Assembly: GCF_002240055.1 (NCBI RefSeq)
Contig: NZ_CP016753.1
Span: 1 to 64,000 of the forward strand
DNA from: Leptotrichia sp. oral taxon 498
GTDB taxonomy: Bacteria; Fusobacteriota; Fusobacteriia; Fusobacteriales; Leptotrichiaceae
Length of the DNA stretch: 64,000 nt
Direction of reading: 5' to 3'
Made by a program: the position numbers and the translations under genes
Part shown: piece after piece, positions 1 through 64,000 of the stretch
Position numbering within the stretch: position 1 is the stretch's first letter
Layout: each line of letters starts with the position of its first letter
The notes under the pieces: model-generated
What the model was told of the DNA's origin: nothing
Seen by the model: the letters and a program-made list of their open reading frames with translations, nothing else
Database searches by the model: none

Positions 1-1503
1 GATATAGAAATCATTTAAAAATTCACCTTTATCAGTAATTTTATTAAAATAAGTAGCTACATCATCTGTCCTTAAAAAATAAATTCCATTTTTATCTTCT
101 AAATAATAACCATTCCTATTTTGACTACTTAAATTCAAAATTTTAAAACTTTTAGAATCTAAATCTTCTTTTCTATGAGTTCCAAAATATACATTATTTT
201 TATCTTTTGAAAAATCATTATTTAACACTTCGAAAGTTTTTATATCAACACCTTTTATCAAAGGCTCTTTTTCAACAATCCAGCTTATATAAAATATATT
301 TTTATCATCTTTACTGTAATAATCATTTATCACTTCAAATGTATTAGGATTTGCACCTTTCAAAACTTTAACAACATTTTTTAAAGTATTATTTGTATCT
401 AAAATATGTGATGGATCTAATTGTATATAATATATATTTTTACTATCTTTTGCATAATATGAATTATCTTTTTTTAAATTATTTTTTCTTATAATTTTAA
501 AACTATTTGGATCAATTTCTTTTATTTTTTCGCCTAAATAATACACACCATCTTTATTTTTTATAAGTTTTTCTTCAATTATTTCAAAAATGCCATCAGT
601 ATTTTTTATTCTTTTTATATCCGAATCTGAATTTAAATTATAGTATATATTATTTTTATCAACAGCATAATATTCATTTAATTTTCTAAAAGTTTGGATA
701 TCTACTCCCTCTAACTTTTTCCCATTAGAATAAATGCTATTTTTATCTTTCACAATATCCTCTTTTACCTCAAATGTGTTAATATCTGCTCCTAACACTT
801 TTTTATCCTCATAATAAACATTATTTCTATCTTTCGCATAACCCCATCCTATTATTTCAAAACTATTTTTATCAGCTCCTTTAATTATCTTATCAAGATA
901 ATAAATTCCATTTTTATCTGATATATAGCTATCTGACAATTTTTTAAAACTTGCTTTATCAATAAACTTTAAAGGCTCTTCAAAATAATAAATATAATTC
1001 TTATCTCTTGTAAAAAAATCTCCTAAATCTTCAAAAGTTTCCTTATCATAGTGTCGATTTACATCAGGACTTCCAATCCAATATATACCGTTTTTATCCT
1101 TCACATAATTAATAAAATCATCTTTAGATTTTACAATTTTTACTGTATTTACATCCACATTGGGGAAATCAATTCCATTAATATAAACCGTATTTTTATC
1201 TTTCGCCACATTTCCTTCCAAAATTTCAAATGTTTTTATATCTACTTCATTATCTCCATTTTGTTTTTTCACCGTTTCTCCATTATAATAAATAGTTCCT
1301 TTATCTCTTGCATACCCATCTTTTAATATTTTAAAACTTTCCACATCAGGTAAAAATTTATTGTACTGACTGACTACCCCATTTACATATTTCACGACAA
1401 GTTCATCATCCCAATAAACTTTTCCATCTTTAATCGTATATTCTGCAAATCCAATATTTCCAATTAAAATAATTAATCCTAACATTCTAAAAAATTTTTT
1501 CAT
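1..1503 (-). CDS. DKNYY-repeat exported protein (3' end outside window)
   Basis: A long open frame on the minus strand starts at 1503 behind a good AAGGAG site and is still open at base 1, so the C-terminus is missing. The first ~20 residues form a signal peptide (lysine pair, hydrophobic core, GFA|EY cut). The rest is built from at least 13 repeats of about 30-40 residues around the core DKNxIYY, usually followed by a segment such as 'D..TFEVL'. This matches the DKNYY family of surface or periplasmic repeat proteins, whose function is not known. Neighbouring genes give no clue. The repeat identity is clear; any role would be guesswork. Confidence 0.8.
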   Translation of the reverse strand, partial: MKKFFRMLGLIILIGNIGFAEYTIKDGKVYWDDELVVKYVNGVVSQYNKFLPDVESFKILKDGYARDKGTIYYNGETVKKQNGDNEVDIKTFEILEGNVAKDKNTVYINGIDFPNVDVNTVKIVKSKDDFINYVKDKNGIYWIGSPDVNRHYDKETFEDLGDFFTRDKNYIYYFEEPLKFIDKASFKKLSDSYISDKNGIYYLDKIIKGADKNSFEIIGWGYAKDRNNVYYEDKKVLGADINTFEVKEDIVKDKNSIYSNGKKLEGVDIQTFRKLNEYYAVDKNNIYYNLNSDSDIKRIKNTDGIFEIIEEKLIKNKDGVYYLGEKIKEIDPNSFKIIRKNNLKKDNSYYAKDSKNIYYIQLDPSHILDTNNTLKNVVKVLKGANPNTFEVINDYYSKDDKNIFYISWIVEKEPLIKGVDIKTFEVLNNDFSKDKNNVYFGTHRKEDLDSKSFKILNLSSQNRNGYYLEDKNGIYFLRTDDVATYFNKITDKGEFLNDFYI

Positions 1504-1542
1504 AAACACCATTCTCCTTCATCAAAAATCATTTAATAAACA

Positions 1543-1567
1543 GAAAAAGACTGAAATAATCAGTCTT
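1543..1567 (-). terminator. Rho-independent terminator
   Basis: Perfect 8-bp stem (AAGACTGA / TCAGTCTT, 5-base loop) followed on the minus strand by a short T run. It lies just past the stop of the 1578-1886 gene and before the DKNYY gene. Confidence 0.75.
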
Positions 1568-1577
1568 ATCCAATAAA

Positions 1578-1886
1578 TTAATCTAAAAATGTTGTATTTT
1601 TTACTTTCCACTGTTCCAGTTTTATGTGCACCCAAAAACCGTATATTCCAAATGTCACTACTATTAACAATAACCATTTTATCCAATTTCCAAATAATCC
1701 TACTGCAGTTCCGTTGAATTTCAGTCTTCTTCCTTCTATAACAGTATGGTTTATTTTCCAGCCATAAATCATGCACAAAGCCCAAGGATAACAAATTCCA
1801 AATGTACATGATGTTATTAGACTTCCCAGAATAATCCATCCAACATAACTTAATAGCCCTCCATCGAAATGACTTCTATTTTCCAA
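1578..1886 (-). CDS. DUF898-like small membrane protein
   Basis: A 102-residue protein with two hydrophobic stretches (about residues 10-45 and 65-88) and the pattern GxxxxxCTxGICYPWALC ... ING.R..F.G....LFG..IKW. This resembles the conserved half of DUF898/YjgN-type inner-membrane proteins of unknown function. The start is a TTG only four or five bases after a GAGGAGG site. It is followed by a clear terminator, so it is probably the last gene of its transcript. The family match is from memory of the motif pattern and is moderate. Confidence 0.65.
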   Translation of the reverse strand: MENRSHFDGGLLSYVGWIILGSLITSCTFGICYPWALCMIYGWKINHTVIEGRRLKFNGTAVGLFGNWIKWLLLIVVTFGIYGFWVHIKLEQWKVKNTTFLD

Positions 1887-1968
1887 ATTTCCTCCTCACA
1901 ATATATTTTTTTGTCAGTAACATAAAAAATGTCAATTTCCCAAAGAGTTTATATTACTAATTTTTTTA

Positions 1969-2442
1969 TTATCTATTTTTTTTCAAATAATTAATAAGTT
2001 CTTGTTTATTATATTCATTTTTTTCTTTCAATATTTTTAACGAAATTGACAAAAACTTAAATGCATCAGCAATCCATCTTGTTTCTTCAGAAATATAAAT
2101 TATTGCTTTTTCAAACATGTTTTGTGATTTTTCTACAAGTTTTAACTGCTCACTGTTTAATTTGTTTAAAATATTCCCATAATTATCTAAAAATTCATAT
2201 TTTTTCTTAAAATTATATTTGACTGTTTCTTTTCCATTCATCATCGCAATAATGTGCCCTTCAATCACAACTTCGACTTTTCCTTGAAATAAGCTTAAAA
2301 AATCACACTCTTGAACATTTAATAATTTTTCTAATCTTGGTAAGTTTTCCACTGTCGAATTTTCATCGAAAAAGATTTCATCAACAAGTCCTTCTTTCCA
2401 AATGTTTAATTCTACTTCTGTTTTATCATTTTTTAAAATCAT
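1969..2442 (-). CDS. hypothetical protein, 157 aa
   Basis: I do not recognise this family. The protein is soluble, has no signal peptide or membrane segment, and is rich in Lys/Glu. The N-terminal half looks beta-rich with the segment 'KVEVVIEGHIIAMMNGKETV'. The C-terminal half is predicted helical. The start at 2442 follows GAAGGA at a normal distance. The gene lies 83 bp upstream of the DUF898-like gene in the same direction and could be co-transcribed with it. Confidence 0.7.
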   Translation of the reverse strand: MILKNDKTEVELNIWKEGLVDEIFFDENSTVENLPRLEKLLNVQECDFLSLFQGKVEVVIEGHIIAMMNGKETVKYNFKKKYEFLDNYGNILNKLNSEQLKLVEKSQNMFEKAIIYISEETRWIADAFKFLSISLKILKEKNEYNKQELINYLKKNR

Positions 2443-2588
2443 CTCAATCCTTCCTTTCTTTTTCTTTTCTTCTCTTCTTTTTTTTATATAAATTATAATT
2501 TGAGAATATTCTAATTTTAAAAATAATACCAGCTATTCTATTAATGTAATTGTTATATCACATTATTAATACATTGTCAATTAATGAT

Positions 2589-2612
2589 AAAAAAAAGAGC
2601 TCTAAGAACTCT
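2589..2612 (-). terminator. tRNA-Lys terminator
   Basis: On the minus strand, AGAGTTC-TTA-GAGCTCT forms a 7-bp stem with one G:T pair and is followed by a run of T. It lies 26 bp beyond the CCA end of the tRNA-Lys gene. Confidence 0.8.
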
Positions 2613-2637
2613 CATCAACATATTTATAAAATTTTGA

Positions 2638-2714
2638 TGGTGGGACCGGTGGGGATCGAACCCACAACCTACCGATTAAGAGTCGGTTGCTCTGACCAGT
2701 TGAGCTACGGTCCC
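2638..2714 (-). tRNA. tRNA-Lys (anticodon CUU)
   Basis: Full cloverleaf on the minus strand. The acceptor stem is GGGACCG / CGGTCCC with encoded ACCA. The D-arm is GCTC...GAGC, the anticodon stem ACCGA / TCGGT holds loop CTCTTAA (anticodon CTT, reads AAG), and the T-arm is GTGGG-TTCGATC-CCCAC. The CCA end is encoded. Confidence 0.97.
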
Positions 2715-2740
2715 ATAAAAAACTTTAAAACAACATGACC

Positions 2741-2769
2741 ATATTATCATAATTTATCATTTTTGTCAA
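2741..2769 (-). promoter_or_regulatory. promoter of tRNA-Lys
   Basis: Minus strand: TTGACA, 17-bp spacer, TAATAT, with the -10 box about 27 bp upstream of the mature 5' end. This is close to the sigma70 consensus, as expected for a stable RNA gene. Confidence 0.8.
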
Positions 2770-2803
2770 GGATTCTATAAATTTTTTCTAAAAAGAAATT
2801 TTC

Positions 2804-2849
2804 AAATCTCTCACAAGTAAATGATTTTCATTATAAAAGTGAGAGATTT
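2804..2849. terminator. bidirectional terminator-like hairpin
   Basis: An 11-bp perfect stem (AAATCTCTCAC / GTGAGAGATTT) with a ~24-base loop and T-rich flanks on both sides. It sits 46 bp beyond the stop of the tannase-like gene and would end that transcript before the tRNA promoter. Confidence 0.75.
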
Positions 2850-2894
2850 TTTTCTAATACTTATTTATTAAACTTTTATTTATTTTTTTAATTT

Positions 2895-4499
2895 CTATTT
2901 CCCTTCAGCTACAACTTTATCCATCCATCTGAATAATTCATCTAGATCATAATCCCCCGAATGCGGTGTCGCCCAAGGTGATGCAAAATCAACTTTTTTC
3001 CCAAGATTTTCCAATTTTATGGCAAGTATCGCAGGTATTGCAAGTGAAGTATCTTTGTCAACTGCACCGTGTCTTATTCTCCAATATTTCACTTTTGAAC
3101 TTCCAATATAATTCATTGGATTCATCATTTTTATAATTTTCTTATCAGCCATTGTTCCATTTACTGACGAATGTTCCAGCATATATTCTGTAAAATGCTT
3201 ATTATTTGTAGTTTCATCTCCAAATTCATTATTTTCTCCTGTCGATAAATCTACATTATCAAAAGCTCCTGGCGTTTTTTGTCTACCCATGTAAGCAATA
3301 TATTTATCATAATCTAAATCTACGACTTTTCCATTTTTTATTGTTAAAAAGTCAAATTCTGATAAATCAGTTCCTTTTTTCAAAGCCACATTTGCAGAAT
3401 CAATATAATACTGCTTAATTTGATTTTTAAAGCTTCCATTTCCATCTTTATCCAACGTTAAAAGTTTACCGTTTTTGTCCTTCAATTTTAAACTATTCAC
3501 ATAATCAGGAAACATTTTTTTCAAATCATTTGAACGTAAAATTTCATTATCAGTCAACGTACCCTCAGTGTATTTTCTTTCCACATTGTAATCTAGCATT
3601 GAAATTTCTATCTTTTTATATGTTTTCACATCGTTAAACATCCATTCATAAGCTGTATTTGCATTTTCTAAATTAGTTATTGGACAATAAGCTGAAACTG
3701 CGTAAATATCATCTCTAGCCTTCAATGCTCCAATTTCCTTCAAATAAGGCTCGTAATCTTTACTATTTCCAGTTGCACCTAACAGAGCTGAAACTGCTCC
3801 TCCAGCACTTGTCCCATTAGAAATAATTCTGTCAGCTCTACCAGGCATTTTATTATCATTATAACGTAAATATCTCACAGCTGCCTTTAAATCTACAATT
3901 ACAGCAGGTGCCTTTCCAATATATTTCCCATCTTTTTCCAAAGTTCTACCTCTAGCTCCAGGACTTGCCACAACATATCCATTTGACAATGCAACTAATG
4001 AAGCATCAGGTTTTCCATCTCTTCCATTTCCAGGCACTCCAGCCGCTCCAGGCATATATCCTCCAACTGTATTTGGAAAAAATATTGGTGCAGTTTTTGC
4101 ATTATATTTTCCAACTGATTTATTTTTAAAATATTCTTCTGGAATATAGATATTTATAGTTTGATAAGCAATGTCAACTGGTTTTACAACATAAACTATA
4201 TTTTCATAAGCACGATAAGTAATGGTTTTTCCATTAACAGTTGCTGTTTTTATCGTATAATTTTTATTTGCATCAAAATTTAAATTGTAACCATTTTCTG
4301 TTTTATTCGTTATCATATCTTCGGTTATTGCTTTTTTATTCATAGGTGCTCCCATTTTTGGCTTTTTATCTTCATTCTTATTTACTTCAACATTTTTCTG
4401 ATATTTACTGGAATCTGCTAACCCTCTTTCATTGTCCGTAGCCATTGAAAAAGCTGAAATTAATAAACTTAATATAATTAATTTTTTTCCCATATTCAT
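2895..4499 (-). CDS. subtype B tannase-like alpha/beta hydrolase, exported
   Basis: The reading frame extends upstream, but AAGGAG lies directly before an internal ATG at 4499, giving 534 residues with a signal peptide (KKLIILSLLISAFSMA). The nucleophile elbow GTSAGG (Ser ~231), the segment 'CPITNLENA..AYEW', the late 'RHGAVDKDTS' (Asp ~481/483) and 'TPHSGDYD' (His ~513) match the catalytic triad layout of lactobacillal tannase TanLp1. Such enzymes hydrolyse galloyl or related aromatic esters. Substrate here is inferred only; a broader feruloyl or other esterase role is possible. It has its own strong promoter and terminator, so it is likely monocistronic. Confidence 0.8.
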   Translation of the reverse strand: MNMGKKLIILSLLISAFSMATDNERGLADSSKYQKNVEVNKNEDKKPKMGAPMNKKAITEDMITNKTENGYNLNFDANKNYTIKTATVNGKTITYRAYENIVYVVKPVDIAYQTINIYIPEEYFKNKSVGKYNAKTAPIFFPNTVGGYMPGAAGVPGNGRDGKPDASLVALSNGYVVASPGARGRTLEKDGKYIGKAPAVIVDLKAAVRYLRYNDNKMPGRADRIISNGTSAGGAVSALLGATGNSKDYEPYLKEIGALKARDDIYAVSAYCPITNLENANTAYEWMFNDVKTYKKIEISMLDYNVERKYTEGTLTDNEILRSNDLKKMFPDYVNSLKLKDKNGKLLTLDKDGNGSFKNQIKQYYIDSANVALKKGTDLSEFDFLTIKNGKVVDLDYDKYIAYMGRQKTPGAFDNVDLSTGENNEFGDETTNNKHFTEYMLEHSSVNGTMADKKIIKMMNPMNYIGSSKVKYWRIRHGAVDKDTSLAIPAILAIKLENLGKKVDFASPWATPHSGDYDLDELFRWMDKVVAEGK

Positions 4500-4540
4500 A
4501 AATTCTCCTTCTACTTTATTTATAAACAAAATTTGACTTT

Positions 4541-4568
4541 ATTATACTCTGTTTTAATTTTTTGTCAA
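4541..4568 (-). promoter_or_regulatory. promoter of tannase-like gene
   Basis: Minus strand: TTGACA, 16-bp spacer, TATAAT; both hexamers are full consensus. The -10 is 41 bp upstream of the chosen ATG, which supports the shorter start at 4499. Confidence 0.8.
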
Positions 4569-4603
4569 TAAATTTACTTTTTTATTTTTCTAAAATTTAT
4601 AAA

Positions 4604-4643
4604 AAAAAATTCAAATTTTATATTTCAAAAACTTGAATTTTTT
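4604..4643 (-). terminator. terminator after AEC transporter
   Basis: AAAAATTCAA ... TTGAATTTTT stem of about 10 bp with a ~19-base loop and T runs on both sides, 33 bp past the transporter stop codon. The stem is AT-only in part, so strength is moderate. Confidence 0.6.
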
Positions 4644-4675
4644 TATTTATTAAATTTTTTAAATTTATTTTAATT

Positions 4676-5638
4676 TTATAAAAATTTTAAAATTGTCATA
4701 AGTAAAGGTACTACTATTATAAATAAAATTGTACTTGTTGTTACGACATTTGTGGCATATCCAATATCCCCTTTTGTTTCATTTGTTAATATTGGAAGTG
4801 CTGCAAATACTGGTGTTGCTGACTGAATTACATATGTATTTAAATCATTTCTAGTTATGTTTATATAATGTCCTGCCAATTTCACTAAAACTATCATTAC
4901 AACTGAAGAAATTATAAATCTTCCGATTAGCGCCAAAACTGTATCTTTGTCAAATCTTATGCTGTGAAGTCCTGCGTCAGCTAATACAATTCCGATGTAT
5001 AAAAGTGCAAGTGGAGTGACTATTTCTCCAACATAGTCAAGCGTGTTAAATATTGGCTTAGGTATTTCCACTTTTAATGCCAAAAATATGAATGATATTA
5101 CAAATGCTACAAGTGCGGGCGACAACAATTTTTTCCAGTTGATTCCGCTTCTTTTTCTATTTTTTGAATCCACTTCCATAGGATCATTTTCCAAAAAAAT
5201 GTATCCCAAAGTCCAAATTGATATAGTATTTGTAATATAATACATTAAATAATATGGTAAGCTTTGCTCTCCAAAAAGTGCAATATTTAATGGCATTCCA
5301 ATAAAAATGGTATTACCATTTACGACAGCGTTGTAAAACGCACCACGACGACCATCTCTCATCTTTACCGCCTTTATCATTAAATAAGCGACTAAATAAC
5401 CTATAATTACTGACAAAAATGTGAAAATAAGCCTATTTGACAAGTTTTCCAATACTTCTAATTTCAGATATTTGAATACTGAAACAAATATTGAAGCGGG
5501 TAATGATACATTCATAATTAATTTTGACACATTTTCACTGAATGTATGATGAAACCAGTGTCTTTTTTTTAGTACGTAACCTAATGCGATTATGAATATA
5601 ACGGGAAAAATACTTCCCAGCGATGTAAAAAATACCAT
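4676..5638 (-). CDS. AEC family transporter (auxin-efflux-carrier type)
   Basis: A 320-residue membrane protein with about ten hydrophobic segments in two five-helix halves, the layout of the AEC/BART superfamily. Bacterial members export or import small organic acids or amino acids; the substrate cannot be read from sequence. The start is the ATG at 5638 directly after AGAGGAGA; the upstream in-frame TTG overlaps this site and is rejected. It has its own promoter (TTGATT-N17-TATACT) and a terminator, so it appears to be transcribed alone. Confidence 0.85.
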   Translation of the reverse strand: MVFFTSLGSIFPVIFIIALGYVLKKRHWFHHTFSENVSKLIMNVSLPASIFVSVFKYLKLEVLENLSNRLIFTFLSVIIGYLVAYLMIKAVKMRDGRRGAFYNAVVNGNTIFIGMPLNIALFGEQSLPYYLMYYITNTISIWTLGYIFLENDPMEVDSKNRKRSGINWKKLLSPALVAFVISFIFLALKVEIPKPIFNTLDYVGEIVTPLALLYIGIVLADAGLHSIRFDKDTVLALIGRFIISSVVMIVLVKLAGHYINITRNDLNTYVIQSATPVFAALPILTNETKGDIGYATNVVTTSTILFIIVVPLLMTILKFL

Positions 5639-5678
5639 TTTTTCTCCTCTCAAAATATTAAATTTTTTTTACAAAAAC

Positions 5679-5707
5679 AGTATAACACTATAAAAAAATA
5701 AAATCAA
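5679..5707 (-). promoter_or_regulatory. promoter of AEC transporter
   Basis: Minus strand: TTGATT, 17-bp spacer, TATACT, about 40 bp upstream of the ATG. It starts right beside the glnN terminator, which marks the boundary between two transcripts. Confidence 0.65.
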
Positions 5708-5710
5708 GAT

Positions 5711-5745
5711 AAAAAAATAAGGAGAGAGAAATTTTCTCCCCTTAT
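5711..5745 (-). terminator. glnN terminator
   Basis: On the minus strand ATAAGG...CCTTAT closes an inner GAGA/TCTC stem and is followed by seven T. It begins 9 bp after the glnN stop. Confidence 0.8.
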
Positions 5746-5753
5746 ATTTTTCA

Positions 5754-7859
5754 TTATAATTTAAATAATAAATCAGTATATGTTGGGAATTTCCATAAGT
5801 CTTTATCAATAACTTTTTCCAAATTATCACAAGGAACTCTCAATGCTTCAAGTCCTGATACTAATTTTTCTTTTGCTAAATCAGTTTGTTTAGGAAGATC
5901 TTCCTCGTTTGAAACTCTTGCAATTTCTTTTTCAAGTGATTTTGTTTCTTTTCTTAATGCTGTTACATTTGATAAAACATCTTTTAACAATTCTTCCTGC
6001 TCTTTTATAAAGGCTTTTCCATATTTTGAATTTTTTTCAATGTGGTCTGCCAATAAATTTGAAAATTTTAGCGCTGATGGCAAAATATTTTTGTTTACAA
6101 TGTCAATTAATGTTCTTGATTCAATGCTAAGCTGTTTTACATATCTTTCAGCATAAGCGTTATATCTTGCTAATGATTCTTGTTCTGACAACATTCCAAT
6201 TTCATCTACTAATTCCAAAATTTCTGGCTCAATCATTTTTCTAAGTGCTGTGTTTGCAGAAACTTCGTTTGTAAGCCCTCTTCTTTTTGCTTCTTTAACC
6301 CATTCTTCGCTGTAGCCATTACCGTTGAAAATAATTCTGTGGTGTTTTTTGTAGGCATTTGCGATGATTTCGTTTATTACTTTTGGCAAAGTTTTTTCTG
6401 TCGCTTTTTCAAGTTTATCAGCATACTCTGACAATACTTTTCCAACTGCTGCATTTATTACTGCCGCTGTTGTTGCTGGAGTTGAGCTTGAACCTGGCAT
6501 TCTAAATTCAAATTTATTTCCTGTGAAGGCAAAAGGTGAAGTTCTGTTTCTGTCTCCTGCGTCCATGCTGAATGTTGGCAGCACATCAACTGATAAGTTT
6601 ACTTCTGAAGCTTCTGACACAGGTGCGTCTTTTTTGTTGGCAATATTATCTAAAATTGTTGTCAATTCGTCGCCTAAAAAGATTGAGATAATTGCTGGAG
6701 GCGCTTCGTGTCCTCCTAATCTGTGGTCATTTGTAGCAGTTGCAGTCGAATATCTTAACATTGGATAATATCTATCCACAGCTTCAATTACAGCAGATAC
6801 AAAAATTAAAAATTTTTTATTTGTTTTAGGATCTTTTCCAGGACTAAACAGGTTTTTCCCGTCATCAGTTCCAAGCGACCAGTTGTTATGTTTTCCTGAA
6901 CCGTTTACGCCGTCAAAAGGTTTTTCGTGAAGTAATGCCACCAAATCGTGTTTTAATGCAGTTTTTTCAATTGTTTCCATTATAATCTGGTTTTGGTCTG
7001 AAGCCAAGTTTGCAACTGAAAATAACGGTGCAACTTCAAATTGGTTTGGTGCAACCTCATTATGTCTAGTTTTTGATGGAATTCCTAATTTCCAAAGTTC
7101 TACATCGACATCACTCATAAAGTTTATAACTTTATCTTTAATTTTTCCAAAGTAGTGGTCGTTTAATTCCTGACCTTTTGGTGCAGGAGCTCCAAATAAT
7201 GTTCTTCCAGTAAGAAGTAAATCATCTCTTGCTTCAAACATTTCTTTTTTAACCAAGAAATATTCCTGTTCAACTCCAAGTGTGTTAAATACATGTTTTG
7301 AAGTTGTATTTCCCAATGCTCTTAATACTCTTAACGATTGTTCACTTATATATTTCATTGTTCTTAGCAAAGGAACTTTCTTATCCAGAGCTTCACCTGT
7401 AAATGAAATAAATGCAGTTGGAATGTATAATGTAACTCCATTTTTATTTTCTCTTATGAATGGATATGAACTTGTATCCCAAATTGTATACCCTCTTGCT
7501 TCAAATGTGCTACGAAGACCTCCATTTGGAAATGATGAAGCATCAGGTTCACCTTTTATCAAATTGCTTCCTGAAAATTTGTAAATTAATTCTTCACTTT
7601 CTGTTGGTTCCAAAAATGAGTCGTGTTTTTCAGCTGTCAAGTCTGTTAGTGGCTGAAACCAGTGACAGTAGTGAGTTGCTCCTCTTTTAGTTGCCCAGTC
7701 TTTTATAGCATTTGCAATTACTTCTGCTGTTTCTTTTGATAATTCCGTTTTACCAAGCTGTGATGCTTTAAATTCTTTGAAAACTTCTTTAGAAACTCTT
7801 TTTTTAAGGTTGCTGTCCCTAAAGACATTCTCTCCAAAACTTTTCATAGCATTTTCCAT
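5754..7859 (-). CDS. glnN: glutamine synthetase type III
   Basis: The protein has 701 residues, the length of GSIII enzymes (GlnN), which join ammonia to glutamate with ATP and work as cytoplasmic dodecamers. Visible family landmarks are 'GVEQEYFLV', 'PSKTRHNEVAPNQFE', 'HEKPFDGVNGSGKHNNWS', 'ATATNDHRLGGHEAPPA' and 'RNRTSPFAFTGNKFEFR', covering the ammonium, glutamate and metal sites. GSIII is usual in Fusobacteria, Bacteroidetes and Clostridia. The ATG follows AGAGGT. It is transcribed divergently from gltBD, forming the full GS-GOGAT route at one locus, and has a 5' leader of about 117 nt. Confidence 0.97.
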   Translation of the reverse strand: MENAMKSFGENVFRDSNLKKRVSKEVFKEFKASQLGKTELSKETAEVIANAIKDWATKRGATHYCHWFQPLTDLTAEKHDSFLEPTESEELIYKFSGSNLIKGEPDASSFPNGGLRSTFEARGYTIWDTSSYPFIRENKNGVTLYIPTAFISFTGEALDKKVPLLRTMKYISEQSLRVLRALGNTTSKHVFNTLGVEQEYFLVKKEMFEARDDLLLTGRTLFGAPAPKGQELNDHYFGKIKDKVINFMSDVDVELWKLGIPSKTRHNEVAPNQFEVAPLFSVANLASDQNQIIMETIEKTALKHDLVALLHEKPFDGVNGSGKHNNWSLGTDDGKNLFSPGKDPKTNKKFLIFVSAVIEAVDRYYPMLRYSTATATNDHRLGGHEAPPAIISIFLGDELTTILDNIANKKDAPVSEASEVNLSVDVLPTFSMDAGDRNRTSPFAFTGNKFEFRMPGSSSTPATTAAVINAAVGKVLSEYADKLEKATEKTLPKVINEIIANAYKKHHRIIFNGNGYSEEWVKEAKRRGLTNEVSANTALRKMIEPEILELVDEIGMLSEQESLARYNAYAERYVKQLSIESRTLIDIVNKNILPSALKFSNLLADHIEKNSKYGKAFIKEQEELLKDVLSNVTALRKETKSLEKEIARVSNEEDLPKQTDLAKEKLVSGLEALRVPCDNLEKVIDKDLWKFPTYTDLLFKL

Positions 7860-7912
7860 AAATTTACCTCTTTCCTAATTTTTTAAGATTTTCATTTTTT
7901 GTAAGATTGAAA

Positions 7913-7998
7913 ATGTGTAAGAACAATTTAAGATGTGTAAAATACACTTTTCTAAAACTCTTTCAAAACTATTCATAAGCTTATTATACAATGTGTAA
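7913..7998. promoter_or_regulatory. direct repeats ATGTGTAA in the glnN promoter/leader
   Basis: Three identical 8-mers ATGTGTAA (plus-strand reading) at 7913, 7933 and 7991. The last lies in the spacer of the glnN promoter and the other two in the leader, 20 bp apart. The middle copy extends into a palindrome GTGTA-AAA-TACAC (7935-7947). The arrangement suggests a binding site for a nitrogen-responsive regulator, but no known consensus is matched. Inference only. Confidence 0.4.
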
Positions 7999-8011
7999 AA
8001 TTATAAGTCAA
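7983..8011 (-). promoter_or_regulatory. glnN promoter
   Basis: Minus strand: TTGACT, 17-bp spacer, TATAAT. The predicted start of RNA near 7976 leaves a leader of ~117 nt before the glnN ATG. Confidence 0.75.
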
Positions 8012-8125
8012 ATGAAAATTTTGATAATATTTTATTTTTCAAATATCTTTTTAAACCCACTATTTATCGTATTTTTTACTATTCATAAAAAATTATTACT
8101 TTGGAACTCAAATTTTTTTTTATAT

Positions 8126-8154
8126 TTGCAAAATGATTTTGTGAAATGTATAAT
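8126..8154 (+). promoter_or_regulatory. gltB promoter
   Basis: TTGCAA, exactly 17 bp, TATAAT on the plus strand, giving a leader of about 68 nt. It points away from the glnN promoter, and the two -35 boxes are ~115 bp apart. Confidence 0.75.
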
Positions 8155-8193
8155 TGGTTCATCTATACAAGGCTAAAATATTTTTTTAAAATA

Positions 8194-8212
8194 TTTTAGA
8201 TAGAATCTAAAA
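8194..8212 (+). promoter_or_regulatory. hairpin just before the gltB ribosome site
   Basis: A perfect 8-bp stem TTTTAGAT-AGA-ATCTAAAA ends 4 bp before the GGAGGT site of gltB (8217-8222). It could shield the ribosome site or serve as an operator; no T run follows, so it is not a terminator. Confidence 0.45.
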
Positions 8213-8229
8213 CATTGGAGGTACAGACT

Positions 8230-11200
8230 TTGGATAACAACATTCAAAATGTAAAACTAAAAAAATACGAGCTTTCAAGAAATTCACTTTATGAGCCGTA
8301 TTTTGAAAAAGACAACTGCGGTATGGGATTTATCGCAAACATTGACAACAAGAAAACTAATCAAATCGTAAAAGACGGAATAAGAATTTTAGATGGATTA
8401 GAACATCGTGGAGCGGAAGGATATGACTCAGATACTGGAGATGGAGCTGGGCTTTTGTTTGAAGTGCCGCACGAATTTTTTGCAGGAATTATTCCAAATC
8501 TTCCAGAATTTGGAGATTATGGGGTTGGAAACATATTTTTCCCAACTGTAAAAGAAGAATTTGAAAAAATAAAGGCAATTATCGAAGAAACTGTGAAAAA
8601 CTCAAAAGATGAAATCCTAACTTGGAGAGAAGTTTCTATAAAAAAAGATGCCGTTGGAGTTCAAGCACAATCTACAATGCCATTTGTCTGGCAGCTTTTC
8701 ATAAAAAGAGTAAATTCATCAAAAGAAGATTTTGAAAAAAATCTTTATATTTTGAGAAAAAAAATTGAAAATGCTGTAAAAAAAGCAAATTGCGACACTG
8801 AAGATAAATTTTACATAACAAAATTATCTTCAAAATCAATAGTTTATAAAGGTCTAGTAAAACCTGACCAAATTGAGAACTTCTATATTGACTTGCAATC
8901 AGACAAGCTTGTAAGTTCTTATTGCCTAGTTCACCAAAGATTTAGTACAAACACTTTCCCGGCGTGGAAACTTGCACATCCGTTCAGATTTTTGGCACAC
9001 AATGGAGAAATTAATACGGTAAAAGGGAATGTGAACTGGATGAAAGCCAGAGAAATTGCACTATCTTCGCCTAACTATGAAGATATAAAAGAATTATTTC
9101 CTGTAAATGATGAAGAGTGGTCGGATTCAGCTAATCTTGATGCCATTATTGAACTTCTTGTATTTTCTGGAAAAACTTTGATGGAAGCAATTTCAATTTT
9201 AGTTCCTGCGGCTTGGGAAAAGGATCATACGAAATCTGAAGATTTGAAGGCATTTTATGACTATTATTCAGGATTAATGGAAGCTTGGGACGGACCTGCG
9301 GCCATGATTATGACTGATTCCAGATATTTAGTTGCAAAACTTGATAGAAATGGACTTAGACCGCTTAGATATATTTTGACTGATGATAATCAGATGCTTG
9401 TCGGTTCTGAAGTTGGAACTTTGCCAATTAAACCTGAAAATATTGTCCAAAGTGGAAGAGTTAAACCTGGAAAAGTTTTTGTAATTGATCTGGAAGAAAA
9501 AAAATTGTATAACGATGACGAAGTTAATGAAAAAGTTTTAAATGGAACAGATTTCAAAAAATTGATTAAAGATAAGAAAAACGTAAATGACTTGATGAAG
9601 GAAACTAATTTTGATTATAACAGAAATAGCGATTTAGATGACATTTACAACAAATTAAAATTATTTAGCTATTCAAGGGAAGATTTGCACATCTTGATTT
9701 CAAGAATGGCTATAACCGGGCAAGAACCGCTTGGTTCAATGGGAAATGACGCAGCACTTGCTATTTTTTCTGAAAAGCCAAAATTGCTTTACAGCTACTT
9801 TAAACAATTGTTTGCACAAGTAACAAATCCTCCAATTGACCCAATTAGAGAAAATTTTGTTATGTCGCTTAGAACTCAGCTTTACAGAAAAGCAAATATT
9901 CTAGAAAAAGATTCTGAAGCTGGGAAAACTTTAGTTTTGGATTCACCAATTATGGACAACAAGACTATGGAATTTTTGAAAAATTATGAAAGAGATGATA
10001 AAAAACCTGCTATTTTAGATATAACTTTCAAGCCAACTGAAAACTTGGAAGAAAGACTGGATAAAATATTTAAGCTTGCTGAAGATGCGATTGACAGTGG
10101 TGCAAAATCAATTATTTTATCTGACAGAAATACTGATACTGAAAATGCGGCAATTCCAGCTTTACTTGCTGTTGCTGGACTTCATCACTATTTAATTAGA
10201 AACAAAAAACGAAATGAAATTGATATTTTGGTAGAAACTGGAGAAGCTAGGGAAATTATGCATTTTGCATTGCTGATCGGATACGGTGCAACTGCGATTA
10301 ATCCTTACTTGGCACTTGATTCAATTGAATATATGGTAAAAAATAAACTTTACTTGAATGCCGATGAATCTGAAATAAAAGATTTGCAATACAACTATTT
10401 GAAAGCTCAGAAAAAATCAATCTTGAAAACTATGTCAAAAATGGGAATTTCAACTGTTGACAGTTACAGAGGAGCACAAATTTTTGAAGCTGTTGGATTA
10501 TCAACTGAATTAGTTAAAAAATATTTCACAGGAACTGTTTCAAGAATCGAAGGGCTTACAATTAAAACATTGGAAGATGAAGTGCTAAATAACTTTGATG
10601 ATGCAATTGACTCGATTAACCTTGGTGCTGAAACACTTTATGTGGATGGAGAATATTCTTGGATGAAGGAAGGAACAAATAGAATCTTGACTCCTGATGC
10701 GATTTCAAAAGTTCAAGATGCCGCAAATAGAGATGATTACAACACTTATAAGGAATTTGCAAAAATTGTAAACGACCAAAGTCAGCATTTGCTTACAATA
10801 AGAGGGATGTTAAAATTCCATTCTGACAGAAAACCTGTTTCAATTGACAAAGTTGAGCCAGTTGAAGCAATTATGAAACGATTTGTTACTGGAGCAATGT
10901 CATTTGGATCAATCTCAAAAGAAGCTCACGAAGCGATTGCAAGAGCATTAAATACAATTGGTGGTCGTTCTAACTGCGGAGAAGGTGGAGAAAATCCTGA
11001 AAGATTTTTAGATAACAGAAGAAGTGCTACAAAACAAATTGCATCTGGAAGATTTGGAGTTACAACTGATTACTTGGTAAATGCCGATGAATTACAAATT
11101 AAGATGGCTCAAGGGGCAAAACCTGGAGAAGGTGGACAATTACCTGGATTTAAAGTTAATAAGGAAATTGGAGCTACTCGTCATACAACGCCTGGAATTA

Positions 11201-12741
11201 GCTTAATTTCTCCACCACCACACCACGATATTTACTCAATCGAAGATTTGGCACAACTAATTTTTGATTTGAAAAATGTAAATGAAAAAGCTAGAATTAG
11301 TGTTAAATTGGTGTCTGAAGCTGGAGTTGGAGTCGTTGCCTCTGGAGTTGCTAAGGCAAAATCTGAAATGATATTAATTTCTGGACATGACGGAGGAACT
11401 GGAGCGTCTCCTCTATCTTCAATTAAACATGCTGGGTTACCTTGGGAATTAGGACTTTCTGAAGCTCACCAAATTTTAAAGGAACACAAATTGAGAAGCA
11501 GAGTTACTCTTCAAGTTGATGGGAAATTAAAAACTGGTAGAGATTTAGTAATTGGAGCGATTTTAGGAGCTGAAGAGTTTGGATTTGCAACAATGCCGCT
11601 TGTAATTTTAGGATGTATTATGATGAGAAAATGTCATACAAATATGTGTCCAGTTGGAGTTGCAACTCAGTCTGAAGAACTTCGTAAGAAATTTACCGGA
11701 CAATATGAAAATATCATCAGATACTTTAGATTTATTTCACAGGAAACAAGAGAAATTATGGCTGAACTTGGAGTTACAAAACTTGATGAATTAATTGGAA
11801 AAGCTGATGAATTCTTGGAAGTTTCTAAAACTTCAAAATTAGAAAAAGTTAAAAATGTAGACTTAGGAAAAATTCTTTACACTAACAAGAATAGCGACAG
11901 TCCAAATGTAAAAACTCAAAATCAAGACTTTAAAATGGAAAATATAATTGACAGAAAATTAATTAAACTTGCAAGTACAACTTTTGAAAGTGATAAAAAT
12001 AATGTTGCAAAAACTGTAATTAATGAAAAAATTGAAAACTTTGACAGAAGTTTTGGAGCTATGTTAAGTGGAGAAGTAGCTAGAACATTTGGTGGATACA
12101 CTCTTGAAGATGACACAATTACGTTAAACTTAGAAGGAATTGGTGGACAAAGTTTTGGGGTGTTTGGAGCAAAAGGTATAACTTATAACTTGACTGGACA
12201 ATCAAACGATTACATCGGAAAAGGACTGTTTGGAGCAAAAATTATTATTAAAAAACCTGAAGTTTCTAAATACGAAGCAGATGAAAATATAATTGGAGGA
12301 AATGCCATTTTATACGGTGCAATCAGAGGAGAAGCTTATTTAAACGGAGTCGTTGGAGAAAGATTCTGTGTTAGAAACTCTGGTGCGGTTGCTGTTGTAG
12401 AAGGTGTTGGAGATCACGGCTGTGAATACATGACTGGAGGTCGTGCTATTGTTTTAGGAGAAACTGGGAAAAACTTTGCCGCTGGTATGAGTGGTGGAAT
12501 TGCTTATGTTTATGATAAAAACAACACTTTTGAGAAAAATTTGAATAAAGAAATGGTCGATTTTGACGAACTTAACGAAGTTTATGAAAATGAAATAAAA
12601 ACTTATGTGGAAAAACACTTTAATTATACAGGAAGTGCCGTTGCAAAGGAAATTTTAAACAATTGGGAAGCTGAAAAACAAAACTTTAAAGTTGTTATTG
12701 CACCTGAATTTAAAGAAATATTTGAGAGAGGTGAGGCTTAA
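8230..12741 (+). CDS. gltB: glutamate synthase large (alpha) subunit
   Basis: The GGAGGT site at 8217 points to the TTG at 8230 (1503 residues) rather than the TTG at 8215, which overlaps that site. The N-terminal type 2 glutaminase begins at the Cys in 'EKDNCGMGF' (residue ~30); upstream residues are a propeptide removed in this family. A central linker domain is followed by the FMN/synthase domain ('GATRHTTPGISLISPPPHH') and the 3Fe-4S motif C-x5-C-x4-C in 'GCIMMRKCHTNMCPVG'. A glycine-rich beta-helix domain ends the protein. It turns glutamine and 2-oxoglutarate into two glutamates. gltD starts 2 bp after its stop. Confidence 0.97.
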   Translation: MDNNIQNVKLKKYELSRNSLYEPYFEKDNCGMGFIANIDNKKTNQIVKDGIRILDGLEHRGAEGYDSDTGDGAGLLFEVPHEFFAGIIPNLPEFGDYGVGNIFFPTVKEEFEKIKAIIEETVKNSKDEILTWREVSIKKDAVGVQAQSTMPFVWQLFIKRVNSSKEDFEKNLYILRKKIENAVKKANCDTEDKFYITKLSSKSIVYKGLVKPDQIENFYIDLQSDKLVSSYCLVHQRFSTNTFPAWKLAHPFRFLAHNGEINTVKGNVNWMKAREIALSSPNYEDIKELFPVNDEEWSDSANLDAIIELLVFSGKTLMEAISILVPAAWEKDHTKSEDLKAFYDYYSGLMEAWDGPAAMIMTDSRYLVAKLDRNGLRPLRYILTDDNQMLVGSEVGTLPIKPENIVQSGRVKPGKVFVIDLEEKKLYNDDEVNEKVLNGTDFKKLIKDKKNVNDLMKETNFDYNRNSDLDDIYNKLKLFSYSREDLHILISRMAITGQEPLGSMGNDAALAIFSEKPKLLYSYFKQLFAQVTNPPIDPIRENFVMSLRTQLYRKANILEKDSEAGKTLVLDSPIMDNKTMEFLKNYERDDKKPAILDITFKPTENLEERLDKIFKLAEDAIDSGAKSIILSDRNTDTENAAIPALLAVAGLHHYLIRNKKRNEIDILVETGEAREIMHFALLIGYGATAINPYLALDSIEYMVKNKLYLNADESEIKDLQYNYLKAQKKSILKTMSKMGISTVDSYRGAQIFEAVGLSTELVKKYFTGTVSRIEGLTIKTLEDEVLNNFDDAIDSINLGAETLYVDGEYSWMKEGTNRILTPDAISKVQDAANRDDYNTYKEFAKIVNDQSQHLLTIRGMLKFHSDRKPVSIDKVEPVEAIMKRFVTGAMSFGSISKEAHEAIARALNTIGGRSNCGEGGENPERFLDNRRSATKQIASGRFGVTTDYLVNADELQIKMAQGAKPGEGGQLPGFKVNKEIGATRHTTPGISLISPPPHHDIYSIEDLAQLIFDLKNVNEKARISVKLVSEAGVGVVASGVAKAKSEMILISGHDGGTGASPLSSIKHAGLPWELGLSEAHQILKEHKLRSRVTLQVDGKLKTGRDLVIGAILGAEEFGFATMPLVILGCIMMRKCHTNMCPVGVATQSEELRKKFTGQYENIIRYFRFISQETREIMAELGVTKLDELIGKADEFLEVSKTSKLEKVKNVDLGKILYTNKNSDSPNVKTQNQDFKMENIIDRKLIKLASTTFESDKNNVAKTVINEKIENFDRSFGAMLSGEVARTFGGYTLEDDTITLNLEGIGGQSFGVFGAKGITYNLTGQSNDYIGKGLFGAKIIIKKPEVSKYEADENIIGGNAILYGAIRGEAYLNGVVGERFCVRNSGAVAVVEGVGDHGCEYMTGGRAIVLGETGKNFAAGMSGGIAYVYDKNNTFEKNLNKEMVDFDELNEVYENEIKTYVEKHFNYTGSAVAKEILNNWEAEKQNFKVVIAPEFKEIFERGEA

Positions 12742-12743
12742 AA

Positions 12744-14192
12744 ATGGGAAAACTAGATGGATTTTTAGAAATACATAGAGAAGAGAAAAAAATTAGGGAG
12801 ATTTCTGACAGAATTAAAGATTTTAATGAAATTGACATCCCTTTAAATGATGAATACATAGAAACACAGGCGGCTAGATGTATGGACTGCGGAGTTCCTT
12901 TTTGCCATTGGGCCTGTCCAGTTGACAACCACTGTCCTGAATGGCAGGATTTAGTCTATAACGGCGAATGGAAAAAGGCTTTGGACTTACTTTTGTCAAC
13001 AAATCCATTTCCTGAATTTACTGGGCGAATTTGTCCAGCACTTTGTGAAGGAAGCTGTACTTTAGGAAAAAATGACAAGCCTGTAACTACTAAAAATATT
13101 GAACTTGCCATTATTGAAAAAGGTTGGAAAAACGGATGGGTAAAACCAAAAACTCCTAAAAAAAGATTTGACAAAAAAATCGCAGTAATTGGAAGTGGAC
13201 CATCTGGACTTGCTGCTGCTCAAACTTTAAACAGATTTGGGTATAATGTGACAGTTTACGAAAAAAGTGAAAGAGCTGGAGGATTACTTGCACTTGGAAT
13301 TCCTGATTTTAAGCTTGACAAGAAAATAATTGACAGAAGAGTAAAACTTATGGAAGAAGAAGGCGTTAAATTTATTTACAATACTGAAGCTGGAGAAGAT
13401 ATTTCCAACGAAGAACTGGAAAAGGAGTTTGATATAATTCTTATGTCTTGCGGATCAAAACAAGCTAGAGATTTGAATATCAAAGGAAGAGAAGCAAAAG
13501 GCGTTTATCTTGCAATGGACTTTTTGACTCAGCAAAACAGAAAAGTAAACAATATTCCTTTGTACAACGAAGAAATTGACGTAAAAGGTAAAAATGTGCT
13601 TGTAATTGGTGGTGGAGATACTGGTTCTGACTGTGTTGGAACTTCTGTAAGACAAGGTGCTGCCAGTGTAAAACAAATTGAAATTTTAAATAAGCCATCT
13701 GAAACTCGTACATCAAAAAACCCTTGGCCACAATTTCCAATGTATCTAAAAACTTCGACTTCTCACAAGGAAGCGACAGAAGTTTACGGAAATGACCCAA
13801 GGGAATGGAATGTTACAACAAAAGAATTTGTAAAAGATGAAAACGGAAATCTTTGTGGAGTAAAAATTGCGAAAGTTGAAAGTTTTGTAAATGAAGATAG
13901 AAGACTTGGATTTAGGGAAGTTGAGGGCTCTGAAGAAATAATGAAAGTTGACTTTGTCTTTTTAGCAATCGGATTTTTACATCCATACTTTGAAGGACTT
14001 TTAGAAAACTCAAAAGTTGAATTGGATGGGCGTGGAAATGTTAGTGCAAACGTCATCGACTTTAAAACTTCTGCTCCAAAATATTTTGCCGCAGGAGATG
14101 TGAGACGAGGGCAATCACTTGTTGTCTGGGCAATTAGTGAAGGTAGAAATGCTGCGAAGGCTATTCATGAATATTTGAGAAAAAATAAATAA
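12744..14192 (+). CDS. gltD: glutamate synthase small (beta) subunit, NAD(P)H-dependent
   Basis: A 482-residue partner of GltB that takes electrons from NAD(P)H and passes them through FAD and 4Fe-4S clusters. The N-terminal cysteine region 'CMDCGVPFCHWACPV' plus 'CPALCEGSCTLG' binds the clusters. FAD and nucleotide sites are 'GSGPSGLAAAQTL' (~residue 151) and 'GGGDTGSDCVG' (~residue 289). The length is typical. The ribosome site GAGAGAGGTGAGG lies within the end of gltB, so the two are translationally linked. A strong terminator follows. Confidence 0.97.
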   Translation: MGKLDGFLEIHREEKKIREISDRIKDFNEIDIPLNDEYIETQAARCMDCGVPFCHWACPVDNHCPEWQDLVYNGEWKKALDLLLSTNPFPEFTGRICPALCEGSCTLGKNDKPVTTKNIELAIIEKGWKNGWVKPKTPKKRFDKKIAVIGSGPSGLAAAQTLNRFGYNVTVYEKSERAGGLLALGIPDFKLDKKIIDRRVKLMEEEGVKFIYNTEAGEDISNEELEKEFDIILMSCGSKQARDLNIKGREAKGVYLAMDFLTQQNRKVNNIPLYNEEIDVKGKNVLVIGGGDTGSDCVGTSVRQGAASVKQIEILNKPSETRTSKNPWPQFPMYLKTSTSHKEATEVYGNDPREWNVTTKEFVKDENGNLCGVKIAKVESFVNEDRRLGFREVEGSEEIMKVDFVFLAIGFLHPYFEGLLENSKVELDGRGNVSANVIDFKTSAPKYFAAGDVRRGQSLVVWAISEGRNAAKAIHEYLRKNK

Positions 14193-14200
14193 TATATAAC

Positions 14201-14240
14201 AAACCTCTTAGAAAAAATAAAATTCTAAGAGGTTTTTTTA
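14201..14240 (+). terminator. gltBD terminator
   Basis: A 13-bp stem (AAACCTCTTAGAA / TTCTAAGAGGTTT) and seven T follow 8 bp after the gltD stop. The A run on the other side lets it also serve accA, which converges from the right. Confidence 0.9.
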
Positions 14241-14293
14241 TTTTAATTTATAAATAAATTTAAATAAATTAATTTTTTTATTTTTAGAAAATT

Positions 14294-15238
14294 TTATTCA
14301 GAAAATTCTCCCATTTTTCTAAATTTTTCGTATCTTCTCTCAAGTAATTCCTCAATAGAGAATTTATCTATTTTTTTAAATTCCTCTAAAACAGCCATTC
14401 TTAAATTTTGCGCCGTTTTTTCAAAATCTCTATGTGCTCCGCCTAATGGTTCTTTAACTATTCCGTCAATTACTCCCAGATTTTTTAGACTTATTGCATC
14501 CATTTTCAAATTTTTAGCAGCTTCTGGAGCTTTTGAAGCGTCGTTAAAAAGTATTGAAGCACATCCTTCAGGCGAAATAACAGAATATACACTATTTTCA
14601 AGCATAAGCACAGAATCAGCGACACCAATTCCAAGTGCACCTCCGCTTCCTCCTTCACCGATGACAACAGATATAATAGGTACTTTTAATCCAAACATTT
14701 CCGCCAGATTTTTAGCGATTGCTTCTCCCTGACCTTTTTCTTCAGCTTCAATCCCTGGATAAGCTCCTGCTGTGTCTATCAAAGTTAAAATAGGAAGTTT
14801 AAATCTCTCAGCCATTCTCATAAGTCTCAGCGCTTTTCTGTATCCTTCTGGACTTGCCATTCCAAAATTTCTGTAAATATTTGAATCGATGTCTCTACCT
14901 TTTTGATGTCCAATTATCATAAGCTTATATCCTTCAACATTTGCCAGTCCTCCAACAATTGCATGATCATCTTTAGATAATCTATCTCCGTGAAGTTCAA
15001 CAAAATCCTCAGTTAATTCATTTATATAATCTAGTGTATACGGTCTTTGCGGATTTCTTGAGATTTGGATTCTAGCCCAAGCATCCATCTCATTTTCTTC
15101 AAAATTTCTATACTTTTCTTCCAGCTGCTTTTCCAATTCAGAAATTTGAGATGAAAAGTCAATGCTTTTTTCTTTGGAAAAATTTTTTAACTCTGCTATG
15201 TTATTTTCTAATTCTTTTATTTCATCTTTTAAATTCAT
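14294..15238 (-). CDS. accA: acetyl-CoA carboxylase carboxyltransferase, alpha subunit
   Basis: 314 residues, the family's usual length. A helical N-terminal region (~1-45) precedes the crotonase-fold carboxyltransferase domain with 'ARIQISRNPQRPYTLDYI', 'VGGLANVEG', 'IGHQKGRD', 'TPGAYPGIEAEEKGQ'-like 'DTAGAYPGIEAEEKGQ' and 'VIGEGGSGGALGIGVAD'. With AccD it moves the carboxyl group from biotin to acetyl-CoA for fatty-acid synthesis. It follows accD by 36 bp, start after AGAGAGGA. accB and accC are not in the window, so the complex is encoded at more than one locus. Confidence 0.96.
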   Translation of the reverse strand: MNLKDEIKELENNIAELKNFSKEKSIDFSSQISELEKQLEEKYRNFEENEMDAWARIQISRNPQRPYTLDYINELTEDFVELHGDRLSKDDHAIVGGLANVEGYKLMIIGHQKGRDIDSNIYRNFGMASPEGYRKALRLMRMAERFKLPILTLIDTAGAYPGIEAEEKGQGEAIAKNLAEMFGLKVPIISVVIGEGGSGGALGIGVADSVLMLENSVYSVISPEGCASILFNDASKAPEAAKNLKMDAISLKNLGVIDGIVKEPLGGAHRDFEKTAQNLRMAVLEEFKKIDKFSIEELLERRYEKFRKMGEFSE

Positions 15239-15274
15239 ATCTTTTCCTCTCTAATTTTAATAAAATTTATTAAA

Positions 15275-16126
15275 TTATATTAATTTTTCAATTATTCTAT
15301 AAATTGTTTCTTTCAGATCTTTTCTTTCAGAAATAACATCCACCATCCCATGTTCCAACAAAAATTCCGCTCTTTGAAATCCTTTTGGCAATTTTTGATT
15401 AACAGTTTGCTCAATTACTCTTGGCCCTGCAAATGCAATTAGCGCATTTGGCTCAGTCACAATTACATCTCCAAGCATTGCAAACGATGCCGTAACTCCA
15501 CCTGTAGTCGGATCGACTGGAACGGAGATAAAAGGAATCCCAGCTTCATTTAATCTTTTTACAGCTCCAGAGGTCTTTGCCATTTGCATAAGTGAAACAA
15601 TTCCCTCCTGCATTCTAGCTCCACCAGAGCTTGAGACAATTACAACCGGTATTTTTTTCTCAAGTCCACGTTCTAACGCACGAGTTATTTTTTCTCCAAC
15701 AACGGAACCCATACTACCACCCATAAAATTAAATTCCATAGCCGCAATACTAACTTCTATCCCATTTATTTTCCCAATTCCACTGATTACACCGTCAAGC
15801 ATTCTACTTTTTTCTCTTGCCACTTCCAATTTTTCTTCGTAACCTGAAAAATCTAAGATATTTTTTGAATGAACCGTCATATCTTCTTCAAAAAATGTCT
15901 CATGATCAATAAGCAGCTCAATTCGTTCAAATGCCGTAAGCCTAAAATAATTTCCACATTTTGGACAAATATTTAAATTGTTTTTTAAATCTTCGTTGTA
16001 AATGATTTCATTACAACGCTTACATTTTTGCCACTTATTGTCATCAACAACATCAAGCGTCAATTTTGATTTAGCTGTAAGTGTTGCATACTTGTTTTTT
16101 GATTTTCTGCTCGAAAATAATCCCAT
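15275..16126 (-). CDS. accD: acetyl-CoA carboxylase carboxyltransferase, beta subunit
   Basis: 283 residues from the ATG at 16126, which follows GAGAGGT; the longer GTG start covers that site and is rejected. The N-terminal zinc ribbon is CKRC ... CPKC (about residues 35-57), followed by the carboxyltransferase fold with 'GGSMGSVVGEKI', 'SSSGGARMQEG' and 'PTTGGVTASFAMLGD'. It is the partner of AccA and is placed directly upstream of it, the usual accDA order. No clear promoter was picked in the 130 bp upstream. Confidence 0.96.
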   Translation of the reverse strand: MGLFSSRKSKNKYATLTAKSKLTLDVVDDNKWQKCKRCNEIIYNEDLKNNLNICPKCGNYFRLTAFERIELLIDHETFFEEDMTVHSKNILDFSGYEEKLEVAREKSRMLDGVISGIGKINGIEVSIAAMEFNFMGGSMGSVVGEKITRALERGLEKKIPVVIVSSSGGARMQEGIVSLMQMAKTSGAVKRLNEAGIPFISVPVDPTTGGVTASFAMLGDVIVTEPNALIAFAGPRVIEQTVNQKLPKGFQRAEFLLEHGMVDVISERKDLKETIYRIIEKLI

Positions 16127-16259
16127 TTTTTTACCTCTCACATTTATTAATTTTTATTGATTTTTACTTTACTTAAAATAGTAAAATATAACACATGTTA
16201 CATAAAGATGATACCCTATCATAATTAGAAAAAACTTTATTTAATATTATTAAATCATA

Positions 16260-17225
16260 TTAAATAAAAACTTCACTTTCAATTGAAAATTTAAAATTAT
16301 CAAAAGAAACGAAATAGCAGCACAAATAAAATTTTTCCCCTTTTTTTCCATATTTAGAATCTCCAATTATTGGTAAACCTGCATTTGCAAGTTGTGCTCT
16401 TATCTGATGCTTTCTTCCAGTTACCAAATCAATATCCAAAACTATATTTTTTTTATCTTTTAATAATTCAAAATTTTTTAAGTGTGCAAGTTTTTTCTCT
16501 TTAAAATATGTGATACTTTTTTTTGAATCTTTTGAAATTGGACTGTCGCTTACAATTACTCCATTTTTTCCTGTTGTCAAATAATTTTCAATCTTAAAAT
16601 TTAATTTATCCTCTTTTTTTAATTTTTTTAACTCTTTTAATTCTTTAATATTTACATTATCTATATTATTTGTATTTTTCTTATTGTTATTTTGAACAAT
16701 CGCAAAATATTTTTTTTTGACTTCATTATTTCTAATTTTTTCCGAAATGTACCGTAAAAACTTTAAATTCTTACAGCCAATCACAAGTCCTGATGTATCG
16801 TAATCCAAGCGATTTGAAAAATTTATATTCTTATTTTGATAAATTTTTTTAAAAACTTCTGAAAGTCCATAACTATGCCCAGTTCCTTTGTGCATCGCAA
16901 CTTTTTCTTTCTTATTCACAATGAAAAAATCTTTATTCTCAAAAATTATCATTTTTTTATAATTTTCAATATCCTCTTTTTTTATCTTAATTTTTTCAAA
17001 ATTATTTTCTTTTTTTTCAGAAGATTTCAACATTTTTATTGTCAGAATATCGCCCAAAGAAAGTCTATAACTTTCTTTGGACTTTTTAGCATTAACTTTC
17101 ACATCTCCATTTCTAATAGCGGAAAAAATTTTGCTAAGCGACTCATTTTTAAACTGTTTTCGCAAATACCTGTCAAGACGCATATTTTCCATTTCAGAGT
17201 TCACAACTACTTTTTTTTCTTCCAA
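16260..17225 (-). CDS. RluC/RluD-family pseudouridine synthase
   Basis: 321 residues: an S4-like RNA-binding domain (~10-65, 'MRLDRYLRKQF...IRNGDVKVN') and a pseudouridine synthase domain with the catalytic Asp in 'NRLDYDTSGLVIG' and 'TGRKHQIRAQLA'. The usual HRLD reads NRLD here. A low-complexity Lys/Asn-rich insertion lies near residues 185-215, after 'KKKYFAIV'. The start is TTG at 17225 after AGGAG. It is the last gene of the long envelope operon, 9 bp behind rodA. Whether it modifies 23S rRNA at the RluC, RluD or another site cannot be told. Confidence 0.87.
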   Translation of the reverse strand: MEEKKVVVNSEMENMRLDRYLRKQFKNESLSKIFSAIRNGDVKVNAKKSKESYRLSLGDILTIKMLKSSEKKENNFEKIKIKKEDIENYKKMIIFENKDFFIVNKKEKVAMHKGTGHSYGLSEVFKKIYQNKNINFSNRLDYDTSGLVIGCKNLKFLRYISEKIRNNEVKKKYFAIVQNNNKKNTNNIDNVNIKELKELKKLKKEDKLNFKIENYLTTGKNGVIVSDSPISKDSKKSITYFKEKKLAHLKNFELLKDKKNIVLDIDLVTGRKHQIRAQLANAGLPIIGDSKYGKKGEKFYLCCYFVSFDNFKFSIESEVFI

Positions 17226-17234
17226 ATTTTTCTC

Positions 17235-18338
17235 CTAATCTGCGTGAATTTTTACACTCTCAACTAATCCTATCATAAGAAATGCCGCAAGAAATGAACT
17301 TCCTCCATAACTCATAAAAAGAAGCGGCTTTCCAGTAACTGGCACAAGTCCTATTGTCATTCCAACATTTACGATTACATGCATAAAAAACACGCCTGAA
17401 ATTCCGTAGAGGAGCAATTTCCCAAATTCATCATGTATTACACGAGTTATTCTCATCGTCCTGAATATAAGCCCGAAATATAATAGCAAAGTTAAAACCG
17501 AACCAGCAAACCCCAATTCTTCAGATAAAACTGAGAAAATAAAGTCTGTCTGAGCTTCTGGTAAAAATTCCAGTCGACTTTGACTTCCTTGCAAAACTCC
17601 CTTTCCAAGAACTCCTCCTGCTCCAACTGAAATTTTAGACTGAGTGACGTGCCACCCAGTTCCTTTCTCATCTTTTTCTGGCCGCAAAAATGTTTCCACT
17701 CTCGTTTTTTGATATTTACTAAGCACAAATCTATACACAGGATAAATTGAGAGCAAGATAACCGTTCCAATTATCCAAATCGGCTTCATATTCGCACCGT
17801 ATAAAAATATCATAAATACATAAGCTGCGACTGTAATCAAAGTTGTTCCCAAATCTGGCTGAATTAAAATTAAAAGAATAAGTGGTGAAACAGGCAAAAT
17901 TGCTGTTACAATATCTTTTAAATTATTAATTCCATCTTTATATTCTTGTGCAATTCTATATGCAATCATTATGATAATTGCAATTTTTACAAATTCCGAA
18001 GGCTGCAATTGAAAAGGTCCAATCGAAATCCAACGTTGCGCTCCCAATGTTTTTTTTCCTAAAAATCTTACAACAAGTAAAAGAACAATACATATCCCAT
18101 ATATATGTCTAGTGTATTTTTTTACTTCTCTGTAATCAATAAACGATATAATAATTAGTAAAATTGTCCCTATCACAATCCACATGATATTTTTCCCAAC
18201 AAATCCACTTTTTCTTGTCGCACTGTAAACAAATATTGTACTAAGTGTTACAAGTGCATATATTATCAACAAAATTATTTTGTCCATCTGAGAAAAACTA
18301 TTTTTTATCTGTTCTAATAATCTCTGGTTCTGTAACAT
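17235..18338 (-). CDS. rodA: SEDS peptidoglycan polymerase, RodA/MrdB type
   Basis: About ten membrane segments in 367 residues, with SEDS motifs 'GAQRWISIGPFQLQPSEFVKI', 'PDLGTTLITVAAY' and 'EAQTDFIFSVLSEELGF'. The length and the QPSE region fit RodA, the glycosyltransferase for side-wall elongation, rather than FtsW; this split is inference. AGGAG abuts the first ATG (18344) but is 6 bp from the second (18338), which is chosen. It is embedded in the lpt/sec/alr operon. Confidence 0.9.
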   Translation of the reverse strand: MLQNQRLLEQIKNSFSQMDKIILLIIYALVTLSTIFVYSATRKSGFVGKNIMWIVIGTILLIIISFIDYREVKKYTRHIYGICIVLLLVVRFLGKKTLGAQRWISIGPFQLQPSEFVKIAIIIMIAYRIAQEYKDGINNLKDIVTAILPVSPLILLILIQPDLGTTLITVAAYVFMIFLYGANMKPIWIIGTVILLSIYPVYRFVLSKYQKTRVETFLRPEKDEKGTGWHVTQSKISVGAGGVLGKGVLQGSQSRLEFLPEAQTDFIFSVLSEELGFAGSVLTLLLYFGLIFRTMRITRVIHDEFGKLLLYGISGVFFMHVIVNVGMTIGLVPVTGKPLLFMSYGGSSFLAAFLMIGLVESVKIHAD

Positions 18339-18367
18339 TTTCATCTCCTAATTTTATTTTATATTTC

Positions 18368-19570
18368 CTAAAACTGTAATATTTTTTTGATATACTGATT
18401 TTTTAAAAATTTATTTATATCTTTTAATTTCACGTTATTTATTTCATCTTTCAACTTTTGCGGCTCCAAAATCTCATTTTTTCTAGAATAATAGTTTCCA
18501 AGAATGTTCATTCTCGCACGAGGATTTTCAAACGAAAACGCAATTTTACTCAAATATTTATTCTTAGCTTTTTGAAGTTCCTCCTGCGAAACGCCATTTT
18601 CTCTCAATTTTTCAAATTCATTTAATGTAATTTCTATCGCTTTTTTATAATTTTGAACATTTGTACCGATGTAAGTTGACGAAATTCCCCCTGAGAGATA
18701 ATACTGGTTGTAAGTATAAACCGAATAAGCAAGTCCATTTTTTTCACGAATTTGTTGAAAAAGTCTGGAACTCATAGAACCACCTATGATGTTTGAGGAA
18801 AGATCTAAATAAACTTTATCTTTGCTATCATATTTTTCCCCTTCAAAAGATATGCAGATATTTACTTGATTGATGTCCTTTTTTTCGATTCTTTTACCTT
18901 CGTTAAACGAAAAATCAATTTTACCCCTTCTATCAATCTTTTTATCTTCCAATTTATCAAAATACTCATTAACTTTTGAAATAATTTCATCTTTGTCAAA
19001 ATTTCCTGAAACTACGACAAAAATATTATCTTTTGTATATCTTTCGCTATAATATTTTTTTATTTCTTCAGAGCTAAATCCTTTTACGCTCTCTTTAGTC
19101 CCAATAATCGGCTTTCTATACTGTCCATTTATACAATCTCCATAATTTAATTCAAAAACTAAATCATCAGGTGTATCTTTATACATTTTTATCTCTTCGA
19201 TAACCACATCTTTTTCTTTTTCCAGTTCATCTTTGTCAATAATCGAATTTGTAACTATATCAAACAAAATGTCCACCGATTTTCCCAAAAATTCAGTCAG
19301 TGTATTTATATAAAAGACTGTTTCTTCCTTTGTCGTATGTGCGTTTATATTTGCTCCAAGATAATCAATTTCACTTGAAATTTCAAAATAATTTCTCTTT
19401 TTTGTCCCTTTAAAAATCATATGTTCCAAAAGATGTGAAATTCCTTCTTCATTATCATTTTCGTCTCTCGAACCAGTCTTGACAAAAACTCCGACCGAGC
19501 AAGTTGAAATATTTTCCAATCTATCAAAAATAATTTCTATTCCAGATTTTGTTTTAATTTTTTCCACCAT
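18368..19570 (-). CDS. M16 family zinc peptidase
   Basis: 400 residues with the inverted zinc motif HxxEH in 'GISHLLEHMIFKGT' (His ~46, His ~50) and the downstream acid in 'HTTKEETVFY'. The second half-domain carries 'GGSMSSRLFQQIREKNGLAYSVY', a typical M16B processing-protease signature. The length matches the bacterial YmxG/PepR group. No signal peptide is seen, so it is probably cytoplasmic. The substrate is unknown. It lies 20 bp after lptG. Confidence 0.92.
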   Translation of the reverse strand: MVEKIKTKSGIEIIFDRLENISTCSVGVFVKTGSRDENDNEEGISHLLEHMIFKGTKKRNYFEISSEIDYLGANINAHTTKEETVFYINTLTEFLGKSVDILFDIVTNSIIDKDELEKEKDVVIEEIKMYKDTPDDLVFELNYGDCINGQYRKPIIGTKESVKGFSSEEIKKYYSERYTKDNIFVVVSGNFDKDEIISKVNEYFDKLEDKKIDRRGKIDFSFNEGKRIEKKDINQVNICISFEGEKYDSKDKVYLDLSSNIIGGSMSSRLFQQIREKNGLAYSVYTYNQYYLSGGISSTYIGTNVQNYKKAIEITLNEFEKLRENGVSQEELQKAKNKYLSKIAFSFENPRARMNILGNYYSRKNEILEPQKLKDEINNVKLKDINKFLKNQYIKKILQF

Positions 19571-19590
19571 TTTTTTATCCTTTCCAAATT

Positions 19591-20676
19591 TTAATATTCG
19601 GCATCTTTAAATAATTTTACTCCAATGGCAAAAAATACTACCAAAGGTAAAAAACATGCCATATAAATTGGTATAGTTCCAGATACAGCAAGTGAACGCA
19701 AAATTGTAGCAGCACCGTAATAAGCATACCCTATTATAACCGATAATCCAATATTTACTGCAGCTCCACCTCTGACATATCTACTTCCAAGCGATAGCCC
19801 AATAAAGCACATAACAAAAGATGACAGTGAAAAAGCTATTCTATAATAAAACTCTATCCGTAAATCCAGCGAATCTGCTCCAACTCTTGTAAAATAGACA
19901 ACTTTTTTTCGTAGCTCAGGCATTGTCAAATTTTTTACTTTTACAGGACTTGCAAGTACATAATCCATAGGAGCTGTAAAATTTAATTTTGAATTATCTA
20001 TCGGAGTTGTCAAATTTGTCGTAAGATTATAATCTTTTAAATCAACAAATCGCCATCTGTTTGTATTCGGATTGATTCTTGCACTTTTTGCCGTGTACAT
20101 TTTATTAATTTTTTTAAATCCTCTGTCCATTTTTATAATTATAATATTTTTCATTTCTCCCGTCATTCGACTTGCATATTCGGTAAAAAGAACTGTATTT
20201 TTATCAACTTTTACAAAAATAAAATTTCTTTCAGATTTTGACTTTTGAACATCTATCTCATTAACTTTAAGTTCTTTCAAATTTTCTTTTTTAGCATTTG
20301 CTTTTCCCAAGTAACTGTAATTTAGCCAAAATATTCCAGAACTTATCAAAAATGAAATTATTACTGGAAATAAAACTACTCTTGAAAAACTTATTCCACT
20401 TGTTTTCATAGCGGTAACTTCCAGCTGCTTTGCCATTTTACTTATACACAAAAGACTTCCTAATAGCACTCCAAGTGGCGCTGTGTTTGTTACAATTTCA
20501 GGAATTCCGTATCTTAAATATTTTATTGCATCATGAAATTTAAATTTTCCATCCATAATCCAACCTGTAATATTAATACTCTCCGCCAACAAAAATATTA
20601 AGAAGAACATCATCATACCCAAAATAAAACTTTTTATATAATTTACGATTATATACCTATCTAATTTACTTATCAT
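19591..20676 (-). CDS. lptG: LptF/LptG family LPS export permease (second copy, LptG position)
   Basis: 361 residues of the YjgP/YjgQ family: N-terminal membrane helices, a periplasmic beta-jellyroll (~110-255) and C-terminal helices. Conserved parts include 'LDRYIIVNYIKSFILGMMMF', 'PEIVTNTAPLGVLLGSLLC' and 'ELRKKVVYF'. With LptF and LptB it forms the ABC transporter that pulls LPS from the inner membrane. The LptG name rests on gene order (behind lptF) only. lptB is in the same operon. Confidence 0.88.
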   Translation of the reverse strand: MISKLDRYIIVNYIKSFILGMMMFFLIFLLAESINITGWIMDGKFKFHDAIKYLRYGIPEIVTNTAPLGVLLGSLLCISKMAKQLEVTAMKTSGISFSRVVLFPVIISFLISSGIFWLNYSYLGKANAKKENLKELKVNEIDVQKSKSERNFIFVKVDKNTVLFTEYASRMTGEMKNIIIIKMDRGFKKINKMYTAKSARINPNTNRWRFVDLKDYNLTTNLTTPIDNSKLNFTAPMDYVLASPVKVKNLTMPELRKKVVYFTRVGADSLDLRIEFYYRIAFSLSSFVMCFIGLSLGSRYVRGGAAVNIGLSVIIGYAYYGAATILRSLAVSGTIPIYMACFLPLVVFFAIGVKLFKDAEY

Positions 20677-20698
20677 TTAATATTACTCCTTTTTTGGC

Positions 20699-21802
20699 TT
20701 AATTCCCTTTCATCTTTTTCACAGAAAAATAGATACAAAGCAAGAAAAGTACAAAATTTGGCGTCCACATCGCAATATTTGCAGGAACATGATTTTTTAA
20801 CACCAAAATTTTAGCATAACTAGCCAGACCAATATATCCAAAAATTACAATAAGGCTGACACCAAAACTGATTCCCCTTCCGCTTCTTCTGTGACCCACC
20901 GAAAGCAAAACTCCCAGCCAGCATAAAAATGTACTTCCAAGAGGTCCTATCATTCTTTGATACATTTCAACTAACGCCTTTAGTGCATTTTCTCTTTTTT
21001 CTGGATCTTTATTTTTAATATTCTTTTTATAATAACTTTTTAGCTCTTTCAAATTCATTTCTTTTCTACTTTTTTCCTTCACTTTTTTTTCTGATTTAAA
21101 AAATGTAGAAATCGGAACTTCTTGTTCTTGATATTTTGCTTGAACATGACTGCTTCCGTCATTTTTAAATAAAAATCCTTCGATATTTTTAAATCTTATT
21201 ATCCCTGGATCAAATTTTGCATTTTCTGCTAAAAATACAATGGGATATGGATTATCCCCTCTCTTATTTATAAACAAAAAATGTTTCGCTGTCGCATTTT
21301 TATTATTCACTTCATCAATATAAAAGCCAAATCCCTTTTCTTCATTTGTCAAAAATATTTTTTCTTCCGTCAGTGAATTCGGTTTAGAGGCAAGTAGCAG
21401 CTTTGTTTGTGCATTAATATTTGCAAGTGCTCTTGGGTTTACATAAATTTCCAGGCTCAGACCAATTATTGTTAGAATAAGTCCAAAAATAAACGCTGGT
21501 CTAATTATTCTAAAAAGCCCGATTCCAGAACCTTCCATTGCGACAATTTCATTAGTTTCAGAAAGCCCGCCATAAACTAGCATTACTCCTAAAAATGCTC
21601 CCATCGGTATAGTCTGGACAAGTACACCAGGCATAGCATAACACACATAATCCACTATTGACATGGCTGGTAAATCGCTCGCAAACAATCTCTCCATAAC
21701 TTCCATTACAACATTTAACATCATAATAAATGTAAATATGCTAATTCCAAATAGCGACGGTAAAATTAATGAACTATAAATATATCTATCTATCGTTTTC
21801 AT
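20699..21802 (-). CDS. lptF: LptF/LptG family LPS export permease (first copy, LptF position)
   Basis: 367 residues with the same fold as the downstream paralogue: 'IDRYIYSSLILPSLFGISIFTFIMML', a 'PGVLVQTIPMGAFLGVMLVYGGLSETNEIVAMEGSGI'-type coupling region (broken here into its key part 'SETNEIVAMEGSG'), a periplasmic jellyroll and three C-terminal helices ending in a basic tail. It is the partner subunit for LptG and LptB in LPS transport. It starts 18 bp after the cvpA-like gene and 22 bp before lptG. Confidence 0.88.
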   Translation of the reverse strand: MKTIDRYIYSSLILPSLFGISIFTFIMMLNVVMEVMERLFASDLPAMSIVDYVCYAMPGVLVQTIPMGAFLGVMLVYGGLSETNEIVAMEGSGIGLFRIIRPAFIFGLILTIIGLSLEIYVNPRALANINAQTKLLLASKPNSLTEEKIFLTNEEKGFGFYIDEVNNKNATAKHFLFINKRGDNPYPIVFLAENAKFDPGIIRFKNIEGFLFKNDGSSHVQAKYQEQEVPISTFFKSEKKVKEKSRKEMNLKELKSYYKKNIKNKDPEKRENALKALVEMYQRMIGPLGSTFLCWLGVLLSVGHRRSGRGISFGVSLIVIFGYIGLASYAKILVLKNHVPANIAMWTPNFVLFLLCIYFSVKKMKGN

Positions 21803-21820
21803 ATTTTTTCCTTTATTTTT

Positions 21821-22393
21821 TTAAAATTTAAAACTGCCATCTTTATTATTTCTTCTATAATAATCCAGCACTTCTTTTATTTTTTCCCTCTCTTTTTTTT
21901 CTTCCGTATAATTTTTAATAGAATATTTCATAAACTTTGGAAATAAATCTACATATTGAGGAGCGAAATTCGCTACGGTCTGTATCACTTGACTCTCTTT
22001 GCACAAAACTCTAACTCTTTTACTCTTCATTCCGCCTATTACGACTATAACATAGATAATTAATACAACCAAAAACATTTTTATACCAGCAAATAACATT
22101 CCAGCCGCTCCATTAAATCTTTCATCCACTTTTATTTTTTTTAAAAATTGGGAATTTTTGAACAAAAATATTGTAATAATTAAATAAAGCAGGAATATTA
22201 ATATTATGTAAAAATTCAATTGATTGAATAATGATGCTTTAGGTCTTTTAATAACCGTGTTAAATAATAATTTTGAAAAAAACATAATAAATATCCATTT
22301 AAACATGTCATAAAATCCCAAAGTAAATCCATATCCGTATCCCATTACGAGAAATGCCACCAACATCATCACAAATACTGTGTCCAATATCAT
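21821..22393 (-). CDS. CvpA-family membrane protein
   Basis: 190 residues with four or five hydrophobic segments in the first ~135 residues, a charged C-terminal tail, and the early pattern 'DTVFVMMLVAFLVMGYGYGFTLGFYDMF', which resembles CvpA/colicin V production proteins. Members affect envelope integrity in Gram-negative bacteria, but no biochemical role is settled. It sits between alr (10 bp) and lptF (18 bp). Confidence 0.65.
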   Translation of the reverse strand: MILDTVFVMMLVAFLVMGYGYGFTLGFYDMFKWIFIMFFSKLLFNTVIKRPKASLFNQLNFYIILIFLLYLIITIFLFKNSQFLKKIKVDERFNGAAGMLFAGIKMFLVVLIIYVIVVIGGMKSKRVRVLCKESQVIQTVANFAPQYVDLFPKFMKYSIKNYTEEKKEREKIKEVLDYYRRNNKDGSFKF

Positions 22394-22403
22394 AAAAATT
22401 CTC

Positions 22404-23486
22404 CTATTTTACATAAATTCTCGGAACTCTCTGACTAATTCCACACAAAATTTCATATGAAATTGTATTACATAAATTTGCAACTTCTGAAACACTTATA
22501 TTTTCCCCAAAAAATTCAACTACATCGCCTTTTTTCACTTCATCTGCCAATTCTGCTGGAATGTGCACCATAAGCTGATCCATACAAACTCTTCCCACGA
22601 TTTCGCATCTATGTCCTTTATAATAGATATAACCTTTATTTGACAGATCTCGTCTCACTCCGTCAGCATAACCTATAGAAACAGTCGCATAAGTCTGCCC
22701 TGCTTTTCCCAAATAAGTGTTTCCATAACTTATAAAACTATCTTCTTTTAATTTTTTGATATAGCTGATTTTAGCAAAAAGTGACATCACAGGTTTAAAT
22801 TTATAAGGCTTTGTCTCTTCATCGGTAACACCACCGTAAATTATTATTCCAACTCTCACAAAATCATATTTGTCATTTTCCAATTTTAAACTTCCAAAAC
22901 TGTTTAACAAATGTTTGTATTTTACAGATGGTAATTTTGAAATTATTTTTTTGCTAATTTCTTCAAAGTTATTTTCTTGAAACTCAGTATATTTCGCATC
23001 CGTATCAGAAGAAGAAAAATGGGAAAAAATTCCAATTGGTTTAACAAATTTACAATTTTTTAGTTTTTCTATTAATTCATCAATTTCATATTTTTGAAAT
23101 CCAACTCTTCCCATTCCGGTGTCAACTTTTAAAAAGACATCAGTTGGAATTTGAGATTTTTCCAAATATTTAATTTCTTCAAAGTCTGTTACCATAAAAT
23201 AAATATTTTTTTCTGAAATTTTATCCATATATTCATATTCTATCGGTCCTAATATAAGAACGCTCACATCATTGTCAAATTCCTTTACTTTTAGTGCTTC
23301 TTCGGCAGTTGCAACAGCAAAGTGCCTAATTCCTTTTTGAATCAGCGATTCACATATTTTTAACATTCCATGACCATAAGCATCTGCTTTTATAACGGCT
23401 ATCATCTTTTCTTTTGGCGCCACTTTTTCAATTTCATCTATATTGTGATATAAGTTTTTAATGTTTATTTCCGCCCAACAACGCAT
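22404..23486 (-). CDS. alr: alanine racemase
   Basis: 360 residues. The PLP lysine is K33 in 'VIKADAYGHG', and the second catalytic Tyr is in 'SYGNTYLGK' (~residue 248-252). 'GRVCMDQLMV' and the C-terminal beta domain complete the family layout. It makes D-alanine for peptidoglycan, which fits the nearby rodA. It is followed by the cvpA-like gene after 10 bp. A strong intergenic hairpin lies between secF and this gene. Confidence 0.96.
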   Translation of the reverse strand: MRCWAEINIKNLYHNIDEIEKVAPKEKMIAVIKADAYGHGMLKICESLIQKGIRHFAVATAEEALKVKEFDNDVSVLILGPIEYEYMDKISEKNIYFMVTDFEEIKYLEKSQIPTDVFLKVDTGMGRVGFQKYEIDELIEKLKNCKFVKPIGIFSHFSSSDTDAKYTEFQENNFEEISKKIISKLPSVKYKHLLNSFGSLKLENDKYDFVRVGIIIYGGVTDEETKPYKFKPVMSLFAKISYIKKLKEDSFISYGNTYLGKAGQTYATVSIGYADGVRRDLSNKGYIYYKGHRCEIVGRVCMDQLMVHIPAELADEVKKGDVVEFFGENISVSEVANLCNTISYEILCGISQRVPRIYVK

Positions 23487-23509
23487 TTTAATTCACCTCT
23501 ATAATTATT

Positions 23510-23530
23510 ATAGGAGCAAAAAGCTCCTAT
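23510..23530. terminator. hairpin between secF and alr (possible attenuator)
   Basis: Perfect 8-bp stem ATAGGAGC-AAAAA-GCTCCTAT, GC-rich for this genome. No good T run follows on the minus strand, so it may be a partial terminator, an RNA-processing site or an mRNA-stability element inside the operon. Confidence 0.4.
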
Positions 23531-23538
23531 TTTATTGA

Positions 23539-24510
23539 TTAAACTAATACTTTATCTTTTTCATCGTATCCGTTTACTGTTTTAGTTGTTCTATTTGATT
23601 TTTCTTGTTTTTTATCGTTATTGTTATTTTTTTTCAATTTTTTCATCAAATAAACTAGCGGACTTGCCACAAATATTGATGAATAAGTACCAAACAACAT
23701 TCCTAAAAACAATGTCATACTAAAAGTTTTTAGCGAATCTCCACCAAAAATAAGTAAAACTATAACTGAAAATAATGTTGTAAGAGAAGTATAAATCGAA
23801 CGAGCAAATACTTGATTTATCCCAGTTTCAATAATTTCTGAAAAAGGTTTATTTTCTCTATTTTTCTTATTTTTCTTTTCATTTTCACGAATTCTGTCAA
23901 ACACCACAATCGTATCGTTTATTGAATATCCTAAAATTGTTAAAATTGCCGCAACAAACGGAGTATCAATTTCGTATCTGAAAAGCGCAATAAGTCCAAA
24001 TGAAATAATTACATCGTGAAGAAGTGCCAAAATTCCAGCAATGGCATAAACTAGCTCAAATCTTACAGTTATGTAAATTACAATAAATATACTTCCAATC
24101 AAAAGCGCCTTTATCGCATTCATAGTCAATTCTTTCCCAATTACTGCTCCAACTGTGTCATCTTTTGTAATTTCATATTTTCCAGTATTTTTTTCAAGCT
24201 GTGTCAACATTTCATTTTTTTGCGCATTTGTCAACTGACTTGTTCTAATTATAACACTGTTGTCTGTTTCTGAAAACTGCACTCTTTTTGTTTTTAGTTG
24301 CGGAATCGCACTTATCAAACTGTCCAATGTTCCATTTACTTTTATCTGTTCCACTTTTTGTGGATATTTTAGCTGAATAAGATTTCCACCTTTAAAATCT
24401 ATTCCCAAATTTAATTTTATAGTAAAAAGAAATATTAGGGACAATATTACCATTATTGCTGAAAATGATAAATAATATTTTTGATGTTTTATCACTCGAA
24501 ATTTAGTCAT
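23539..24510 (-). CDS. secF: protein translocase subunit SecF
   Basis: 323 residues with six membrane segments and a periplasmic loop. Family motifs include 'GIDFKGGNLIQLKY' near the N-terminus and 'AILTILGYSINDTIVVFDRIRE' in helix 4. It uses the proton gradient to aid late stages of Sec export. A hydrophilic Lys/Asn-rich tail extends beyond the last helix. It overlaps the end of secD by 8 bp. Confidence 0.96.
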   Translation of the reverse strand: MTKFRVIKHQKYYLSFSAIMVILSLIFLFTIKLNLGIDFKGGNLIQLKYPQKVEQIKVNGTLDSLISAIPQLKTKRVQFSETDNSVIIRTSQLTNAQKNEMLTQLEKNTGKYEITKDDTVGAVIGKELTMNAIKALLIGSIFIVIYITVRFELVYAIAGILALLHDVIISFGLIALFRYEIDTPFVAAILTILGYSINDTIVVFDRIRENEKKNKKNRENKPFSEIIETGINQVFARSIYTSLTTLFSVIVLLIFGGDSLKTFSMTLFLGMLFGTYSSIFVASPLVYLMKKLKKNNNNDKKQEKSNRTTKTVNGYDEKDKVLV

Positions 24511-25717
24511 TTTTTGGAACTCCTTTCCAGAACAGCTGTTCTTTTTTCAAATTAAATGTTTTTACAACAAAACGAAGTAACACTTTTGATACAAATACTG
24601 CTGTTATTATTGTAACAACTACCCCAAGCGACAAAGTTACGGCAAATCCTTTTATTGGTCCTGTTCCCAAGAAAAATAGGACTGCTGCTATTAATAATGT
24701 CGTTATATTTCCGTCAATTATTGCTGGAAGAGCGTTACTGTATCCTTTTTCTATTGCATCGTGTAAAGATTCTCCCAGGGCCATTTCTTCTTTAATTCTC
24801 TCGTATGTAATTACATTTGAGTCAACTGCCATTCCAAGCGTCAAAATAAATCCAGCAATTCCCGGAAGTGTCAATGCCGCACCAACCATGCTAAGTGAAG
24901 CCAATACCAAAAATCCATTTATAAGTAGAGCAATATCCGCCACAATTCCAGGTATTTTATAAATTGCTATCATAAAAATTGAAATTGCTAACATCGCAAT
25001 TACTCCAGCTATTTCAGTTTTTTGAATTGAATCAACTCCAAGTGTCGCTCCAACTGTTCTATTTTCAACAATTTTTATTTCCACAGGAAGTGCACCAGAT
25101 TTCAATAAATTTGCCAAATCATTTGCAGATTCCATCGTAAAGTTTCCACTTATACTTCCGCTTCCACCAGCAATTTCTTCGTTAATTCTAGGCGCTGACT
25201 GCTCTTTACCGTCAAGCATGATTGCAAGTTGTTTTCCTTTGTTTTCTCTCGTAATTTTGGCAAATTTTTCGGCTCCAGAAGGAGTTAGCTCAAAAGTTAC
25301 AACTGGACGGCTCAAGTTATCTTGTCCAATTCCCGCATTTTTAAGCGCTCCACCTTCTAAAAGTGTCGGTCCATAATTTCCATTTGCATCTTTTATTTTA
25401 AATTCCAGCTTTGCTGTTGTCCCTATCAAGTCAACTGCTTTTTTAGGATCTTTAATTCCCGCAAGTTCTACGATTAACTTGTCATTTCCACTTATTTGAA
25501 TTACAGGTTCTGCTACTCCAAGGCTGTTTACCCTTCTCTCAATAATGTCTCTTACTTTATTCATCGTATCCTTGTCAATCTTCCCCTGCGCTTGAAGCAC
25601 AACCGAAGTTCCTCCACGCAAATCCAGTCCAAGCTTTATTTTATTCAATGACAAAATAATAGCTGGAACAACTAATATAATAAGTAGCCAAATATAGTGC
25701 TTTTTACTATTTTCCAT
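24503..25717 (-). CDS. secD: protein translocase subunit SecD
   Basis: 404 residues, the short form seen in many Gram-positive and fusobacterial genomes. The N-terminal helix is followed by 'GLDLRGGTSVVLQA', the P1 and base domain, and the membrane part with 'GMAVDSNVITYERIKEE'. It pairs with SecF. It starts 19 bp after ruvX and has the usual place directly before secF. Confidence 0.96.
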   Translation of the reverse strand: MENSKKHYIWLLIILVVPAIILSLNKIKLGLDLRGGTSVVLQAQGKIDKDTMNKVRDIIERRVNSLGVAEPVIQISGNDKLIVELAGIKDPKKAVDLIGTTAKLEFKIKDANGNYGPTLLEGGALKNAGIGQDNLSRPVVTFELTPSGAEKFAKITRENKGKQLAIMLDGKEQSAPRINEEIAGGSGSISGNFTMESANDLANLLKSGALPVEIKIVENRTVGATLGVDSIQKTEIAGVIAMLAISIFMIAIYKIPGIVADIALLINGFLVLASLSMVGAALTLPGIAGFILTLGMAVDSNVITYERIKEEMALGESLHDAIEKGYSNALPAIIDGNITTLLIAAVLFFLGTGPIKGFAVTLSLGVVVTIITAVFVSKVLLRFVVKTFNLKKEQLFWKGVPKND

Positions 25718-25736
25718 ATTAAAATCCTTTCTCTAT

Positions 25737-26153
25737 TTATTTTAATGTATCCAAATATTTTTGTAAAATTATCGAAGCTGCCACCATATCCACAACTTTT
25801 CTTCGTTCTTTCCCACTCTTTTTAGAATAATTTTTCAAATAATGTTCCGCTTCTGTTGTCGTATATCTCTCATCCACAAAAATAATCTGAATTTCGGGTA
25901 TTTCTTTTTTTAACTCTTCCACAAATTCTTCAACTTTTTCGACTTGCCTTTTTTTACTTCCATCTAAACTTTTTGGCATTCCAACGACAATTTTTTTCGT
26001 ACCTTCGTCATCTAAAATCTCTTTTATTCTTGCAATTGGATCTATTTTCGTCCTGTCAAGCACTTCAAGAGCAGTCGCAAGAATTCCCAAAGGATCGCAT
26101 TTTGCAACTCCAATTCTCACATCTCCAACATCAAGTCCAATAAATTTTCTCAT
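25737..26153 (-). CDS. ruvX: YqgF/RuvX family nuclease
   Basis: 138 residues of the RNase H-like YqgF family: 'GLDVGDVRIGVA' (Asp at the active site), 'VVGMPKSLDGS', 'VDERYTTTEAE' and a final 'KVVDMVAASIILQKYLD'. The enzymes act in pre-16S rRNA 5' end maturation and were also described as Holliday-junction resolvase-like. It follows alaS by 98 bp, a common pairing. Confidence 0.93.
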   Translation of the reverse strand: MRKFIGLDVGDVRIGVAKCDPLGILATALEVLDRTKIDPIARIKEILDDEGTKKIVVGMPKSLDGSKKRQVEKVEEFVEELKKEIPEIQIIFVDERYTTTEAEHYLKNYSKKSGKERRKVVDMVAASIILQKYLDTLK

Positions 26154-26203
26154 CTTTTTCTCATTTCTAAATTTTATTATTCAAATTATGAATTAATTTT
26201 TTG

Positions 26204-26224
26204 ACAAGGGGATAACCCCCTTGT
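26204..26224. other. GC-rich hairpin between alaS and ruvX
   Basis: ACAAGGGG-ATAAC-CCCCTTGT gives an 8-bp stem with seven GC-favouring pairs, about 28 bp after the alaS stop. No T run follows on either strand, so it is not a normal terminator. It could be an RNA processing or stability element within the operon. Confidence 0.45.
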
Positions 26225-26251
26225 TAATTGGCATTTATTCAATTATATAAA

Positions 26252-28888
26252 TTATAATTTTTCATTTACAAACTCAAATGCTTTATCAACAGCTTCTTTT
26301 ACAGCATTTCCATCTTTTCCACCAGCTTGTGCAAAATCAGGTCTTCCTCCACCGTTTCCACCAGCAACTTGAGCTGCAACTTTTACGATTTCTCCAGCTT
26401 TTACTTTTGAAATTAAGTCTTTTGTAACTCCGACTACGAAAATCGCTTTTCCACCATTATTTGTTCCCAAAATAATAATTCCAGATTGAAGTTTTTCTTT
26501 TCCTCTATCTACGATTTCTTTTAATTCATTTACATCTTTATTTTCAAATGCAGCTTTTAATACTTTTATTCCATTTATTTCATCTACATTTTCAAGTAAT
26601 TCATTGATTTCATATTTTACTAATTTAGTTTGTAATTGCTCATATTCTTTTACGATACTTTTAGCTTCTGCAATATATTTCTCTACAACATCAACCACAT
26701 TTTTTCCATCAGTCTTCAACATTCCAGCAACTTTTCTTAATTTTTCTTCAAGTTTATTAACATATTTCAAACTTGCATGTCCAGTTGTCGCTGTAATTCT
26801 ACGAGTTCCTGATGCGATTCCACTTTCAGATTCGATATTGAATAATCCGATTTCTCCAGTAGATTTAACGTGTGCACCTCCACAAAGTTCGATTGAATAT
26901 CCGTCAATTTCAACAACACGAACTACATCTCCATATTTATCAGAGAAAAGTGCCATCGCTCCTCTTTTTTTCGCATCTTCAATATTTTCAAAATCAATTT
27001 TAACTTTCAAGTTAGATAAAATAATGTCATTTACAGCTTTTTCGATTTTTTCAATCATTTCTGGCTCAATTGCTTCATAATGTGAAAAGTCAAATCTCAA
27101 TTTTTCATCGTCTACAAGCGAACCAGATTGCTCAACGTGAGTTCCTAAATTTTCTCTTAAAACTTTATGTAAAATATGTGTTGCAGTATGGTTTCTTTGG
27201 ATATCTTTTCTACGATCCGCATCAATTTTCATTTTTACTTCTGCGCCAACTGCTGGAGCAATTCCTTTTACAATCTCTACTTGATGAATAAACACATCAT
27301 GTTTTTTCACAACATTTACAACTTTTCCTTCAAATTCTCCAGAAGTGATAATTCCTGTATCTGCAACTTGTCCTCCTGATTCTGCATAAAATGGAGTTCT
27401 ATCAAAAATTACTTCATACCCTGAAATTCCTTCACTTTTAGCAATATGCAAAATTTTTCCTTTATCTTCAAATTTTTCATATCCTGTAAATTCAGTTTTT
27501 CCGTGTTCTTCAAAGAATTTATCAATAAAGTCATCTTTTATCATATCTGAAACTGTAACTCTGCTATTTTTTGATCTTTTTACTTGTTCTTCTAATTTTT
27601 GGTTAAATTCTTCTTCAGAAACTTCATATCCTTGATTTTCCAAAATTAATTCTGTCAATTCAAATGGAAGTCCAAATGTGTCGTATAATTTAAACGAAGC
27701 ATCTGCAGAAAGTTTTTTAGTTCCCTCTTTATCCATTTTTTCAATTTCTTCAGTTAGCATTTCGATTCCATTTTTCAATGTTAATGCAAATCTTTCTTGC
27801 TCAATTCTTAAAACTTTTTCAATATATTCTTGTTTTTCAACTAATTCTGGATAAGCCTCTTTCATATTTTCCACGACATAAGGCACTAATTTATACAAAA
27901 ACAGATCATCTTTTGTTATTTCTAAATTCTGCTTTGCAACAATTCCAGCACCAAATGCTCTTCTTATAATTTTTCTTAAAATATATCCACGACCTTCATT
28001 TGATGGCAAAACTCCATCCGCTATTAAAAACACCGATGCTCTTATATGATCTGCAATAACTTTTACCGTAATATCAAAATCTTCTTTTTTTATGTCCAAA
28101 ACTTTTTCAATTCCTCTTATTATTGGCATAAATATATCAGTTTCAAAGTTATTATCTTTATTTTGCACAACTGAAGCAATTCTTTCAAGTCCTGCTCCTG
28201 TATCAATATTTTTTTGCGGAAGTGGCACCAAACTTCCATCTTCAAGTCTATTCCACTCAGTAAACACAAGATTCCAGATTTCTAAAAATCTGTCTCCTTC
28301 ATCTCCCGGCTTGCAGTTAATCTCTTCGTTATTTTCCCCCATTCTTAGAGTATCGTAGTAAATTTCACTACACGGACCACAAGAACCAATAGGCCCTGCT
28401 GCCCACCAATTATCTTCTTCACCAAGCCGAACTATTCTCTCAGCTGGAACTCCAATATGTTTATTCCAAATTTCATACGCTTCGTCATCCGTCGTAAATA
28501 CTGATACATAAAGTCTTTCAGGATCTAATTTCAAAACTTTTGTTATGTATTCCCAAGACCATTCAATCGCTTCTTTCTTGAAATAATCCCCAAACGAGAA
28601 ATTTCCAAGCATTTCAAAAAAAGTGTGATGTCTAGGCGTTCTCCCAACATTCTCCAAATCATTTGTTCTTATACATTTTTGATAAGTTGTAATCCTTGGA
28701 AATGGCGCTTGTTTTTCTCCCAAGAAAAATGGTTTAAAAGGAACCATTCCTGCGACTGTCAAAAGCAAACTTTTGTCATCAGGTATCAGCGATGCACTTT
28801 CAAAGTGTTTATGCTCTTTAGTTTTAAAATAATCAATAAAACTTTTTCTTAATTCATTTCCTGTCATTTTTTCTATTTTCTCCTTCAT
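26252..28888 (-). CDS. alaS: alanyl-tRNA synthetase
   Basis: 878 residues, full length. It has the class II core (~1-450), an editing domain with the HxxxH motif in 'NHTATHILHKVL' and the later Cys/His in 'CGGAHVKSTGEIG', and a C-terminal DHHA1 domain with 'GGGRPDFAQAGG'. It charges tRNA-Ala and clears mischarged Ser or Gly. The ATG at 28888 follows AAGGAGAAAAT-type spacing. No T-box leader fits in the 50 bp upstream, so it probably depends on the lptB promoter. Confidence 0.97.
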   Translation of the reverse strand: MKEKIEKMTGNELRKSFIDYFKTKEHKHFESASLIPDDKSLLLTVAGMVPFKPFFLGEKQAPFPRITTYQKCIRTNDLENVGRTPRHHTFFEMLGNFSFGDYFKKEAIEWSWEYITKVLKLDPERLYVSVFTTDDEAYEIWNKHIGVPAERIVRLGEEDNWWAAGPIGSCGPCSEIYYDTLRMGENNEEINCKPGDEGDRFLEIWNLVFTEWNRLEDGSLVPLPQKNIDTGAGLERIASVVQNKDNNFETDIFMPIIRGIEKVLDIKKEDFDITVKVIADHIRASVFLIADGVLPSNEGRGYILRKIIRRAFGAGIVAKQNLEITKDDLFLYKLVPYVVENMKEAYPELVEKQEYIEKVLRIEQERFALTLKNGIEMLTEEIEKMDKEGTKKLSADASFKLYDTFGLPFELTELILENQGYEVSEEEFNQKLEEQVKRSKNSRVTVSDMIKDDFIDKFFEEHGKTEFTGYEKFEDKGKILHIAKSEGISGYEVIFDRTPFYAESGGQVADTGIITSGEFEGKVVNVVKKHDVFIHQVEIVKGIAPAVGAEVKMKIDADRRKDIQRNHTATHILHKVLRENLGTHVEQSGSLVDDEKLRFDFSHYEAIEPEMIEKIEKAVNDIILSNLKVKIDFENIEDAKKRGAMALFSDKYGDVVRVVEIDGYSIELCGGAHVKSTGEIGLFNIESESGIASGTRRITATTGHASLKYVNKLEEKLRKVAGMLKTDGKNVVDVVEKYIAEAKSIVKEYEQLQTKLVKYEINELLENVDEINGIKVLKAAFENKDVNELKEIVDRGKEKLQSGIIILGTNNGGKAIFVVGVTKDLISKVKAGEIVKVAAQVAGGNGGGRPDFAQAGGKDGNAVKEAVDKAFEFVNEKL

Positions 28889-28938
28889 TTTTAGAATTTT
28901 TTTCTCGTAAAAGCAACAACTTTTACATATTTTTCTAT

Positions 28939-29673
28939 TTAATCCAACTTGAATTTATCTCCCAAATAAATTCTTCTAGCAGTTTCATTAGCCGCAATTT
29001 GTTCACCTGTTCCAGAAATCAGGATTGTTCCTTCTGCCATTATATACGCTCTTTCCGTGATTCTAAGTGTTTCACGCACATTATGGTCAGTAATCAAAAC
29101 TCCAAGTCCCCGCTCCTTTAACTGAATTATTATGTTTTGAATGTCTTCCACAGCAATCGGGTCAACTCCCGCAAAAGGTTCATCAAGCAGTATAAAATCT
29201 GGATTTGTAGAAATTGTTCTGGCAATTTCCACTCTTCTTCTCTCCCCACCTGACAGTGCGTAACCTAAACTTTTCGCCACATGCGACAATTTAAATTCTT
29301 CAATAAGACTCTGCATTCTGTCAATTCTTTCTTTCTTTCTCACTTTCCGCATTTCCAAAACCGAAATTATATTTTCTTCAACCGTCAAATTTCTAAAGAC
29401 TGAAGCTTCTTGCGGCAAATACCCAAGCCCAAGCCTTGCTCTCTTATACATTGGAAAATTTGTAATTTCTTGTCCATTGTACATGACACGACCATAATTT
29501 GGTCTAACAATTCCCGTAATCATATAAAACGTCGTCGTCTTTCCAGCACCATTTGGACCAAGTAGTCCCACAACTTCACCTTTTTCCATTGCAAGGCTGA
29601 CATTTTTAACAACTTCTCTCTTTTTATATATTTTTTTTAAACTATCAGCTTCTATACTGATTTTTCTGGCCAT
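28939..29673 (-). CDS. lptB: LPS export ABC transporter ATP-binding protein
   Basis: 244 residues from the ATG at 29673, right after GAGAGGAGA; the longer start at 29700 is rejected. Walker A is 'GPNGAGKTT', signature 'LSGGERRR', Walker B '[13 protein letters not shown]', and H-loop '[11 protein letters not shown]'. The phrase '[21 protein letters not shown]' is typical of LptB rather than of generic ABC ATPases. It powers LptF/LptG, whose genes lie eight places downstream in the same run. It is the first gene of the operon. Confidence 0.95.
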
Positions 29674-29712
29674 TTTTTTCTCCTCTCTAAAAACTGGCAT
29701 TTATAAAAGTCG

Positions 29713-29740
29713 AAAAAGCCAGAAGTTTTCAGCACTTTTT
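29713..29740 (-). terminator. weak terminator-like hairpin upstream of lptB
   Basis: On the minus strand AAAAAGT...GCTTTTT forms about 7 bp with a 14-base loop, 63 bp past the stop of the tandem-barrel protein gene. Short GC content and loop size make it uncertain. Confidence 0.35.
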
Positions 29741-29802
29741 CAACATATATTTAATGTTTTTTTACATATCTGGGATACTTTTAGAAATCAAATAAACATA
29801 AT

Positions 29803-31512
29803 TTATAGCCTATTAGGTGTCAGATTACTAATCATATCTATAGCATCCTTTTCAGATATAGTTTTATTACTTTCTCCTTTTATTTTATCCTCAGAATATT
29901 TTACGTTTTTTACATTATTGTTTCCTTTCAGATTACTAATTATATCTATTCTATCTTCCTCAGGTATATCATAACTATAGGTTGTTGCTTTGTCTTCTTT
30001 TATTATTTCATCTTCAAAATGTTTTTTATTTTTTGCAGCACTACTTCTAGAAGTTAAAATACTGTCATTTTTTCCTTTTAAATTATCAGCTATGTTTATT
30101 CTGTCTTCTTCAGGCACACTGTTATAGGTATACGCTGCTGTTTTTACTTCTTTTATTTTTGGCTTATTCTTGATGCTTCCCAGTCTGTATCCTAATCTTA
30201 TGCCGAATGTATCAATTTTACTTTTAACTTTTATGGGATTAATTGTGTCTTTTGGCTGATATTTAAAATTTGCTCTTTCATAAAGAGCTTCTAGGGAAAT
30301 TGGACCTAACTCCGTACCTAATCCTCCTGCATAATAAAGTCCACCATGAAGATCCTTTTTATTAAAATTTTCTTCCTTTATCTCACCATATACATATCCT
30401 ACTCGTCCAACAGCGTAAAGCAGATTGTTTCCCTTATTATTTACCAAATTAATTTTTGTTGTAGCATAAGCAGGATAAGTTCTTAAAACGTGCTTTTGCT
30501 CTTTATCGTTAAAAAAAGGAGAAATATCAAGGAATCTTTGCTCTACCCCCAATCCTAGTTCAACAGCTCCCTGATTGTCAAATAAGTATTCCAAACCGAC
30601 AACAGGCATTCCTTTAACATCAAAATCAGATTTTGCAGACTGCCATTTATTATTTTTCATACCTGTTCCCAAGAATTGCTTTGGATGAACATTGTATCTA
30701 TCCTTGAAATTATATCCTGCATTTAATCTAAGTTCCCCGCCATTCCACTTTCTTTTCATAATTTTGTCTGTAGTGTACTGCATATCTCCTGTTTTAGCAA
30801 AAATATCTGTTCTGAAAGGATCAAAAGGTACAACATCATTTTTTTTCTTTGGTAAATTTTTTATATTTCCAATACTGTATCCTATTCTTACACCGACTGT
30901 ATTTATATTATCTTTGGTCTTTTTAAAATTATTTAGGGTACTTATGTTATTTCTGTTTATATTACCTAAATTTACTTTATCGTATCGTAAATTTGATCTT
31001 TCATATAAAGCTTCTACGGAAATTGGTCCAACTTGAGTACCTAAACCACCTGCATAATAAAGTCCACCACGAAAATTTTTATCTTTTAAATCTTCTTTAT
31101 TATCTTTTCCAGCTTTGGCATAAGCATATCCCCCTCTTCCAATAAGATAGAGTAAGTCATTTCCAGCTTTAGAAGTTATTAAATTATATTTACCTGTCAG
31201 ATACATCGGTGTTATTTCGTACATTCTCATTTCATTTTTATCTTTTAAGGCTGAAGATTTTACAGAAAATTTATGTTCCGCACCGATTCCCAATTCGAGT
31301 CTTCCCTGATTATCGAATAGCCACTCAATTCCCGCAACGGGTCCATTTTTAAATTTATAATCATAATTGGTGTTAGAAAGTCCTTTTTGATGTTTGGTTA
31401 AATCATTTTTATACGCTCTATCAAAATCCCAACCCCCATTTATTTTAACTTCCTGAGCCATTTCCGTAACTGTTGATAGCATCATTGCGCTTAAAATATG
31501 TAATTTTTTCAT
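29803..31512 (-). CDS. outer-membrane protein with two tandem beta-barrel domains and C-terminal repeats
   Basis: 569 residues with a signal peptide (first ~18). Residues ~20-225 and ~255-465 are two homologous barrel domains; both contain 'GxEWLFDNQG.xELG.G.E..F', 'GGLYYAGGLGT..GPIS.EALYER' and end with 'xGxRxGYxxGxIK'. Glycine and alternating aromatic residues fit outer-membrane strands. After residue ~470 there are three copies of the motif E(E/K)D(R/A)I(N/D)xxxNLxxN. I know no named family for the whole protein. The start follows AAGGAG. It could be an OmpA-like structural or adhesion protein. Confidence 0.75.
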   Translation of the reverse strand: MKKLHILSAMMLSTVTEMAQEVKINGGWDFDRAYKNDLTKHQKGLSNTNYDYKFKNGPVAGIEWLFDNQGRLELGIGAEHKFSVKSSALKDKNEMRMYEITPMYLTGKYNLITSKAGNDLLYLIGRGGYAYAKAGKDNKEDLKDKNFRGGLYYAGGLGTQVGPISVEALYERSNLRYDKVNLGNINRNNISTLNNFKKTKDNINTVGVRIGYSIGNIKNLPKKKNDVVPFDPFRTDIFAKTGDMQYTTDKIMKRKWNGGELRLNAGYNFKDRYNVHPKQFLGTGMKNNKWQSAKSDFDVKGMPVVGLEYLFDNQGAVELGLGVEQRFLDISPFFNDKEQKHVLRTYPAYATTKINLVNNKGNNLLYAVGRVGYVYGEIKEENFNKKDLHGGLYYAGGLGTELGPISLEALYERANFKYQPKDTINPIKVKSKIDTFGIRLGYRLGSIKNKPKIKEVKTAAYTYNSVPEEDRINIADNLKGKNDSILTSRSSAAKNKKHFEDEIIKEDKATTYSYDIPEEDRIDIISNLKGNNNVKNVKYSEDKIKGESNKTISEKDAIDMISNLTPNRL

Positions 31513-32046
31513 ATTTTTCGTTCTCCTTTATTTTGCACATGCCTTTTTTATGATTTCACACCAAAAATCTATAAAAAAATTATAAAAAATATTATATAAT
31601 GTTATATTTTGACTGAAATTATCTTTTCTAACAAATACATTTTACTAAATTTCTTAGAAATTTTCAAGAAAAAAATATTAATTTCAATTACCTTTAATAC
31701 ATTAAGTTCTCTCTAAAGAACTCCTCGTATTTGGAAATAATTCAAAAAATTTTTAAAAATTCAAATATTCTTTTTTTATTTTCTAAATATATTAATATTT
31801 AATCAGTTTACATTTTCTAAATTCTTAAAAATAAATTTTTTTCTAATAAATAAAAAGGAAACTGTTTCACAAAATAATTCTTGTGAGACAGCCCCTTTTT
31901 TTATCCAAAACTAAATTTTCTAGTTTGAAAAAAATTTCAACTTATATTGACCGTAGTTTTTCACTATCTTTGCATGTATTCAAAATAGTTTTAGTACCAC
32001 TCTCTTATCACCGTACCAAGACTTTATTATTCTATTCTTTGAATCA
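31513..32046. other. long AT-rich intergenic region with hairpins
   Basis: About 530 bp without a credible gene. It holds the presumed promoter of the tandem-barrel gene, a palindrome AAATTTCT-T-AGAAATTT near 31646, a hairpin AGTTCT...AGAACT near 31704, and a strong terminator at 31862-31902. A 62-codon plus-strand frame (31883-32071) runs through the terminator and has no ribosome site. The part from 31860 to 32046 may be remnant insertion-sequence DNA, but no transposase motif is readable. Confidence 0.4.
31862..31902. terminator. strong terminator after the glycoside hydrolase gene
   Basis: CTGTTTCACAA / TTGTGAGACAG form an 11-bp stem with one wobble pair and an 8-base loop. Seven T follow on the plus side and a T-rich stretch on the minus side. 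It lies ~145 bp past the stop of the 32047-35139 gene. Confidence 0.75.
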
Positions 32047-35000
32047 CTATTTCTGGTACAAACGCACATAATCAATCTCTGTAGTTTGAACTGGGAACGG
32101 AGAATGCTCAGAAGGTGGATTCAATGCCGGTTCCCATTCCACGTAGTCATTAATAATAAAATGCCATCTATCATTCTCAAATCCTTGTTTAACTAAAGCA
32201 GAAGGAATATTCAGCTTGCTAAAGTCTTCATCTGGCATGGTAGAAAGATAATTGCCATATTGGTCATACCTAGTATTATCAACTACACTGATACGTTGAG
32301 CATCCTTAATACGGTAATGAACCACAGGAATCAACCTTCCATCCATATAATAACGTACTTTTGTTCCATCAAACTCAATTGCCCAAACGTGCCATTCATG
32401 TGTCAGTGACGTAGTATGTCCACCAACAATATTTTCCAAACGGTGTGTAAAGCCACGCGGTGTCCATTCATGATTGACTTGGCTGTAATAACAGCTGATA
32501 TTAGTTGCAGGCCACGCATAACTAGGAGTACTTGAAAACCATTCCAAAATTAATAATGAACCATAAGGAGCATTTCCACCAGGAACTTTGCAGGCAGGTG
32601 TATCCACATCATTTCGCTGTTTCTGCATCCAAAGGGCCGTACGCATTCCTTGCAAGTGATTCCAATTCATTTTAGCTCGTATTTCTGCTCGGAACGGTTT
32701 AGAGGCATCTACAATATTGCCAGATTCTAGTCTACCACTTGAATACTGAGTAACTTTACCTGCAGGGCATACACCTGTAGTTGCATTTGCATCAGTTAAA
32801 GGATCGCCTTTTCTGTTAACACAATGACGTCGTGTAGTAAGTATTGCGTGATCACCATCTAAACTGATGCTGCTTGGCAAATAAGTCAAATGGCTACCCA
32901 AATGATTGATAATTCTTTTACTTACCCAGTCAGAAGGAATATTTCTGTCTTTAAATTCCCAACATTTTACACTCTTCCATTGTCCCGAAGCATCAGTTGC
33001 ACTATCACATCCATTTGTAAGTGGAGCTGGAGTAGGTGCTGGTGCCGGATGATTATTATTAATGAATCTTCGGATTACATCTACTGCTTTTTTTTCAGTG
33101 CCATCTGATTTCCAAATTCCAAAATAATTTTCAGGATCTGCTGCATCCAGTATATCAGGACGTCCATTATGATCAGTATCAATGTTCGCATCAGGAACGC
33201 CATCTCCATTTGTATCAATATTTACGTCAAGCCATCCATCGCCATTACTGTCCCTATCTAATATTCCCGAAGTAATGTAAGGCTTTCTGTCTTTTGCCTG
33301 ATAAAAAATAAGAGGCCCATATATATTTGATTTTTGATATTGATCTAAAATTTTACTTATCACATTAGCTTGTTTTGTTTCTTCAACACCTGGATAAGCA
33401 GCATCTATTCCCACTTCTGTTATCCATATTTTTTTATTTCCATCACCGTGTTCTGACATTATCTGATATAATGTTTTTTCTCCTCCTCCAGGTGCTACAA
33501 TGTCGCCTATCATGTTTGCCCAGCCATTATCTCGAAAAGTTCTGGCATAAATTCCGTAAGGATGGTGCGATAAACCATCGAAATAGCCTTTTGCCCCAGC
33601 TCTGTACATTCTTTCTAAAAATTCCATAGGTCCAACATATCCTGTTGAACTATTGCTGTTTCCTACCGTCATTCCACCTGCCATAACATTTACATCATTA
33701 TGAGCATCATGTGCTGCTGTATACGCTATTTTTAGTAAATCAGTATAATGTTCAGGATTCGGTCTAGGATTTTGAATCGTATCGTGCCAAAATTCTGGAT
33801 TCCCTGGTTCATTCCAAAATTCATAGTCAATTACTCCCTGTGAAGCGTATCTTTTTACCAATGCAGTTACAAAATTTGAAAAATCGTTATCATACTGCTG
33901 AAGTGGCGCAAATGATGCTACCCAGATTTTTCTTGCATTTAACGCATTTTTTTCAGCAGCTGAAAGTTTGTCTGCTCCTGTTGCCCATTCGGGAGCACCG
34001 CTTATTTGCATTAAGACTTTCAAGTTATATTTTTTGGCAAGAGCAACAGCATCATCTATATCCTGCCAGTCGTATCTTCCATTTTTTGAAGACTGGATTC
34101 TATGCCACGAAGCTGTAATTCTTACCCACTGAAATCCTACTCCTGCTATTTTGGAATAAGAGTCTTCGGCTTCTCTAAGATTACTTCTCCAAAATGGATT
34201 GACAGGCTGTATTCCAATTCCCTTCACATTATGAATTTTTGTATCATCTTTTTTTTGTTTTTTAGGATTAGAATTATCATCTTTGCCATCATCATTTCTA
34301 CCGTTTTGATGTCCAGGGTTTCCATCTTTGCCACCACCTTTGTGATGCCCGATTCCACCAGCAATCGCTCCGACAGCAGAAGCTCCTGCCACTCCGCCAA
34401 TAATAGGCCCTACAGGAACTTTTCCTCCTATGTTGCCTCCTAATGATCCTATATTTACTTTTGGCTGCGCGATATTGCCAATAATATTGCTGTTTTTTTC
34501 TGTTGTATCTGTACAGTTTAATATTACTGCATCATAATTTTCTAAATTATCTGAAAAAACTTCATTTCCATCAATAACTTTAACTATATTTGAACATTTT
34601 AATGTGATTTCAGTTGTATTTACTGTTCCACTATTTATCGTTGTTTCCTTTTTTAGAAGATTTTCAGATATACCTGAACACTTTAAAACTATGTTATTTG
34701 TTACTGTATTTGAACATTTCAATTGTACCGCATTGGCACTTTCAATTTGAGATAATTCATCTATTTTAATTATTCTAACTATATTTGAACATTTTAAAAG
34801 CTTTTCAGCTGTATTTACATCTTTTGTCAGTTCATCTTCCGTGCTTTCACTTGTATTTAAACATTTCAGCAATATATTTTGAGAACTTATTTTATTTGTT
34901 CCAATAATATTTTCACTGCCAGTTTCAGAATTTATACATTTTAAAAATATATTATTGCCGTTATTTTCAGTTATTCCAGTTCCTTGTGCATTTTCCCCCG

Positions 35001-35139
35001 CCATATTTGAACATTTTAACAATATATCATTATTTGATTTTATTTCACTTACTGAAAAAGACACATTGCCTGTATTTTCAGCCATTATCGAAAAACTCAT
35101 AAAAATTAAGAGTAACCCCCTAACTATAAATTTTACCAT
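32047..35139 (-). CDS. large exported glycoside hydrolase: Cys-repeat region + GH39-like (PslG-type) + GH16-like domain
   Basis: 1030 residues. A signal peptide (1-20) is followed by eight LKC-type repeats (39-210), a Gly-rich segment (~230-265) and a charged low-complexity linker. A clan-A barrel follows (~305-620) with the acid/base Glu444 in 'FWNEPGNPEFW' and nucleophile Glu575 in 'IWITEVG', resembling GH39/PslG enzymes. Next come EF-hand or thrombospondin-3-like Ca sites ('DSNGDG', 'DTNGDG', 'DTDHNG', 628-660) and a Pro/Ala linker. The C-terminal GH16-like jellyroll (~720-1030) shows 'YSSGRLESGNI', 'WAIEFDGTKVRYYMDG' and 'EIDYVRLYQ', but the usual ExDxxE is SLLILE (861-866). It probably cuts or binds an exopolysaccharide at the cell surface. 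Confidence 0.85.
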   Translation of the reverse strand: MVKFIVRGLLLIFMSFSIMAENTGNVSFSVSEIKSNNDILLKCSNMAGENAQGTGITENNGNNIFLKCINSETGSENIIGTNKISSQNILLKCLNTSESTEDELTKDVNTAEKLLKCSNIVRIIKIDELSQIESANAVQLKCSNTVTNNIVLKCSGISENLLKKETTINSGTVNTTEITLKCSNIVKVIDGNEVFSDNLENYDAVILNCTDTTEKNSNIIGNIAQPKVNIGSLGGNIGGKVPVGPIIGGVAGASAVGAIAGGIGHHKGGGKDGNPGHQNGRNDDGKDDNSNPKKQKKDDTKIHNVKGIGIQPVNPFWRSNLREAEDSYSKIAGVGFQWVRITASWHRIQSSKNGRYDWQDIDDAVALAKKYNLKVLMQISGAPEWATGADKLSAAEKNALNARKIWVASFAPLQQYDNDFSNFVTALVKRYASQGVIDYEFWNEPGNPEFWHDTIQNPRPNPEHYTDLLKIAYTAAHDAHNDVNVMAGGMTVGNSNSSTGYVGPMEFLERMYRAGAKGYFDGLSHHPYGIYARTFRDNGWANMIGDIVAPGGGEKTLYQIMSEHGDGNKKIWITEVGIDAAYPGVEETKQANVISKILDQYQKSNIYGPLIFYQAKDRKPYITSGILDRDSNGDGWLDVNIDTNGDGVPDANIDTDHNGRPDILDAADPENYFGIWKSDGTEKKAVDVIRRFINNNHPAPAPTPAPLTNGCDSATDASGQWKSVKCWEFKDRNIPSDWVSKRIINHLGSHLTYLPSSISLDGDHAILTTRRHCVNRKGDPLTDANATTGVCPAGKVTQYSSGRLESGNIVDASKPFRAEIRAKMNWNHLQGMRTALWMQKQRNDVDTPACKVPGGNAPYGSLLILEWFSSTPSYAWPATNISCYYSQVNHEWTPRGFTHRLENIVGGHTTSLTHEWHVWAIEFDGTKVRYYMDGRLIPVVHYRIKDAQRISVVDNTRYDQYGNYLSTMPDEDFSKLNIPSALVKQGFENDRWHFIINDYVEWEPALNPPSEHSPFPVQTTEIDYVRLYQK
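34510..35025 (-). repeat. eight LKC(S/L)N-type cysteine repeats, ~25-residue period
   Basis: Within the glycoside hydrolase N-terminus the core (I/V)xLKC(S/I/L)N recurs with Cys at residues 43, 68, 93, 117, 142, 154, 182 and 209. Five of the seven spacings are 24-28; one is 12 and one 28 around a short extra unit. Each core is followed by a polar Thr/Asn/Glu-rich segment. I do not recognise the repeat. The regular cysteines could form disulfides, a covalent ladder or attachment sites. Confidence 0.75.
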
Positions 35140-35237
35140 TTTGTATCTCCCTTTTCTAATTAACGTTTCAACTTTATCTTTTGTGTTTTTATAAATTTTA
35201 ACGTATTATAAAAAACTATTTTTTTGAATGAATCAAA

Positions 35238-37685
35238 TTATTCTTCTTTTTCAAAATCTTTTTCATATTGAACTCCGTCATAATCTAATGTTGCTGTGTG
35301 CTTTTTACCATTTTTAGACCATTTTACTGGCACATCTATCGCTTTTTTATGAACATTTATTTTTACAGTCGACGGCAAATTTTCTCCATTTTCCGGAAAA
35401 TAAATGTTGTCCGCTGCACGAGTCAGCATCTCTTTTGTACTCTCAGACGACACTGACTTATTAAAGTTTTTCTCAGCCGTGTCAGTTCCAGCTTTGGCTT
35501 TTGCATTAATTGCAACTTCTTGAGTTTTTCCACCGTAAAATGATTTGTTGACTTTTCCAGTAACTGACATAAGTGCTGAATTCGAAGATTTCCATTTTAT
35601 CGAAACAGGCACTCCATTTGAAGCTGTCATCGCTTTCGGTAAAACTGCTCTTCCATTTTCTTCATTAAAGGATAATTTATTTATAACTTCCTGCACTGCC
35701 GCCACATTTTTAGGATCTGATTTATTTTGCTCAAATCCGCCATTATTCAATTCATATTGCATTTGAATATTTCCATAATTTTCAAGCACTCTATTTCTTA
35801 TGTCATATGTTGCTTCTTTAGAAGAAATTATTGTTTTTCCCTGATAAGTCACAACATTTCCATTTAATCTTATCTTTTTGTCCTTTAAATAAATAATTGC
35901 TTTGTCAGCACTTGTATTAATCGTTTTAAACTGTGGCAATGTACTTACAATTTTAACATTGTTTCTAGCATAACCCTCCTGTTTATTCATATCCATATAC
36001 AAGTAATTTGAAGTCATTTTGGTACTATTTTTAAAGTCAACCATTACTTTGTCTCTTGCAAGAATCAAGTTTCTTAGTGAATCCATTTCATTATACTGTG
36101 AATCAAGCGTAATATCCTTGTAAGTCATATGAACATTTTGTTTAATTTCAGTACGGGTGATACTCATATTATTTCCTTTTTTATGTTTAACAAAATAAAC
36201 TTTTGCAGTATTTCCTCTAAAATGTACAGCTTCCGATTCCACAAGCGGTCTTGGATCATTTGCCAAATCTTTTACATTTCCACGAATTTTCCCAGTTACA
36301 TGTCCATCAAATCTAAATTCTTTTTTCTCAAAACTTCCTTGACCTTTATCCGCTGAAATTCTATCCCCTTGAACACTTGTCATAACCATTTTATTTGCGT
36401 AAATGTCTTTAGAAATTGTATTCATCGTACCATTTTCTCCATGTACCGTAAAATTTTGTTTTCTCACGTTAAAAGGTCCGTTCATCGTCGCGTCTCCAGT
36501 GGCAAAGCTATACACAAGTCCTGTTCCATCCATTTTATAGTCATCATAATTAACTGTATAATAATCGTTTGTTGTCATAGTTCGTGCTTTCAAATTATAA
36601 ACTCCGCTTCTGTAAGTTCCTGTCGTCTTTCGTGGCAAATAATTATAAGTTCCATTTCCATCACCATTTATTATTTGGGCAACTTTGTCATAAAAGACAT
36701 GGTCTCCGGTAATTATCATTGTTTTTCCAGTATAAACGACATGTCCTCTTCCATCAACTTGCTTTTTATCGACAAGATATACTGCACTATCCGCTGTAAC
36801 GACGCTTTCTTTTCCTATATAAACGACATGTCCATTTCCATTAATTTGTTTTTTCTTGATAAAATACACAGCTGTATCTGCTTTAACAACACTTTCTTTT
36901 CCAGTATAAACAACGTTTCCAAAGCCTTCTACTCTTTCGTTCTCGTCGTCTTTCATATAATAATCCGCCTTTTGAGCATCCAATTTGTTTTCAGGATCTT
37001 TATAATGTACATTTCCTTCTGCATTTCCTATTTGGTTAATCTGATCATATCGCATTTTATCCGCAGTCAGCGTTCTTTTAGTCTTTTCTTCTGTATAGAC
37101 AACATGCCCCTCTGCAATACTTACTTTTGTTGGATCGTTATAAGTCATTTTGTCTGTTGTTATTTTCTTTTTATCTTTGTTGTTTATATAACTCACATGT
37201 CCTGTCGCAACTATATCTTGAAAAGTTGTCGTCGTTTCGACTTTATCCGATTCAGAAACGGTTTTATCAACATTGTTTACAAGTTTTGTCCGAACTGGAG
37301 AAATTAACTTATCACCTTGTTTTTTATAATCTGCCCTCTCGGTATAGATTTCCCATTTTTTATCTTTTGTCGCTCCCACAACTTTTCCTTTCAAAATTGC
37401 ATCGTAAGTTTTTGTATTTACTTCCCCTTCTTTTCCAGAAATAAGCATTTTTTTCTTAACCAAATCAATTATAACTTTTTTAAATCTTACAACTTCATCA
37501 CCCTCAGAACCAATTTGTTCATCGGCATAAACTATCACTTCATCTTTTAGTCTATACACAACTTTTTTAGCTTTCATATCTTTTTGCATCTGATCTAATG
37601 GCGCTGGAATTTTTTTAAAAAACACGGTATATATAAAGTATATCAATATTAAAAGCAATACTCCATAAATTATTTTTTTCCACAT
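35238..37685 (-). CDS. LptC/LptA-like (OstA-type) periplasmic LPS transport protein with Ig-like C-terminus
   Basis: 815 residues. A single N-terminal membrane helix (~5-24) anchors a long periplasmic part made of OstA/LptA-type beta-strand repeats ('xADKMxYDxxxxxGxAEGxVxYxD', '..VVYTGKESVVKADTAVYF..'), including near-identical units at ~265-335. A C-terminal part (~690-760) resembles an atrophied bacterial Ig-like domain. This could bridge the LptBFG transporter to the outer membrane as a fused LptC plus LptA array. It is much longer than E. coli LptA (about 185) or LptC (about 190). It lies 9 bp after mutS. Confidence 0.75.
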   Translation of the reverse strand: MWKKIIYGVLLLILIYFIYTVFFKKIPAPLDQMQKDMKAKKVVYRLKDEVIVYADEQIGSEGDEVVRFKKVIIDLVKKKMLISGKEGEVNTKTYDAILKGKVVGATKDKKWEIYTERADYKKQGDKLISPVRTKLVNNVDKTVSESDKVETTTTFQDIVATGHVSYINNKDKKKITTDKMTYNDPTKVSIAEGHVVYTEEKTKRTLTADKMRYDQINQIGNAEGNVHYKDPENKLDAQKADYYMKDDENERVEGFGNVVYTGKESVVKADTAVYFIKKKQINGNGHVVYIGKESVVTADSAVYLVDKKQVDGRGHVVYTGKTMIITGDHVFYDKVAQIINGDGNGTYNYLPRKTTGTYRSGVYNLKARTMTTNDYYTVNYDDYKMDGTGLVYSFATGDATMNGPFNVRKQNFTVHGENGTMNTISKDIYANKMVMTSVQGDRISADKGQGSFEKKEFRFDGHVTGKIRGNVKDLANDPRPLVESEAVHFRGNTAKVYFVKHKKGNNMSITRTEIKQNVHMTYKDITLDSQYNEMDSLRNLILARDKVMVDFKNSTKMTSNYLYMDMNKQEGYARNNVKIVSTLPQFKTINTSADKAIIYLKDKKIRLNGNVVTYQGKTIISSKEATYDIRNRVLENYGNIQMQYELNNGGFEQNKSDPKNVAAVQEVINKLSFNEENGRAVLPKAMTASNGVPVSIKWKSSNSALMSVTGKVNKSFYGGKTQEVAINAKAKAGTDTAEKNFNKSVSSESTKEMLTRAADNIYFPENGENLPSTVKINVHKKAIDVPVKWSKNGKKHTATLDYDGVQYEKDFEKEE

Positions 37686-37694
37686 TTTTTTCTC

Positions 37695-40391
37695 CTAATT
37701 ATCTTTTTTTATTTTTTCTTTCAACTCAAATAGAAATTTCATCGCTTTCATCGGAGTTACATTATTTACATCATAATTTTCAATATCTAAAACAATTTTT
37801 TCTAAATTTTCTTTTTCTCTTTCAATATTTTCTTTTTCTTTTTTTATTTCAAAAATTCTTTTTTCATAAAAATTATTTTTTGTTTCTGAATTATTTTCAA
37901 ATTCCTGTCTTTTTTCACAAATCTCAAGAGCTTCCTCGTTCATAGAAAAAAGTGAGAGCTGTGTCACATCTATCGTCTTTTCTATAAGCTCCTTTTTCTG
38001 CTCTAATCGCTTCAAAAATCTTTTTCCTTCACTCAAAATTTCTCTCGGAAGTCCCGCAAGTCTTGCAACTTCAATTCCATACGACTTATCAGCGCCACCT
38101 TTTACAATATTTCGCAAAAACATAATTTTTCCATCTTTTTCATCGACTTCAATCCGATAATTTTTTATATTTTTAAATTTTGACGCAAGATCAGTAAGTT
38201 CGTGATAATGTGTCGCAAAAACTGTTTTTGCCCCGATTTTATCGTGAATGTAAATCGAAATCGCTGTCGCAATTGAAATTCCATCAAAAGTGGAAGTTCC
38301 TCTCCCAACTTCGTCTAAAATCACAAGGCTATTTTTCGTCGCATTGTTCAAAATATTTGAAACTTCGCTCATTTCCACCATAAACGTACTTTGCCCTGAT
38401 AAAATATCGTCTGATGCGCCAATTCGAGTCAAATATTTGTCAACGATTGAAAGTTTTGTACTTTTTGCTGGAACAAATGAACCAATTTGAGCCATGATTG
38501 AAATTAGTGCAATCTGCTTCATGTAAGTCGACTTTCCCGACATATTAGGCCCTGTCAAAATCACAAAGCTCTCTGTTTCACTCAAAAAAGTATCATTTTC
38601 AACATAATCGTTTCTTCCAATAAGTTTTTCCACAACTGGATGACGCCCACCTTTTATTTCAAAATCATAATCTTCACAAATTTGAGGTCTTACATAATTA
38701 TTTTCAGTTGCAACTACCGCAAAAGATACGACTACATCAAGATAAGAAAGTATTTCCGCAAGACTTGTCAAAATATGTCTTTTTTCTTTAATTTTAGCGC
38801 TAATTTCCTTAAAGAGATGATATTCCAAATCTTCAATTTTAGCTTTTGCATTAATAATCGTGTCTTCATATTTTTTAAGTTCTGGTGTCACAAATCTCTC
38901 TGAATTTGTCAAAGTTTGCTTTCTAATATAACTTTCTGGAACTAAATCTAGATTTGACTTTGTAATTTCGATAAAATAGCCGAATACTTTATTGTACTTT
39001 ATCTTCATATTTTTTATTCCAGTTTTCTCTTTTTCCCGCTTTTCAATTTCCAAAAGAAAATCTTTTCCAGAGTTCATGATATTTCTAATCTCGTCAAGTT
39101 CACGATTAAATCCTCTTTTTATAATATTTCCCTCCCGCACAGAAAACGGCGCATCTTCATTTATGCTCTCTTCAATTATTTGAAAACACTCAAAAAGCTT
39201 TTGCGCATCTATCTCACTAAAAAAATCATATTCTTTTAATAAATTCATAATTTTAAGCGATGATTTTATCGTCTTTTTCAGCGCCACCAAATCTCGTCCA
39301 TTTTCGTTCCCAAAAACGATTTTCCCAACTAACCGCTCCAAATCGTAAACTTCTTCCAATATTTCCCGCAAGTCTTCTCTTAACAAAATATTCTTTAAAA
39401 AACATTCCACATCATTTTGTCTTTTTTCAATTTCTTTTATATCAAGAAGCGGATTATTTATAAATCTTTTTAAAAGCCTTGTCCCCATCGAAGTTTTACA
39501 TTTGTCAAGAACCCACAAAAGTGAGCCATAAACAGTCTTTTCTCTCTGATTTTTCACAAGCTCCAAGTTTTTTTGCGTAATTGAATTAATTTCCGCATAA
39601 TTTGAAACATTTATAAATTCCATTTTTTCAACCGTCAAATCATTTCCAACCTGCATTTCCATCACATAAAAAAGTGCCATTGCAGCAGCATTTATAACAA
39701 CTTTTTTATTTTTTATCCCATAACTTTCAAGCGACACGACTTTAAAATAATCAGTTAAAAACTTTTCACTATCCCTAACTTTTGTAACAAAAGTTACAGT
39801 AGAGCCATTTTTTTGCGTAAAATCATCTATCTTTTCTTTTATAACTCTATAAAATTCTTCCATTATCAAAATCTCTTTAGGCTCAATTTTATTAAGCTCA
39901 TTAAATAATTTTATATAATTTTTATCTTTTTCAATTTCGGCAACTTTAAATTCCCCAGTTGTTATATCAATATATGAAATCCCAACTTTATTATTTTCTT
40001 CCAATATACTCATCAAATAATTATTACTTTTTTCATCCAAAGATTCGATGTCCATAACTGTTCCCGGCGTTATAATGTTGACAACTTCCCGTTTTACAAT
40101 TCCTTTTGCCGTTTTAGGATCTTCCACTTGTTCACAAATCGCAACTTTATAACCTTTTGCAACCATCTTAGAAATATATGAATTTGCCGAGTGAAACGGA
40201 ATTCCAGCTAATGGTACATCCATCCCCTTTTCCCTATTTCTTGAAGTAAGCGTCAGCCCCAGCTCTTTTGAAGCCGTAATTGCATCTTCAAAAAACATCT
40301 CATAAAAATCACCTAGTCTAAAAAACAATATACAGTCACGAAAATTTTCCTTAATTTCTGTATATTGTTTCATCAGCGGTGTCTGTGTCAT
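37695..40391 (-). CDS. mutS: DNA mismatch repair protein MutS
   Basis: 898 residues. The mismatch-binding Phe lies in the N-terminal 'RLGDFYEMFFEDA' (GxFYE-type motif). The connector, lever and clamp domains precede the ATPase with Walker A 'GPNMSGKSTYMKQ', 'DEVGRGTSTFDG' and 'ATHYHELTDL'. The length is normal for MutS1. It has its own promoter (TTGAAA-N17-TATACT) at the end of the upstream Spx-like gene. No mutL is present here; the downstream LptA-like gene is 9 bp away and probably co-transcribed. Confidence 0.97.
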   Translation of the reverse strand: MTQTPLMKQYTEIKENFRDCILFFRLGDFYEMFFEDAITASKELGLTLTSRNREKGMDVPLAGIPFHSANSYISKMVAKGYKVAICEQVEDPKTAKGIVKREVVNIITPGTVMDIESLDEKSNNYLMSILEENNKVGISYIDITTGEFKVAEIEKDKNYIKLFNELNKIEPKEILIMEEFYRVIKEKIDDFTQKNGSTVTFVTKVRDSEKFLTDYFKVVSLESYGIKNKKVVINAAAMALFYVMEMQVGNDLTVEKMEFINVSNYAEINSITQKNLELVKNQREKTVYGSLLWVLDKCKTSMGTRLLKRFINNPLLDIKEIEKRQNDVECFLKNILLREDLREILEEVYDLERLVGKIVFGNENGRDLVALKKTIKSSLKIMNLLKEYDFFSEIDAQKLFECFQIIEESINEDAPFSVREGNIIKRGFNRELDEIRNIMNSGKDFLLEIEKREKEKTGIKNMKIKYNKVFGYFIEITKSNLDLVPESYIRKQTLTNSERFVTPELKKYEDTIINAKAKIEDLEYHLFKEISAKIKEKRHILTSLAEILSYLDVVVSFAVVATENNYVRPQICEDYDFEIKGGRHPVVEKLIGRNDYVENDTFLSETESFVILTGPNMSGKSTYMKQIALISIMAQIGSFVPAKSTKLSIVDKYLTRIGASDDILSGQSTFMVEMSEVSNILNNATKNSLVILDEVGRGTSTFDGISIATAISIYIHDKIGAKTVFATHYHELTDLASKFKNIKNYRIEVDEKDGKIMFLRNIVKGGADKSYGIEVARLAGLPREILSEGKRFLKRLEQKKELIEKTIDVTQLSLFSMNEEALEICEKRQEFENNSETKNNFYEKRIFEIKKEKENIEREKENLEKIVLDIENYDVNNVTPMKAMKFLFELKEKIKKDN

Positions 40392-40431
40392 ATTTATAAA
40401 CCTTCTTTCATTTTTACTGTTTTATTATTAG

Positions 40432-40460
40432 AGTATATCACAGTTTACTTGCTTTTTCAA
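40432..40460 (-). promoter_or_regulatory. mutS promoter
   Basis: Minus strand: TTGAAA, 17-bp spacer, TATACT. The -35 box overlaps the stop region of the Spx/ArsC-like gene, so mutS can be expressed apart from it. Confidence 0.65.
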
Positions 40461-40813
40461 TTTTTAAAAACTTTTTCCCATTCATTTTCCTTAAATCCAA
40501 CCAAGACAAAATCACTTCCGACAACAAGCGGTCTTTTAATAAGCATTCCATTTGAGCAAAGCAATTTTAACTGCTCGTCTTCTGACATATAAGCTAATTT
40601 ATCTTTTAATTTCAATTCTTTATAAACAAGTCCGCTCGTATTAAAAAATTTTTTTAGCGGCAATCCACTTTTTTTGTAAATTTCTTTCATTTCTTCAAAT
40701 ACTGGCGGCTGCTCTTTAATGTCCCTTTTTTCACATTCAACATTATTTTCTTTAAGCCATTTTAATGCTCTTTTACAAGTTGTGCATTTTGGATAATGGT
40801 ATACTTTTATCAT
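40457..40813 (-). CDS. ArsC/Spx-family thioredoxin-fold protein
   Basis: 118 residues from the ATG at 40813 (AGGAGAG upstream; the in-frame GTG at 40822 overlaps it). It has 'YHYPKCTTCKRALKWL' with CxxC, 'FFNTSG..YKEL' and 'LIKRPLVV', the pattern of the ArsC/Spx/MgsR group. In low-GC bacteria such proteins are either stress regulators of RNA polymerase (Spx) or small reductases of the YffB/ArsC kind. The sequence alone does not decide; the KRPL motif is common to both. Confidence 0.88.
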   Translation of the reverse strand: MIKVYHYPKCTTCKRALKWLKENNVECEKRDIKEQPPVFEEMKEIYKKSGLPLKKFFNTSGLVYKELKLKDKLAYMSEDEQLKLLCSNGMLIKRPLVVGSDFVLVGFKENEWEKVFKN

Positions 40814-40956
40814 TTTTTTCACTCTCCTAATTTATTTTTATTTAATTTTTTTATTTTGATTCTTAAAAAATTTAAGTAACAATATTTTTCTTCACTTACC
40901 GCTTTTTAGTAATAAGTCAAGATCCCTTGTTATTTTATTATTAAATAATTTTATTT

Positions 40957-42930
40957 TTATAATTCCATCAAAACTTTTTTTAATTCGTTCATTTTATCTC
41001 TCACTTTAATCGCTTCTTCAAAATTAAGCTCTTCTGATAATTCTTTTATTTTTTTCTCCATTTTTTTCACTTCTTTTTCAATTTCTTTTGTATTTTTATA
41101 ATTTTTAGCAACCTTTTTGACTTCTTCCTCTTTTTCTAATTCATAGTCAACTAACGCCGCATCGATTTTTCTTTTTATTGATTTTGGATTGATTCCATTT
41201 TCTTTATTGTACTGCTCTTGAATTTTTCGCCGTCTTTCCACTTCGGTTATTGCTTCTTTCATGCTGTCAGTCATTCTGTCAGCGTACAAGACTACACTTC
41301 CTTCCACATTTCTTGCCGCTCTTCCCATTGTTTGAATAAGCGATCTTCTTGAACGCAAATATCCTTCTTTATCAGCTTCCAAAATTGCAACAAGTGAAAC
41401 CTCAGGAATATCAAGTCCTTCTCTCAAAAGATTTATTCCAACCAAGACATCAAATTCACCTTTTCTAAGTCCTCTTATTATTTCAGTTCTCTCAATCGTA
41501 TCAATGTCCGAATGCATATATTTTATTTTTATCCCGTAGTCCAAATAATAATCCGTAAGCTCTTCTGCCATTTTTTTTGTAAGCGTTGTAACGAGAACTC
41601 TTTCTTTTTTGGCGACTCTAACCTTGATTTCATCCATCAAATCATCAATTTGATTTTCAGTCGGACGAATGTCTATACTTGGCTCAACAACTCCTGTCGG
41701 ACGAATTAACTGCTCCACGATTTCCCCTTTGGACTGCTCTATCTCATAATCACTTGGAGTTGCTGAAATATACACTGCTTGCGGAACTTTTGCAAAAAAC
41801 TCTTCAAATTTTAGTGGTCTATTGTCATAGGCACTCGGAAGCCTGAATCCATTTTCAATAAGCGAATGTTTTCTTGCTCTATCCCCTTTATACATCCCAT
41901 TTATCTGCGGCACGGAAATGTGCGACTCATCCAAAAATACGACTAAATCATCGGGAAAATAGTCAATCAGCGTATCAGGCTCTTCTCCGGCATTTTTTCC
42001 AGTCAAATATCTCGAATAATTTTCTATTCCTTTACAGTAACCAATCTCTTCAATCATTTCCAAGTCATATTTTGTCCGCTGCTCTATTCTCTGAGCTTCA
42101 ACTAATTTATTTTCAGCTCTGAATTCGTGAACTCTGTCTTCCATTTCCCTTTTTATTTCCAAAAACATCTTTTGGGTGTCTTCTGTTGTCAAATAGTGTG
42201 TTGCCGGCATTATCGTAAGTCTTTTTACCTCTCGAATTTTTTGCCCTGTAAGCGGATGTATCTCAAAAATACTTTCCAAGTCATCCCCAAAAAACTCAAA
42301 TCTGTAAGCGGTGTCTTGATAAGACGGATACAAGTCCAAAATATCCCCTTTCACACGAAATTTAGAACGCTCAAAAGAAATATCGTTTCTTTCGTATCTA
42401 AGCGAAATAAGCCGTTTTATAAGCTCATCTCTCTCAATTCCAGTTTCTACATCAATGGGGATTGATTTTTCTTTATACGCTTCTGGCGACCCCAAACCAT
42501 AAATTGCTGAAACTGATGCGACAATTATGACATCTCTTCGATTCAAAAGTGCTGCGGTTGCCGCATGACGCATTTTATCTATTTCATCGTTAATTGACGA
42601 ATCTTTTTCAATGTATGTATCTGTTGCCATAATATATGCTTCTGGCTGATAATAGTCATAATATGAAACAAAATATTCCACAGCGTTTTCTGGAAAAAAG
42701 TTTTTATATTCGTTGTAAAGCTGCGCCGCTAAAGTTTTGTTAGGTGCCATAATCAACGCTGGCCTATTTATTTTTTCAATGACATTTGCAACTGTAAATG
42801 TCTTTCCAGAGCCCGTTACCCCAAGCAGAATTTGATCTGTAATCCCATTTTCCAAATTTTCCACTATTTTTTCAATCGCTTTTGGCTGATCTCCAGTCGG
42901 ACTAAATTCCGAATGTAGTTTAAAATCCAA
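40957..42930 (-). CDS. uvrB: excinuclease ABC subunit B
   Basis: About 657 residues. Walker A is '[10 protein letters not shown]', and the beta-hairpin region is '[11 protein letters not shown]'. Helicase motifs include 'DESHISVPQ' and '[22 protein letters not shown]'-like '[14 protein letters not shown]'. A C-terminal UVR motif ('[18 protein letters not shown]') binds UvrC. It verifies DNA damage in nucleotide excision repair. AGAGG is best spaced for TTG 42930; GTG 42939 overlaps the site. Confidence 0.96.
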
Positions 42931-42996
42931 ATTTATCACCTCTTTTTATTTTAAAATACAATTTTAAATTTTCTCAACCTCAAAAAATATCTTTTT

Positions 42997-43749
42997 TTAT
43001 TTTGCTTTTTTAATATAATCTAAATTTTCTTTTAGACTTTTTTGTAATTCCAAGTTATCTGAATAATCGCTTGATTTTTTAATCAATTCCAAGCCTTTTT
43101 CCAACCATTTTTTAGCATTTTCATAATCATCTAGCGCAATGTAATCTTCAGCTAAATTGTTGTACGCCCACAAATTTCCTTTTTTTATAGAAGCTAAATA
43201 CCATTTCATAGCTTCCTTCTGATTTCCTTCATCATCAAAATTCAATCCTAATTGATTTTCTGCAGAACCACCCTCATCAACTTTGACAGCTTTTAAGAAC
43301 CATTCTTTTGCATTCTTATAATCTTCCAAATATGAATACGCAAGCCCCATCCAATAATAATTATCAGGGGCATCTGCTACTTTTGCATATTCTTTATAAT
43401 ATTTTATTGCTTTTTCATAATCTTCCAACTCAATATAAACATATGCCAAATTTGAAACTGCAACTAAACTTCCTTTATCAACCGCTTTTAAATACCACTT
43501 TTCAGCTTCCTTATAATTTTCCTCATTGTCATACAAAGTGCCTAATATATTTAAATACCCAGCATCATCTGGAAACTCATTCAAATATTTTACAATTAAA
43601 CTTTTTTCAGTTTTTGTATCTTTCTTTTCATACGCTTTATTTATTTGATTTTCCAGTTTTTCTTTTTCTGATTTTGTCATTGCCGAAAATCCTTGAACTC
43701 CTAAACCTAAATTTATAGCTATTAACAATAAAATAAAATATTTTTTCAT
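42997..43749 (-). CDS. exported TPR (Sel1-like) protein
   Basis: 250 residues with a signal peptide (KKYFILLLIAINLGLGVQGFSA) and five to six tetratricopeptide units of 34-36 residues ('AEKWYLKAVDKGSLVAVSNLAYVYIELEDYEKAIKYYKEYAK'-type cores; key residues W/Y, A, L, Y). It resembles Sel1/TPR proteins that serve as periplasmic or envelope scaffolds. The neighbour at 43950-44741 is a paralogue. No specific partner can be named. Confidence 0.8.
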   Translation of the reverse strand: MKKYFILLLIAINLGLGVQGFSAMTKSEKEKLENQINKAYEKKDTKTEKSLIVKYLNEFPDDAGYLNILGTLYDNEENYKEAEKWYLKAVDKGSLVAVSNLAYVYIELEDYEKAIKYYKEYAKVADAPDNYYWMGLAYSYLEDYKNAKEWFLKAVKVDEGGSAENQLGLNFDDEGNQKEAMKWYLASIKKGNLWAYNNLAEDYIALDDYENAKKWLEKGLELIKKSSDYSDNLELQKSLKENLDYIKKAK

Positions 43750-43949
43750 ACTAAATGTTTCCTTTCCTGTAATTTAATTTATTCTATAAAATAAATTTTT
43801 ATCTCACATAATATTTTTTATTTTTATAAACGAAATAAAATATTGGGGGATAAATAAAAAATATTAGAATTAAAAATTTATCCCTAAAATTTCTAATTTT
43901 TTTGATTTTAAAATTTTTTCTAATTTTATAAATATCAATCAGAACAAAT

Positions 43950-44741
43950 TTAATTATTTTTAACACTCTTAATCATTTCCTGTATCTCTTTTACCTGCTC
44001 TGTATTTTTTTCTTTTTTCGCTGTTTCAAGAGCTTTTGTCGTCCATTTTAAAGCTTTTTCTTTATCTCCCAGCATCTGATAAAGAAAACCTAAATTTGCT
44101 TGGCCTCCTGAATTTCCTTTACTTGCTGATTTTAAAAACCACTTTTGAGCTTCTTTTTGATTTCCTTCATCGATATAAATCTGCCCCAAAATATTTTCTG
44201 AAAGACCGTCCTCATCATAAATATACGATTTCAAAAGATTTTTTTTAGCTTCTTCAATATTGTCTTCCTTATAATTTAAAATGCCTAAGATATAGTCTTT
44301 TAAGCCTTTCTGATTGTCAAGAATTTCATTAAAATCTTTATCATCAACTTGTTTTAGCCATTTTAACGCATTTTTAGTATCTTCAGCTCCCAAATATATT
44401 AATCCGATTATCAGTTTCACATCCTGTTTTTTCCCATTTTCATCAAAAAATGGATATTTTTTCTGCAATTCCACAGCTTCATTAAACTCTTTTTCAGCTT
44501 CACTATTCCTTTCCATATCAATATAAATCATTCCTAACACTATTTTTAGAAAAACCGATTTCTCAGGATTTTCCAAAATTGATTTTTTTAATATTGATAT
44601 AGCCTTCTCATTATTTCCTCTTTCAAGTTCTTTTGTTACTTCAGCCTCTATCTTATCTAACACCTTCGAATTTGCAGAAAAATTTTGTGCTCCAAAAGTT
44701 AAATTTGATAAAATTATCAAAAGAATTAATATTTTTTTCAT
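43950..44741 (-). CDS. exported TPR protein, paralogue of the next gene
   Basis: 263 residues with a signal peptide (KKILILLIILSNLTFGAQNFSA) and repeated TPR cores such as 'AEKEFNEAVELQ', 'ALKWLKQVDDK', 'AQKWFLKSASKGNSGGQANLGFLYQMLGD'. It shares layout and the 'GxQxFSA' cleavage region with the 42997-43749 protein, which suggests tandem duplication. It is 200 bp upstream of that gene. The 200-bp gap is very AT-rich with no clear element. Confidence 0.8.
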   Translation of the reverse strand: MKKILILLIILSNLTFGAQNFSANSKVLDKIEAEVTKELERGNNEKAISILKKSILENPEKSVFLKIVLGMIYIDMERNSEAEKEFNEAVELQKKYPFFDENGKKQDVKLIIGLIYLGAEDTKNALKWLKQVDDKDFNEILDNQKGLKDYILGILNYKEDNIEEAKKNLLKSYIYDEDGLSENILGQIYIDEGNQKEAQKWFLKSASKGNSGGQANLGFLYQMLGDKEKALKWTTKALETAKKEKNTEQVKEIQEMIKSVKNN

Positions 44742-44805
44742 TTAATAAGTACCTCTTTTACTTTTTTATTTATCTATTTTCTTAATTTAAATATTTTTTA
44801 TTTAC

Positions 44806-44839
44806 CAAAAAAAGCTCACACCAATGCAGTTTGAGCTTT
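44806..44839 (-). terminator. terminator of the shikimate operon
   Basis: AAAGCTCA / TGAGCTTT 8-bp stem with a 13-base loop, followed on the minus strand by a run of seven T. It starts 9 bp after the stop of the HutP-like gene. Confidence 0.85.
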
Positions 44840-44847
44840 CTTTTTTT

Positions 44848-45282
44848 TTATTTTTCATTTTCCAAGACGGAAACTGAACGATGTGCAACCGAAGTTATGA
44901 CTTCGTTAAACTGCAAAATTCCAACGCTCAAAAAAATAGCGACTGACAAATGTTCTCCAGAACGAGCAATTCCTATTTTCCCACCGACGCTAAGTCCGTT
45001 TATAATTGTTTCAATTTGACTCATAGCTTCTCGCATAGCGCCAATAATTGCTCCATCGTGAACATGCACATCCTGTATTAAATTATTCCTTTTTGCCGCA
45101 ATAAGCGCACTTTCAATAAATTTAAACCGTGAATTCGGCATAATTCCACCGACATCGACTGCCGCCGTCTTTATTCCCTTCAATCTATAACTTTTCACAA
45201 GTTCCCGTTCTTCTTCTCGAGATGAGATCGCTAATTTTAGTGCTATTCTACAGATTTCCACACTTTTGTTATTTTCTTCCAT
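44848..45282 (-). CDS. HutP-family putative RNA-binding regulator
   Basis: 144 residues, close to B. subtilis HutP (about 150). The pattern 'ALKLAISSREEER', 'GIKTAAVDVGG', 'ESALIAAKRNNLI', 'GAIIGAMREAMSQI', 'GGKIGIARSGEHLSVAIF' and 'LQFNEVITSVAHRSVS' follows HutP-like proteins of clostridia and fusobacteria. HutP binds mRNA with Mg2+ and L-histidine and prevents termination in the hut operon. Here it is the last gene of a shikimate operon, 18 bp after aroQ, with no hut genes in view. A role in sensing an aromatic or other amino acid is inference. Confidence 0.75.
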   Translation of the reverse strand: MEENNKSVEICRIALKLAISSREEERELVKSYRLKGIKTAAVDVGGIMPNSRFKFIESALIAAKRNNLIQDVHVHDGAIIGAMREAMSQIETIINGLSVGGKIGIARSGEHLSVAIFLSVGILQFNEVITSVAHRSVSVLENEK

Positions 45283-45300
45283 TTTGCAATTCCCGCTTTC

Positions 45301-45741
45301 CTATTTTTCTAACAATAATTTAACAGCTTCGACATACCCGTCTTTGCCTTTCCCATAAATTTGAGCAATACACGCAGGTGCTGTAACCGATATTTTTCTA
45401 AAGTCTTCCCGTTTGTGAATATTACTCAAATGAACTTCAACTGTAGGAATTTGAATTGACTTAATTCCGTCAAAAATCGCATAGCTGTAATGTGTAAACG
45501 CTCCTGGATTTATCACAATTCCATCGATTTTCTCAAAATAAGCCGACTGCAATATGTCAATTATTTTCCCTTCATAATTTGATTGAAAAATTTCAATTTC
45601 TACTTCTTTCGGACTTTTTAAGTTAAATTGTCTTTTTATATATTCACAAACGCTCTCGTAGTCGTCATTTCCATAAATTCCTTTTTCCCTAATTCCTAAA
45701 AAATTTAAATTAGGTCCGTTTATTATCCATATTTTTTTCAT
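45301..45741 (-). CDS. aroQ: 3-dehydroquinate dehydratase, type II
   Basis: 146 residues, the type II length. It has 'INGPNLNFLGIREKGIYG' (active-site loop with Arg and Tyr), 'NPGAFTHYSYAI' and 'EVHLSNIHKREDFR' with the catalytic His. It forms a dodecamer that dehydrates 3-dehydroquinate to 3-dehydroshikimate. It lies 19 bp after aroK in the same operon. Confidence 0.96.
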   Translation of the reverse strand: MKKIWIINGPNLNFLGIREKGIYGNDDYESVCEYIKRQFNLKSPKEVEIEIFQSNYEGKIIDILQSAYFEKIDGIVINPGAFTHYSYAIFDGIKSIQIPTVEVHLSNIHKREDFRKISVTAPACIAQIYGKGKDGYVEAVKLLLEK

Positions 45742-45760
45742 CTAATTTTCCAGCCCTTTT

Positions 45761-46255
45761 CTATATTTTACCTTTTAATGCCATGACAATTCTATTTATG
45801 ATAACTTCCATATTGTCATCATTTTCTACGACAATATCAGAATATTTGTGATAAAGTTTTATTCTCTCGTCATATAATTTTTTTAAATTATCCAAATTTT
45901 TAAGAAGTGGTCTAGCTTCATGATTTTCTTTTGCAATATTTTCCAGCTTTCTATTCAAAAATATTACAATCCCATTTTTTTTCACAATTTCCATATTTTT
46001 TTCTTTTTTTACCGCTCCACCGCCAGTTGAGATAATTATTCCATCTTTTTTCGACAATTCTTCCAAATATTTAGTTTCAAGCTCTCTAAAATAATCTTCT
46101 CCGTCTTCCGAAAAAATATCCGATATTTCTCTATTTTCACACTCTTCCAAATATTTATCCGCATCATAAAATTCAAAATTAATTTCATTTGACAGTAAAC
46201 TTCCTATCGTACTTTTCCCACACGCAGGCATTCCAATTAAAATAATATTTTTCAT
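45761..46255 (-). CDS. aroK: shikimate kinase
   Basis: 164 residues with Walker A 'GMPACGKSTIG', shikimate-binding Asp in 'FYDADKYLE', 'FRELETKYL', 'STGGGAVKK' and the lid Arg in 'ARPLLKN'. It phosphorylates shikimate with ATP in chorismate synthesis. aroE precedes it and aroQ follows; aroA and aroC are not in the window. Confidence 0.95.
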   Translation of the reverse strand: MKNIILIGMPACGKSTIGSLLSNEINFEFYDADKYLEECENREISDIFSEDGEDYFRELETKYLEELSKKDGIIISTGGGAVKKEKNMEIVKKNGIVIFLNRKLENIAKENHEARPLLKNLDNLKKLYDERIKLYHKYSDIVVENDDNMEVIINRIVMALKGKI

Positions 46256-46270
46256 ATAATGTGTTTTCTC

Positions 46271-46459
46271 CTATTTTCTTTTAAATTGGTTCTCTTCTTT
46301 ATTATAAAAATATCCTGCTTTTTCCATTTTATCCAAAACTTCAGTTTTATTTTTTCCATAATAATTTACTAAATCATCTAAATCTTTAAATTCATCTCTA
46401 AGTTTAAGGTTTAAAATGCTGTAAAGCAAATTCATATCTTTTGTTTCAAAATTTATCAT
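46271..46459 (-). CDS. DUF4250 small protein
   Basis: 62 residues from the ATG at 46459; the longer TTG start at 46477 covers the GGGAG site. 'LLYSILNLKLRDEFKDLDDLVNYYG' followed by 'VLDKMEKAGYFYNKEENQFK' fits DUF4250, a small helical family of unknown function found in clostridia and fusobacteria. It sits between two operon genes with spacings under 20 bp, so it is co-transcribed with aroK. Confidence 0.8.
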   Translation of the reverse strand: MINFETKDMNLLYSILNLKLRDEFKDLDDLVNYYGKNKTEVLDKMEKAGYFYNKEENQFKRK

Positions 46460-46477
46460 AATTTTTTCAGCTCCCAA

Positions 46478-47290
46478 TTAAAGTATAATTTTTACCATTG
46501 TTTCATCATCTTCATCAATATCTTTTATTATGCAGTTTTTAGAACTATCCGCAAACAAAGTATGATATTCATTGTCATCTTTTTTTTCTATAAAATCTCC
46601 AATTTCTACATTTTCAATACCAAGGTCGCCAGTCACTTCATAGATTTCATTGTAAATTGTTTCAAGAAAACCTATATCAAAAATTGTAAACAACTCTGAT
46701 TCTCTATTTAATCTAAGAAAAGATTTTTCTGGAATTATAAAGTACAAAGTTGATTCATAACCCATATTTATTCCAAAAATTTCCATTCCATACGCTTTTA
46801 ATTCGTAATTTAAAATTGCATACAAAATATCAATCAACGATTCTTCGTATTTTTCTTCTTTAGATTTTATGCTCTCCCAATTTACATCAAGTTCATTTGG
46901 ATCAATCCCCTTTTTCTCAACTAATTTTTTCAATCCTTCCGTATAACCTTTTGACATAAATTTATACAAAAAACTATCCGCCTTTTTAGCCAAATATTGA
47001 TAGTAAAAATCCGAAAATGTCTTAATCGTCTCACCTGACTCTTCTTCCCCAAAAGTATTAAAAATCGCTTCTTTTGGCTCAAAAAAATACTCTCTTCTAG
47101 TATTTATATAATTTACTAGCTTTTTTCCTTCCAAAACTTCTGCTGCAAAGTCATCTAACTCATTGTATATTCTAAAATCAAAATTATTACTATTTTGTGA
47201 AATTTCCATATCAGTTGCTTTTACAAAAGTCGAAGTTTCATTTGGCTGTATGGGACTATCCATTCCATAAACTTTATCTTTTTCACTCAT
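46478..47290 (-). CDS. hypothetical protein, 270 aa
   Basis: I do not recognise a family. The protein is acidic, soluble and without signal peptide. It begins with a flexible 'KDKVYGMDSPIQPNETST' region and ends in an Asp/Glu-rich tail ('DIDEDDETMVKIIL'). Predicted content is mixed helix and strand. Its start and stop are spaced tightly (18 bp from the upstream gene, 18 bp to the DUF4250 start), so it belongs to the aro operon. Confidence 0.75.
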   Translation of the reverse strand: MSEKDKVYGMDSPIQPNETSTFVKATDMEISQNSNNFDFRIYNELDDFAAEVLEGKKLVNYINTRREYFFEPKEAIFNTFGEEESGETIKTFSDFYYQYLAKKADSFLYKFMSKGYTEGLKKLVEKKGIDPNELDVNWESIKSKEEKYEESLIDILYAILNYELKAYGMEIFGINMGYESTLYFIIPEKSFLRLNRESELFTIFDIGFLETIYNEIYEVTGDLGIENVEIGDFIEKKDDNEYHTLFADSSKNCIIKDIDEDDETMVKIIL

Positions 47291-47308
47291 TCTAAAATCT
47301 TCCTTTCC

Positions 47309-48157
47309 CTATTCTTTGCTTTTGTCGTTATTTTCTTTTTTCTCAATTGATTGTGCTATAAACTTAAGATTTGAAATATTTTCAAATTTTGCCAGCTTTT
47401 TTAATTTTTCTTTATTTTCAGCGGATAATCTTGAAGCATCAATATATCTATCAAAATATTTGTCATAGTTACTGTATAATTTTTTCAATTTTTTTAAGCT
47501 GGATTTAGAACCTGCTGCCGCCTTTTTTTCGATTGTTCCTTCCATCGCCCTTGTATTTAAAATATTTTCCAGATTTCTATATTCTTCTTCTACAAGCATT
47601 GACATCTGTCCACTTGACATCTGCTTGTATTCATCTTTCGTTTTAGAATCTCCCACACTATACAAATAATCATAAATTGAATTCACATTTTGATCAATTG
47701 TCCCAGCATTTTTTTCTCCTTCCAAATACGTATTCATATTCAAGTTAAAAGTTTCCAATATCAGATATGTGTTCGTGTAGGTGTAAGACTGCATATCACT
47801 TACATCCTGTAAAAAATTTCCAAACGCCCTTTTTAGAAATTTTGGATATTCAACGACATAATCACTATAATAAGCATACATTGATCTAAAATCTGATTTT
47901 CTGTTTCCTGTCAATTTTGCAAATTCCCTGTCAAAATATCCTCTGTTTTCACGGTATAAATTTCCCATTATTTCTGCATAAACTTTGTTCATTAAAGCTG
48001 TGTTATCCGCCGTAGCTAGAGGAGTTCCATTAAAATATTTATCAAAAGTCTTTTTTTGATTTGCATTTCCCGTATCTATCATCTCTTGATTAGTTATAGA
48101 AAATCCAATATTTGCAAGACTCAAAGAAATTATTGCTACTACTATTTTTTTTATCAT
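47309..48157 (-). CDS. hypothetical exported helical protein
   Basis: 282 residues with a signal peptide (KKIVVAIISLSLANIGFS|IT). The mature part is mainly helical, rich in Tyr, Lys and Asn, with segments like 'YRENRGYFDREFAKLTG' and 'YSNYDKYFDRYIDASRLS'. No known domain is seen. It lies 28 bp after aroE and 18 bp before the next unknown gene. An envelope protein inside a shikimate operon is unusual. Confidence 0.72.
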   Translation of the reverse strand: MIKKIVVAIISLSLANIGFSITNQEMIDTGNANQKKTFDKYFNGTPLATADNTALMNKVYAEIMGNLYRENRGYFDREFAKLTGNRKSDFRSMYAYYSDYVVEYPKFLKRAFGNFLQDVSDMQSYTYTNTYLILETFNLNMNTYLEGEKNAGTIDQNVNSIYDYLYSVGDSKTKDEYKQMSSGQMSMLVEEEYRNLENILNTRAMEGTIEKKAAAGSKSSLKKLKKLYSNYDKYFDRYIDASRLSAENKEKLKKLAKFENISNLKFIAQSIEKKENNDKSKE

Positions 48158-48185
48158 TTTTTTACCTTTTCCTTTCTAAAAAAAA

Positions 48186-49004
48186 TTATTTATATAATTT
48201 TTCAGATAATCTAGTGTGTATTTTTTCTAAAATTTTTACATCATATTCTTCTTCATTCCAGATTTCTTCCGATTTTATTGCTTGTGAAATAAGCATCATA
48301 AGTCCATTTGAAATAACTTTTACACCTTTTTGTTTATATTTTTTCATAAGCACTGTTTCTTCTGGATTGTAGACAATATCCACCAAAGCATTTGTATCAA
48401 TGAAGTTGCTATCATTTAACGGACATTCATTTATATTTGGATACATTCCCACAGGTGTACAGTTTACGATTAACTCAATATTTTTAAGTCCTGAAACTGC
48501 CGAATAATGAATCAATCTATCTTTAGTTCTCACTTTAAACGAATCATTTTCTTCAATTGTGGCAAGATAAACATTTTCTGCACCACTGTCTATCAAAACA
48601 TTATAAATTGCTTTAGAAGCTCCACCTGTTCCAAGTACCAAAACTTTTTTCCCTTTGACATCAATATTATTAATTCTCAAAGTTTTTAAAAATCCAAAAT
48701 AATCAGAATTATCTCCAATTAATTTCCCATTTTTACAGGTAATTGTATTTACAGCTCCGATTTGTTTTGCAATTTTAGAAACTTCGTCCAAATATTTAAT
48801 CACTTCCACTTTATAAGGAATTGTGACATTTATTCCTTTAAATTTTCCTTTTTTTATTTCTTCCATCAATTGACCTATCTCATCAGATTGTCTTTCAATC
48901 ATTTGATAATTTGCGTTTTTCCCAGTTAATTCAAAAAAAATTTCGTGAATTTCTTTAGAATAACTATGACCTAATTTTTCTCCCAAAAGTCCATATTTTT
49001 CCAT
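48186..49004 (-). CDS. aroE: shikimate dehydrogenase
   Basis: 272 residues with the N-terminal substrate domain ('GLLGEKLGHSYSKEIH', 'INVTIPYK' with catalytic Lys) and a Rossmann domain ('VLGTGGASKAI', 'NCTPVGMYP'). It reduces 3-dehydroshikimate with NADPH. It is the first gene of the seven-gene operon and has its own promoter (49045-49073). Confidence 0.95.
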   Translation of the reverse strand: MEKYGLLGEKLGHSYSKEIHEIFFELTGKNANYQMIERQSDEIGQLMEEIKKGKFKGINVTIPYKVEVIKYLDEVSKIAKQIGAVNTITCKNGKLIGDNSDYFGFLKTLRINNIDVKGKKVLVLGTGGASKAIYNVLIDSGAENVYLATIEENDSFKVRTKDRLIHYSAVSGLKNIELIVNCTPVGMYPNINECPLNDSNFIDTNALVDIVYNPEETVLMKKYKQKGVKVISNGLMMLISQAIKSEEIWNEEEYDVKILEKIHTRLSEKLYK

Positions 49005-49044
49005 TTTATCTCACTTTCCAATTTTTTTTACTTTTGTTTTGTCA

Positions 49045-49073
49045 ATTATATCATATTTTAAATTTTTTTTCGA
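49045..49073 (-). promoter_or_regulatory. promoter of the shikimate operon
   Basis: Minus strand: TCGAAA, 17-bp spacer, TATAAT, ~41 bp upstream of aroE, in the gap after the RsuA-family gene. Confidence 0.55.
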
Positions 49074-49097
49074 TTAATTATTTTTTTTAAAATAAAT

Positions 49098-49814
49098 TTA
49101 ATTTAAAATCAAATTCATTTCTTCTTCGCTCAGTTCTCTATATTCTCCCAATTTTAAGTCTTCAGGAAGTAAAAGTTTTCCCATTTTCACCCTTTTCAAA
49201 TATAAAACTTCGTTTTCAACAAACTTAAACATCCTTTTAACTTGATGAAACTTTCCTTCCGAAATCGTTATAAATACCGAATTTACTTTTATATCTTCAT
49301 CTTTATCAATAATTTCGATTTTTGCCTTTTTTGTCACAAAATTTTCTTCCAATTTTATTCCATTTTCCAAAATTTTCTTTTTTTCAATTGTCAAAGGTTC
49401 TTTTAACTCCACATAATATTTTTTGTCAACATGCTTTTTCGGTGAGAGCAAGTTATGCGCCAAAACCCCGTCATTTGTGAGCAAAAGTAAACCTTCTGTG
49501 TCAATGTCCAATCTTCCAACTGGAAAAACTTTATAATTTTTATATTTTTCACAAAGTAAATCAATCACGGTTTTGTGTTTACCATCTTCTGTTGCACTAA
49601 TAACTCCAGATGGTTTATTCATCATTATGTAAACAAAAGGTTTATAAGTAATTTTTTCACCTTCGATCTTCACATCATCTTTAATCTCGTCAACTTGCAT
49701 TTTCGCATCTTTTACGATTTTTTCATTAACTTTTATTTTCCCTTTTTTCAAAATAATTTTGACTTCTTTTCTTGTTCCAATTCCAGAATTTGCCAAAAAT
49801 TTATCTAATCTCAT
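49098..49814 (-). CDS. RsuA/RluB-family pseudouridine synthase
   Basis: 238 residues: an S4 domain (~1-60, 'MRLDKFLANSGIGTRKEVKIILKKG' with RLDKFLA...) and a synthase domain with the catalytic Asp in 'GRLDIDTEGLLLLTNDG' and 'EGKFHQVKRMF'. The length is near RsuA (16S rRNA U516), RluB and RluF are possible too. It lies just beside the TnpB element; the element's right end is 29 bp upstream of its start, so its leader now comes partly from the inserted DNA. Confidence 0.9.
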   Translation of the reverse strand: MRLDKFLANSGIGTRKEVKIILKKGKIKVNEKIVKDAKMQVDEIKDDVKIEGEKITYKPFVYIMMNKPSGVISATEDGKHKTVIDLLCEKYKNYKVFPVGRLDIDTEGLLLLTNDGVLAHNLLSPKKHVDKKYYVELKEPLTIEKKKILENGIKLEENFVTKKAKIEIIDKDEDIKVNSVFITISEGKFHQVKRMFKFVENEVLYLKRVKMGKLLLPEDLKLGEYRELSEEEMNLILN

Positions 49815-49826
49815 ATTTTATTTTTA

Positions 49827-49953
49827 TCCTTCTTTAAATAAAGTGAACTACTCCCGCTTTTAGAAGCGGGAGCTTCTTGGGAAGTATCTGCTTTTGCTAG
49901 CCAAATATATTTACCAAGCTCTTCGGGCAGTTCCTGACCTGTTTTTTTATTTC
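49827..49953 (-). ncRNA. candidate omega RNA (right-end RNA) of the TnpB element
   Basis: In characterised elements the guide RNA of TnpB covers the 3' end of tnpB, the right-end hairpin and ~16-20 nt of flanking DNA. Here the 110 bp after the tnpB stop carry two hairpins, and the flank beginning at 49842 (TTTATTTAAAGAAGGA) would be the guide. Position is by analogy; transcription is not shown. Confidence 0.45.
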
Positions 49954-51215
49954 CTAATATTTCAACATTTCTTTTCCAACATCTCTTATATTCAGTGCCG
50001 CATTGTAATCTCTATCAATTTCAATTCCACAGCACTCACATTTATAACTTCTTTCTGATAATTTCAGTTCCTCTTTAACGTTTCCACATTTACTACAAGT
50101 TTTCGATGACGGAAACCACTTATCTATCTTCAAAAATTGCTTTCCTAAAAACATCAGTTTATACTCAACCATCCTCAAAAACATTCCCCATCCATTATCT
50201 CCTACACTTTTCCCAAAATTTAATGCCTGACTCATCCCTTTCATATTCAAATTTTCAACAACCACAGCATTATAATCTTCAGATAATTTTTTCGATAATT
50301 TATGCAAAAAATCTCTTCGACAATTCTTGATATACTCATGTAATTTTGATATTTTCATTTTTTGTTTATACCAATTTTTAGAAAATTTCACTTTTCTTGA
50401 TAATGATTTCTGTAATTTTTTCAATTCTTCTTCCAACATCCTAAAATATCTTGGATAATCAGCTTTTTGGTTTTCAGAACTGACAAATAATTCAGACATT
50501 GAAAAATCAAGTCCAATTACTTTATCATTACTAGCTACCTTTTGGATTTCTTTTTCAAATTCTGTCAAGATGGAAACATAGTAATTTCCATTACTGTTTG
50601 TTAGTGTTACCGACTTTATCTTGTAATCTTCTGGTATTTCTCTATGATATTTCAATTTTATTCTTTTCAATTTTGACAAAACCAAATATTTGTTTTCCTC
50701 AATTCGTATCGAATTGTTCACACAATTTGTCGTATAACTTTTAACACTAGTCTTTTTAAATTTGAACTTTGGAAACTTCGCTCTCTTTTGAAAAAAATTC
50801 GTAAACGATCGTTTTACATTCAATTGAGCATTTGAAAGTGCCAGACTGTCAACTTCTTTCAAAAATTGGTTTTCACTTTTTAAACTGGCAGGTGTAATTA
50901 TTTTATTTTTTCCAGTTTCTTCATAAATTTTATTAGCAGTATACAAGATCGTATTGTAGACAAAACGAACACATCCAAAAGTCTTGTTTATCAACAATTC
51001 CTGCTCTTTATTTGGATAAATCCTGTATCTGAATGCTAAATTATATTTCATAAAATTACACCTCCTTTTGATTTTGAATATTATTTTTAATTATTTCTCT
51101 TCGATATTTTATACAAAAATTGTATCATAGGCATATCCTTTTTTCAATTTTTTTTATAAAAAAAGCAATTCATCTCCCACTTATAGAAAGCCTACGACTT
51201 CTTGCTATCTTTTTG
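49843..51215 (-). mobile_element. IS200/IS605-type element with tnpB only
   Basis: The right end is readable: on the minus strand a hairpin CTCCCGCTT-CTAA-AAGCGGGAG followed by TAGTTCAC, ending at 49843. The left end is less certain but lies near 51180-51215, where the minus strand has 'GTAGGCTTTCTATAAGTGGGAG', typical of IS605-family left-end palindromes (given here by its key part CTATAAGTGGGAG). Only tnpB is present; there is no tnpA. It sits between pheA and the RsuA-family gene. Confidence 0.75.
49954..51051 (-). CDS. tnpB: TnpB RNA-guided nuclease (OrfB, IS200/IS605 family)
   Basis: 365 residues, complete. The N-terminal HTH-like part begins 'AFRYRIYPNKEQELLINKTFG'. The RuvC fold keeps all three acids: Asp182 in 'VIGLDFSMSEL', Glu266 in 'VVVENLNMKGM' and Asp346/348 in 'IDRDYNAALNI'. 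A zinc ribbon has Cys319, Cys322, Cys338 and Cys341. TnpB of this family cuts DNA guided by RNA from the right end and helps the transposon persist. No damage to the frame is seen, so it may be active. Confidence 0.93.
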   Translation of the reverse strand: MKYNLAFRYRIYPNKEQELLINKTFGCVRFVYNTILYTANKIYEETGKNKIITPASLKSENQFLKEVDSLALSNAQLNVKRSFTNFFQKRAKFPKFKFKKTSVKSYTTNCVNNSIRIEENKYLVLSKLKRIKLKYHREIPEDYKIKSVTLTNSNGNYYVSILTEFEKEIQKVASNDKVIGLDFSMSELFVSSENQKADYPRYFRMLEEELKKLQKSLSRKVKFSKNWYKQKMKISKLHEYIKNCRRDFLHKLSKKLSEDYNAVVVENLNMKGMSQALNFGKSVGDNGWGMFLRMVEYKLMFLGKQFLKIDKWFPSSKTCSKCGNVKEELKLSERSYKCECCGIEIDRDYNAALNIRDVGKEMLKY

Positions 51216-51239
51216 TTAAATTAAATTAAATCAAATATT

Positions 51240-52421
51240 TTACTGATTTAATTGTAAATTATAAACTTTATAATTTCCCAATATTTGCAAATAATTTGAT
51301 TTTTGCCTAATTTTCTCAAGCGCCAATTTCACATTTTCATTCTTAATATTCCCTTTAAAATCAATGTAAAAATAATACTCCCATGGTTTACTCTCACGAG
51401 GTCGAGATTTTAAATTTACCATATTTAAATGATATTCATAAAAAATTTGAAGCAGTTCCACAAGCGCTCCAGATTTGTCATTTACACTTGTCACAATACT
51501 AATTTTATCACTTTTGTCAAGCACAATGTTCTCATTTGAAATCACAAAAAATCTCGTATAATTTTCTTTTTCGTTATTAATATTTTCGCATAAAATTTCC
51601 AAATCATACATTTCTTTAGTTTTTTTATTCGCAATACAAGCATTTTCAATATTTTTGCATTCTGAAACAAATTTCGCTCCAATCGCCGTATTCGACATTT
51701 TATTAAGTTTCCAGTCGTGATTAGCCAAAAACTCTGAGCATTGCATAAACGCCTGTTCGTGCGAATAAATATTTTTTATATCCTCAATTTTACTGCCTTT
51801 TATTCCAATCAAATTATGCGAAATTTTATGCTGAACTTCCCCAATTATATGAATACTTTTTTTATTAATCAAATCAATACTATCCCGCACTTCTCCCACT
51901 ATCGAATTTTCAATCGGCAAAATTGCAATATCAATTTTTCTACTATTTACCGCTTCCACCAAATCTTTATGACTTTTAAAATTAAAAATATTTTTATTAT
52001 TTTCCAAATTTTTTTCATCAAATTTTTTATTATTTTTCAGTAAATTAATTAAGACTTCATACGCATAAGATCCTGGAACCCCAGTATATCCAATCTTTTT
52101 ATCAAAAAAATCCAAATCATTCACATATTTTGTATTAATCCCAATTTTAAATTTTTGATATTCTTTACTGGAATTCATTATATCTTTAAAAATTATCTCA
52201 ATATAGTGAGATAATTCCATATTTTTTACTTTTTTTAAATTTTTTGTAACAACTTCCTTTTCCCGAATTTCATCAAAAATTTTTTTTCCAGTCTGCTTTT
52301 TAAACTGTGCAACTTCTTGAACAATTGCAAGTCTTTCCTCCAGAAGTTCCACTAATTTGCTGTCAATTTCATCAATTCTATCTCTAATTTCGCCCAAATC
52401 AAGCCTTTTATTTATTCCCAT
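51240..52421 (-). CDS. pheA: bifunctional chorismate mutase / prephenate dehydratase
   Basis: 393 residues in the classical fusion order. Chorismate mutase comes first (~8-90, 'RDRIDEIDSKLVELLEERLAIV'). Prephenate dehydratase follows (~110-290, 'IGYTGVPGSYAYEV', 'PIENSIVGEVRDSIDLI' and 'TRFFVIS'), then an ACT domain (~305-385, 'LKSRPRESKPWEYYFYIDF') for feedback by phenylalanine. It makes phenylpyruvate from chorismate, continuing the shikimate pathway encoded nearby. The ATG is preceded by GAGGGAG and an extended -10 promoter. Confidence 0.95.
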   Translation of the reverse strand: MGINKRLDLGEIRDRIDEIDSKLVELLEERLAIVQEVAQFKKQTGKKIFDEIREKEVVTKNLKKVKNMELSHYIEIIFKDIMNSSKEYQKFKIGINTKYVNDLDFFDKKIGYTGVPGSYAYEVLINLLKNNKKFDEKNLENNKNIFNFKSHKDLVEAVNSRKIDIAILPIENSIVGEVRDSIDLINKKSIHIIGEVQHKISHNLIGIKGSKIEDIKNIYSHEQAFMQCSEFLANHDWKLNKMSNTAIGAKFVSECKNIENACIANKKTKEMYDLEILCENINNEKENYTRFFVISNENIVLDKSDKISIVTSVNDKSGALVELLQIFYEYHLNMVNLKSRPRESKPWEYYFYIDFKGNIKNENVKLALEKIRQKSNYLQILGNYKVYNLQLNQ

Positions 52422-52459
52422 TAATTTTTCTCCCTCGCAATAATTTAAATTTTTTATTT

Positions 52460-52465
52460 ATTATA
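52460..52465 (-). promoter_or_regulatory. extended -10 box of pheA
   Basis: Minus strand TGGTATAAT (TG-n extended -10) 39 bp upstream of the pheA ATG. The -35 region is AT-rich without a good hexamer. Confidence 0.5.
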
Positions 52466-52532
52466 CCACAATTTTTCTATAAAATAAAAAAAAATGACTA
52501 CCAAACAGCAAATCATTTCTAAAAATCTATAT

Positions 52533-52607
52533 TGGAGGCGACAACCAGATTCGAACTGGTGTAAACGGTTTTGCAGACCGCTGCCTAAGCCCCTCGACCA
52601 TGTCGCC
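52533..52607 (-). tRNA. tRNA-Cys (anticodon GCA)
   Basis: Cloverleaf on the minus strand: acceptor GGCGACA / TGTCGCC, discriminator U and encoded CCA, anticodon loop CTGCAAA (anticodon GCA), T-loop TTCGAAT. It lies 15 bp after tRNA-Leu. Confidence 0.97.
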
Positions 52608-52622
52608 GAAACTTTTCAAAAT

Positions 52623-52708
52623 TGGTGCCCGAGGCCGGAGTCGAACCGGCACGATATAAAATCGACGGATTTTGAGTCCGTTGCGTCTACCAATTTCACC
52701 ACTCGGGC
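52623..52708 (-). tRNA. tRNA-Leu (anticodon CAA)
   Basis: Class II tRNA of 86 nt with a long variable arm. Acceptor GCCCGAG / CTCGGGC plus ACCA, anticodon loop CTCAAAA (anticodon CAA, reads UUG), T-loop TTCGACT. Co-transcribed with tRNA-Cys. Confidence 0.97.
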
Positions 52709-52727
52709 AAATTTAAATTACTCGATT

Positions 52728-52756
52728 ATTATAATATATTTTTTTAATTTTGTCAA
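52728..52756 (-). promoter_or_regulatory. promoter of the tRNA-Leu/tRNA-Cys operon
   Basis: Minus strand: TTGACA, 17-bp spacer, TATAAT, a perfect sigma70 consensus, 20 bp upstream of the tRNA-Leu 5' end. Confidence 0.9.
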
Positions 52757-52799
52757 CATAATTTTTCAAATTTTTTATGAAATTATGTATAGTTGTCAA

Positions 52800-53564
52800 A
52801 CATTTGTTACAAAAACTTTAAAAATAAATAGAAAAGTTATCTTACTAATGTCTTAGCCTAATTGTTTGTCCTGTATTCTTTCAGCATTTCATTTGGACTT
52901 TTAAAATTTAATACTTTTCTTGATATATTATTGTATCTGCTGCAATATCTTTTTACTGACCTTCTTAATTCTTCCAGACTTCTAAATCTTTTTCCTAAAT
53001 AATAATTGCTGTCTAGCCTGTGGCTCCTTTCCACTTTCCCATTCTGCCACGGCGAATACGGTCTTGTTGTCATATATTCTATCCCTAGTTCTTCCAGCTT
53101 TAACTCAAATAAAGCCTTTTAGGCTTTTTGGGCTTATTATCCCTAATTTTTCTTATTATTCTGCACATAGTTCCATAAGAACGGCTGTATCCCAGTTTTC
53201 TAGCTTCGGTATATACCTGTGCCAGTCCTTCATATGAAAATCTCCTGTATTTTTTCATAATTAAATCTATTTCTTCCTGAGTATGTTGATTTGGATGACT
53301 TTTAGGTCTTCTGCTTTTCGGCATCAGTGACTGCACTGTCCCGTCATATCTGTCACGCCATCTCTTAATCTGCTGTCTTGATGTCTTATATTTTAATGCC
53401 GCCTTTGAATTATTGTTATATTTTATTGCATACTCAACTGCCTGTTGACGAACACGGTACTCTTCTGATATACTATTCATAGAAAGGTTTCTCCTTATGT
53501 AGTTTTGGTCGGCTTACATTATATCAGAAACCTTTCTTTTTTTCTTCTTTTTTGTCACATATGT
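52800..53564 (-). mobile_element. deleted DDE-type insertion sequence
   Basis: A transposase remnant flanked by imperfect inverted repeats: ACATTTGTTACAAAAA (52800-52815) against the reverse complement of 53549-53564, 14 of 16 bases equal. The outer ends are not certain. At ~765 bp it is shorter than intact relatives. Confidence 0.6.
52858..53480 (-). pseudogene. DDE transposase with internal deletion (IS3/IS481-like)
   Basis: The N-terminal part (53480 down to ~53105) has two helix-turn-helix domains ('KYKTSRQQIKRWRDRYDG', 'SYEGLAQVYTEARKLGYSRSYGT'). It runs into a stop, while a second frame picks up with 'ELKLEELGIEYM' and the last part of the catalytic core, 'RPYSPWQNGKVERSHRLD' with its Glu. 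The region with the first two acids of the DDE triad is gone, so a core deletion of over 100 residues joined the two parts out of frame near 53100. It cannot be active. Confidence 0.88.
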
Positions 53565-53737
53565 ATTGTACCACGACATTAAATTTATAATAGAATGAAA
53601 TTTTTATTTTATAATATTTGTTTTTAATTATATATTAAAAATTTTTACATTTTTAACTTTATGTCTTTTTACATGAAAATTCTTCTTTTTAATATTTTTT
53701 ATTCTAAAATAACTACATTTTTAAATAATTTTTAATT

Positions 53738-54961
53738 TTATTCTTCAAAATAATTTTTTTGCAGTCCATAGGTCGATATTTTTCGGTTCACCAAATAAGC
53801 AAATACAACAATAATCACAAAATATGGCAAATTGCTAAACCCAAACACTTCTCCACCAATAAAAATTGGCGCTAGTAAAGTATTTGTCGCACTTCCAAAT
53901 ACACTTATATATCCCGCTGCTGCGACAAATTCAATTGGTAAACCAAAGAAAATAGCTATCACGGCTCCCAATGAGGCTCCAATTGAAAACAGCGGTGTCA
54001 CTTCTCCCCCCTGAAATCCTGCAGATAACGTTAATGTCGTCAATATCAATTTAATTATCCAGTCATACATATAAACTTGTTTCCCCGAAAAACTATTTTC
54101 AATTAAATTCGTTCCAAGTCCAGTATATCGACCTTCATGCAGCATCAAAAATACTATACTTAACAAAATTCCAATAACAAAAATTCTGTAATAAGAATTT
54201 TTAATCTTTTCTGACAAATATTTCTTCAAAAAATTTTGTAAATAAACAAATAAATTTCCAACAATTCCAAAAATTATCCCTAAAATTGCAAATTTTACAA
54301 ATGCCAAAGGCGTTACTGCAAAATTTGTATTTACAAAATGATTAAATTTTTCAAGTCCAAGAAAAGCGGAAGTCCAACTTGCAACAAATGAAGAAACAAT
54401 TGCCGGAAGTAAAGCATACAGCTGCAAATTCCCCAATGTCAAGACTTCTAAAGCGAAGAATAGAGCTGCTATCGGAGTTTGGAATAATCCTCCAAAACCT
54501 GCTGCCATTCCTATCACTAAAAAAATCTTAGATTTATTTGGAAAGCCAAAATATTTTTTAAATTTATGAGAAATTGTTGCTCCCAACTGTACAGCAACCC
54601 CTTCACGCCCAGCACTTCCGCCAAACAAATGTGTAATCCAAGTTGCAATTGACACAATTGGAACCAGTTTCAATGGAATTTCATTCTCAATTCCATGTCC
54701 CACTTCAAAAATCAGCCCCATTCCCTTTTTCGCCCTACCGGCAAATTTTTTGTAAATAAAAACTATCAAAAGTCCATCCAAAGCTAAAAAAGGAACAAAA
54801 TAATACAAATACTCTTTTCTAATATTTCCTATTAAAAGCAATCCTCTCCCAAAAATTGTATCAATTATTCCTACAATAAAACCAATAATAATCCCAGCGA
54901 CTATCAATTTTAAATACAGAAAATATGAATACTGATAGCTTTCTTTTATATTTTTTAACAT
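53738..54961 (-). CDS. ClC-family antiporter, CLC-F (fluoride/proton) type
   Basis: 407 residues from the ATG at 54961 (AAAGGA upstream; the longer start at 54991 is rejected). Ten or more membrane segments and the ClC gating motif 'GREGVAVQLG' (Glu120) are clear. Residues known to mark CLC-F proteins are present: Met81 in 'KGMG' in place of the usual Ser, and Glu320 plus Thr322 in 'FQGGEVTPLFSIG'. Their numbers match the well-studied enterococcal/Enterobacter-type CLC-F (M79, E118, E318, T320) with a constant offset of 2. It likely expels fluoride. No fluoride riboswitch is visible upstream. Confidence 0.85.
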   Translation of the reverse strand: MLKNIKESYQYSYFLYLKLIVAGIIIGFIVGIIDTIFGRGLLLIGNIRKEYLYYFVPFLALDGLLIVFIYKKFAGRAKKGMGLIFEVGHGIENEIPLKLVPIVSIATWITHLFGGSAGREGVAVQLGATISHKFKKYFGFPNKSKIFLVIGMAAGFGGLFQTPIAALFFALEVLTLGNLQLYALLPAIVSSFVASWTSAFLGLEKFNHFVNTNFAVTPLAFVKFAILGIIFGIVGNLFVYLQNFLKKYLSEKIKNSYYRIFVIGILLSIVFLMLHEGRYTGLGTNLIENSFSGKQVYMYDWIIKLILTTLTLSAGFQGGEVTPLFSIGASLGAVIAIFFGLPIEFVAAAGYISVFGSATNTLLAPIFIGGEVFGFSNLPYFVIIVVFAYLVNRKISTYGLQKNYFEE

Positions 54962-55073
54962 ATAATTTTCCTTTCTAAAATTTATTGACATAAAATTTAA
55001 TGACTCTTAATATTAAACCCAATTAAATTTTATCATATTTTTTTTGAACATAATAGTTTTATTTTAATTTTGA

Positions 55074-55126
55074 AATAAAAAAAAGCTGCTTAACACAATT
55101 GATAAAATCGTATAAACAGCTTTTTT
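55074..55126 (-). terminator. terminator of the MliC-like gene
   Basis: AAGCTG / CAGCTT stem extended by A:T pairs, ~28-base loop, T run on the minus strand. It begins 15 bp past the stop of the 55141-55776 gene and separates it from the ClC gene. Confidence 0.75.
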
Positions 55127-55140
55127 ATTTTTATTTTTGG

Positions 55141-55776
55141 CTATTCTTCAATTGAACCGTGTCCATTACTTTTTAGAGCACAGTTTTTATCTTTTCCATT
55201 TTCTGTATAAATAGCTTCTTTTTCTTTTATTTGAATAGAAACATTTCCGTCGGAATATTTTTCTCCACTACCAGATACTGTAGAATCTAAGTTATATATA
55301 GTTCCATAACCATCAGCTAATTTTACTTTATCTGTTGAAAGATTTTCAACTGTTATATCTTGATAACCGTCACAACTGAATTTTCTCAACAAATTAGTTT
55401 TTTGATTTGAACTTCCATTATTTGAATTTTCATTACTTGTCAAATTACAGCTTTCATCATTTCCGTTTGATGTAAATACAGCATCATTTCCTTTTATTTG
55501 AATAGAAATTCCATTACCCTTGTATTCTTCTCCACTAGCAGATCTTGTTAATTTCAAATTATAAACTTTTCCAGTATCATCTGTTAATCTAACTTTATTT
55601 GTAGAAAGATTTTCAACTGTCACGTTTCTGCTACTGCAGCTAAACTTTCTTGTCAAATTTTTAGAAGTTGCTGCAGTTTTTTTTCTTGATGATCTTGATA
55701 TAGCTGAATATCCGATAGAAGCGATAGCCATCACTCCAATTAAAGTTGCTAAAATCATTTTTTTTGTTGATTTCAT
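55141..55776 (-). CDS. exported protein with two MliC-like (lysozyme inhibitor) domains
   Basis: 211 residues with a signal peptide or anchor (KKMILATLIGVMAIASIGYSA). Two tandem ~75-residue units follow (~45-115 and ~135-205), each with 'KFSC...VTVENLSTxKVxLxDxxGxxYNLxxTxSxSGExYxxxxxSIQIKxxxAxxTxNGxxxxC'-like order: first Cys, beta strands, SGE(K/E)Y, IQIK and last Cys. This matches MliC, the membrane-bound inhibitor of C-type lysozyme, whose two cysteines form a disulfide. Two domains in one chain are less usual. It would guard the cell wall against host lysozyme in the mouth; this is inference. Confidence 0.8.
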   Translation of the reverse strand: MKSTKKMILATLIGVMAIASIGYSAISRSSRKKTAATSKNLTRKFSCSSRNVTVENLSTNKVRLTDDTGKVYNLKLTRSASGEEYKGNGISIQIKGNDAVFTSNGNDESCNLTSNENSNNGSSNQKTNLLRKFSCDGYQDITVENLSTDKVKLADGYGTIYNLDSTVSGSGEKYSDGNVSIQIKEKEAIYTENGKDKNCALKSNGHGSIEE

Positions 55777-55859
55777 AATATTCCCTCGCTTTTCTTCAAT
55801 TTTATTTTTTGAAATTTTTTTTTAAATTTTTAAATATCTTACCTCCAAATTTCAGTATG

Positions 55860-55887
55860 AGTATACTCTACTTTACTTTGTTTACAA
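55860..55887 (-). promoter_or_regulatory. promoter of the MliC-like gene
   Basis: Minus strand: TTGTAA, 16-bp spacer, TATACT; the -10 overlaps a palindrome GAGTATACTC. The leader is about 75 nt. Confidence 0.55.
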
Positions 55888-55981
55888 TATTTAATTAATT
55901 ATAATTTTAATAGTTTTTCAATATAAAAATCATATAATTTTTAAAATTTCTGCTTTTCAAAAAATTTTTTTTTAATCTTAT

Positions 55982-57370
55982 TTATTCTGATCTTGTGAGC
56001 ATTCCAACACACTCAATATGTGCCGTCTGAGGAAACATATCCACCGCAGTAATTTTCTCCAATTTATACCCTTTTTCAATCAAAAATTTACTATCTCTAG
56101 CAAAAGTCGCTGGATTACAAGAAATATAAACTATTTTTTCAATTTTATTTTTTACAACGCTTCTAAGTGCTTTTTCATCAATTCCTCTTCTAGGCGGGTC
56201 AAAAATTATTCCACTAATTTTTTCTTTTTTCAAAATTTCAGGTAAAATTTTTTCAACTTTTCCATTTAGTAAACTCACATGCTTCAATCCATTTTCTTCA
56301 ATAGTTATATTTCCCGCAACAACCGAACTTTCAACACTTTCAATACCAATAACTTTTTTAACGTTTTTAGAAAGTATCATCGCAATCGTCCCAGTCCCAG
56401 AAAACGCATCAACCACAGTTCCTTTTTTATTTTCTCCAAAATATTCAATCGCTTTGTCGTACAATTTTATCGCCTGTCTTTTATTAATTTGGAAAAATGA
56501 ATCTGGATAAATCTTAAATTTTATTCCTTCAATTTCCTCTTCCAAATAACTTTCACCAAAAATATGTCTACTTTCATTACCTAAAATCACATTATTCTGC
56601 TCTTTTTTCATTGAAATATAAACTGATTTCACTTTTTCGTTTTCTTCATACATTTTTTCTAGAACTTTAACCAAATTCTTATATTGGGAAGTTTTATTTA
56701 CAACAACGACAACCATAACGTCATTTTTTTCATTATTTCTTACCATTATGTGTTTCAAAAATCCAGTATTATTAACTTCATTATAAACTTTAAATTCATT
56801 TTTCGTTCCATTAAAACTGTTTATTTCTTTCAAAAATTTATTTATTATTTTATCAGCAATTTCTGAACGTAACAGATTCTCCTTTGCTGTAAACACATCA
56901 TGAGATTTTCTCGAATAAAATCCTGTCATAATTTTTCCATCTTTTTTATAAATTGGCTCCGCTGTCTTGTTCCGATAATTTTTTTTATGTTCACTCGCAA
57001 TTATATCTTCCAAAATAACTTCTTTAAAATTTATCCCGCCAATCTTTGTCAAAACCTCTTTCAGCATCTCATTTTTATACTCCAGCTGCTTCTCGTATTT
57101 AAGCATTCCAAAGTCACATCCGTCAAAATCTTCAAAACTTACTTTTGACAAATCTGCGATTCTATCTTTTGAAGGCTCAATTATCCGTGTAATAAGTCCT
57201 CTCCCATAACTTTTTTTCAAAGAAATAATCTCGATTTCAAGCTTATCACAAGGTACACTCATTGGAACAAAAAATGTAAATCCATCAACCCTGCCAATTC
57301 CTTCGCCGCCAAATACAATTTTCTCAATTTCAATTTCCAATTTTTGACCAATTTTAAAATTTTTTCCCAT
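55982..57370 (-). CDS. RumA/TrmA-family RNA (uracil-C5) methyltransferase, cluster cysteines mostly lost
   Basis: 462 residues: an N-terminal TRAM domain (~1-60), a middle domain, and a SAM methyltransferase with 'VDAFSGTGTIAMIL', 'FDPPRRGIDEKAL' and the catalytic Cys in 'ISCNPATFARD'. This is the RlmD/RlmCD group that makes m5U in 23S rRNA (U747/U1939). Family members often carry a 4Fe-4S cluster on four Cys; here only the Cys in 'DGCDFGML' remains and the others are absent. The exact target site is not known. Confidence 0.9.
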   Translation of the reverse strand: MGKNFKIGQKLEIEIEKIVFGGEGIGRVDGFTFFVPMSVPCDKLEIEIISLKKSYGRGLITRIIEPSKDRIADLSKVSFEDFDGCDFGMLKYEKQLEYKNEMLKEVLTKIGGINFKEVILEDIIASEHKKNYRNKTAEPIYKKDGKIMTGFYSRKSHDVFTAKENLLRSEIADKIINKFLKEINSFNGTKNEFKVYNEVNNTGFLKHIMVRNNEKNDVMVVVVVNKTSQYKNLVKVLEKMYEENEKVKSVYISMKKEQNNVILGNESRHIFGESYLEEEIEGIKFKIYPDSFFQINKRQAIKLYDKAIEYFGENKKGTVVDAFSGTGTIAMILSKNVKKVIGIESVESSVVAGNITIEENGLKHVSLLNGKVEKILPEILKKEKISGIIFDPPRRGIDEKALRSVVKNKIEKIVYISCNPATFARDSKFLIEKGYKLEKITAVDMFPQTAHIECVGMLTRSE

Positions 57371-57441
57371 TTCTTAATTTTTTTCTCCTAATTTTATAAA
57401 TTATTTTTGTAATTCTAAAATAATTTTTTTTATATTTTCTA

Positions 57442-58716
57442 TTACTTTTTCAAATATTCCAAAATATTTTTTAATTGTAGTCCAATCCCATATTTTATTG
57501 CTTCTTCATCTACATTAAATTTTGGATGATGTAAATCATAAATCATATTTTTAGTTTCATTTCTTGTTCCCAATCTAAAAAAACATCCAGGAATTTTATT
57601 CAAGAAATAACTCACATCTTCCACATCCATTCTTGCCTCTTTTATTCTTTCAAGTGAATTTTCTCCAAATAAATCAACAATATTTTCAGTAACAAACTCC
57701 GTCATTTTTTCATCATTAATCACAGGAGTATAACCAAGTCTTATGCTAACTTTCACTTTTCCACCAAGACTTTCTACAAAAATTGGCAAATCCCTCTCAA
57801 TAGTTTCTTTTATAAAAAGTCTAGTCTCATTAGAAAGTGTTCTAATTGTCCCTAACATTTCCACTTTATCACAGACAATATTATTCGTCTCTCCACCTTT
57901 AAATGATCCAATCGTAATAACTGCACCTTCTCTAGGATCAATTCTTCTGCTCACAATTGACTGAAAAAACTCCAAAACTTTCGCTCCAATCAATATCGCA
58001 TCAACCCCTTTATGTGGTAACGCCGCATGAGCTGAAACTCCATGAATAGTAGCTTTCAATTGTGCCGAACAAGCATGAGCTTTCCCAACTTTCACACCAA
58101 TTTTCCCAGTCGGAATCTCTGGTGCCATATGAAGTGCAAAAAACGCATCAATCTTTCTTCCAGCACCTTTACTGTTTTTTTCTTTGTCCTCAAAATCACT
58201 ATTTCCAAAAGCTTTTTTTTCAAATTTTAAAGCGCCATTTTTTATCATTCTATCAGCACCACCATTAGTTTCCTCCGCAGGTTGAAAGAAAAATCTCACA
58301 GTTCCATTCCATTTATCCTTATTTTCCACTAAAACTTTCGCGACTCCCAATTGAATAGTTGTGTGAGTATCGTGCCCACAAGCGTGCATTTTCCCAAGAT
58401 TTTTCGACTTATACTCCACATCATTTTCCTCAAAAATCGGCAATGCATCAATATCTGCCCTCGTCGCAACAGTATGATTTTTACCATTTTTCTTATCATC
58501 ATTATAAATTGTCGCAACCACGCCAGTATTTATAATCTCAAAAAATTCAATATTATTTTTTGATAAAAATTCCTTAATTAGTTTACTCGTTTCAAATTCT
58601 TCGTCCCCCAATTCAGGATTCATATGTATAGTTCTTCTAATTTTTACCATTTCATCATAAATTTTATCAACATTTTCTTTTATAAATTTATTTAATTCTT
58701 GTGAATTCATCATCAT
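57442..58716 (-). CDS. M20-family amidohydrolase (N-acyl amino acid / hippurate hydrolase type)
   Basis: About 424 residues. Metal ligands are in 'HACGHDTHTT', 'EETNGGADRMI' (general base Glu and ligand) and later 'HHPKFNVDE'; a lid domain with 'GKAHACSAQLKATIHGVSAHAA' (dimerisation His) lies in the middle. It hydrolyses an acyl group from an amino acid or similar substrate, e.g. N-acetyl-L-amino acids or hippurate. The GAAAGAAG site precedes three in-frame ATG codons at 58716-58708, so the exact start is not certain. Confidence 0.9.
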   Translation of the reverse strand: MMMNSQELNKFIKENVDKIYDEMVKIRRTIHMNPELGDEEFETSKLIKEFLSKNNIEFFEIINTGVVATIYNDDKKNGKNHTVATRADIDALPIFEENDVEYKSKNLGKMHACGHDTHTTIQLGVAKVLVENKDKWNGTVRFFFQPAEETNGGADRMIKNGALKFEKKAFGNSDFEDKEKNSKGAGRKIDAFFALHMAPEIPTGKIGVKVGKAHACSAQLKATIHGVSAHAALPHKGVDAILIGAKVLEFFQSIVSRRIDPREGAVITIGSFKGGETNNIVCDKVEMLGTIRTLSNETRLFIKETIERDLPIFVESLGGKVKVSIRLGYTPVINDEKMTEFVTENIVDLFGENSLERIKEARMDVEDVSYFLNKIPGCFFRLGTRNETKNMIYDLHHPKFNVDEEAIKYGIGLQLKNILEYLKK

Positions 58717-58719
58717 CAC

Positions 58720-59048
58720 TTCTTTCTCTTTTTATTTTCTATATTATATTTGAAAAATCGAATAAAATCAATGTTTATTTGATTAATGGCTAAATAAACT
58801 TTTTTCAAAAAACTGTAATACTAAAATCAAACTTAAAAGCTATGGCTATTTACTCAAAACCTAAATTTATACAATTTCATTAGTTTAATTTTAAATTAGT
58901 TCGAATATATTTAAGAAAATAAAAATAATTATAAAAAGCACCAAGATATTTTTTTCTCAGTGCTTTATTTTTTATTTAATCTTTAAATTTAATAGTAGTC
59001 TGTAAACTATAATATTTTTAATCTAAAAATTTATTTAATTTAATCAAT
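58720..59048. other. AT-rich intergenic region with one terminator
   Basis: About 330 bp between the M20 hydrolase and the metal transporter permease. It has the terminator at 58931-58966 and presumably the hydrolase promoter. No reading frame or repeat of note was seen. Confidence 0.5.
58931..58966 (-). terminator. terminator of the znu-type operon
   Basis: AAAGCAC / GTGCTTT 7-bp stem with an 18-base loop and T-rich tail on the minus strand, ~82 bp past the permease stop. Confidence 0.7.
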
Positions 59049-59888
59049 TTATCTAATTTTTCCTTTTACAAAAGCACCTACTTTCACAATTAACATTATA
59101 ACAATCAAAGCTACTATTATAGCTGGTCCTGATGGAATGTTGAAAATATATGAGAATAATAATCCGAATAATATTCCTAAAAATGAGAATAATATTGACA
59201 AATATATTATTACACTGTATTTTCTTGCGATAATTGCCGCTGTTGCTTGTGGTATTGTTAAAATTGAGATTATTAGAATAATTCCAATTGTTTTTATATT
59301 TATAATAATCGCTGATGAAATCATTATAATCATAAAGTAATTTACAAACTTGACTGGTACGCCGTATAATTTATAAAAATTTTCATCAAAACTTGAATAA
59401 ACTATTGCTTTGTAGAAAATTACGAAAAATATGATTGTAATAATGTCTAAAATTAGCAGCGAAATTATATTTATGCTATTTGACAGCAAAATATTTCCAA
59501 AAAGATAAGTTGACATATCCGCTTGATAGCCCGGTGTCATAAAGGAAAATATAATTCCAATTGCCATTCCAAATGACATCATTATTCCAATTCCTAAATC
59601 GCCATTTACACCAAAAAAATCTTTCAGTATAAGTATCAATACTCCTGATAATATAGAAAATATTAATCCAAAAATCAATGGATCGTTTAGTGGCAATTTG
59701 AAAAAATATATTAAATACACTCCTATTCCGATTCCACCATACGAAGCGTGACTGATACTCGACGATATGAACACCATTTTTTTATTTACAATATAGGTTC
59801 CTATTATCCCACAGCAGATGCTTGATAAAATACCCACAATAAGAGCATTTCTCATGAAAGCATAGTTAAAAATTTCTAAAAATTCCAT
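59049..59888 (-). CDS. znuB: metal ABC transporter permease, ZnuB type
   Basis: 279 residues with eight or nine membrane segments and family motifs 'GTYIVNKKMVFISSSISHASYGGIG', 'GDLGIGIMMSFGMAIG' and 'ILIISILTIPQATA' (each quoted by its core). It is the ABC-3 permease of zinc or manganese import. It follows the ATPase gene after a 129-bp gap. The His-rich partner lipoprotein suggests zinc. The Znu symbol is given by this context. Confidence 0.85.
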   Translation of the reverse strand: MEFLEIFNYAFMRNALIVGILSSICCGIIGTYIVNKKMVFISSSISHASYGGIGIGVYLIYFFKLPLNDPLIFGLIFSILSGVLILILKDFFGVNGDLGIGIMMSFGMAIGIIFSFMTPGYQADMSTYLFGNILLSNSINIISLLILDIITIIFFVIFYKAIVYSSFDENFYKLYGVPVKFVNYFMIIMISSAIIINIKTIGIILIISILTIPQATAAIIARKYSVIIYLSILFSFLGILFGLLFSYIFNIPSGPAIIVALIVIMLIVKVGAFVKGKIR

Positions 59889-60017
59889 TTTTCTCCCATT
59901 CTTTATGTATTTCCTTTTTTATAAAAATATTAGTATCTTTATTTATGACTCGTTACTTTTACTGTATTCTTACTATTTTTGAAAAATCTCTATTTTTAAT
60001 AATTATTAGCTAAAGCT

Positions 60018-60722
60018 CTATATTTTATGATTATGAATGTGCCTGTGAGCAAATTCACTCTTGAAAAATTCATTTTTATCTTCAAAAATACGAATTTCTT
60101 CTTCCACAATAAAAATCGAATCGACATAACAGCATAATTTATCCAGTTCATGCGAAATTACAACAATCGTAGAATCCGATAATTGCTTTATTTTCTCATA
60201 TAACTCAAACTCAAATTTTTTATCCAAAAAAGATTCAGGCTCATCCAAAAATAAAATTTCTGGCGATGATATTAAAGCTCTCGCAATCAAGGCTCTCTGT
60301 AACTGACCTCCAGAAACTTCGCTAATCAACTTATCTTTCAATTTTTCGATTTCAAATTCAACAAGCAAGTCATTTGTCCTTTTTCTATCTTCTGCACTAA
60401 ATTTTTTAAATAAATTCGACTTTTTTGTAAGTCCAGAAATCACTAAATCAAAAATATTAATAGGAAAAGAAGTATCAAACTCTCTAATTTGTGGCAAATA
60501 TCCAATTTTATTCTTGTCAACATAGTAATCTATTTCTCCAGACTTTTTCTTCAAAAAGCCAAGCATCAATTTTACCAAAGTTGACTTTCCGCCACCATTT
60601 CTCCCAATTATTGCAACATTTTTTCCTTTATAAATATCCAGCGAAATATCACTCAGAATAGCATCTTTTCCATAATTAAAATTCAAATTTTTTACTGATA
60701 TTAACTTTTTATTATTCTGCAT
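60018..60722 (-). CDS. znuC: metal ABC transporter ATP-binding protein, ZnuC type
   Basis: 234 residues with Walker A 'GRNGGGKSTLVKL', signature 'VSGGQLQRALIARAL', Walker B 'ILFLDEPESFLD' and the H-loop 'VVISHELD'. The early 'LNFNYGKDAILSDISL' and the metal-cluster family pattern around 'PQIREFDTSFPINIFDLV' are typical of ZnuC/MntB-like ATPases. It lies 48 bp after the lipoprotein gene and drives the permease encoded next. Confidence 0.88.
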   Translation of the reverse strand: MQNNKKLISVKNLNFNYGKDAILSDISLDIYKGKNVAIIGRNGGGKSTLVKLMLGFLKKKSGEIDYYVDKNKIGYLPQIREFDTSFPINIFDLVISGLTKKSNLFKKFSAEDRKRTNDLLVEFEIEKLKDKLISEVSGGQLQRALIARALISSPEILFLDEPESFLDKKFEFELYEKIKQLSDSTIVVISHELDKLCCYVDSIFIVEEEIRIFEDKNEFFKSEFAHRHIHNHKI

Positions 60723-60770
60723 CTTTTCCCCTTAATTTTGTAACTCTGTTTATTAATTACACAAAAACAA

Positions 60771-61688
60771 TTATTGTAAGCTATCCACAAATTTTCTTAA
60801 ATTTTCAAAAACATCTTCTTCATCTGTATTAAATGTTACAATCTTCGCATTCGGAATCTCTTTTGCAATAATGTCAATACTTTGTTTTGGAAATTGAGGT
60901 TGCACTAAAATAGTTGAAATTCCGTCTTCTTTTGCTTCACTTATTATTTCTTGAATTTGCTTAGCTGATGGTTCCTTACCTTCAGATTCAATCGCTTCTT
61001 CTTCAATTCCAGTTCCTTTCAAGAAATATTCCAAAGCTGGATGGTAAATCATAAAATGTTTTTTTGTTTTTTTAGACATTTTTTCTGAAATTTCTTTTTT
61101 AAATCCATCCAATTCTTTTATAAAATCATTATAATTTTTTTCAAATTTATCTTTTTGATTCGGATAAGTTTCAACCAATTTATTTTTTATATTTTCTGCA
61201 ACTTTCGGCATCATTTCCAATGAAAACCAAACATGCGGATCAAACTTCCCATTATGTTCATGCTCGTCGTGATGATGTCCACCATGTTCGTCGTCATCGT
61301 GATCTTCCAAAAACAAATGCGGATCAATTCCATTTAAAACATTTAAAACTTTATTTTTATCATTAATCGCACTCGTAATTTTTTCCTCAAAATTTAAAGC
61401 ATCATATGTAAAAAATAATTTAGATTTCTCAAGTCTTACCAAATCATCAGTTTTAGGCTCAAATAATTCATGATTCATATTCGGCTGAATTACAGAAATC
61501 ACATTGTATTCTTTTCCTGCTATTTTTTGCACTACCCATTTTAATGGCGGAACACTTGCAACCAAAGTTTCTTTATCTTGATTTTTTGAAAAATTAACAT
61601 TTTTTAAATCATTTTTCCCACTTTCAGTTTTATTTCCGCACGAAACGATAATCAATCCCGCCGCCAAAACAATAAAAAATTTCTTCAT
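60771..61688 (-). CDS. znuA: zinc-binding lipoprotein, ZnuA type
   Basis: 305 residues. The N-terminal lipobox is 'LIIVSC' (lipid-modified Cys ~17). Metal-ligand His residues are in 'NMNHELFEP', 'HVWFS' and 'IYHPALEYF', and an acid-rich His loop 'HDDDEHGGHHHDEHEH' (~131-150) is typical of zinc-specific ZnuA. It captures metal outside the inner membrane. Its promoter faces that of an outer-membrane protein gene, with a palindrome at the predicted RNA start. Confidence 0.92.
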   Translation of the reverse strand: MKKFFIVLAAGLIIVSCGNKTESGKNDLKNVNFSKNQDKETLVASVPPLKWVVQKIAGKEYNVISVIQPNMNHELFEPKTDDLVRLEKSKLFFTYDALNFEEKITSAINDKNKVLNVLNGIDPHLFLEDHDDDEHGGHHHDEHEHNGKFDPHVWFSLEMMPKVAENIKNKLVETYPNQKDKFEKNYNDFIKELDGFKKEISEKMSKKTKKHFMIYHPALEYFLKGTGIEEEAIESEGKEPSAKQIQEIISEAKEDGISTILVQPQFPKQSIDIIAKEIPNAKIVTFNTDEEDVFENLRKFVDSLQ

Positions 61689-61711
61689 TTTCTTCTCCCT
61701 TCAAAACTTTG

Positions 61712-61725
61712 TTCTATAAATAGAA
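61712..61725. promoter_or_regulatory. palindrome at the znuA transcription start (candidate operator)
   Basis: TTCTAT-AA-ATAGAA, two perfect 6-bp arms, overlaps the last base of the znuA -10 box and covers the expected RNA start. Its place suits a metal-dependent repressor (Zur/Fur class), but the sequence does not match a textbook Zur box. Confidence 0.45.
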
Positions 61726-61753
61726 TTTTACTACAAAACTTTTATAAAGTCAA
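61725..61753 (-). promoter_or_regulatory. znuA promoter
   Basis: Minus strand: TTGACT, exactly 17 bp, TAAAAT, 37 bp upstream of the ATG. Confidence 0.75.
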
Positions 61754-61771
61754 ATATTTATCTCAAAAAGT

Positions 61772-61800
61772 TTGACTAACAAACTATAATATGATAAAAT
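61772..61800 (+). promoter_or_regulatory. promoter of the outer-membrane protein gene
   Basis: Plus strand: TTGACT, exactly 17 bp, TAAAAT, with the same hexamers and spacing as the znuA promoter. The two -35 boxes form the inverted repeat AGTCAAA-N16-TTTGACT (61748-61777). Confidence 0.75.
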
Positions 61801-61889
61801 ATTAATAATTTTTTTCACTATTAATATAAAAACTTTGAACAAAGCATTAATGTGAACAAAATAAAAAATAAATTTATCGAAGGAGATAT

Positions 61890-62951
61890 ATGAGAAATTT
61901 TTTAAAATTAATTTTGTTAGGTTTAGCAGTTTCACAATTTGGAGCAGCAAATCAGGATTCATTAAAAAAAATTAGTTTTCAAAGTGAATGGAGAAACCGT
62001 TATACTGATAGGACAGGAGATGATGCAAACAACTTAGGAAATAAAGGATTTAAAGGCTCAAATAGAAACAGAAGCCGTTTTAGAAACACAACTTCGGGGA
62101 CGATGAAATTATCCGATGAATTTGATATGGACGGAAACTTTAGAATTTTGAGAAACCAAGATATAATTTATGGAAAACCTAGTACAAGAACTTCGGAACA
62201 TGAACTTTGGGAAACAGAGTTTTCACTTACAAAAAATTTAAAATTAGGAAATCTTGACACAAAATGGAACTTAGGCTGGGAAAATAAGACAAATAGAGCA
62301 AGAGCCGAAAAAACAAGTGGAAGCTATAAAACTACAGGAGCTTCAAATGAAATCTATTTTGGACCTTCCTTCGACCTTAAATTATTTGGTCAAAAAATAG
62401 GAACTAGTTTACAATTGGCATATTTTGACATAAAAGATAATAAAACAGGCGATTATTATTTAACTGGAAGTAAATTGGCAAGAGGAAAAGGGGAAGGCTG
62501 GGGAATAAACCTTAATTTAAACAACTCGAATGATATTTTAAAAGGAAAATACGGAACTTTAAGCTACAGCATTAATTTACTAAATAAATTGAGAGATATA
62601 AGAGGAAAAATAGCTGCAACAAACGAAGAAGCAAAATCAAGTGTCTATTTAGACTATGTAACAAATTTAGTATACACAACCCCTTCATTTGCTGGATTTA
62701 CAGCATTTGTCTCACCTGGAAACGAATATGAAAAACATACGGCAAAAACAGGATATGACAATACATTTACTATTTGGACAGGTATTGGATATAAAAAATC
62801 GATTGAAACAAATGTTGGAACAATTACTCTTAATCCATCTGTAAAATATAGTGCACTTGAAAGATATACATACAAAAATAAAAGCACAAAAAAAACTATC
62901 GAAAGAAACGAGCTAAGAACTGGAATAACAGTAAGTTTGTCAGCAAAATAA
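61890..62951 (+). CDS. outer-membrane beta-barrel protein
   Basis: 353 residues with a signal peptide (NFLKLILLGLAVSQFGA|AN) and a body of alternating strands rich in Gly, Asn, Tyr and Trp ('FQSEWRNRYTDR', 'LWETEFSLTKNLKLGNLDTKWNLGWENK', 'SLQLAYFDIKDNKTGDYYL'). It resembles fusobacterial porin-like proteins, though no family name is certain, and the final residue is Lys not an aromatic. An ideal AAGGAG site precedes the ATG. It is divergent from znuA, sharing a 200-bp control region, which hints at a role in metal or nutrient entry. Confidence 0.8.
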   Translation: MRNFLKLILLGLAVSQFGAANQDSLKKISFQSEWRNRYTDRTGDDANNLGNKGFKGSNRNRSRFRNTTSGTMKLSDEFDMDGNFRILRNQDIIYGKPSTRTSEHELWETEFSLTKNLKLGNLDTKWNLGWENKTNRARAEKTSGSYKTTGASNEIYFGPSFDLKLFGQKIGTSLQLAYFDIKDNKTGDYYLTGSKLARGKGEGWGINLNLNNSNDILKGKYGTLSYSINLLNKLRDIRGKIAATNEEAKSSVYLDYVTNLVYTTPSFAGFTAFVSPGNEYEKHTAKTGYDNTFTIWTGIGYKKSIETNVGTITLNPSVKYSALERYTYKNKSTKKTIERNELRTGITVSLSAK

Positions 62952-62990
62952 TAATAAAATAAAAAAACTATATCTAAGTCGACTTAATAG

Positions 62991-63100
62991 GGTGTGTAAA
63001 AATTTTTGTGTAAACCTCTAGATAATATATGGTAAAATAACTGTATAATATTTGGAGGTTTTTGTTATGGCTAAAAAGAAAATTAAGAAAGACTATTTCA
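62991..63100 (+). mobile_element. left-end remnant of an insertion sequence
   Basis: The stretch begins GGGTGTGTAAAAATTTTT, similar to ends of IS256-type elements, and has a promoter-like TATAAT region, GGAGG and the first codons of a transposase-like frame (ATG 63067, MAKKKIKKDYF). After ~63100 the sequence turns into the 3' end of thiE, so the rest of the element was deleted. The family is a guess from the end sequence. Confidence 0.5.
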
Positions 63101-63713
63101 TTAGACTTGACATCATACATAGTCCAAAAGCTCCACTATTTATAACAGACTGGGAATTTCTTTCATCTATTCCGCCTATTGCAAATACAGGAATGTTTAA
63201 TACGGATGATAGATTTTCAACAAATTTTAGTCCTCTTGGCTCTAAGCCTTTTTTACAATCTGTTTTAAATATATGTCCTGCAACCACATAGTTTGCTCCC
63301 AAACTTTCTGCTTCTTTAGCTTCCTCAAGACTATGTACAGATACTCCTATTTTTTTATATTTTTTTATAAGTCCTGTTTTAATATTTTCTTCTAAAGACT
63401 TAAAAACATTATAACTTAAATGAATACCTTCAATATTATATTTTTTATCTAAGTTTAAATCATGATTTTGATGTAAAATTAAATTTATCTTATATTTTTG
63501 ACAAATAGGATAAATTTTTTTCACTAAGTTTAGATATTTATTTTTATCTAAATCTTTTTCTCTTAAAGTAAGTGCAGTAATCTCAAAATTTTTTAAAATT
63601 ATTTTTTTCTCATAAGCAGAAAAAATTTTTTCTATTTGTTTTTCAAGATTGCCATTAGCACATAATTTTCTGTTACTAATAATATTTAATTTTATTTTAT
63701 CCATAACAATCAA
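63093..63713 (-). CDS. thiE: thiamine phosphate synthase / TenI-like protein
   Basis: 206 residues of the ThiE/TenI TIM-barrel family: 'LTLREKDLD', 'LILHQNHDL', 'GIHLSYNVF', 'GVSVHSLEEAKEAESLGANYVVAGHIFKTD' (quoted by core parts) and 'FAIGGIDERN'. It would join HMP-PP and thiazole phosphate, or act as a TenI-like thiazole aromatase; the 'HQN' in place of 'ND' leans to TenI. TTG 63713 directly follows the thiH stop; ATG 63704 is an alternative. Its stop codon lies inside the IS remnant. Confidence 0.8.
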   Translation of the reverse strand: MIVMDKIKLNIISNRKLCANGNLEKQIEKIFSAYEKKIILKNFEITALTLREKDLDKNKYLNLVKKIYPICQKYKINLILHQNHDLNLDKKYNIEGIHLSYNVFKSLEENIKTGLIKKYKKIGVSVHSLEEAKEAESLGANYVVAGHIFKTDCKKGLEPRGLKFVENLSSVLNIPVFAIGGIDERNSQSVINSGAFGLCMMSSLMK

Positions 63714-64000
63714 TTAATCCTTTAAATAAATATAGTCGTTCATCACAGGTTGTAAATTTTCACTTTTTATCTTTTCAAATATTTGGGCTACTGTTCTTTT
63801 ATCTGCTATTTCAAACTGCTCGTCACCTTTTTTATTTGAACATTCACTATGAGCGCCTATTCCTGTATCCACTCCTGCCGAAATTTTTGTTGCGGCTATT
63901 TTTATTATATTATCCCTAAAATTAGGCTTTTCTCTTGTAGATATTGTTATATTTGCAAAAGGTAAAAATAGTCTATATGCACATACAATTTGAAACAGGT
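63714..64000 (-). CDS. thiH: 2-iminoacetate synthase ThiH, C-terminal part (5' end outside window)
   Basis: The last 95 codons of a minus-strand frame that continues beyond 64000. 'YRLFLPFANITISTREKPNFRD', 'ATKISAGVDTGIGAHSE' and 'KGDEQFEIADKRTVAQI' (core parts) match the C-terminus of ThiH, the radical-SAM tyrosine lyase that provides dehydroglycine for the thiazole ring. It ends exactly where thiE begins, showing one thiamine operon. Confidence 0.88.
   Translation of the reverse strand, partial: LFQIVCAYRLFLPFANITISTREKPNFRDNIIKIAATKISAGVDTGIGAHSECSNKKGDEQFEIADKRTVAQIFEKIKSENLQPVMNDYIYLKD

Follow-up and report, generated by a model that had tools for sequence, protein, structure and literature searches.

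PslG of Pseudomonas aeruginosa (GH39; PDB 5bx9, 4zn2, 9g17) is a retaining endo-beta-glucosidase/glucanase (PMC11912335). GH16 laminarinases, such as the T. maritima enzyme (3azx/3b01) and ZgLamA, adopt a jelly-roll fold, and crystal structures with ligands exist for laboratory laminarinase mutants in which Glu was changed to Ser (ZgLamA E269S, SCLam E144S). Rv0315 of Mycobacterium tuberculosis, a single-domain protein, has the GH16 fold without glucanase activity and was reported not to bind glucan (PMC4606783).

The Leptotrichia hydrolase analysed here has parts in common with each of these proteins. With PslG it shares the barrel fold and the catalytic Glu pair, and it is likely a retaining endo-beta-glycanase as well. 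However, the identity in the fold alignment is about 17%, PslG has neither a Cys stalk nor a Ca-type insertion nor a GH16-like domain, and PslG, unlike the Leptotrichia hydrolase, is encoded inside the Psl biosynthesis cluster. With the laminarinases the C-terminal domain shares the jelly roll, the C-terminal DYVRLY strand and the position of the acid/base Glu, but additional insertions are present, and six Cys between residues 711 and 883 are invariant. Rv0315 differs in that it retains both catalytic Glu and is inactive from another cause, an open groove (PMC4606783).

A PslG-like barrel and a GH16 domain in one chain are not unique to Leptotrichia, because an IMG/VR protein of 1515 aa (L068) contains both in the matching relative order. 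However, the GH16 motif of that protein is intact (EIDIME), an SGNH domain is added, the Cys stalk is absent, and the gene lies on a viral contig rather than in Leptotrichia. The whole arrangement at L068:2612-7156, in which an SGNH-lipase domain is combined with a PslG-like barrel and an intact-motif GH16, is possibly that of a phage depolymerase. The titles and abstracts found in literature searches revealed no described Leptotrichia enzyme with the architecture reported here, and a GH39+GH16+TSP3 protein was not evident in the papers searched. The Leptotrichia hydrolase combines known parts in a way that is unusual but can be understood.

The hydrolase gene, its N-terminus and its distribution

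The window, i.e. the whole stretch of 64,000 nucleotides of Leptotrichia DNA that was analysed, contains an ORF of 1030 aa at 32047-35139. The original prediction had described it as a single 1030-residue chain. The ORF list and the translation verified the ORF and corrected its strand to minus, with the ATG at 35139 and the stop codon at 32047-32049; a plus-strand reading of the same interval was ruled out by stop codons throughout. The following features were assigned to the gene and its partner:

32047-35139, minus strand: entire hydrolase gene, 1030 aa (ORF list, translation, full-length homologues in nine further genomes)
35080-35139, minus strand: signal peptide, residues 1-20, with the boundary SFSIMA/EN (sequence reading, hydrophobicity peak, kept in homologues)
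34495-35079, minus strand: Cys-motif repeat region, residues 21-215 (alignment, motif count; without Pfam family)
34249-34464, minus strand: Gly-rich hydrophobic segment (about 241-264, glycine-zipper-like) and charged linker, residues 226-297 (hydropathy scan, alignment)
33040-34248, minus strand: clan-A (beta/alpha)8 barrel, PslG/GH39-like, residues 298-700 including an insertion (Pfam Cellulase, PslG PDB matches, AF2/Foldseek, distant homologues)
33808-33810, minus strand: E444, predicted acid/base, in WNEP (alignments with distant homologues)
33415-33417, minus strand: E575, predicted nucleophile, in TEVG (alignments with distant homologues)
33145-33258, minus strand: Asp/Gly-rich thrombospondin-type-3-like repeats, residues 628-665 (gap in 19 of 19 viral-contig homologues, strong conservation)
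32050-32982, minus strand: GH16/laminarinase-fold domain, residues 720-1030 (profile comparisons, AF2, Foldseek)
32542-32562, minus strand: degenerate GH16 motif G-S-L-L-I-L-E, residues 860-866, replacing G-E-x-D-x-x-E (hhalign and MAFFT against true GH16s)
29803-31512, minus strand: partner gene, double outer-membrane beta-barrel protein (OMP), 569 aa, whose tail has three EEDRIDI-type repeats (two OMP_b-brl matches, internal duplication)

Full-length hydrolase homologues were present in 10 of 33 Leptotrichiaceae genomes, namely in 9 of 13 genomes of Leptotrichia and in one genome of a second genus. The domain order was identical in all of them, and its recurrence in other Leptotrichiaceae, which had been proposed as support for a conserved system, was thereby observed. 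The hydrolase is a single-copy protein in the carriers, the barrel and the GH16-fold domain never occurred apart within the Fusobacteriota searched, and neither domain was found in the remainder of the 98 Fusobacteriota genomes. The closest named record belongs to Leptotrichia hongkongensis JMUB5056 (85%). Whole-protein relatives were found neither among 50,697 phage records nor, by peptide patterns, in IMG/VR, and a DNA-pattern scan of viral contigs for WNEP yielded distant barrels only. A promoter scan near the hydrolase and OMP genes gave sites no more numerous than in shuffles.

Within 32047-35180, the hydrolase gene is 96.6% identical at the DNA level to the copy in genome G015 over its whole length and with sharp ends, whereas the adjoining OMP gene has a DNA identity of 81.6% to that of G015; its product is 97% identical to that of G011. 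Therefore, the hydrolase gene has probably been exchanged between Leptotrichia species by itself, and recently.

The N-terminal region following the signal peptide contains eight Cys (43, 68, 93, 117, 142, 154, 182, 209), mostly spaced by 24-29 residues and embedded in eight [LM][KNE]C.[NDG] motifs (I-x-LKCSN type), compared with 0.05 motifs expected in shuffles. None of the eight Cys varies among 10 homologues, so that the predicted Cys-repeat region is real, while the rest of the region is among the most variable parts of the protein (dN/dS mostly 0.3-0.5). A Pfam family, a further copy in the genomes searched and convincing relatives were not found. Together with the Gly-rich segment, the repeats would form a disulfide-stiffened stalk or a membrane-proximal attachment, and disulfide bonds among the stalk Cys are presumed. 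As to surface anchoring, a signal peptide and a Gly-rich hydrophobic segment are present, and no recognised anchoring module was detected: neither a visible lipobox nor a sorting, autotransporter or other known anchor domain. The secretion route and the surface location of the hydrolase are thus putative.

The predicted catalytic barrel and its Asp/Gly-rich loop

The barrel scored above the cut-off of Pfam Cellulase (PF00150) in every family member, and GH42 was marginal. Because Pfam GH39 (PF01229) reached 14.3 bits for the window barrel, below the curated cut-off of 26, and PF00150 passed instead, we filed the barrel as GH39-like rather than as a confirmed GH39 member. PslG was the best PDB sequence match. 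The AF2 model, whose underlying alignment, as in the other structure predictions, used viral-contig homologues, had a mean pLDDT of 52.7 and was confident in the core only (blocks of pLDDT 70-95). A Foldseek search with this model placed PslG at ranks 1-3 (E=1.8e-14), with GH39 enzymes at most of the following ranks and other clan-A enzymes also among the matches. The PslG/GH39-like barrel of the original prediction was thus recovered, with GH39 enzymes as the nearest folds of a model that is confident in its core only.

Both catalytic Glu residues lie exactly where they had been predicted, E444 in WNEP after beta4 and E575 after beta7. Together with WNEP and one His they are invariant in 18 divergent sequences, most of which are just 19-29% identical to the query. 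By position, E444 matches the acid/base Glu165 of PslG and E575 the nucleophile Glu276. The dN/dS of the barrel is about 0.1. Catalysis by the barrel is very likely. The substrate class is uncertain, because Pfam GH39 stayed below its cut-off and similarity of the barrel extends to several clan-A families; by analogy with PslG, an exopolysaccharide would be a plausible substrate.

Asp-rich Ca repeats had been proposed as a separate module between the domains. The repeats are indeed present at residues 628-665, but they lie within the barrel. In the alignment with 19 viral-contig barrels, they appeared (from DRDSNGDGWLDVNIDTNGDGVPDANID on) as inserted residues that follow strand 8 (LIFYQAKD) and precede a conserved segment, FGIWKSDGTEKKA. 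According to this placement, the Ca-type repeats are inserted into the beta8-alpha8 loop on the catalytic face of the barrel, and not into an inter-domain linker. They are nearly unchanged across the family (dN/dS 0-0.1). A DxDxNGDG pattern is visible by eye; because the TSP_3 Pfam model scored 9.3 bits versus a cut-off of 25, calcium binding by these residues is presumptive. The probable role of the loop is to stabilise the substrate cleft or to give it its shape.

The C-terminal GH16-fold domain

The similarity of the C-terminal domain to GH16 was assessed in profile comparisons. Pfam PF00722 gave 16.4 bits for the window domain versus a cut-off of 22, with a best E-value of 0.00089, and hhalign against shallow profiles of true Leptotrichia GH16s gave E=0.0027 with a probability of just 11%. 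The AF2 model (mean pLDDT 65.6, pTM 0.73) matched the T. maritima laminarinase 3b01 in Foldseek with E=1.5e-14 and a TM score of 0.77 by target length, as expected for the predicted laminarinase-like jelly roll. Because the alignment given to AF2 contained GH16 homologues, the result supports rather than proves a laminarinase jelly-roll fold for residues 720-1030.

The catalytic motif of GH16 is degenerate. In 10 of 10 members ExDxxE is replaced by S-L-L-I-L-E, such that the nucleophile is changed to Ser and the Asp to Leu, and the acid/base Glu alone is kept. Another GH16 gene of the same genome (G000 C1:755446-756054, L035), which served as positive control, contained the motif GEIDIFE. This separate GH16 protein with an intact motif was present in 13 of 13 Leptotrichia genomes searched. 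Relatives of the C-terminal domain were not found on plasmids.

Despite the lost motif, purifying selection on the domain is strong, with dN/dS of 0.07-0.12 in most pairs, which argues that it is kept for a job in which the GH16 nucleophile is dispensable. Most likely, and as the most economical reading, it would be a non-catalytic glycan binder.

The outer-membrane partner and the proposed role of the pair

The OMP consists of two tandem barrels that are 42% identical to each other. In the window gene and its relatives (L037-L045), the protein is without Cys and ends in a tail of EEDRIDI-type repeats, three in most members. Its gene adjoins the hydrolase gene in 10 of 10 carriers, while the double form is missing from the 23 non-carriers, in which all matches were to paralogues and were shorter or partial. 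By a naive calculation, two identical 10-of-33 distributions would arise by chance with a probability of 1e-8, although related genomes are not independent. The pair occurs in at least four chromosomal contexts and in both gene orders: usually the OMP gene comes first with a gap of roughly 70-140 bp, whereas in the window the hydrolase gene is first and the gap is 534 bp. A link that survives relocation and order reversal is the best evidence that the two genes form a functional pair, and the co-inherited OMP is likely a docking or assembly partner of the hydrolase.

Two further observations concern the surroundings. The region 35238-37685 encodes one 815-aa protein that matches the LptC and LptA/OstA families and has an aBig_2 domain at its end, as might be expected if LptC and LptA were fused into one periplasmic bridge protein. 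The region 42997-44741 encodes two proteins in succession that resemble each other in layout; both start like signal peptides and have repeats that look like TPR/Sel1 by eye.

The neighbourhood of LPS transport genes, to which the original prediction had drawn attention, could mean that a surface glycan is trimmed by the hydrolase while LPS is transported, and that the gene lies in the lpt operon for this reason. In the window as well as in G011 it is indeed situated between the LptC/LptA-like gene and lptB. However, in the remaining eight carriers it is located elsewhere, and in G013, which is collinear on both sides, lptA and lptB are about 150 bp apart with neither the hydrolase nor the OMP gene between them. 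We therefore regard the neighbourhood as incidental; synteny led us to reject a functional link, and a role in envelope biogenesis is very improbable. A true two-enzyme protein, as originally predicted, would require that the C-terminal domain hydrolyses via another nucleophile or mechanism, so that two activities act on one polymer. The GH16 fold, the retained acid/base Glu and the purifying selection would all fit this reading, as would the viral-contig protein in which a GH16 domain with an intact motif accompanies a similar barrel. Yet the nucleophile and the Asp are lost in all 10 homologues, and the same Glu-to-Ser change serves in the solved laminarinase mutants that were crystallised with ligands. 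Because of this loss we reject the two-enzyme reading, to which we assign little probability; the hydrolase would rather comprise one enzyme and one pseudo-enzyme, with a GH16-type second activity being unlikely.

More weight, though still that of a minority view, is given to a nutritional or predatory glycanase that acts not on the cell's own matrix but on foreign polymers such as dietary or fungal beta-glucan, the plaque EPS of neighbours or host mucin glycans. The best fold matches of the C-terminal domain are beta-1,3-glucanases, mucin O-glycanase GH16s are also among the matches, and in the carriers, where the contexts differ, the gene is not linked to a cluster for exopolysaccharide biosynthesis. 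On the other hand, no sugar importer travels with the hydrolase-OMP pair in the carriers, and the fold matches do not fix the substrate.

On balance, and by a small step beyond an even chance, we favour a secreted, envelope-associated endo-beta-glycanase with one active site, a pseudo-GH16 glycan binder, a stalk, a Ca-type loop and an OMP partner. In this enzyme, the PslG/GH39-like barrel would cleave a beta-linked extracellular polysaccharide, most likely of the glucan type, by a retaining mechanism in which E444 acts as acid/base and E575 is the nucleophile. The pseudo-GH16 domain, devoid of nucleophile and Asp, would bind glycan and hold the enzyme on the polymer, and the double-barrel OMP would be the likely site of docking or assembly. 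A more detailed proposal, which we advance tentatively and consider rather unlikely as a whole, is a dedicated two-gene outer-surface system of Leptotrichia in which the OMP docks a disulfide-ladder stalk and the Glu-to-Ser pseudo-GH16 domain, as a built-in substrate trap, feeds polymer to a PslG-like barrel whose active-site rim includes a Ca-type loop.

The hydrolase offers a natural counterpart to the laboratory Glu-to-Ser GH16 mutants that capture substrate. It would represent an unusually built enzyme from an abundant oral genus that degrades matrix or glycans, and its conserved OMP partner would hint at how surface enzymes are docked in Fusobacteriota.
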